In this document: piece after piece, positions 1 to 32,383 of the stretch
How positions within the stretch are numbered: the first letter of the stretch is position 1
How the letters are laid out: the number at the start of each line of letters is the position of its first letter
Assembly: GCA_027620015.1 (NCBI GenBank)
Contig: JAQCGH010000019.1
Span: 1-32,383 of the forward strand
Direction of reading: 5' to 3'
DNA from: Cyanobacteriota bacterium
GTDB lineage: Bacteria; Cyanobacteriota; Cyanobacteriia; PCC-6307; Cyanobiaceae
Length of the DNA: 32,383 nt
The notes under the pieces: generated by a model
What the model was told of the DNA's origin: nothing
Database searches by the model: none
What the model saw: only the letters and a program-made list of their open reading frames with translations
Translations under genes and position numbers: made by a program

Positions 1-288
1 TTATTGGCAGGAGATGCGGAGCTACCAGAAGAGCGTGTCGATGGTGAGTGCCTGAAGGGCGATCTGCGTGCGCTGCTGGAGCAACTGCCAGAGCTGCAGG
101 GTCGTGTGCTGAAGATGCGCTACGGCATCCCCTGCGACGACAACCCCGAAGGTGGCGAGCCGATGAGCCTCACCGGTATTGGCCGCATCCTCGGCATTAG
201 CCGTGATCGGGTGCGCAACTTGGAGCGTGACGGGCTGGCTGGCTTGCGCCGCATCAGCGATGCGGTGGAGGCTTACGTAGCGGGTTGA
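1..288 (+). CDS. RNA polymerase sigma factor (sigma-70, RpoD-like), 3' end only
   Basis: This is the C-terminal ~95 residues of a sigma-70 family factor; the reading frame is open through the window edge, so the 5' part is missing. The visible part is region 4, which contacts the -35 element: LPELQGRVLKMRYG, then the helix-turn-helix segment IGRILGISRDRVRNLERD and the tail GLAGLRR. The RDRVRNLERDGLAGLRR wording is typical of cyanobacterial group 1/group 2 sigma factors. Group 2 (non-essential, stress or light responsive) is more likely than the principal factor, but regions 1-3 would be needed to decide. The stop codon lies inside the start of the next gene (TTGA overlap), suggesting coupled translation. 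Confidence 0.85.
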   Translation, partial: LLAGDAELPEERVDGECLKGDLRALLEQLPELQGRVLKMRYGIPCDDNPEGGEPMSLTGIGRILGISRDRVRNLERDGLAGLRRISDAVEAYVAG

Positions 289-722
289 GCAACGAATTGC
301 CACTTCAGATGATCGGCGTTGGTGTGGTGTATAACAGCGCCGGCGAGGTGCTTATCGATCAGCGGCTCAATGAGGGTTTACTAGGGGGATTGTGGGAATT
401 CCCTGGCGGTAAGCAGGAGCCAGGTGAGCTGATCGTTGAAACGATCCGCCGTGAACTGGAGGAGGAATTGGCTATTGAGGTGGAGGTGGGTAGGCAGCTG
501 ATCGTGATTGAGCACGCCTACAGCCATAAGAATTTGTGCTTTGTGGTGCATCTATGCACCTGGTTGAGTGGCGAGCCCCAGCCACTGGCCTCCCAGCAGG
601 TGCGCTGGGTGCGGCCTGAGCAGCTGGGCGAATATCGCTTCCCGGCCGCCAACGCCCAGATCATTGCCGCACTGCAGGGGGCGTGTACTTCATTTGGAGT
701 AGTTAGCCAAGCCAAGACTTAG
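285..722 (+). CDS. mutT: NUDIX hydrolase, MutT-like (8-oxo-dGTP diphosphatase family)
   Basis: A 145-residue NUDIX protein, probably hydrolysing oxidised nucleotides such as 8-oxo-dGTP to keep them out of DNA. The NUDIX box runs from Gly42 to Ile64 with the expected Gly-x5-Glu-x7-Arg-Glu-x-x-Glu-Glu pattern (GGKQEPGE then RRELEEEL); the usual Gly near its end is Ala63. The opening residues LPLQMIGVGVVYNSAGEVLI and the WEFPGGK segment are MutT-like. The TTG start overlaps the sigma factor stop by four bases; an in-frame ATG at 309 (residue 9) would also give a complete fold. Length fits stand-alone MutT proteins. The exact substrate cannot be read from sequence. Confidence 0.85.
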   Translation: MSNELPLQMIGVGVVYNSAGEVLIDQRLNEGLLGGLWEFPGGKQEPGELIVETIRRELEEELAIEVEVGRQLIVIEHAYSHKNLCFVVHLCTWLSGEPQPLASQQVRWVRPEQLGEYRFPAANAQIIAALQGACTSFGVVSQAKT

Positions 723-764
723 CTAACTAAATAAAACAGCAAGCCGCCCCGGCCGGCCAGCAGA

Positions 765-1247
765 TCAGCTCGGCGAGCGCAACTCAACTAGGCGTCCAGC
801 TGCTGGGTTGGCGGGGTCGCTCAAGCTGAGCTGGATCTGCCAGCAGCCAGCGGGTGGGCGGCTGAGTCGCTCGGGCCACTCCACTGCCAGCAGGGCGCCT
901 AGGGCTCGGGCTTCCTCCTCCTCCTGGGCAAACAATTCATCGGCGGCGGCGGCCAGCTCCAGCCGGTACAGGTCGAGGTGCACCAGCCCGCCGGCCGCGG
1001 CACCGTTTTTCAGGAGCGGGTAGTGCTGGGCGAGGGCGAAGGTCGGGCTGGTGATTGGCTCCTCAATACCGAGACCGGCGGCCAGGCCCTGCACCAGGCA
1101 GGTTTTGCCGGCCCCCAGGTCACCCCCCAACAGCAGGATGCTGCCAGCGGGTAGGAGCAGTGCTAGTTGCCGCCCGAAGGAATGGGTGGCGACGACATCA
1201 CTCAGGACTTGCATCACGCGACTAGGGGGGCTCCTTGTAGATTGCAT
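765..1247 (-). CDS. tsaE: tRNA threonylcarbamoyladenosine biosynthesis ATPase TsaE
   Basis: TsaE is the ATPase partner of TsaB/TsaD in making t6A37 on ANN-decoding tRNAs. With the ATG at 1247 the protein is 160 residues. The P-loop GDLGAGKT is at residues 42-49, followed by [12 protein letters not shown] (switch region) and [10 protein letters not shown], all family hallmarks; VEWPERL follows near residue 123. The open frame continues upstream to 1328, but that part lacks TsaE similarity and would run into the ahcY leader. An alternative ATG at 1214 (starting [12 protein letters not shown]) also fits. It converges on the NUDIX gene and is divergent from ahcY. Confidence 0.9.
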
Positions 1248-1337
1248 TTTCAGCGAGCCCGAAGCCTCGGCGTCTCCGCAGATATTTCCAAACCACGCCC
1301 TCCCAGCCGGGAGCGAGCAGTACCCCAAACAAATCCC

Positions 1338-2777
1338 ATGGTGGCTTCACCCGCCTCAACGGCTTCCGTGCCCGTGCTGCAAAGCACAAATACCTATGTG
1401 ATTGCCGATCTCGGCCTTGCCGATTTTGGCCGCAAGGAGATTGCAATTGCTGAAACTGAGATGCCTGGCCTGATGGCCTTGCGCTCCAGGTTTGGCCCTG
1501 AGCAGCCCCTCAAGGGCGCCCGCATTGCGGGTTCCCTGCATATGACGATTCAGACCGCAGTTCTTATCGAAACTCTGGTGGCTCTCGGCGCCGAAGTGCG
1601 CTGGGCCAGCTGCAACATTTTTTCAACCCAGGATCACGCTGCGGCCGCGATTGCAGCGGCCAACGTGCCGGTGTTTGCTTACAAAGGTGAAACCCTCGAT
1701 GAGTACTGGGCATTCACCCACCGCATCCTCGAGTGGGGCGATGGCGGCACGCCCAACATGATTCTCGACGACGGTGGCGATGCCACTGGACTCGTAGTTC
1801 TGGGTACGAAGGCTGAGAGCGATCTTTCAGTTCTTGATAACCCTTCCAACGAAGAGGAAACCGCTCTTTTCAACAGCATTCGCCAGAAGCTGGCAGCCCA
1901 GCCTGGCTTCTACTCCCGCATTTACGCCGAAATTCAGGGAGTCACCGAGGAAACCACAACAGGTGTGGCCCGGCTATACCAAATGCAGAAGAGCGGTGAG
2001 CTGCCCTTCCCTGCTATCAACGTCAACGATTCGGTCACAAAGAGCAAGTTTGACAACCTTTATGGTTGCCGCGAGTCGCTGGTGGACAGCATCAAGCGGG
2101 CTACTGATGTGATGGTGGCTGGCAAAGTTGCCCTTGTGCTTGGTTACGGCGATGTGGGTAAGGGCTCAGCCCAGTCGCTGCGCGGACTTGGCGCCACGGT
2201 GATGATCGCCGAAGTTGACCCCATTTGTGCACTGCAGGCTGCTATGGAGGGCTATCGCGTAGTGCGTCTTGACGACGTGGTGGGCGATGTGGACATCTTC
2301 GTGACTGCTACTGGCAATTTCAAGGTGATCCGCCACGAGCACCTGGTTCGGATGAAGGATCAGGCGATCGTTTGCAACATCGGTCACTTCGATAATGAAA
2401 TCGATGTGGCATCTCTTAAGCAGTACACCTGGGACAACATCAAGCCTCAGGTTGATCACGTTGTGCTGCCCAGTGGCAACAAAATCATTCTGCTGGCTGA
2501 GGGCCGTTTGGTGAATCTGGGTTGTGCTACTGGCCATCCCAGTTTTGTGATGAGCGCCTCCTTTACCAACCAGGTTTTGGCTCAAATTGAGCTGTTCACC
2601 AAGGGCGCCCAGTACGGCAAGCAGGTGTATGTGCTGCCTAAGCACCTAGATGAGATGGTGGCTCGATTCCATCTCGAGAAAATCGGCGCCAAGCTCACCG
2701 AGCTCTCCCAAGAGCAGGCTGATTACATCAACGTGCCAGTTGCCGGGCCCTACAAGCTCGACCATTACCGCTACTGA
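1338..2777 (+). CDS. ahcY: S-adenosylhomocysteine hydrolase (adenosylhomocysteinase)
   Basis: Splits S-adenosylhomocysteine into homocysteine and adenosine, relieving product inhibition of methyltransferases. The 479-residue protein begins with the activated-methyl-cycle signature region [31 protein letters not shown] is at 65-80, [14 protein letters not shown] near 91-104, the [13 protein letters not shown] active-site segment (Lys235) near 228-240, the NAD-binding GYGDVGKG at 269-276, and [11 protein letters not shown] further on; it ends in the typical KLDHYRY. The open frame extends to 1167, but residues before the ATG at 1338 overlap divergent tsaE and have no family similarity. The DedA gene follows after 10 bases. 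Confidence 0.97.
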
Positions 2778-2787
2778 GTCTTGATCG

Positions 2788-3447
2788 ATGGGGATTGGTG
2801 ACCTGCTGCAACAGCTGCCTCAGCTGATTGGTGCAGCAGTAGAGGCCAATCCCTGGTTCGGTTACGGAGCGATCTTTGCGGCAATGCTCCTAGAGAACCT
2901 CTTTCCGCCGATCCCTTCCGAATTGATCATGCCCCTTGGGGGCTTTTATGTGCAGCAGGGCCAGCTGGCTCTGCTGCCTGTGGTACTCGCGGGGCTGCTC
3001 GGAACGGTGCTTGGGGCTTTGCCTTGGTACGGCATCGGACGGTTGATAAACGAGAAACGCTTAGAACAATGGCTGGAGCGCCACGGCCGCTGGATTGGCA
3101 TTAGCCCTAAGGCTTTGCACCGCAGCCGCGATTGGTTTTCCAAATACGGCACAGCTTTAGTGTTTTGGGGTCGGCTGGTGCCTGGCATCCGCACCTTGAT
3201 ATCGGTGCCGGCCGGTATCGAGATGATGCCTATCGCGCCGTTCCTGCTCTGGACCACGGCCGGTAGCTTTATTTGGACCCTGCTGCTCACCTTGGCCGGG
3301 CTGGCTCTTGGTGAGGGCTACACAAATGTGGGTCTATGGGTCGAGCCGCTGGCTAAGGCTGTGAAGCTGGTGCTCGTGTTGGCCCTAGCCGCCGGAGCCG
3401 TCTGGCTGGGGCAGCGCATCTGGAAGAAGCGCCGCGATTCCCACTGA
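2788..3447 (+). CDS. DedA family integral membrane protein
   Basis: A 219-residue polytopic inner-membrane protein of the DedA/SNARE-associated superfamily, whose members are linked to undecaprenyl-phosphate and lipid flipping and to membrane homeostasis. Seen directly: a hydrophobic N-terminus, the conserved ENLFPPIPSE motif (residues 36-45), the glycine-rich AGLLGTVLGALPWYGIGR segment, and the FWGRLVPGIRTLISVPAG motif (about 125-142) containing the two arginines typical of the family. A basic tail (KKRRDSH) probably lies in the cytoplasm. It starts 10 bases after ahcY and converges on ssb with a 12-base gap. The precise substrate is unknown. Confidence 0.9.
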   Translation: MGIGDLLQQLPQLIGAAVEANPWFGYGAIFAAMLLENLFPPIPSELIMPLGGFYVQQGQLALLPVVLAGLLGTVLGALPWYGIGRLINEKRLEQWLERHGRWIGISPKALHRSRDWFSKYGTALVFWGRLVPGIRTLISVPAGIEMMPIAPFLLWTTAGSFIWTLLLTLAGLALGEGYTNVGLWVEPLAKAVKLVLVLALAAGAVWLGQRIWKKRRDSH

Positions 3448-3459
3448 GCCAGAGCGGGT

Positions 3460-3849
3460 TCAAAAGGGCACTTCCTCCTCACTCGGAGAGCCACCACCGA
3501 AGGCTCCACTCATGCCACTGTCACCCTCGCCGTCGCGCTTGGAGCCGAGCAGTTCAAGCCGGTCTACCCGGATCACGGGCTTGGTGCGCTCCTCGCCACT
3601 GGCCCGGTCTGTCCAGCGGTCGAGCTTGAAGCTGCCGATGATGCCCACTAGGGCCCCCTTGCGGACATAGTCGGCGGCTACCTGGGCTTGTTTGCCCCAG
3701 ATTTCGAGGTTGAACCAGTCGGGCTCGTCGTCACGGCTGCGGCGGTTGACGGCGAGGGTGAGGTTGGCCACCACGCTTCCTGATTCGAAATAGCGGACTT
3801 CTGGGTCGCGGCCGGCCCGGCCGACAAGGGTGATGGAATTAACGCCCAT
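3460..3849 (-). CDS. ssb: Single-stranded DNA-binding protein
   Basis: A 129-residue SSB. The OB fold starts NSITLVGRAGRDPEVRYF and continues with VANLTLAVNRR and DWFNLEIWGKQAQ; a short low-complexity linker leads to the acidic tip EEEVPF, which recruits DNA-metabolism partners. The length and the EEEVPF tip agree with cyanobacterial SSBs. I chose the ATG at 3849 (MGVNSITLVG) because homologues begin there; the frame stays open to 3906 but those residues do not look conserved. It diverges from mreB. Confidence 0.95.
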   Translation of the reverse strand: MGVNSITLVGRAGRDPEVRYFESGSVVANLTLAVNRRSRDDEPDWFNLEIWGKQAQVAADYVRKGALVGIIGSFKLDRWTDRASGEERTKPVIRVDRLELLGSKRDGEGDSGMSGAFGGGSPSEEEVPF

Positions 3850-3977
3850 GGTTGATGTTTCCTGTTGCTGATGGATCAATGATGCGGCATCCAGTTTGGT
3901 TGCCACCTTTTATCAGTTCCACCGTTAGAGCGGTCTGTAACACCCTTCTATGATTCGGCCTTGCAGGCCGGGCGTCC
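3850..3977. promoter_or_regulatory. Divergent ssb / mreB intergenic region
   Basis: These 128 bases separate the ssb ATG from the mreB GTG and must hold both promoters. A TATGAT hexamer at 3949-3954 fits a -10 element for mreB, about 24 bases before the GTG, but I see no convincing -35 element. There is no clear operator or hairpin. Confidence 0.35.
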
Positions 3978-5024
3978 GTGTTTTTCCGTCGTTTCCAGTT
4001 TTCGCGAGACATTGGTATAGATCTAGGCACAGCCAATACCCTGATATTTGTCTCTGGCAGAGGCATCGTGCTCCAAGAGCCCTCTGTTGTGGCTATCGAT
4101 CTGGAGCGGGGTGTCCCCCTGGCAGTTGGCGATGAGGCGAAGATGATGCTGGGCCGCACTCCCGGCAATATTCGCGCCGTGCGGCCCCTGCGTGACGGAG
4201 TGATCGCTGACTTCGATGCTGCCGAGCAGATGATCAAATCTTTCATTAGGAAGGCCAATGAAGGGCGTGGCATCGTGGCGCCTCGGCTGGTGATCGGCAT
4301 CCCCAGTGGTGTGACCGGCGTTGAACGCCGTGCCGTGCGGGAAGCCGGATTGGCCGGGGCCCGTGAGGTGCACTTGATCGATGAGCCGGTGGCGGCTGCA
4401 ATCGGCGCGGGCCTGCCCGTCACCGAGCCCGTGGGCACAATGATTGTTGATATCGGCGGTGGCACCACTGAAGTGGCGGTGCTCAGCCTTGGGGGCACCG
4501 TCCTGAGCGAGTCGGTGCGGGTGGCTGGTGACGAACTCAGTGATGCGATCGGTGTCTACCTCAAGAAGGTGCACAACCTGGTGGTTGGAGAGCGCACCGC
4601 TGAGGACATCAAGATCCGCATCGGCTCTGCCTTCCCTGACGATGCTCACGACAACACATCTATAGACGTGCGCGGCTTGCACCTGCTCTCTGGCTTACCC
4701 CGCACCATCAACGTCCGCGCTGGTGACATCCGCGAGGCCATGGCTGAGCCCCTCAATGTGATCGTGGAAGCCGTTAAGCGCACCTTGGAGCGCACGCCAC
4801 CTGAGCTAGCCGCGGACATCGTCGATCGCGGCATCATGCTTGCCGGTGGTGGTGCCCAGGTGCGTGGTATAACCGACCTGATCAGTCACGAGACGGGCAT
4901 CCTTACTCATGTGGCTGAAGACCCTTTGCTGTGTGTAGTGAACGGCTGCGGCATGGTGCTGGAGGACTACAAGCGCCTTCAACGTGTGCTCGACACCCCT
5001 GACTTCGTGCGTCAGAACGCCTGA
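3978..5024 (+). CDS. mreB: Rod shape-determining protein MreB (bacterial actin)
   Basis: A 348-residue actin homologue that forms membrane-associated filaments and guides lateral peptidoglycan synthesis. ATP-binding motifs are visible: DIGIDLGTANTLIFV near residues 11-25 (phosphate 1), VDIGGGTTEVAVLSLGG (phosphate 2) and MLAGGGAQVRGI near the C-terminus (adenosine loop). The start is GTG at 3978, giving MFFRRFQFSRDIGIDLG; the amphipathic, basic N-terminus fits membrane binding. mreC follows after 5 bases and mreD overlaps mreC, so mreBCD is a single operon. Confidence 0.97.
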   Translation: MFFRRFQFSRDIGIDLGTANTLIFVSGRGIVLQEPSVVAIDLERGVPLAVGDEAKMMLGRTPGNIRAVRPLRDGVIADFDAAEQMIKSFIRKANEGRGIVAPRLVIGIPSGVTGVERRAVREAGLAGAREVHLIDEPVAAAIGAGLPVTEPVGTMIVDIGGGTTEVAVLSLGGTVLSESVRVAGDELSDAIGVYLKKVHNLVVGERTAEDIKIRIGSAFPDDAHDNTSIDVRGLHLLSGLPRTINVRAGDIREAMAEPLNVIVEAVKRTLERTPPELAADIVDRGIMLAGGGAQVRGITDLISHETGILTHVAEDPLLCVVNGCGMVLEDYKRLQRVLDTPDFVRQNA

Positions 5025-5029
5025 TTGCG

Positions 5030-5770
5030 ATGCAGGCCGGCCGCAGGCTTCGCTTTCCTCCCTTACGGGTGATTGTTCTGGCCTGGCCCTGGGCTCTGCT
5101 ACTTCTGGCCCTGCTGGCCGTGCGGCTTAGCAAGGGAGCGGGTTTCACCGATGCCTACGCCTTGTTGAGCCGCCCTTTCTGGCCTGGTAGTGCCCAGGGT
5201 GAGTGGGTGCGCAGTGCCCAGGCGCTTAATGATCAAACCCGCTTGCGCCAGTTGGATGAGGACAACCGCCGGCTGCGCAGCTTGCTTGATCTGCAGGGTC
5301 GTAGTGACCGCGAATTGGCGGCAGCGGTGATCTCCCGCCAGGAAGGAGGTTGGTGGCAACAGCTCGTGATTGGCCGCGGAGAGCTTCAAGGCCTGCGCCC
5401 CGGCATGGCGGTTACGGCGCCGGGGGGTCTGGTTGGCAGGATTGCCGGCGTTACTTCCACCACCGCCAGCGTCACCCTGCTTACCGATCCCGGCAGCCGT
5501 GTTGGCGTCTGGGTGGGCCGGGTTCGGCGCCATGGACTACTTACTGGCATCGGCACCAGCCGCCCCTTGCTGCGCTTTTTGGAAAAGGATCCAGGCGTGC
5601 GCCCGGGGGATGTGGTCGTCACTTCGCCAGCCAGCACTCTGGTGCCTTCCAACCTCACGGTGGGCGTGATCCAGTCGGTCGACGATCAGGCCATGCCGGC
5701 CACTGAGGCCGTGGTGCAGCTCAGTGCCCCGGTCGAGGCGATCGACTGGGTGCAGGTGCGGCTGCCATGA
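5030..5770 (+). CDS. mreC: Rod shape-determining protein MreC
   Basis: A 246-residue bitopic protein linking MreB filaments to periplasmic elongation enzymes. It has a basic N-terminus (QAGRRLRF), one transmembrane helix at roughly residues 13-30, a short coiled-coil-like stretch (QTRLRQLDEDNRRLRSLLDL, about 65-84), and then the two beta-barrel subdomains with the glycine-rich GLRPGMAVTAPGGLVGRI, LLTDPGSRVGVWV and VRPGDVVVTSPAS motifs typical of MreC. The last codons overlap the mreD start by four bases (ATGA). Confidence 0.92.
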   Translation: MQAGRRLRFPPLRVIVLAWPWALLLLALLAVRLSKGAGFTDAYALLSRPFWPGSAQGEWVRSAQALNDQTRLRQLDEDNRRLRSLLDLQGRSDRELAAAVISRQEGGWWQQLVIGRGELQGLRPGMAVTAPGGLVGRIAGVTSTTASVTLLTDPGSRVGVWVGRVRRHGLLTGIGTSRPLLRFLEKDPGVRPGDVVVTSPASTLVPSNLTVGVIQSVDDQAMPATEAVVQLSAPVEAIDWVQVRLP

Positions 5771-6270
5771 GTCGGCTGGCTCATCACGGCTGGTGTGTGT
5801 CTACGGCCTTATTAGTGCCCTGGCTGGTGCTGGCTGCGCCAGGGCCGCTGAAGCTTTCGGGCATTCCCCCGGCTTGGTCGGTGCTTTGGCTGCTGCCTTG
5901 GGCCCTGGCCGATGGACCCCTCTCCGGATCTCTGGCAGGGGCCGGGCTTGGCCTGCTGCTCGATGCTTTGCACCCTGGGTCGATTACTCAGATCCCGGCC
6001 CTGGCCCTGCTGGGCTTGTGGTGGGGTCGGCTGGGCCGCCAGGGGCCGCCGATCGAGCGCAGTTTTAGCCTTGGTCTGCTGGCCCTGTTGGGTGCAGCCC
6101 TGCTTGGCGGGAGCTTGATTTTGCAGAGCCGGCTGCTGGGCCGATGGCCTATGGAGCATGCATTGCACACCTGGCTGGCCCAAACCTTGCTCACGGCCCT
6201 GCTGGCACCGTTGCTTTGTTCCCTGCAGCTGCTGCTCTGGCGCGAGCAGATCAAGGGCGGGCGAAGCTGA
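5767..6270 (+). CDS. mreD: Rod shape-determining membrane protein MreD
   Basis: A 167-residue, strongly hydrophobic protein with about five predicted membrane segments, matching MreD in size, topology and position immediately after mreC. MreD diverges fast in sequence, so the call leans on context: ATGA overlap with mreC and membership of mreBCD. Recognisable family features include the PWALADGPLSGSLAGAGLGL stretch, followed by LLDALHPG. The next gene starts four bases downstream. Confidence 0.88.
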   Translation: MSRLAHHGWCVSTALLVPWLVLAAPGPLKLSGIPPAWSVLWLLPWALADGPLSGSLAGAGLGLLLDALHPGSITQIPALALLGLWWGRLGRQGPPIERSFSLGLLALLGAALLGGSLILQSRLLGRWPMEHALHTWLAQTLLTALLAPLLCSLQLLLWREQIKGGRS

Positions 6271-6274
6271 CTTG

Positions 6275-7600
6275 ATGGCATTAATCCAGAGCCGGCGACG
6301 TTTCCTTGAGCTTCTTGGCGGCGGCTCTGCTGCTGCCCTGTTGTCAGCGGGCCTGGGCAGTTGTGGCAGGCCTGGTCCAAGGGTTGATTCCTCGGCGGCC
6401 AAGGTGCTGAATTTCTGGACCCTGGACCTGGCCCCCAAGTTCAACGGCTATTTGGGGAAGCTGATTGCCGCTTGGGAGGGCCAGAACCCCGGCTTGCGGG
6501 TGCGTTGGACCGACGTGCCCTGGAGCTCGGTGGAGCGCAAGTTGCTGGCGGCGGTGTTTGCCCGCACCGCTCCCGACCTGGTGAATCTCAACCCCCCCTT
6601 CGCTGCCAACCTGGCCAGCAAGGGGGGGCTGCTTGATCTAAGCGATGTGCTGCCGGCTGGAGCTGCTGATGCCTATTTGCCGGCGATCTGGGAGGCGGGG
6701 CAGCAATTTGCCATTCCTTGGTATCTAACCGCCCGAATCACCATGGCCAACCGCCGGCTGCTGGAGCGGGCCGGCTATGGCGCCCCACCTAGTTCCTGGG
6801 ATCAGGTTCCGGCCTTTGCGGAGGCAGTGCGGCGCCGCACCGGCCGCTACGCCTTGTTTGTCACCGTGGTGCCCGACGACTCCGCCGAGCTGCTCGAGGC
6901 CCTGGTTCAGATGGGGGTGAAGTTGCTGGATGGGGAGCAACGGGCAGCATTTAATAGCCCCGAGGGGCGGCGGGCTTTTGCCTTCTGGAGTGACCTCTAC
7001 CGCCGTGGACTGCTGCCGCGGGAGGTGGTGAGCCAGGGTTATAGAAGAGCAATTGAGCTGTACCAATCGGGCGACCTGGCCCAGGTGGCTACAGGACCTG
7101 ACTTTCTGCGCAACCTGCAGACCAATGCTCCCGGAATTGCAGCGGTTACGGCGCCCTTTGCGCCGCTCACGGGAGCTAGAGCTGAGGCCAACGTGGCGGT
7201 GATGAATCTGGTGGTGCCCAAGCAGAGCCTTCTGGCTGCCGAGGCGGCCCGCTTCGCCCTATTTCTTACCAATGCTCCCAACCAGTTGGCCTTCGCTGAG
7301 CAGGCGCGGGTGCTGCCTTCAAATCGGCAGGCCCTGCAGCAGCTGGAGGCCAGCCTGGCGGCGGCTCCTCGATCTGCCGCTGGGGCGCAGGAGGGTCTTG
7401 TCCAGCGGGCCCGTTTGCTGTCGGTCCAGACCCTTCGCCAGGCAGGGGTGCTAGTGCCGGCGAGTCCGGGGGTGAAACGGTTGCAGGCGATTGTCTATAC
7501 CCAGCTGCAGCGCGCCATGCTCGGCCAGGTGGGCAGTGATGCGGCTCTGGCTGCTGCGGCTGACGACTGGAACCGCTACTCCCGGGCCCGATGGGGGTGA
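6275..7600 (+). CDS. ABC transporter solute-binding protein, sugar type (family 1), Tat-exported lipoprotein
   Basis: A 441-residue extracellular solute-binding protein of the UgpB/MalE-like family. The N-terminus has a twin-arginine motif (SRRRFL, residues 6-11), a hydrophobic stretch and a lipobox LGSC with Cys30, so it is probably exported folded through Tat and lipid-anchored. Family features follow: KVLNFWTLDL, WEGQNPGLRVRWTDVPW, APDLVNLNPPF, and QFAIPWYLTARITMANRRLL. The ATG at 6275 is chosen because it puts the Tat motif at the N-terminus; the frame is open further upstream inside mreD. No permease or ATPase gene is in the window, so the ligand is unknown. It starts four bases after mreD. 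Confidence 0.87.
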   Translation: MALIQSRRRFLELLGGGSAAALLSAGLGSCGRPGPRVDSSAAKVLNFWTLDLAPKFNGYLGKLIAAWEGQNPGLRVRWTDVPWSSVERKLLAAVFARTAPDLVNLNPPFAANLASKGGLLDLSDVLPAGAADAYLPAIWEAGQQFAIPWYLTARITMANRRLLERAGYGAPPSSWDQVPAFAEAVRRRTGRYALFVTVVPDDSAELLEALVQMGVKLLDGEQRAAFNSPEGRRAFAFWSDLYRRGLLPREVVSQGYRRAIELYQSGDLAQVATGPDFLRNLQTNAPGIAAVTAPFAPLTGARAEANVAVMNLVVPKQSLLAAEAARFALFLTNAPNQLAFAEQARVLPSNRQALQQLEASLAAAPRSAAGAQEGLVQRARLLSVQTLRQAGVLVPASPGVKRLQAIVYTQLQRAMLGQVGSDAALAAAADDWNRYSRARWG

Positions 7601-7621
7601 CCCCAAGGTGCCCTGAGCGTT

Positions 7622-8464
7622 ATGGTTGCGATTCTTCATCACAGCTCACAGCCCATGCCTTCGGAGGACAGGCCCATTGCAGATGCCTTCTCCGATTCCC
7701 TGGGGCCTGGTCCGGTAGAGCCCATAGCCACCGTGATGGTGGTGGACGACGAAGCCGCAGTACGACGGGTGCTGGTGATGCGCTTGCAATTGGCTGGTTA
7801 CAGGGTGATCTGCGCTGGAGATGGCGAGGAGGCTCTCAGCTTGTTTCACCAAGAGCATCCTGATCTCGTCGTGCTCGACGTGATGCTGCCCAAATTGGAC
7901 GGTTTTGCGGTTTGCCGCCGGCTGCGGGCCGAATCCTGCGTGCCAATTATTTTCCTTTCAGCTCTTGATGCGATTGCCGAGCGGGTCTCGGGTCTAGATC
8001 TCGGCGCCGACGATTACCTTCCCAAGCCCTTCAGCCCTAAGGAGCTAGAAGCCCGTATTGCCACAATTTTGCGCCGGGTTGGCCGCGGTTCTGCCTCTGC
8101 AGAGCCTCGAGAGGTGCCCAGCGGCAGCGGTGTGATGCGGGTAGGGGATTTGGTGGTAGATACCAATCGCCGCCAGGTGACCCGCGACAGTGAGCGCATC
8201 GGGCTTACCTACACCGAATTCAGCCTGCTGGAGCTGCTGTTCCGAGAACCTGGTCGGGTGGTGCCCCGGGCTGAGATCCTTGAGCAGCTTTGGGGCTATC
8301 CCCCCCGCCGCGCTGCAGATCTACGGGTTGTGGATGTGTATGTAGCTCGCCTGCGAGGCAAGCTCGAACCGGATCCTCGCAATCCCGAGCTAATCCTCAC
8401 TGTGCGCGGCACTGGCTACGCCTCCCAGAGGATGGCTGAAGCAAGTCTGGCTGCTAACGGCTAA
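7622..8464 (+). CDS. Two-component response regulator, OmpR class, Ycf27/RpaB-like
   Basis: A 280-residue DNA-binding response regulator. The receiver domain (about 37-152) has the acidic pair Asp42-Asp43, phospho-acceptor Asp86 in [13 protein letters not shown], Ser113 and Lys135 in [16 protein letters not shown]. The C-terminal winged helix (about 170-272) contains [15 protein letters not shown] and [18 protein letters not shown], ending [13 protein letters not shown]. It is closest to the cyanobacterial Ycf27/RpaB group but carries an extra ~35-residue N-terminal stretch; I suspect a paralogue rather than RpaB itself. Alternative ATGs at 7655 and 7736 are possible. It lies 21 bases after the solute-binding protein gene and 40 before lysS; no cognate kinase is nearby. 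Confidence 0.87.
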
Positions 8465-8504
8465 CGCTCCTGCAGGATGGGCCGATTCAGCCCCCCTTTC
8501 TGTC

Positions 8505-10013
8505 TTGTCGGATCTGCGCGAGACCCGTCTCGAGAAAGCTGCCGCCCTAGCCGCCCTCGGTCAGGGTCCATACGCCCTGCGCTTTGAGCCCAGCCACCGC
8601 ACGGCGGCTTTGCAGCAGGACCATGCAGACCTGGCCAATGGTGAGGAGCGCGTACTGGAAGTAGCCGTGGCTGGTCGGGTAATGACTCGCCGGGTGATGG
8701 GAAAGCTCGCCTTCTTCACCCTGGCTGATGAAACCGGTCCGATTCAGCTTTTTATTGAGAAGTCCACCCTCGAGGCGTCCATGCCGGAGGATCCCGAGGC
8801 TTTCGCCCACCTCACCTCCTTGGTGGATGCTGGCGACCTGATCGGCGTGCAGGGCAGCTTGCGCCGCACCGATCGCGGTGAGCTTTCGGTGAAGGTGAAG
8901 GGCTGGGCCATGCTCTGCAAGAGCTTGCAGCCCTTGCCCGATAAGTGGCATGGCCTGGCGGATGTGGAGAAGCGCTACCGCCAGCGCTATCTCGATCTGA
9001 TCGTTTCGCCCCACACCCGTGAAACCTTCCGGCGCCGGGCCGTGGCGGTGAGCTCCATGCGTCGCTGGCTTGATGAGCGTGATTTTCTGGAGATTGAAAC
9101 GCCGGTGCTGCAGAGCGTTCCCGGTGGCGCCGATGCTCGCCCGTTTGAGACACACCACAACGCATTAGATCTCCAACTCACTCTGCGTATAGCCACCGAG
9201 CTGCATCTCAAGCGGCTAGTAGTGGGCGGCTTCGAGCGGGTTTACGAGCTGGGCCGCATCTTCCGCAATGAGGGCATCAGCACCCGCCACAATCCCGAGT
9301 TCACCTCGGTGGAGATCTATCAGGCCTATGCCGATTACGTCGACATGATGGTGCTCACCGAGCAGCTGATTGCCCACGTGTGCCAGCAGGTGTGCGGCAG
9401 CACCCAGATCAACTATCAGGGCACAGATATAGAGCTAGCGCCCCCTTGGCGTCGGGCCACGATGCACGAACTGGTTCAAACTGCTACCGGGTTGGATTTC
9501 AATTGTTTTGATAGTCGCGAAGCGGCGGCTGCAGCCATGCGAGCCCAGCAGCTGGAGGTGCCAGCCCTGGCAGATTCCGTCGGCCGGTTATTGGTGGCGG
9601 CCTTTGAGCAGCGGGTGGAGGCTGACCTGATCCAGCCCACTTTCGTCATCGATTACCCCGTGGAGAATTCACCTTTGGCACGGGCTCATCGCAGCAAGCC
9701 CGGCATGGTGGAGCGCTTCGAGCTGTTCATTGTGGGCCGTGAAACCGCCAACGCCTTCAGCGAGTTGATTGATCCGGTGGATCAGCGCCAACGGCTTCAG
9801 GCTCAGCAAGAACGCCGAGCTGCTGGTGACGACGAGGCCCAGAGCGTTGATGAGGATTTCATCCACGCCCTGGAGGTTGGCATGCCCCCCACGGGCGGCC
9901 TCGGCATTGGTATTGATCGGCTTGTGATGCTGCTCACCGACAGCCCCTCGATCCGTGATGTGATCGCCTTCCCGCTCTTGCGTCCCGAGACGGGTCCTGG
10001 CGCAATGGGATAA
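8505..10013 (+). CDS. lysS: Lysyl-tRNA synthetase, class II
   Basis: Charges tRNA-Lys. The 502-residue protein has an N-terminal OB-fold anticodon-binding domain ([21 protein letters not shown] near 57-75) and a class II catalytic domain. Motif 1 is around [18 protein letters not shown], motif 2 is [20 protein letters not shown], and motif 3 is [16 protein letters not shown] near the C-terminus. The start is TTG at 8505 ([15 protein letters not shown]), the only start that gives the usual N-terminus. It follows the response regulator gene in the same direction and precedes a small conserved gene. Confidence 0.96.
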
Positions 10014-10056
10014 TCCTTCTAGTAGGCAATCTCCCCCATCAGGGGTCAGCGATTCC

Positions 10057-10320
10057 ATGAGTGGCGAGCGCGTTGGTTTTCGCTTCAAACACGCTGATGC
10101 TGTGGTGAAGCGCAACCCCCAGGGCCGCTCACGCCGCGGCTGGGTTATGGAGCCTGTGGAGCAGACCACCAGCCGTGGCACCAAAATGCCTGCCTATCGG
10201 ATTCGTTGGCGGGATAGTGAACGTCCCGAGATCGTGCTTCAACACATGTTGATCGCCGACCCGGATCCCACACCGCCGCCCGAGGGAGTCAGCTTGATGC
10301 CCCCGGCACCGAAATCCTAA
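10057..10320 (+). CDS. Small conserved cyanobacterial protein of unknown function
   Basis: An 87-residue basic protein with no domain I can name. It begins MSGERVGFRFKHADAVVKRN, has a central RIRWRDSERPEIVLQHMLI segment that could form beta strands (an SH3-like small barrel is possible but unproven), and ends in a proline-rich tail. It lies 43 bases after lysS in the same direction and converges on the ElyC-family gene with a 15-base gap. Codon use resembles the neighbours. I take it as a real gene because of ATG start, position and composition; its function is unknown. Confidence 0.7.
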   Translation: MSGERVGFRFKHADAVVKRNPQGRSRRGWVMEPVEQTTSRGTKMPAYRIRWRDSERPEIVLQHMLIADPDPTPPPEGVSLMPPAPKS

Positions 10321-10335
10321 TCACGATCAGCCTGG

Positions 10336-11151
10336 TTAAGACCATCCCTTGAGCCGGTAGATCGCCAGCCCCAGGTGCTCTTTGAGGGCAATGCTGCTCA
10401 AGCTGAGCGCCTGGACATCGGGCATCAGCCCGAGCAATACCGATCCCGCTGTGGGCTTGCCAAACAGGGCCCGTGTTGGCAGCTGGTAGTCGCAGGGCAC
10501 TGGGATCACTGTCAAGCCACTGCGCTGTCGGAAGCTGGCCAGGGAGCGCGGCATGTGGAAAGCGCTGGTTACCAGCAGCACCCGCGTCCAGCCAAGTTTC
10601 TTGCCCAGTTTGCCGATGTCGTGGGCTTCCTCTGCCGTGGTGCGGGAGGAGGGGTTGAGCAAGATCTGATCAGCGTGCACTCCCAGTTCTAGGGCCAGAT
10701 CCCGGGCAGAGATTGCTTCTGGTGGGGCAGGATCATTGTCTGTAAAACTCACACGGCCGCCGCTGGCTACAAGCAGGGGCGCAAGGCCACGGCGCACCAG
10801 CTGTACGCCGCGCAGTAATCTGTCGCCGCCTTCCGCTACTTCGACACCCTGGCGGGGTGGCAATGCTGGTCGTAATCCACCCCCCAGCACTACCACCGCA
10901 TCGACCCGGGGAATGGTCTGGGGTGTCAGGGCCGCCGCCTGTTCTTCCAGACCCCAGATCAGCTGGCGGCTGACGACCGGCATGGCGAATAGCCAGATCA
11001 GGCTGATGCCGCTGCTGCTGAGCCAGAGGCTGGACTGGAGCCGGCGGCCGCGGCATTTGGGCGCTGTGGCCAGTCCCAGAAGTTGGAGCAGTAGCCCCAG
11101 TCCTAAGGGGTAAAGCAGCAGCGGTAGAAGTTTGGACAGAAGAAAACCCAT
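10336..11151 (-). CDS. ElyC/SanA/YdcF family protein (DUF218)
   Basis: A 271-residue membrane-anchored protein. Two N-terminal hydrophobic segments (GFLLSKLLPLLLYPLGLGLL and LWLSSSGISLIWLFAMPVV) precede the DUF218 domain. The domain shows VDAVVVLGGGLRP, LVRRGLAPLLVASGG, SSRTTAEEAHDIGKL and VLLVTSAFHMPRSLASF, which are family hallmarks. Members such as ElyC and SanA affect envelope integrity and cell-wall lipid carrier metabolism. I chose the ATG at 11151 because the residues before it are not conserved in type. It lies downstream of the egt genes on the same strand after a 97-base gap, so it may have its own promoter. Confidence 0.87.
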   Translation of the reverse strand: MGFLLSKLLPLLLYPLGLGLLLQLLGLATAPKCRGRRLQSSLWLSSSGISLIWLFAMPVVSRQLIWGLEEQAAALTPQTIPRVDAVVVLGGGLRPALPPRQGVEVAEGGDRLLRGVQLVRRGLAPLLVASGGRVSFTDNDPAPPEAISARDLALELGVHADQILLNPSSRTTAEEAHDIGKLGKKLGWTRVLLVTSAFHMPRSLASFRQRSGLTVIPVPCDYQLPTRALFGKPTAGSVLLGLMPDVQALSLSSIALKEHLGLAIYRLKGWS

Positions 11152-11248
11152 GGCAGCGGCAGGTGATTGTGGGCTACCACAGATTTTGTACAACTAGTGC
11201 GGAATTCTGGAAATGCCGAATTTCGATCCGTTCAGGCCGTCAGCGTCT
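11152..11248 (-). promoter_or_regulatory. Intergenic region upstream of the ElyC-family gene with a short inverted repeat
   Basis: This 97-base gap lies between the stop of the hercynine-associated gene and the ATG of the ElyC-family gene. It includes an inverted repeat, TGTGG-GCTA-CCACA, at 11168-11181, just upstream of the ATG at 11151. That could be a small operator or an mRNA hairpin near the start codon. It has no T-run, so it is not a typical terminator. Function is unproven. Confidence 0.3.
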
Positions 11249-11719
11249 TCAGTGCGTCTGCCGCCGTAGTTGTTCCAGGGCCTGCTCGGCTTCAAAGGCG
11301 GCCCAGTCCTGTTCCAGGTTGGAGGCCCTTGGTGGGTGGGGACGGCTCTCCAGATCGCGTATGTCGCGCTCCACTGCCGCGAAGCTCACCCCCAGCTCAC
11401 CAAGGTGTTGCCAGCGCTGCCGGCCCTGGTCCATTAAGCCTTGCTGGTGGGCTTCGGCGCGCTCGGCTAGGGATGTGGCACCGGCAGAGCGGGCCTTGGC
11501 CAGCCGCTCCTGCCAGCAGCGGATTTCATTGGCCAACTGCAGCAGGGCCTGGCGCTCTTGTTCCGCCTGCCTTTGCAATTGGCGCCGCTGCCCCACCAGC
11601 CTGGCTTGGCTATCGCGCGCTTCCTGCTCGCCAAGCAGGGCTTCCTGGCTGGGGTTTGCGGCGAGAAAGGCCGCCAGTTGCTGATCTAGCTGTGCCTCGA
11701 GTTCGTCGAGCCAGCTCAT
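11249..11719 (-). CDS. Hercynine metabolism-associated protein (TIGR04376-like), coiled coil
   Basis: A 156-residue, highly charged, almost entirely helical protein rich in Glu, Gln, Ala, Leu and Arg. Heptad-like spacing over roughly residues 25-130 predicts a coiled coil; there is no signal peptide and no membrane segment. I recognise it, from memory of the cyanobacterial families, as the larger of two proteins found next to egtB/egtD and named hercynine metabolism protein. The N-terminus MSWLDELEAQLDQQLAAFL is typical. Its ATG overlaps the stop of the small companion gene (ATGA). No enzymatic motif is visible, so it may be a scaffold or partner of EgtB/EgtD; its role is unknown. Confidence 0.75.
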   Translation of the reverse strand: MSWLDELEAQLDQQLAAFLAANPSQEALLGEQEARDSQARLVGQRRQLQRQAEQERQALLQLANEIRCWQERLAKARSAGATSLAERAEAHQQGLMDQGRQRWQHLGELGVSFAAVERDIRDLESRPHPPRASNLEQDWAAFEAEQALEQLRRQTH

Positions 11720-11952
11720 GGGGAGGGTTGCCCATCGGGCGTGGTTATCAACGGCGCCTCAATCTCCTGTTGAAGCGGTGTGATGGCCGCTTCGCGGGAG
11801 CGCAGTAGCAGCTGGGTGAGTCGGGCTATCGCCCCCTCTCCTAGGTCCTGGCTGCCGATGCGATCAAAGGCGTTGCGATATAGCTCCTCCAGCTCGGCTA
11901 TCAGGCATTCGCGTACGTGACGCATGGCAGCTCGTTGTTCTTCTCGACCCAT
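11716..11952 (-). CDS. Hercynine metabolism small protein (TIGR04375-like)
   Basis: A 78-residue protein, mostly helical, starting MGREEQRAAMRHVRECLIAE and ending in a proline-containing tail. It contains one Cys (residue 16) and no obvious catalytic motif. From memory of the family, this small protein accompanies egtD and egtB in picocyanobacteria. It starts 17 bases after the egtD stop and its own stop overlaps the next ATG by four bases, so four genes (egtB, egtD, this one and the coiled-coil protein) form one operon. Its function has not been established. Confidence 0.72.
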   Translation of the reverse strand: MGREEQRAAMRHVRECLIAELEELYRNAFDRIGSQDLGEGAIARLTQLLLRSREAAITPLQQEIEAPLITTPDGQPSP

Positions 11953-11969
11953 GGCGTTGTTGCCTCTGC

Positions 11970-12923
11970 TTAAGAGTCTGCCGTCACCAGCAGATGCAGG
12001 GATAGGTCCCCGGCTGGATCACTCCAGCGTCCCAGCGGCTGCCAGCCGGAGCTTTCTGCTAATGCGGTGAACTCCTTTGGGCCGTATTTGACGCTGTATT
12101 CGGTGATTAGGGGCTCCCCTGCTGCGAAATTCCAAATCTCGCCCGCTAACTGCACCGATTGGTCTTGGCGGCTTACCAGGGCCATAGCAATGCGGTTGTG
12201 CTCCGGTTGCCAACGGGCGCTGTAGGCGAAGGCTTCGGGGTTGAAGTGGCCCGCCAGGTCGCGATTTAGCCGCACCAGCAGGTTGCGGGCGAAGGCTGCT
12301 GATATGCCGGCGGCATCGTTGTAAGCGGCCTCCAGTCGCTCCACTGCTTTGGGCTGGTCGATGCCTATCAGCAGCTGGGAGCTAGGGCCTAGCAGCTGGC
12401 CCAGCTGCCGCAGCAGCCTCTGCGCTTCATCGGGGCTGAAGTTGCCGATTGAGCTGCCTGGATAGAAACCCAGACGCCGCTGGCCGCTTAGCAAGGGGTG
12501 TGCGGGCAGTTGCGGCAGGGCGCTGTAATCGCAGCAGATGCCCAGCACTGGGACCAGCGGGTGGCGATCCTGGAGCTCCTGGCATGCGGGACCCAGGTGG
12601 TCGGCGCTGATGTCGAGGGCGACGTAGGCGGGGGGGCGCAACGCTTGAAGTAGGGGCCCCACCTTGCGAGCGTTGCCGGCGCCAAACTCCACCAATACCC
12701 CAGAACCCAGAGCTGCTGCCAGCTCGGGCGCCCGCGCCTCTAGCAGGGCCATTTCAGTGCGTGTGAGGCCATATTCCGGCTGCTCGCAGATCTCCTCAAA
12801 TAGCCGTGAGCCTTCGGCGTCGTAAAGCAGCCAAGCGGGAAGCTGACGCGGTTGCCGGGCCATGCCTTCGAGCACCAGCCGCCGCATGTCGGCCGGTTCG
12901 GGGTGAAGGTCGATCAGTTGCAT
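11970..12923 (-). CDS. egtD: L-histidine N(alpha)-methyltransferase (hercynine synthase)
   Basis: Transfers three methyl groups from SAM to the alpha-amino group of histidine, giving hercynine. The 317-residue protein matches family length. Seen: LPAWLLYDAEGSRLFEEICE and LTRTEMALLE (28-61), the SAM-binding VEFGAGNARKV (78-88) with LDIS at 103-106, and FYPGSSIGNFSP (153-164) carrying Asn161. The late segment ITEYSVKY carries Glu275; Asn161 and Glu275 correspond to the histidine-binding Asn and Glu of mycobacterial EgtD. The ATG at 12923 lies one base after the egtB stop, preceded by a G-run; an ATG at 12935 would overlap egtB. Confidence 0.93.
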   Translation of the reverse strand: MQLIDLHPEPADMRRLVLEGMARQPRQLPAWLLYDAEGSRLFEEICEQPEYGLTRTEMALLEARAPELAAALGSGVLVEFGAGNARKVGPLLQALRPPAYVALDISADHLGPACQELQDRHPLVPVLGICCDYSALPQLPAHPLLSGQRRLGFYPGSSIGNFSPDEAQRLLRQLGQLLGPSSQLLIGIDQPKAVERLEAAYNDAAGISAAFARNLLVRLNRDLAGHFNPEAFAYSARWQPEHNRIAMALVSRQDQSVQLAGEIWNFAAGEPLITEYSVKYGPKEFTALAESSGWQPLGRWSDPAGDLSLHLLVTADS

Positions 12924-12924
12924 T

Positions 12925-14076
12925 TCAGCCCCCATCGCGCGCCAGCCGTAGACCGGCTGCAAGCCAGCGGCTAGCGGGTGGATAGAAGTTGCGGTAGCTG
13001 GGCCGTTCGTGGCCAGGCGGGGTTAGGAAGCAGCTGCCGCGCAACACCATCTGGGAACTCATGAACTTGCCGTTGTATTCCCCCACTGCACCGACCGCCG
13101 GCGCGAAGCCTGGATAGGGCCTGTAAGGGCTGGCGGTCCACTGCCACAACACCCCGAACGCCTGCCCCAGTTTGGGTGCCAGAAGCTCCCATTCAGCTTC
13201 GCCCGGCAGCCGGGCGCCGGCCCAGCGGGCGTAGGCATCGGCCTCAAACCAGCAAAGGTGCCGCACCGGCAGCTCGGGGCGCCGGGGCTGGCGCCCCGCT
13301 AGAGAAAACTCCTCGCCATCGCGCCAGTAGCGAGGCGCCTGCCAGTGCCGGGCCTGCACAATTGACCAGCCCTCGCTCATCCACAGCTCCGGGCGCCTGT
13401 AGCCGCCATCCGCAATGAAGGCCGCAAACTCGCCATTGCTCACCAAACGGGAGCTAATCGCAAAGGGTTCGAGCCACTGGCGGTGCTTGGGCGCCTCGTT
13501 GTCGAAATGAAAGCTGCCCCCTGGATGGCCGATTTCCACCAGACCTCCCTCGTGCTGCAGCCAAGTGGTTTCTTGGGCAACGCTCGCCAGATAAACAGCC
13601 TCAGGATTCGGGCCGTATGTCGGCTCCAGCGGGTTGCGGCTGAAGCCATCAAGCAGGTCCATGAGCAGCAGCTCCTGGTGCTGCTGCTCGTGCTGCAGGC
13701 CCAGTTCCACCAGCTCTAGCCGGGGATCGCCGGGCTCCAGTTGCTCCAACAGAGTGAGCATGGCCCCATCCAGCCGCTGCCGCCAGGTCAGCACCTCGGC
13801 CAGGACCGGCCGGCTGAGCAGGCCCCGCTGGGGCCGGGGGTGGCGCTCTCCCACTGCGTCGTAATAGCTATTGAAAAGAAAGCTCCAGCCGTCCGGCGAA
13901 ATTGGCTTACGCAGCACAAATTGCTCAAAAAACCAGGTGGTGTGCCCCAAGTGCCATTTGGGTGGGCTGGCATCGGACATGCCTTGCAGGCAGAAGTCTT
14001 CGGGCTGCAGGGGAGCCACCAGATCGAGGCTGCGTTGGCGCACCTGCGCGTAGCGCGCCTTCAGCTCCTGCCCCAT
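12925..14076 (-). CDS. egtB: EgtB-type sulfoxide synthase (hercynine oxygenase)
   Basis: Non-haem iron enzyme joining hercynine to a thiol (cysteine or gamma-glutamylcysteine) with O2 to give the sulfoxide precursor of ergothioneine. The 383-residue protein has an N-terminal DinB-like four-helix domain with the likely iron ligands His45 (in HLGHTTWFFEQF), His129 and His133 (in HEQQHQELLLMD). A C-terminal FGE-sulfatase-like domain follows (VEIGHPGGSFHFDNEAPKH, NGEFAAFIADGGYRRPELW, and MVLRGSCFLTPP near the end). It is shorter than mycobacterial EgtB, as cysteine-using bacterial forms often are; the thiol choice cannot be read with certainty. First gene of the minus-strand operon. Confidence 0.92.
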   Translation of the reverse strand: MGQELKARYAQVRQRSLDLVAPLQPEDFCLQGMSDASPPKWHLGHTTWFFEQFVLRKPISPDGWSFLFNSYYDAVGERHPRPQRGLLSRPVLAEVLTWRQRLDGAMLTLLEQLEPGDPRLELVELGLQHEQQHQELLLMDLLDGFSRNPLEPTYGPNPEAVYLASVAQETTWLQHEGGLVEIGHPGGSFHFDNEAPKHRQWLEPFAISSRLVSNGEFAAFIADGGYRRPELWMSEGWSIVQARHWQAPRYWRDGEEFSLAGRQPRRPELPVRHLCWFEADAYARWAGARLPGEAEWELLAPKLGQAFGVLWQWTASPYRPYPGFAPAVGAVGEYNGKFMSSQMVLRGSCFLTPPGHERPSYRNFYPPASRWLAAGLRLARDGG

Positions 14077-14157
14077 GCCCCTGCCGCCAATCTGGGGCTA
14101 ATTCAGGTACGACCTTAGGGACCTTGCCTACGATCCCGCCACGCATTGCACGTTCAT
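14077..14157. promoter_or_regulatory. Divergent egtB / cysteine-synthase-like promoter region
   Basis: Only 81 bases separate the two start codons, so the sulfur-metabolism gene and the egt operon must share this regulatory space. A TACGAT hexamer at 14129-14134 could be a -10 element for the rightward gene, but no strong -35 is seen. There is no obvious operator or riboswitch. Confidence 0.35.
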
Positions 14158-15159
14158 ATGGCCGGCATCACTTCAGGGTTCGTGGGCGCCGTTGGCAACA
14201 CGCCCCTGATCCGGCTCAACGCCCTGAGCGAGCAAACGGGCTGCGAGATCCTCGGCAAGGCCGAATTCATGAATCCTGGGGGGTCTGTGAAGGATCGCGC
14301 CGCCCTGGGCATCCTGCTGGAGGCGGAGGAGCAAGGGCTGCTGAAACCGGGAGGCACGGTGGTGGAAGGCACCGCTGGCAACACCGGAATCGGTCTCACC
14401 CACCTCTGCAACGCCCGTGGCTACAGGGCCCTGATCGTGATTCCCGATACCCAGTCGGCTGAGAAGATCGGCCTGCTGCGCAGCCTTGGAGCTGAGGTGC
14501 GCACCGTGCCGGCGGTGCCTTACCGGGATCCAAACAACTACGTGCGGCTTTCGGGCCGTATCGCCGCCGAAACGCCGGGGGCCGTGTGGGCCAACCAGTT
14601 CGACAATTTGGCTAACCGCCGCGCCCATTTCGATTCCACCGGTCCGGAGATTTGGCAGCAAACTGGTGGTGTGGTGGATGCCTGGGTGGCGGCCACCGGT
14701 ACTGGTGGCACCTATGCCGGGGTTGCCCTTTACCTGAAGCAGCAAAAACCAGCCGTGCGCTGTGTGCTGGCCGACCCTCATGGCAGTGCCCTACATAGCT
14801 GGGCTAGTCGGGGTGAGCTGGTCAGTGAGGGAAGTTCGATCACCGAGGGGATTGGTAACAGCCGCGTTACCGCCAATCTGGAAGGTGCTCCCATCGATGA
14901 TGCAGTGCGCATCGACGACGCGACCGCGCTTGAGACTATCTATCAACTGCTGTGGCAGGAGGGCTTATTTATGGGGGGCTCGGTGGGCATCAATGTGGCA
15001 GCGGCGGTGGAAACGGCTCGGCGACTTGGTCCTGGCCACACGATCGTGACCGTGCTGTGCGACAGCGGTGACCGCTACCGATCGCGGCTCTATGACCGCG
15101 ATTGGCTTGCTGGCAAGGGGTTACACCAACCCCTGCGGCCTTCGCTGGAGGTGGGCTGA
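14158..15159 (+). CDS. PLP-dependent cysteine synthase family protein (CysK-like)
   Basis: A 333-residue fold-type II PLP enzyme of the O-acetylserine sulfhydrylase / cystathionine beta-synthase family. The PLP lysine is Lys45 in NPGGSVKDRAAL; the phosphate loop GTGGTYAG is present, as is a C-terminal VTVLCDSGDRY. The substrate loop reads GTAGNTG (71-77) where housekeeping CysK has TSGNTG, so the enzyme may not be an ordinary O-acetylserine sulfhydrylase. Fungal cysteine synthase paralogues carry the same Ala. The ATG at 14158 is used; a TTG at 14146 would add four residues. Divergent from egtB, and its stop overlaps the next ATG (TGATG). Confidence 0.88.
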   Translation: MAGITSGFVGAVGNTPLIRLNALSEQTGCEILGKAEFMNPGGSVKDRAALGILLEAEEQGLLKPGGTVVEGTAGNTGIGLTHLCNARGYRALIVIPDTQSAEKIGLLRSLGAEVRTVPAVPYRDPNNYVRLSGRIAAETPGAVWANQFDNLANRRAHFDSTGPEIWQQTGGVVDAWVAATGTGGTYAGVALYLKQQKPAVRCVLADPHGSALHSWASRGELVSEGSSITEGIGNSRVTANLEGAPIDDAVRIDDATALETIYQLLWQEGLFMGGSVGINVAAAVETARRLGPGHTIVTVLCDSGDRYRSRLYDRDWLAGKGLHQPLRPSLEVG

Positions 15160-17099
15160 TGGTGGTGCAGGTGGGTCAGTTGATCGGCGAGCGGTACCGG
15201 CTTGAACAACGCCTCAGCTCCGCCCCGCTAGGAGAGGCTCCCCAGGGTGAACTCTGGCGGGCTAGTGATCAGCTAGCCGCCGAGGCGCCGATGGCTCTGC
15301 GGCTACTAAGCCCAGACATCGACCCAGCTCAGGCGCGCCAGCTCTGGGGCCGGCTGCAGGGGCTGCTGCATCCCCAGGTACCCCGGCTAGGGGCGGCCAT
15401 CCAGGCCCAGGAGGGTTTGTGGCTGGTGCGCGAATGGCAGGCTGGCCGCATCTATCAACTTCTGCTGCAGGCTCGAGCTGAGCGCCAATTGGTGTTCGGT
15501 GCCGGCGAGGTGCTGCTGCTGCTGCGCCAGCTGCTGCCGGTGCTGGCTGTGTTGCATAGCCAGGAGCTGGTTCACGGCGACCTCAGCCCCGCCAACCTGT
15601 TGCGCCGTGACAGCGATGGGCTGCCGGTGCTGCTCGATTTCGGCCTGGTGGCAGGCACGGCCGCGGCCACCCCGGGCTACGCCCCGCCCGAGCGGGTTCA
15701 GCTCGCCGAGCCCGAGCCCTGGATGGACCTGCATGCCCTCGGGGTGGTAGCGCTGGTACTGCTGAGCGGTGATAAGCCCGCTCGGCTGCTGGATCCGGTC
15801 ACCATGACTTGGCGATGGCCGGCGGCCCTCAGTGCTGAACAGGCCTTGCTGACCCAAATCGGCCGCCTGCTGGAACGTAAGCCGGGCAAGCGCTTTGCCT
15901 CCGCCTCCCAGGCCCTGGCTGCCTTTCAGGCCATATCCATGCCGGAAAGTACAGGCCCGGTGCCCCGCGCCGACCGCACCGTCGCCTTGGTGCCACCCCC
16001 CCCTCCAGCAGCACCAGTAGCTCTTGCTGAACCCATTCCGGAGGTGCCCCCAGCAGCGTTGCGCAGCCGCTTGGAGGAGCGCGAGGAGGTTGCGGAAGGA
16101 GGCGTCTGGCCGGTTGTGATTGCTCTAGTGCTATCGGCCGTAGTGGGCACTGCCCTGGGCTGGTGGTGGCTGAGCCGTGGACGCTTGTCCCTGCCCACTC
16201 CCGATGCTGCGCTGCAGTTGCCCAACAGCCTGCCGCCCGCAGAGGTGGACCAGCGCCAGCAGCTGCTCAACCGGCTGCGGGCCATGCAGGTGGATCGAGG
16301 CTGGTTCTTGAAGTTGGTGGATGCCAGCCTGCTAGCCCAATTCCCGGAGCGGGGCGGACGACTGCCCAGCGATTCCCTAGACGACTCCCCCCTGCGCAAG
16401 ATTTGGAATGAGCTTGCAGAGGAGTGGCTGGCTCGGGTGGAGCAGCTACCCCTAGAGATTCGGCGCCGCTTGGGTTCTTACACAAACGGCGACTGGGAGC
16501 GGCGTCAGCAAACCCTGCTCAATCAGGGGCTCAGCTCAGCTGTGTTGCGTCAATTGGTGTCTGGCAGTGCCCAGAGCCTGCTGCCTGGGGCCCCCGGGGC
16601 TGACATCCCTGCCGAGCCCTTTCGCCAGCTGTGGTACGCCGCGGCGGAGCAGGGCCTAGCCAACGTGCAGATCGAGGCGATTCAGACTCAGGGGAGGGCA
16701 ACTCAGGTGATTTCAGCTCAGGTGGAGGCCGGTGGTGCCCGGCTGTTTCCGGTGCGGTTGCCGCCAGGCTTTCGCCTGGTGCTGGGCGTGAACGGCTCGC
16801 CCTTGATGCAAATGAGTGTGTTTAGTGCTGATGGCGAGCTGCTGGAAGCTAGGGGCCCCCTGAGGGTTGTCAGTTTGGGGGTCCAGAAGAACTCCCCAGT
16901 GCAGCTGCTGGTAACCAACGACGGCGTTGCGCCTGCCCTGATCACCCTGTCGCTGCGCGCTGATCCGCCCTCTGTTGAGCCGCCGCCGCTAGCGGACCCC
17001 GATCGCTCACTGCAGGTGCCGGCGGGCCAGCTGCAACCTTCCCAGGCCCCGGCCGATCCCCTGCCACCTGTGCCACCTGCGCCACCGCAAGTGAACTGA
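15159..17099 (+). CDS. Membrane-anchored protein kinase-like protein, degenerate
   Basis: A 646-residue bitopic protein. The N-terminal kinase-like domain (about 8-258) keeps the catalytic loop VHGDLSPANLL (His139, Asp141) and DFG (160-162), plus GYAPPERV as an APE-like motif. It lacks a recognisable glycine loop, and the usual beta-3 lysine position reads ALRLL (Arg48). A proline-rich linker leads to a transmembrane helix at about 317-338 (VVIALVLSAVVGTALGWWWL), then an outer domain of about 300 residues of unknown type with a proline-rich tail. Its ATG overlaps the cysteine-synthase-like stop, so the two are translationally coupled. It could be a pseudokinase or an atypical kinase. Confidence 0.8.
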   Translation: MVVQVGQLIGERYRLEQRLSSAPLGEAPQGELWRASDQLAAEAPMALRLLSPDIDPAQARQLWGRLQGLLHPQVPRLGAAIQAQEGLWLVREWQAGRIYQLLLQARAERQLVFGAGEVLLLLRQLLPVLAVLHSQELVHGDLSPANLLRRDSDGLPVLLDFGLVAGTAAATPGYAPPERVQLAEPEPWMDLHALGVVALVLLSGDKPARLLDPVTMTWRWPAALSAEQALLTQIGRLLERKPGKRFASASQALAAFQAISMPESTGPVPRADRTVALVPPPPPAAPVALAEPIPEVPPAALRSRLEEREEVAEGGVWPVVIALVLSAVVGTALGWWWLSRGRLSLPTPDAALQLPNSLPPAEVDQRQQLLNRLRAMQVDRGWFLKLVDASLLAQFPERGGRLPSDSLDDSPLRKIWNELAEEWLARVEQLPLEIRRRLGSYTNGDWERRQQTLLNQGLSSAVLRQLVSGSAQSLLPGAPGADIPAEPFRQLWYAAAEQGLANVQIEAIQTQGRATQVISAQVEAGGARLFPVRLPPGFRLVLGVNGSPLMQMSVFSADGELLEARGPLRVVSLGVQKNSPVQLLVTNDGVAPALITLSLRADPPSVEPPPLADPDRSLQVPAGQLQPSQAPADPLPPVPPAPPQVN

Positions 17100-17107
17100 C
17101 TCCAGCC

Positions 17108-17133
17108 GGGGTGGTTGAGGTGTTGCCCGCCCC
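17108..17133. terminator. Possible hairpin terminator between the kinase-like gene and smpB
   Basis: GGGGTGG (17108-17114) can pair with CCGCCCC (17127-17133), with one G-T wobble and a 12-base loop. It lies between convergent genes. There is no long T-run, so it is a weak candidate. Confidence 0.3.
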
Positions 17134-17143
17134 AGCCTTTAAA

Positions 17144-17641
17144 TCAGAGTCTGGCGATCGCAGCCTTGGCGTCTTTGATGTCCTGCTTGCGCCTCTCCTC
17201 GTGGCGCTTGTCGTGCAGCTTGCGGCCCTTGGCCAGCCCGATTGTCAGCTTGATCCAGGAGCCCTTGAGGTGCAGGTTTAGGGGGATCAGGGTGAGGCCT
17301 TTTTGGTCTAGGGAAATCCGCAATTTGTCAATTTCGCGACGGTGGGCTAGCAATTTGCGCACCCGCAGCGGCTCGTGGTTAAAAAACGCGCTTGCGTGGC
17401 TATGGGGAGAAATATGCACGTTGTGCAGCTGCAGTTCTCCCTTGCGAATCAGGCAGAAGCCATCGCGCAGGTTTGATTGCCCGGCCCGGATCGACTTCAC
17501 CTCGGTACCAAATAGCTCCAGGCCACACTCCAGGGTTTCCAGAATTTCGTATTGATGCCGGGCAAAGCGGTTGTCTGCCAGCAGCTTGTTGGCAGCATCG
17601 CGCTGGGCCTTAGCGCTCTTCTTACCACCGCCCTTGGCCAT
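17144..17641 (-). CDS. smpB: SsrA-binding protein SmpB
   Basis: A 165-residue partner of tmRNA in rescuing stalled ribosomes. Family features: [20 protein letters not shown] at the N-terminal core, [29 protein letters not shown], and the basic tail [18 protein letters not shown] that enters the mRNA channel. The start [20 protein letters not shown] is lysine-rich as usual. It diverges from ruvB with a 62-base gap and converges on the kinase-like gene. Confidence 0.96.
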
Positions 17642-17703
17642 CGCTGCTCCGCAACCGTCCCCTTGGACTCCCGACCCTAGGGAGCCCCCGGTACCCTCGC
17701 TGC

Positions 17704-18786
17704 ATGGCCATCGTCTCCTCGGGATCCTCGGCTCCTCGCGGCCGCACCAGTCGCGAGGAGCAACCAGCGCGGCTTGTAGACCCTGCCCCCGGGCTAGAGG
17801 AGGCCGCGGCCGCGGTTAGGGGCCTGCCCCGGGAGGACAGTCTTCGCCCCAAGCGCCTTGCCGATTACATCGGTCAGAGCGAGCTCAAGCAAGTACTGGC
17901 CATCGCCGTTGAGGCCACCCGCGCTCGCCAGGAGGCCCTCGACCACGTGCTGCTCTATGGCCCGCCAGGCCTGGGCAAAACCACTATGGCTTTGGTGCTA
18001 GCCGAGGAGCTGGGCGTGCGCTGCCGCATCACCAGCGCCCCGGCCCTGGAGCGCCCCCGCGACATCGTCGGATTACTGGTCAACCTGCAGCCCCACGAGC
18101 TGCTCTTCATCGACGAAATTCATCGGCTCAACCGGTTGGCCGAGGAAATTCTTTATCCAGCGATGGAGGATTACCGCCTCGATCTCACCGTGGGTAAGGG
18201 CACGACGGCGCGCACCCGCAGCCTGGATCTTCCGCCTTTCACGCTTGTTGGCGCCACCACCCGGGCTGGAGCGCTGAGCTCGCCGCTACGGGATCGCTTC
18301 GGCCTGATTCAGAGGCTTGAGTTTTACGGACTCGATGAACTTCAGCAGATTGTGGAGCGGGCCGCGGGCCTGCTCCAGATCAAGCTGGAGGGTGGGGCCT
18401 CCCTGGAAGTTGCCCGCCGCTGTCGCGGTACCCCCCGCATCGCCAACCGCCTGCTGCGTCGGGTGCGCGATGTGGCTTCGGTGCGGGGCCATGGCAGCAT
18501 TAGCGCGCCCCTGGTGGCCGAGGCCCTCAGCCTGCACCGCGTAGACGACCGTGGCCTCGATGCCAGCGACCGGCGCCTGCTCACCTTGATGCTCGAGGGT
18601 TACGGCGGCGGTCCCGTGGGGCTCGACACCCTGGCCGCCGGTCTGGGCGAAGATTCCGCCACCCTCGAAGCGGTGGTGGAACCATATTTGTTGCAGCTCG
18701 GCTTTTTGCAGCGCACCCCACGGGGGCGGCTGGTTACCCCAGCGGGCCGCAACCATTTGGGTTGGCCGGCCGGCGCGGCGGCATGA
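17704..18786 (+). CDS. ruvB: Holliday junction branch-migration ATPase RuvB
   Basis: A 360-residue AAA+ motor that drives branch migration with RuvA. The P-loop GPPGLGKT is at 86-93, Walker [13 protein letters not shown] follows, sensor 1 is in [20 protein letters not shown], and [16 protein letters not shown] (arginine/sensor 2 region) leads to the winged-helix C-terminus with [18 protein letters not shown]. The first ~40 residues are a variable extension common in cyanobacterial RuvB. The usual DEVH/DEIH box is present as DEIH. It starts a rightward run with the TPR gene after 13 bases. Confidence 0.96.
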
Positions 18787-18799
18787 CCAGGCGCCAACG

Positions 18800-19558
18800 A
18801 TGATCGTCACGCTGTTCTCTTTGCTGCTCGGCCTGCAGCTGCTGCTGCCCCAGCTGTTTGAGCAGGCCCTCAGCGCCAGCCGGCAGGGGCGCTTCGATGA
18901 GGCCCTGCCCCTCTGGAACCAGGTGTTGGAGGTGGCCCCGGAGGATGCGGCGGCCTGGAGTAATCGCGGCAATGTGCAGCTGGCGCTGGGTGATCCCCGC
19001 GCCGCCATCTCTGACCAGACCAAGGCGATGCAGCTCGACGCTGAGAGCCCAGATCCCCACCTCAATCGCGGCACAGCGGAGGAGGCCCTGGGCCAGTGGG
19101 CGGCCGCCGAAGCCGACTACCGCTGGATCCTGGAGCGCGCTCCCAGCGATGAGGGTGAGCCGCGCGCCTCAGCTCTTTACAACCTTGGCAACGTGCAGGG
19201 TTCCCTGGGCGACTGGCAGGAAGCGCGCCATTGCTTTGAAGCCGCTTCTCTGGCCCGGCCAGGCTTTGCCATGGCCCGTTCCAGCGCCGCCTTGGCGGCC
19301 TTCCAGCTGGGTGATCGCGCCGAGGCCGAGCGAGAGCTGCGCAACTTGATCCGCCGCTATCCCCTGTTTGCCGATGCTCGAGCTGGTCTCACGGCGCTGC
19401 TCTGGCAGAAGGGAGCGCGCGGTGAGGCCGAAAGCAACTGGGCTGCCGCTTCCGGCCTTGATCCCCGCTACCGGCAGCAAGAATGGTTGCTTGCTACGCG
19501 GCGCTGGCCCCCGGAGCCGGTGCAAGCGCTGGAGCAGTTCCTCGCTTTGGCCACTTAA
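18800..19558 (+). CDS. TPR repeat protein, membrane- or lumen-directed
   Basis: A 252-residue tetratricopeptide protein. A hydrophobic N-terminal segment (VTLFSLLLGLQLLLPQLF) resembles an uncleaved signal anchor. It is followed by about five TPR units (for example AAWSNRGNVQLALGDPRAAI, PHLNRGTAEEALGQWAAAE and ALYNLGNVQGSLGDWQEARH). TPRs bind partner proteins; no catalytic domain is present and the partner is unknown. It starts 13 bases after ruvB and ends four bases before the M20 amidohydrolase, so it is probably cotranscribed with both. Confidence 0.87.
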   Translation: MIVTLFSLLLGLQLLLPQLFEQALSASRQGRFDEALPLWNQVLEVAPEDAAAWSNRGNVQLALGDPRAAISDQTKAMQLDAESPDPHLNRGTAEEALGQWAAAEADYRWILERAPSDEGEPRASALYNLGNVQGSLGDWQEARHCFEAASLARPGFAMARSSAALAAFQLGDRAEAERELRNLIRRYPLFADARAGLTALLWQKGARGEAESNWAAASGLDPRYRQQEWLLATRRWPPEPVQALEQFLALAT

Positions 19559-19562
19559 GACG

Positions 19563-20771
19563 ATGGAGATGCTCCAGAGCTTGAACTGGCATGCCCTTGG
19601 GCTTGAGCAGGCCCTGGCAGAGGTACTGCCGGAGCTAATCCAACTTCGGCGTCACATCCATCGTCATCCCGAGCTCAGCGGCCATGAGCAGCAGACCGCT
19701 GCCCTGGTGTCTGGTGAGCTGCGGCGCTGGGGCTGGCAGGTGCGGGAGGGCGTTGGCCGCACCGGCGTGCTGGCGGAGCTGGGCCCGGCAGGGCCGCTGG
19801 TGGCCATGCGGGTGGATATGGATGCCCTGCCCTTGGAGGAGCGCACCGGCCTCGACTATGCCTCCATCCAACAAGGATTAATGCATGCTTGCGGACACGA
19901 CATGCACACCGCAGTTGGACTGGGGGTGGCCTACCTGCTGGCGGAGCTTGGTGAGCGCCACCCTGAGCTGCTCACGGCCAGGGTGCGACTGTTGTTTCAG
20001 CCTGCTGAGGAAACGGCTCAGGGTGCGGCCTGGATGAAGGCCGATGGTGCTATGGACGGTGTGGCAGCCCTGTTTGGCGTCCATGTGTTTCCCAGCCTGG
20101 CGGCTGGCACGATCGGCGTGCGCAGCGGCAGCCTTACGGCGGCGGCCGGTGAGCTGGAGGTGGAGGTGCTGGGCGAGGGCGGCCATGGCGCCCGGCCCCA
20201 CCAGAGCACAGATGCCATTTGGATTGCGGCGCGGGTGGTGAGTGGCCTGCAGGAGGCGATCAGTCGTCGCCTTGATGCCTTGCATCCGGTGGTGGTGAGT
20301 TTCGGGCGGATCGAGGGCGGCAAGGCCTTTAATGTGATCGCCGACCATGTGCGCTTGCTCGGTACGGTGCGTTGCCTCGATACCGACCTGCACGCTCAAT
20401 TGCCTGGCTGGATCGAAGACACGGTGCAGGCTATCTGCCGCGGCCATGGCGGCGAGGCCAGGGTGCGCTACCGAGTGATTTCACCACCTGTGCACAACGA
20501 CCCGGCTCTCACCGAATTGGTTGCCGAAGCTGGGGTGGAGTTGCTGGGCCGCCCCCAGGTGCAATGGCTTGAGCAACCGTCTTTGGGAGCAGAAGATTTC
20601 GCCGAATTGCTCGATGGCACTCGCGGCACCATGTTTCGATTGGGGGTGGCGGGGCCCCAGGGATGCACGCCGTTGCACAGCAATAGCTTCGCCCCCGACG
20701 AAGGAGCCCTGCCGGTGGGCATTGGCGTGCTCACCTTGAGCCTGCTGCGCTGGATGGAGCGGCGCCCGTGA
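19563..20771 (+). CDS. M20 family amidohydrolase (N-acyl-L-amino-acid / IAA-amino-acid hydrolase type)
   Basis: A 402-residue metal-dependent hydrolase of the M20D group, which splits N-acyl or indole-acetyl amino acids and related amides. Seen: LRRHIHRHPELSGHE (28-42), AMRVDMDALPLEE (81-93), the metal-binding HACGHDMHT (108-116, with Cys110, His112), LFQPAEETAQG (145-154), EGGHGARPHQSTDA in the dimerisation domain, and SLGAEDFAELL near the end. The frame is open to 19368 but only the ATG at 19563 gives the family N-terminus. Its last codons overlap the next gene (GTGA). Substrate unknown. Confidence 0.9.
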   Translation: MEMLQSLNWHALGLEQALAEVLPELIQLRRHIHRHPELSGHEQQTAALVSGELRRWGWQVREGVGRTGVLAELGPAGPLVAMRVDMDALPLEERTGLDYASIQQGLMHACGHDMHTAVGLGVAYLLAELGERHPELLTARVRLLFQPAEETAQGAAWMKADGAMDGVAALFGVHVFPSLAAGTIGVRSGSLTAAAGELEVEVLGEGGHGARPHQSTDAIWIAARVVSGLQEAISRRLDALHPVVVSFGRIEGGKAFNVIADHVRLLGTVRCLDTDLHAQLPGWIEDTVQAICRGHGGEARVRYRVISPPVHNDPALTELVAEAGVELLGRPQVQWLEQPSLGAEDFAELLDGTRGTMFRLGVAGPQGCTPLHSNSFAPDEGALPVGIGVLTLSLLRWMERRP

Positions 20772-20986
20772 AGCAAAGGCCCTGGCTGGGGGTGATGCTG
20801 GCTCTCTCCTCTCCCCTGTTGATCCTGCTGGCGCTGCTGGTACTGCTGCAGCGCCGCGGTGTCGATCGGATTCCAGCTCTGCCAGCGCTGCTAATCGGTA
20901 TGGGTTTACTTGTTAGCAGTGCTCTGCTGCGGCGGCGACGGCGGCGCGAACTGCTGGCGGCCTTGCGCCACGATGGTGAACTATGA
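20768..20986 (+). CDS. Small two-helix membrane protein of unknown function
   Basis: A 72-residue protein with two clear hydrophobic segments (LGVMLALSSPLLILLALLVL and IPALPALLIGMGLLVSSALL) followed by a run of arginines and a charged tail; I predict a hairpin in the membrane with the basic loop and tail in the cytoplasm. It starts with GTG overlapping the M20 stop and its stop overlaps the ATG of the HEAT-repeat gene, so all three are translationally coupled. I do not recognise a family. Confidence 0.7.
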   Translation: MKQRPWLGVMLALSSPLLILLALLVLLQRRGVDRIPALPALLIGMGLLVSSALLRRRRRRELLAALRHDGEL

Positions 20987-21573
20987 CCAACTCCTCCCCC
21001 GACCTTGCGGCCCTTCGTGAGGCTATTACTTGTGGAGACCCCAGCCGGGCCATGCCGGCCCTGGTCGGTTTGCGTGAGGTGCCTGTGGAGCAGGCCGTGC
21101 CTTTACTGCTGCTCGGGCTGGAGCAGAGCGTTTTCATAGTGCGCTCGCTCAGCTGCGCTGGTCTTGGGGTGAAGCAAAACGAGGCCAGCTGGAAGGCGCT
21201 GGTGGCTGCAATGCAGGGCGATCAGGATGCCAACGTGCGGGCTGAAGCGGCCAACTCCCTGGTGAGCCACTCCCTCGAGCGGGCCTGGCCCCTACTGCGT
21301 GATTTGTTCGCAGCCGAGCAGCAGTGGTTGGTGCGCTGCAGCATCCTTTCGGCTCTGGCTGAGCAGCCAAAGATTGATCCAGCCTGGTTGCTGGAGTTGG
21401 CGTCGATGGCGATCACAGACGTCGATGGCACGGTGCGAGTGGGGGGCACCGAGGTCCTGGCCCGCCTCGTGAGTGAGCATGGCGATGCCGATGCCCGGGT
21501 CCTATTGCAGCAGCTTCAGTCCGACCTCGATCACCGGGTGGTAGCTGCGGCGCTTAATGGTCTGCACAGCTAG
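20983..21573 (+). CDS. HEAT-repeat protein (PBS lyase HEAT-like)
   Basis: A 196-residue all-helical repeat protein. Repeating units of about 31-36 residues are visible, for example ALVGLREVPVEQAVPLLLLG, ANVRAEAANSLVSHSLERAW, QWLVRCSILSALAEQPKID, and GTVRVGGTEVLARLVSEHG. Such proteins in cyanobacteria include phycobilin lyases (CpcE/F type) and NblB-like bilisome factors, but short HEAT proteins have varied roles and no lyase-specific residue is recognisable here. Its ATG overlaps the previous stop (ATGA). The thiC riboswitch begins 12 bases after its stop. Confidence 0.82.
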   Translation: MTNSSPDLAALREAITCGDPSRAMPALVGLREVPVEQAVPLLLLGLEQSVFIVRSLSCAGLGVKQNEASWKALVAAMQGDQDANVRAEAANSLVSHSLERAWPLLRDLFAAEQQWLVRCSILSALAEQPKIDPAWLLELASMAITDVDGTVRVGGTEVLARLVSEHGDADARVLLQQLQSDLDHRVVAAALNGLHS

Positions 21574-21584
21574 GTTGGATAAGT

Positions 21585-23120
<1,536 letters not shown>

Positions 23121-23130
23121 GTTGGCATAA

Positions 23131-23158
23131 AAAAGCCCCGCCCAAAGGCGGGGCTTTT
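23131..23158. terminator. Bidirectional intrinsic terminator between thiC and tkt
   Basis: A perfect 12-base inverted repeat, AAAAGCCCCGCC (23131-23142) and GGCGGGGCTTTT (23147-23158), encloses a 4-base loop. A T-run ends the stem on one strand and an A-run on the other, so it can stop both thiC and the convergent tkt transcript. Confidence 0.93.
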
Positions 23159-23172
23159 GAGTAACTGTTGAA

Positions 23173-25179
23173 TCAGCCCAGACCTTTTGCAGTTGCCACC
23201 ACGTTTTCCACGGTGAAGCCAAACTTCTCGAGGCAAATCGGACCGGGGGCCGAAGCGCCGAAGCGGTCGATCGAGATGCAGGCTCCATCGAAGCCGGTGT
23301 ACTTGTGCCAGCCGAAGGAGCTCAAGGCCTCTACTACCACGCGCTTGCGCACGGAGGCGGGCAGCACGCTTTCGCGATAAGTGGCATCTTGCTCTTCAAA
23401 CAGCTCCACACAGGGCATCGACACGACGCGGACGTTTTTGCCCTCAGCCCTGAGCTCGGTTGCGGCTTTGGTGCAGAGTTCCAATTCGGTGCCGGTGCCG
23501 ATAAGGATTAACTCTGGGGTGCCATTGCTGTCTTCGAGGATGTAACCACCTTTTGCCACATGGGCTGCCGCCGAACCGGCCTGATTGGCCATGGCTTGGC
23601 GGCTGAGGGCAAGCACCGTGGGTCGCTTGCGATTAGTTACGGCTACTTGGTATGCGCCCATGGTTTCGTTGCCGTCGCCGGGGCGAATCACCAGCAAGTT
23701 GGGGATGGCGCGTAGGTTTGCAAGGGTTTCCACCGGCTGGTGGGTGGGGCCGTCTTCGCCTAGGCCAATTGAGTCGTGGGTGAGCACATAGATGCAGCCA
23801 AGCTCGCTCAGGGCCGAAAGGCGCATAGCGCCGATCATGTAGCCCGCAAAAACCAGGAAGGTGCCGCCGTAGGGAATCAGGCCGCTGCCGTGGTATGCGA
23901 TGCCGTTCATGATCGCTGCCATGGCGTGTTCCCTTACGCCGAAGTGCAGATAGCGGTTTGATTCCGCGCCTTTCTGGAAACTAGCTTCGCCCTTGATGTC
24001 TGTGAGGTTGGAGTGAGTTAAATCTGCGGAGCCACCGATCAATTCAGGAAGGTTGGGTCCGAATGCATTTAGTGCGTTATACGAGTGCATTCGAGTAGCC
24101 AACCCCTTGTCTGAAGGGGTAAAGCTCGGCAGGGAAGCATCCCAGCCTTTGGGAAGTTCGCCGCGCAACTGGCGCTCAAATTCAGCTGCTTCAGCTGGGT
24201 ATCTAGTGCGGTATGTGGAGAGGGTGCCATTCCAGGCAGTTTCAAGAGCAGCGCCACGGCTGATGGCCTGGCGCCAGTGGTCGTATGAGTCTTGGGGAAC
24301 CTCGAATTCGACGTAGCTCCAGTCGAGCGCTTTACGAGTCAGTTCGGCCTCTTCAGCTCCGATGGCTGCGCCGTGAATGCCCGCCGTATTGGCCTTGTTT
24401 GGGGAGCCGTAGCCGATCGTGGTTGTCACCTTGATCAAGCTGGGCTTATCGGTGACAGCCTTTGCGGCCTCAATCGCCTGGGCAATGGCAGCCACATCGG
24501 TGTTGCCATCGGGCACGTGCTGAACATGCCAGCCGTAGGCCTCATAGCGCTTCAGCACGTCCTCGGTGAAGGACACGGCAGTGTCACCGTCGATGGTTAT
24601 GTGGTTGTCGTCGTAGAGGGCAATCAATTTGCCCAGTCCCAGGTGGCCGGCTAGGGAGGCGGCTTCACCGCTCACGCCTTCTTGGTTGCAACCGTCGCCC
24701 ATGATCACGTAGGTGTAGTGATCAACCAGGTCGCAGCCGGGCTTATTGAACTTTGCGGCCAAGTGTGCCTCGGCGATAGCCAGGCCAACTGCGTTCGAGA
24801 TGCCCTGACCCAGGGGGCCAGTTGTCACCTCAACGCCAGCTGTTTCGAAGGTTTCAGGGTGGCCAGGGGTTCGGCTACCCCATTGGCGAAACTGCTTGAT
24901 ATCTTCGATGGTCACCGAGTCGTAGCCGCTGAGGTGCAGCAAGGCGTACAGCAACATGCAGCCGTGGCCAGCCGAGAGCACGAAGCGATCCCGGTTAAAC
25001 CACTTGGGGTTCTTGGGGTTGTGCTTGAGCACCTTGTCCCACAGGGCAAAGGCCATGGGCGCGCATCCCATAGGAAGGCCGGGGTGGCCTGAATTGCTCT
25101 TGTTGACCGCGTCGATCGCCAGGAAGCGGATGCTGTTAATGCAGAGCGATTCGACGGATGTGGAAGGAGCGGCGACCAT
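23173..25179 (-). CDS. tkt: Transketolase
   Basis: Calvin-cycle and pentose-phosphate enzyme moving two-carbon units with TPP. The 668-residue protein begins [20 protein letters not shown]; thiamine-binding motifs follow: [10 protein letters not shown] near 28-37, [14 protein letters not shown], the [20 protein letters not shown] pattern, and [13 protein letters not shown] plus [12 protein letters not shown] in the second half. The ATG at 25179 is the usual start; the frame opens upstream to 25257 inside the fabF 3' end. It is the last gene of acpP-fabF-tkt, 34 bases after fabF. Confidence 0.97.
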
Positions 25180-25213
25180 GGCTAAGGCAGTTGGGGGAGT
25201 GGGAGGAGGAGGT

Positions 25214-26461
25214 TTACGCCATGCGGCGGAACGCCAGGCAGACGTTGTGACCGCCAAATCCGAAGGAATTGGAGAGCACTACGTTGAGGGTGTGTTCCCT
25301 GGCCTGGTTGGGAACCACATCCAGATCACAGGCCGGATCTGGATTTTGGTAATTGATGGTAGGCGGCACCAGGTTGTGCTTAATAGCCAGCACAGCTGCG
25401 ACCGCCTCAATGCCGCCACTGCCACCAAGGAGGTGGCCGGTCATTGATTTAGTTGAGCTCACGGGTATCCGATAAGCCCGATCCCCAAGGGCACTCTTGA
25501 TGGCGGAGGTTTCATTACTGTCGTTGGCCTGGGTGCTGGTGCCGTGGGCATTGATGTAATCCACGGCTTCTCGATCAAGCCGGGCGTCCTTGAGAGCAAG
25601 ACGTATGGCTTCAGCACCACCAACGCCTCCTGGGGAAGGTGAAGTGATGTGGTGCGCGTCGCAGGTCATGCCGTAGCCCACCACCTCCGCCAGGATCTGG
25701 GCACCACGAGCTTGGGCGTGCTCCAGGCTCTCGAGCACAATTACTCCTGCGCCTTCGCCGATCACGAAACCGTTGCGCTCGGCGTCGAAGGGGCGACTGG
25801 CCGTGCTGGGGTCGTCGTTGCGAAAGGAAAGCGCCTTAGCGCTGGCAAACCCCGCTACCCCCAAAGGGGTAATGGCCGATTCGGCGCCACCAGCGACCAT
25901 CACGTCGGCCAGGCCTAGCTGGATAAATCTGTATGCATCACCGATGGCATTGGAGCCGGCGGCGCAGGCGGTTGCAACTGCGCTACTGGGTCCCTTGGCT
26001 CCCAAAGCAATCGCCGTGAGACCAGTCGCCATATTTGGGATCATCATCGGCACGCAGAACGGACTAACCCGATCTGGGCCCCGATCCTTGAGCACTTGGG
26101 CTTGGGTTTCCATCATCAACAGGCCACCGACGCCGGAGCCGATGGCTGTGCCGACCCGGTGTTGGTTGGACTCATCAATAGTGAGTTCCGCATGCGCAAC
26201 TGCTTGCTTGGCTGCGATTACCCCAAACTGGCAAAAGCGATCCCAGCGCTTGGATTCCTTCAGCCCAAGCCAGATGGAGGGATCGAAATCTTTTACTTCA
26301 GCCGCGAAGCGACAGGGATGGCGACTGGCATCAAAAAGAGTGATCCCCGCCACGCCGTTGCGCGCCGTGCTCAGACCCTCCCAGTAGCTGGTGACGTCGT
26401 TACCGATCGGTGTGATCGCGCCGAGACCGGTTACGACGACGCGCTGGAGACCCTGCACCAT
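25214..26461 (-). CDS. fabF: 3-oxoacyl-[acyl-carrier-protein] synthase II (KAS II)
   Basis: Condenses malonyl-ACP with growing acyl-ACP in fatty-acid elongation. The 415-residue protein has the thiolase-fold signatures: active-site Cys in [13 protein letters not shown], the catalytic His in [11 protein letters not shown], Lys and second His in [15 protein letters not shown], and the closing NSFGFGGHN. Length and architecture are those of cyanobacterial FabF. It starts eight bases after acpP on the same strand, which is the usual acpP-fabF arrangement. Confidence 0.97.
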
Positions 26462-26469
26462 GGGGTGGC

Positions 26470-26712
26470 TCAGGCCTGCTTGTCCTGAATGAACTTGACG
26501 GCATCGCCAACAGTGGTAATGCCTTCGGCAGCTTCGTCAGGAATTTCGATGTCAAAGGCTTCTTCCAGCGCCATGACTAGCTCGACGGTGTCGAGGGAAT
26601 CTGCGCCCAGATCATTCTGGAAGTTGGATTCGGGTTTCACTTCCCCAGCGTCAACGCTGAGCTGCTCGGCAACGATCGAGCGCACCTTCTCGTAGATCGC
26701 TTCCTGTGACAT
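26470..26712 (-). CDS. acpP: Acyl carrier protein
   Basis: An 80-residue acidic carrier protein that holds fatty-acyl intermediates on a phosphopantetheine arm. The attachment site is Ser39 in [18 protein letters not shown]; the rest is a four-helix protein with the expected acidic composition. First gene of the acpP-fabF-tkt run and divergent from psaC. Confidence 0.97.
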
Positions 26713-27109
<397 letters not shown>

Positions 27110-27139
27110 AGTTCATTGGCGCTATTGCCAATAAGCTCA

Positions 27140-27166
27140 AGCCCGGCCCTTCGCCGGGCTTTTTTG
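27140..27166 (+). terminator. Intrinsic terminator downstream of psaC
   Basis: AAGCCCGGC (27140-27148) pairs with GCCGGGCTT (27154-27162) around a 5-base loop, followed by T residues through 27166. It separates psaC from glmS, whose ATG is 25 bases beyond. Confidence 0.9.
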
Positions 27167-27191
27167 TTGCGCTCCTAGTTGGCCCAGGCCT

Positions 27192-29097
<1,906 letters not shown>

Positions 29098-29111
<14 letters not shown>

Positions 29112-30582
29112 GGGCTGGGCTGGGGCTGGCGTCGCTGCGTCCATAACGATCTTCAAAGCGGACGATGTCGTCTTCTCCTAAGTAGGGGCCGCTCTGAACC
29201 TCGATCATCTCCACAGGAATCTTGCCCGGGTTGGAGAGCCGGTGTCGGCAACCCAGGGGGATGTAGGTGCTTTGGTTTTCGCTGACCATCTCTTGTCGAC
29301 CGTCTTTCTCCACAAGAGCTGATCCCTGCACCACTATCCAGTGCTCGGCGCGGTGGTGGTGCATCTGCAGCGACAGACTTGCACCTGGGTTGACCACGAT
29401 CCGCTTCACCTGCCAGCGCTCGCCTTCGGTGACGCCGTCGTACGAGCCCCAGGGGCGGTAGATCTTGCGGTGGGCCTTGCTCTCTGGAGCCCCCTCCCTC
29501 TCCAGTAGCCCCACTATTGCTTTGACCTCCTGGGCCCGGTCGCGGTGGGCTACAAGCACGACGTCATCGGTTTCCACCACCACCAGATCCTCCACACCGA
29601 GCCCCACCACCAGCCGATGCTCGCTGCGTAGGTAGCAATTGCTGCTCCCCTCGCTGATAACTCGGCCCCGCAGCACGTTGCCGTCGCTGTCTTGATCTGC
29701 TGTTTCCCACAGGGCGCTCCAGCTACCCACATCACTCCAACCTGCCTCCAGAGGCAACACGGCACCGCGGTCGGTGCGCTCCATCACCGCCACATCCAGC
29801 GCCACGCTGGGGCAGCTGGCAAAGGCCTCCCGCTCCAGCCGCAGAAAGTCGAGATCGGCGCTGTCGTGCTCCAGCGAGGAACGGCAGGCGCTCACAACCT
29901 CAGGAGCCAGCCGCTCTAATTCCGCCAGGATCGCGCTGGCTTTGAACAGGAACATGCCGCTGTTCCAGGTGAAGCGCCCCGTGGCAAGAAATTGCTCGGC
30001 GGTGGCCCGATCCGGCTTTTCTACAAACCGGGCGATCGGCACGGGCTCATTTGCACCCAGCAGTGACTGGGCTGCTTCGATGTAGCCGTAGCCGGTTTCT
30101 GGTGCCGTGGGCACGATTCCAAAAGTCACCAGCTGACCAGCTTCAGCTCCTGCCATCCCCGCCACCACCGTGGCGCGGAAGGTGGCGGCATCGCGTATCA
30201 CATGGTCTGCTGCTAGTACTAGCAGCAGAGGATCTTGCCCTTGGGCCATGGCCTGCAGCGCTGCTACCGCCACTGCTGGGGCGGTATTGCGGCCGATCGG
30301 CTCCAGCAGGATCGCTTGGGGCTCCACGCCGATCTGGCGTAATTGCTCGGCCACGATGAAGCGGTGGTCTTCATTGCAGATCAGCAGGGGTGCCCCTAAC
30401 CCCGGCAAGCCCTTCAGGCGCTGCTGGGTTTGCTGCAGCAGGGTGTCTTCTCCCGTTCCTGCCAGAGGCCAATACTGCTTGGGGTAACTAGCTCTCGATA
30501 GCGGCCATAGCCGCGTACCTGTGCCGCCGCACAGGATCACCGGCACGATTGCACTGCTTGTGGAGCTAGAGCTAATTGCCAT
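29098..30582 (-). CDS. manC: Mannose-1-phosphate guanylyltransferase / mannose-6-phosphate isomerase
   Basis: Makes GDP-mannose for surface polysaccharide. The 494-residue protein has a nucleotidyltransferase half with VILCGGTGTRLWPLSRASYP (18-37 region) and FVEKPD, EPIGRNTAPAVAVAAL, and NSGMFLFKAS. A C-terminal cupin-like half has GASLSLQMHHHRAEHWIVVQ and YIPLGCRHRLSNPG, typical of type II isomerase/GMP fusions. The ATG at 30582 is chosen over an upstream open frame to 30615 because homologues begin just before VPVILCGG. It overlaps glmS at its 3' end. Confidence 0.93.
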
Positions 30583-30640
30583 GGACCGGACTGGGTTGCT
30601 CCCATTCAAAGTCACCTTGGGCTAATGAGCCAACGGCTGC

Positions 30641-31213
30641 CTAGAGCTCCAGCAGCCCGGGCGGCGGGGTGATGCCGATCCAGCCTTCTTCGAGATGGAC
30701 TTCCGGCACGATTGCAGTCACGAAGGGGATCAGCAGTCGTCGCGGGCCGTCGGGGGTTTCCTGCTCCACCTCCAGAAGGTCGTTGCCGGCGTGGATTAGG
30801 TCGCGAACCCGGCCAATGAGCCGCTGATCCTCTAGCAGACGCACCTCAGTTCCCACCAAATCGAGCAGGTGAAATTCGCCTTTGGCCAGCTTGGGGCGGT
30901 CCGCTAGGGGCACCAGCAGCTGTTCACCCACCAGGGCTTCGGCCGCTTCCCGGCTGTCGATGGTGGCGAGCCGCACCACAAAAAGCTCCTTGCCTGGCAG
31001 TTGCCTGCCGCTGAGCAGCTCCACCTGCCGCGGTGCCTCCTCACGCCGCTGCAACCAGCGCCGGCCGGCCCGGGTGAACCGCTCCGGGAAATCGCTCATG
31101 GGCAGCACCCTTAGCTCACCCTGTAGCCCTTGCGCTGAAACTACCTTGCCCACTACAAGTAGATCGTCAGGGGAGGAAGTGGCGATTTTGGTGCTGCTGG
31201 TCTTGTCGGCCAT
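30641..31213 (-). CDS. rimM: 16S rRNA processing / 30S assembly factor RimM
   Basis: A 190-residue assembly factor that binds S19 and helps mature the 30S head. The N-terminal RimM barrel has [20 protein letters not shown] and RFTRAGRRW; the C-terminal PRC-barrel has [20 protein letters not shown] and [20 protein letters not shown]. The first ~15 residues are a polar extension. It diverges from ndhS and lies downstream of no same-strand gene; the GDP-mannose gene follows 58 bases later. Confidence 0.93.
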
Positions 31214-31241
31214 GGCCAGCTATTTCCCGCTTCCCCCGATA

Positions 31242-31445
31242 ATGGCCCTACGCCTCGCCAAAATCATGGCCGACTTGCCGATACTGCCCGGCTCCACTGT
31301 GGTGGTGCGTGATGGCCGCTCGATTTACAACGGTTACCGAGGCTTTGTGCAGCGGATCAGCGGCAAGCAGGCGGCCGTGCTGTTTGAGGGGGGAAATTGG
31401 GACAAACTTGTCACTATGCCGCTCAAAATTCTCGAGCAGGCTTGA
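31242..31445 (+). CDS. ndhS: NAD(P)H dehydrogenase-1 subunit NdhS
   Basis: A small SH3-like subunit of photosynthetic NDH-1 that helps dock ferredoxin for cyclic electron flow. From the ATG at 31242 it is 67 residues; the ATG at 31266 (MADLPILPGS) gives 59 and is the likelier true start by comparison with other NdhS proteins. The core matches NdhS: LPGSTVVVRDG, then IYNGYRGFVQRISGKQAAVL and LFEGGNWDKLVTMPL. Its 3' end overlaps the convergent rnc gene by 23 bases. Small enough to be missed by gene finders. Confidence 0.83.
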   Translation: MALRLAKIMADLPILPGSTVVVRDGRSIYNGYRGFVQRISGKQAAVLFEGGNWDKLVTMPLKILEQA

Positions 31446-32142
31446 TCACAGCTAGGGCTGCCCGGGCAGCCTCCTGTTCGGCGCTACGCCTTGAAGGCCC
31501 CCAGCCCATATGGCTTGCTTGGCCCGCAATTGCCACGCTGCAATAAAAGCGACGCGGGTCGCCATGTAATTGGCTGCGCTCCTGGCAGTCGTAGTGCGGC
31601 AGGCCTAGCCCGGCCGCCTGGGTCCACTCCTGCAGGGCCGATTTCCAGTTGTGGAGGTATGGATCGGCAAGTAATTCGCTGCTGCTGCGCTGCCAGTGGG
31701 GAGTTAGCCAGCGGTGCACCGGCTCTAGTCCGCCCTGGCCGGCACCCCATGTTTCATAGAGGCCACCTAACAAGGCTTCACAGCATTCAGCTCTCACCGT
31801 GGCTCGTCCGGCCTGGTCGCCGCTGGCCATCGAGCCGAGGTGCAGCACGGATTCGATCTCGCAGTTTTGGCCCAGTTCGGCCAGCCAGCGGTCGCTCACC
31901 AATTGGGCTCTTAGAGCAGAGCAGCGCCCCACGCTTAGGTTTGGATAATGCCTTTGCAGAAACTCTGCTGCGGCTAGGCGCAGCACGGCGTCGCCCAGGA
32001 ATTCCAGGCGCTCGTGGTTGAGGCCAAGGCCTGCTGAGGTGTGACTGAGGGCCTCCTCTATGGGGGCAAGGTCGCGGTCGCCAATCTCAAGGCCTAGGGA
32101 GCCCAGGAAGGCAACCAGCTGCTGGTGGCGTTCGGGCCGCAT
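31423..32142 (-). CDS. rnc: Ribonuclease III
   Basis: Double-strand RNA endonuclease for rRNA and mRNA processing. The 239-residue protein has the signature ERLEFLGDAVL (44-54), with Glu44, Glu47 and Asp51 at the metal-binding positions. The second acidic cluster reads AECCEALLGG; Glu119 replaces the usual Asp, with Glu122 conserved. A double-stranded-RNA-binding domain follows (NWKSALQEWTQAAGLGLPHY to SAEQEAARAALAVI). The ATG at 32142 is chosen; the longer open frame to 32223 runs into rnpB. It begins about 20 bases after the RNase P RNA gene. Confidence 0.92.
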   Translation of the reverse strand: MRPERHQQLVAFLGSLGLEIGDRDLAPIEEALSHTSAGLGLNHERLEFLGDAVLRLAAAEFLQRHYPNLSVGRCSALRAQLVSDRWLAELGQNCEIESVLHLGSMASGDQAGRATVRAECCEALLGGLYETWGAGQGGLEPVHRWLTPHWQRSSSELLADPYLHNWKSALQEWTQAAGLGLPHYDCQERSQLHGDPRRFYCSVAIAGQASHMGWGPSRRSAEQEAARAALAVIKPAREF

Positions 32143-32163
32143 AGTTCGGCGGGAAAAGGGGGT

Positions 32164-32383
32164 GAAAGCAGGACGTAAGCCGGGTTCTGTTCTCCCACCG
32201 GCGAGCCGGTGGGGGGTGATCATCTGTCTAGGACCGACGTTGCCGGCGGCCTCGAGCGGCGCACTTGAAACGGGACTGGTGTTATGGCCAACCTTTGTCC
32301 CTGGGCCTTGCTCCTAGCTGGGGTTTACCTAGCCAGCACCTCTCGATGCTGCTGGTGCGCTCTTACCGCACCCTTGCACCCTT
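32164..32383 (-). ncRNA. rnpB: RNase P RNA (rnpB), 3' part; 5' end outside the window
   Basis: Catalytic RNA that trims tRNA 5' ends, read on the minus strand. Bacterial type A landmarks are visible in the reverse complement: GGTAAGAGCGCACC (CR-II/III type core), GAGAGGTGCTGGCTAGGTAAA, the AACCCC block, ACAGATGATCAC, and the 3' end ACAGAACCCGGCTTACGTCC followed by TGCTTTC. A perfect 8-base hairpin (arms 32194-32201 and 32206-32213) lies near the 3' end. The 3' end at about 32164 is estimated from homologues; transcription enters from beyond 32383. Confidence 0.95.

Follow-up and report, generated by a model that had tools for sequence, protein, structure and literature searches.

A probable compact PspA/ESCRT-III-like protein encoded with a small predicted helical-hairpin protein in the egtB–egtD operon of Cyanobiaceae

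Introduction

Vipp1 (IM30) and PspA (PF04012) belong to the ESCRT-III superfamily, whose hallmark is an α1/α2–3 hairpin plus a C-terminal helix α5; in Vipp1, paired L86C and L193C substitutions cross-link the hairpin to α5 (both from the available part of PMC8281802). The cyanobacterial ESCRT-III proteins named in the accessible portion of a 2026 review (PMC13051332) are Vipp1 and PspA, besides associated ESCRT-like ones. In the YjfI–YjfJ and BacA–BacB dyads, the gene for a PspA homologue lies beside that for a small protein, and according to excerpts of PMC11237479 and PMC10948618 these operons can include genes of small-molecule metabolism. For ergothioneine synthesis, the closest solved relative of the EgtB enzyme described below is that of Chloracidobacterium thermophilum, which prefers cysteine (PMC10903977, accessible part).

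Here, we analyze a window of 32,383 nucleotides (positions 1–32,383 of contig JAQCGH010000019.1, assembly GCA_027620015.1) from a member of the Cyanobiaceae, in which egtB and egtD are followed by two small genes carrying 'hercynine metabolism' labels. To our knowledge, the role of ergothioneine in cyanobacteria has been little tested. Searches of the open-access literature did not find 'hercynine metabolism protein', 'hercynine metabolism small protein', TIGR04375 or TIGR04376 as names, nor hercynine, cyanobacteria and coiled-coil together, and the two papers mentioning ergothioneine as well as ESCRT-III concern disease, judging from their titles and the opening of their abstracts. We consider it probable (roughly 0.6) that the second small gene encodes a compact PspA/ESCRT-III-like protein which, with a small helical-hairpin partner, is co-expressed with ergothioneine synthesis and is no enzyme of the pathway.

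Results and discussion

All four genes lie on the reverse strand. egtB (12,925–14,076; TIGR03440, 495 bits), encoding a sulfoxide synthase, is separated by one base from egtD (11,970–12,923, with its ATG at 12,923; TIGR03438, 364 bits, and PF10017), encoding the histidine Nα-methyltransferase or hercynine synthase. After a gap of 17 bases follows the gene for a 78-aa protein (11,716–11,952; TIGR04374, 119.9 bits against a cut-off of 70), which by its ORF coordinates shares an ATGA overlap (11,716–11,719) with the gene for a 156-aa protein (11,249–11,719; TIGR04375, 180.5 bits against a cut-off of 125). While all four products exceed curated NCBIfam cut-offs, neither small protein reaches any Pfam cut-off. 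The initial annotation had described this operon and its coupling, and had suspected that the small genes take their names from the neighborhood alone; the gaps, the overlap and the TIGR04374 and TIGR04375 labels bear out both points.

With start codons picked by script, the junction between the two small genes showed a 4-base overlap in 57 of the 68 relatives in which both genes could be placed (a 1-base overlap in a further eight), that between egtD and the 78-aa gene a 4-base overlap in 25/56, and that between egtB and egtD an overlap in 45/54. Since it is kept among relatives, the coupling is more than chance. This family-wide retention of overlapping junctions, together with a gene order identical among the loci compared, argues against the two small genes being mere passengers of a stable lysS–smpB neighborhood, co-transcribed with egtBD with no functional link. 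That alternative, which overlaps our preferred reading on what the proteins are, we regard as unlikely but deserving of serious attention: from lysS to smpB the neighbors are the same with or without egtBD, and many of the genomes devoid of EgtD and of both small families are small ones of the Prochlorococcus type.

The absence of EgtA, EgtC and a C–S lyase from the locus had been taken to mean that the later steps are encoded elsewhere or differ. In comparison with PDB sequences, the EgtB of the window scored 397 bits to 6o6l (the C. thermophilum enzyme), 398 bits to 8qf6 and 6qki, and 118 bits to 4x8b, and by this similarity, on which our putative assignment of the sulfur donor is based, it resembles the cysteine-using type. 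If EgtB is of this type, the absence of EgtA and EgtC is unremarkable; EgtC did not exceed its cut-off in any of 13 Cyanobiaceae, the window's genome among them. The EgtE gap is general, with 0 of 25 cyanobacteria over the cut-off. The best EgtE-like match in the window's genome was rejected as a candidate; we take it to be SufS, as it adjoins an ORF read as SufD-like.

To relate the small genes to the pathway, we used a census of 250 Cyanobiaceae genomes, 145 with and 105 without EgtD, the enzyme by which presence of the pathway was scored genome-wide. Both small genes were carried by 143 of the 145 EgtD-bearing genomes (at E = 0.001 the 78-aa family was matched in all 145, in four only weakly), whereas 95 of the 105 EgtD-less genomes lacked the 156-aa family and 86 the 78-aa family. 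These counts, like the coupling along the whole operon, favor a role of the pair as accessory proteins of hercynine or ergothioneine synthesis, scaffolding or regulating EgtB/EgtD as the database labels suggest. Yet, co-occurrence is not strict: EgtD was absent from 10 of 153 genomes with the 156-aa family and from 19 of 164 with the 78-aa family. In eight genomes, read at the locus, egtBD had been lost from an otherwise intact neighborhood that kept the 156-aa gene, in seven of them along with the 78-aa gene. Two further genomes count among the ten but not the eight, namely G308, where the match to the 156-aa family was weak (8.5e-5), and G439, where a contig edge lies beside the 78-aa gene. 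Conversely, egtBD persists in G274 and G315 although the 156-aa gene is missing there, and in eight named loci only 26–98 bases separate egtD from the 156-aa gene, with no 78-aa gene between them. (Named loci and census overlap, as contigs of equal length indicate for L115 and G322 and for L144 and G439; in G312 and G315, the 78-aa gene was found in the genome by HMM but not at the locus by tblastn.) In Synechococcus elongatus, a named control, both small families were matched below their cut-offs and EgtD was not matched at all.

That the small families should be common in genomes lacking egtB/egtD had been named beforehand as an outcome speaking against their tie to the pathway. This was found in part: members of the pair persist in a minority of such genomes, but most EgtD-less genomes lack the 156-aa family. 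Because of the latter, a real link to ergothioneine may exist. The proposal that the pair serves hercynine chemistry itself fared poorly, given its survival after egtBD loss, the near-universal wider family described below and the lack of relatives found near egtD outside the Cyanobiaceae; we therefore rate the accessory role as rather improbable.

By profile comparison, TIGR04375 represents a Cyanobiaceae branch of, or sister family to, TIGR04376, which is known by name only (HMM E = 3e-12; hhalign E = 1.5e-23); between the two, 14 conserved positions stand in register. TIGR04376 differs in a longer linker ahead of its last helix and in its distribution outside the Cyanobiaceae: a sample of 103 other cyanobacteria yielded relatives in 100, and none was found near egtD in these genomes. 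In turn, TIGR04376 aligned end to end with cyanobacterial Vipp1/PspA over 188 columns, collinear from residue 1 (hhalign E = 3e-11), and Vipp1/PspA entries occupied its first nine rows among PDB sequences (best E = 2.3e-7). A mixed alignment (A1) reached 4e-9 to Vipp1/PspA, which also filled its first eight PDB rows, although E-values near 1e-4, as obtained there, may be spurious since a lysozyme entry scored 1.2e-4 as the best PDB row of TIGR04375, no stretch of it passing individually. ATP-synthase b, the sole unrelated helical family serving as control, gave E = 0.11 (TIGR04376), 0.16 and 0.17. Before alignment, near-copies, own-genome sequences and rows with unreadable ends were dropped, leaving 29/30 loci plus the window in A1, 20/29 plus the window in A2, 14/20 plus the window in A3 (TIGR04375), 21/30 in A5 (Vipp1/PspA), 51/78 plus the window in A6, 34/70 plus the window in A7 and 12/30 in A8.

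The computed kinship of the 156-aa protein with PspA/Vipp1 thus runs through TIGR04376, in two profile steps (1.5e-23, then 3e-11). Taken directly, TIGR04375 reached an hhalign E of only 0.046 to Vipp1/PspA, with no Vipp1 among its PDB rows, and the 156-aa protein of the window did not match PF04012 in Pfam at E up to 1; among A1 members, 7/30 matched PF04012 at this threshold (best 6e-4) and 8/30 matched GrpE, all weakly. In a tree, TIGR04375 plus TIGR04376 split from Vipp1/PspA with support of 100/100 (TIGR04376 alone 95/92, TIGR04375 alone 89/54), an outcome merely consistent with kinship, as the program warns of long branches meeting.

An AlphaFold2 model of the 156-aa protein (pLDDT 86), built from Cyanobiaceae sequences only, comprises helices α0 (residues 3–21), α1 (23–78) and α2 (82–125) and a C-terminal helix (136–155). 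It thereby presents the ESCRT-III arrangement of an α1/α2–3 hairpin with a C-terminal α5 as a predicted fold; α4 is absent, with the unstructured residues 126–135 in its place. In a Foldseek search of the PDB with this model, no row reached E = 0.001, and rows 1–6 and 8–13 were Vipp1/PspA (4whe, 1.6 Å over 103 columns). With VIA-align, Vipp1 (Z = 11.0) could not be told apart from other helical hairpins (BBSome, Z = 12.3). This lack of discrimination, the failure of TIGR04375's own profile to find Vipp1 and the low-scoring Pfam matches to various unrelated helical families are what would be expected of a generic coiled coil whose resemblance to PspA/Vipp1 reflects helical composition. We hold this to be very unlikely in view of the leading Vipp1/PspA rows in both the sequence search with TIGR04376 and the fold search, the collinear alignment beginning at the first residue and the silent ATP-synthase b control.

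The contact residues point the same way as our preferred reading of a PspA/ESCRT-III-like protein. In both TIGR04375 and TIGR04376, P23, W69, R72, A76, L84 and A88 fall on conserved Vipp1 positions at an offset of +2 (for TIGR04375, eight conserved matches versus seven at the next offset). L84 aligns to Vipp1 L86, and chained alignments from TIGR04375 through TIGR04376 to Vipp1/PspA place the invariant L135, W139 and F142 on Vipp1 L193, F197 and L200. The residues matching both halves of the Vipp1 polymer contact, at the hairpin tip and in α5, are thus invariant. The 156-aa protein shares α0, the α1/α2 hairpin and the C-terminal interface helix with Vipp1 and PspA, but is shorter than the relatives aligned (mostly 233–259 residues). 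Its α0 is amphipathic (moment 0.56 versus 0.49) yet acidic (mean charge −2.4 versus +1.9 in Vipp1/PspA), so that the cationic α0 of the cyanobacterial Vipp1/PspA set was not found in the 156-aa family. A separate PspA_IM30 protein is encoded in the window's genome.

The 78-aa protein is predicted to form a two-helix hairpin (residues 3–33 and 39–65; AlphaFold2 pLDDT 88), and conservation analysis revealed a conserved EIExPLIT tail. Neither fold nor sequence searches gave a significant match (best Foldseek E = 1.6; best PDB sequence E = 0.13), and a phage origin was discarded, as tblastn found no match among 50,697 phage records. Beyond the Cyanobiaceae, TIGR04374 gave sub-cut-off matches in five genomes (G036, G058, G083, G118, G211) in addition to the S. 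elongatus control. A custom profile matched in 12 of 145 genomes of the class (three outside the family, one with an internal stop), the match in G036 being circular as its sequence was part of the profile. By analogy with what has been proposed for YjfI/BacA toward YjfJ/BacB, the co-translated hairpin may be a partner or regulator of the 156-aa protein, albeit of a different kind, as YjfI/BacA are DUF2170 proteins resembling CesT/Tir. The occurrence of the 78-aa family without EgtD and the 156-aa family in 10 of 250 genomes counts against both this and the accessory role, since a dedicated partner should not persist alone.

Together, we propose that TIGR04376 could represent a third PspA-like family in cyanobacteria alongside Vipp1 and PspA, with the 156-aa protein as its Cyanobiaceae form, which would retain the amphipathic N-terminal helix, the α1/α2 hairpin and the C-terminal helix but dispense with α4. 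Its last helix resembles the one by which ESCRT-III proteins contact a neighbor's hairpin tip to build polymers; a putative 156-aa polymer might accordingly form on or near membranes and stabilize them when light or oxidative stress occurs; the link to ergothioneine would be joint expression rather than catalysis. At slightly less than even odds, we envisage a third, compact ESCRT-III family, without a name in databases or labeled there as a hercynine protein, in nearly all but the smallest-genome cyanobacteria, lacking α4 at least in the Cyanobiaceae, which in picocyanobacteria joined the ergothioneine operon with its 78-aa partner, such that one transcript would provide both an antioxidant and a membrane-repair polymer. 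If true, this would correct a database label pointing to the wrong function, extend the short list of known ESCRT-III proteins in cyanobacteria by a widespread one and offer a testable tie between ergothioneine and membrane upkeep in abundant phototrophs.

Two flanking genes complete the locus. Fifty-five bases downstream of the 156-aa gene and on the same strand, a DUF218 (ElyC/SanA-like) ORF of unsure start codon (10,336–11,193; PF02698, 6e-26; below the cut-off of the ElyC model) is a possible fifth operon gene, recovered in 46 of the 77 relatives whose sequence extends over 2 kb past the 156-aa gene. At the other end of the operon, beyond the region upstream of egtB, a divergent cysteine synthase of the PRK10717 type (14,158–15,159, forward strand; 525 bits against a cut-off of 387) occurs in 41 of the 64 relatives that have egtBD and offer sufficient flanking sequence.

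Operon structure and ergothioneine chemistry

Re-reading of the window bore out the order and junctions that the initial annotation had described for four minus-strand ORFs, i.e. egtB (12925-14076), egtD (11970-12923), a 78-aa gene (11716-11952) and a 156-aa gene (11249-11719). Their products exceed the NCBIfam cut-offs of TIGR03440, TIGR03438, TIGR04374 ('hercynine metabolism small protein') and TIGR04375 ('hercynine metabolism protein'), respectively. The 156-aa protein also matches TIGR04376, a family whose name carries no function, at 47 bits (cut-off 125), and both small proteins fall short of the Pfam cut-offs. Among the best 80 of 85 relatives of the 156-aa family (Cyanobium, Synechococcus, Prochlorococcus, Vulcanococcus, Aphanothece and others by record title, whence the family name Cyanobiaceae used here), egtD and egtB lie upstream in 67 of the 69 loci that have 3 kb or more of upstream sequence (exceptions: loci L115 and L180), within the recurrent order lysS, optional DUF218, 156, 78, egtD, egtB, optional cysteine synthase, kinase-like gene, smpB. 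Coupling is closest between the 78- and 156-aa genes, which overlap by 4 bases in 57/68 and by 1 base in 8/68 relatives; at 8 loci, no 78-aa gene was found between egtD and the 156-aa gene, spaced 26-98 bases apart. The egtB-egtD-78-156 operon is real and conserved. Since a DUF218/ElyC-like ORF (10336-11193, minus strand, start unsure; 55 bases downstream of the 156-aa gene) occurs in 46 of the 77 relatives with enough flank, it may constitute a fifth, envelope-related operon gene. An 87-aa ORF after lysS (10057-10320, plus strand) has no family match; ORFs resembling it in size and position adjoin lysS at many relatives' loci.

The window EgtB is nearer to Chloracidobacterium EgtB (6o6l, labelled Cabther; 397 bits) than to 4x8b (118 bits), which we take to be the mycobacterial enzyme. 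EgtC exceeded its cut-off in 0/13 Cyanobiaceae and 8/12 other cyanobacteria tested. Finding no EgtA, EgtC or C-S lyase gene here, the initial annotation had concluded that the later steps lie elsewhere or differ. EgtE was over cut-off in none of 25 cyanobacteria tested. The part of a review dealing with cyanobacteria (PMC10295655) likewise gives egtB, egtC and egtD as known and egtE as not, and has Synechocystis using glutathione. Chloracidobacterium EgtB is described as preferring cysteine, and mycobacterial EgtB gamma-Glu-Cys (PMC10903977). Given the type of EgtB and the lack of EgtC and EgtE matches over cut-off, the window pathway would most simply run from histidine via hercynine to hercynyl-cysteine sulfoxide, followed by a presumed lyase step. 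The divergent cysteine synthase gene (14158-15159, plus strand; 81 bases from egtB; 41/64 relatives) would fit a cysteine-using EgtB.

Association with EgtD and its exceptions

In a census of 250 Cyanobiaceae genomes, each at least 90% complete (E 0.001; EgtD as pathway marker), EgtD was present in 145, the 156-aa family in 153 and the 78-aa family in 164 (curated cut-offs: 144 and 152 for the two small families). All three co-occurred in 143 genomes; two had EgtD and the 78-aa family only, nine both small families without EgtD, one the 156-aa family alone (weak), ten the 78-aa family alone, and 85 none. In four EgtD genomes (G454, G458, G461, G467), 78-aa matches reached only ~1e-5. This strong association favours the hercynine label, as 95 and 86 of the 105 EgtD-less genomes lack the 156- and 78-aa families, respectively; census genomes are not independent, and those examined that have none of the three families are small. 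Thus, the expected co-occurrence held in one direction, with both small families in 143/145 EgtD genomes, but not fully in the other, as 10/153 genomes with the 156-aa family and 19/164 with the 78-aa family lack EgtD.

We read the locus in all nine EgtD-less genomes with both small families. In eight (G266, G276, G312, G322, G325, G328, G397, G451), egtBD alone is missing between the usual neighbours, with the 156-aa gene kept in 8/8 and the 78-aa gene in 7/8; in the ninth, G439, the locus stops at a contig edge. The eight span seven genera by tool labels, which suggests repeated loss of egtBD. The database label is probably misleading, and the role in hercynine metabolism considered initially is not well supported. 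Conversely, G274 and G315 have egtBD without the 156-aa gene. At the G274 locus (C2, 1900-7400; the window's genus), egtB, egtD and the 78-aa gene are kept, and the 156-aa and DUF218 genes were not found.

Probable kinship of the 156-aa protein to Vipp1/PspA

Most likely, the 156-aa gene encodes a compact PspA/ESCRT-III-like protein that has a small partner; the functions given to them here are inferred. TIGR04375 alone falls short of Vipp1 (hhalign against Vipp1/PspA, 0.046; no Vipp1 among the PDB matches of its profile), and therefore the sequence case goes via TIGR04376, to which it aligns at 1.5e-23. For a TIGR04376 profile (11 sequences), PDB rows 1-9 were all Vipp1/PspA chains, with a best E of 2.3e-7 and the alignment beginning at residue 1; the profile matched a cyanobacterial Vipp1/PspA set at 3e-11 over 188 columns. 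For a mixed profile, Vipp1/PspA took the first eight PDB rows (best 1.2e-4) and hhalign gave 4e-9; the helical control ATP-synthase b yielded 0.11, 0.16 and 0.17. That TIGR04375 has a lysozyme entry as its top PDB row (E 1.2e-4, no single stretch passing alone) is a warning on E values of this size. Pfam matches of family members were all weak (GrpE 8/30, PspA_IM30 7/30).

An AlphaFold2 model (pLDDT 86; helices 3-21, 23-78, 82-125, 136-155) is fairly independent of this route, having been built from 52 sequences, all from Cyanobiaceae. Vipp1/PspA occupied Foldseek rows 1-6 and 8-13 (best E 5.5e-3, none below 0.001), the first being 8qbs, a Vipp1-F197K/L200K mutant, and E. coli PspA (4whe) superposed at 1.6 Å over 103 columns. 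By VIA-align, Vipp1 scored Z 11.0 versus 12.3 for a BBSome hairpin, with Snf7 and CHMP2A-CHMP3 also in the top ten rows, and Vipp1 was thus not set apart by this comparison. We put the probability that the 156-aa protein is akin to PspA/Vipp1 at about 0.85.

In the Vipp1 polymer, as described in PMC8281802, alpha5 of one subunit binds another's hairpin tip, and L86C and L193C cross-link between rungs across this contact. When the offset is held at +2, six residues of the 156-aa protein (P23, W69, R72, A76, L84 and A88) line up with conserved Vipp1/PspA positions, L84 corresponding to Vipp1 L86; the same six coincidences recur in TIGR04376. Coincidences at +2 versus the next offset numbered 8 versus 7 (TIGR04375) and 6 versus 4 (TIGR04376), with at most 4 and 3 for ATP-synthase b. 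Two hhalign alignments chained through TIGR04376 place invariant L135, W139 and F142 on Vipp1 L193, F197 and L200. From these residue matches, both halves of the contact seem to be kept, and alpha4 is absent from the model; the protein would polymerize as Vipp1 does, the C-terminal helix of one subunit on the hairpin tip of the next, without alpha4. Alpha0 is amphipathic as in Vipp1/PspA, yet acidic (charge -2.4 versus +1.9), and therefore any membrane contact would be made in another way or via a partner.

PspA_IM30 proteins were found in 28/28 genomes with the 156-aa family (weak G308 included) and 14/28 without, among 56 Cyanobiaceae genomes picked by gene content. The 14 without a match (G107, G114, G161, G163, G169, G209, G217, G219, G243, G249, G259, G261, G333, G349) thus have no Vipp1 by this test.

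Relatives outside Cyanobiaceae

Across 292 genomes of the phylum, the TIGR04375 cut-off was passed only in Cyanobiaceae (20/36), with sub-threshold matches in 100/103 other members of the class as listed in the search. The single relative run against NCBIfam, from G036, scored 237 bits with TIGR04376 (cut-off 125). Because nearly every genome with such a match has just one (G095 and G147 have two each), TIGR04375 and TIGR04376 appear to be the versions of a single gene in two lineages, with which a tree, subject to a long-branch warning, agrees.

EgtD over cut-off was absent from 7 of the 100 (G036, G111, G147, G177, G187, plus G183 and G268, which have just fragments). The fragments carry internal stops (G183 C1, about 1872286-1872827; G268 C1, about 2770538-2770732), an apparent decay of the hercynine gene while the TIGR04376-like gene is kept. 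In the other 93, listed positions compared by eye gave a shared-contig minimum of 37 kb (G085), many pairs lying on different draft contigs. Most such genomes carry EgtD at another site, so that finding the two together outside Cyanobiaceae is neutral evidence; their lack of linkage counts mildly against a role in the pathway. The named control Synechococcus elongatus matched both small families below cut-off and gave no match to EgtD. Of the two relatives whose neighbours were examined, that of G036 sits between GDP-fucose synthase and CHAD genes and that of G241 overlaps a MazG ORF.

The 78-aa protein as candidate partner

The 78-aa protein is confidently predicted to form a two-helix hairpin (pLDDT 88), with invariant residues reaching as far as an EIExPLIT tail; Foldseek returned no significant fold match for this model. 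Its tight junction with the 156-aa gene and presence in 152 of the 153 genomes having that family suggest a putative partner; that ten genomes have it by itself counts against a strict one. The two proteins would be co-expressed with ergothioneine synthesis and might pair as YjfI/BacA with YjfJ/BacB, i.e. a small protein with a PspA homologue, as proposed in PMC11237479 and PMC10948618. There, these dyads are also described with polyamine-synthase and glutathionyl-spermidine-type ligase genes.
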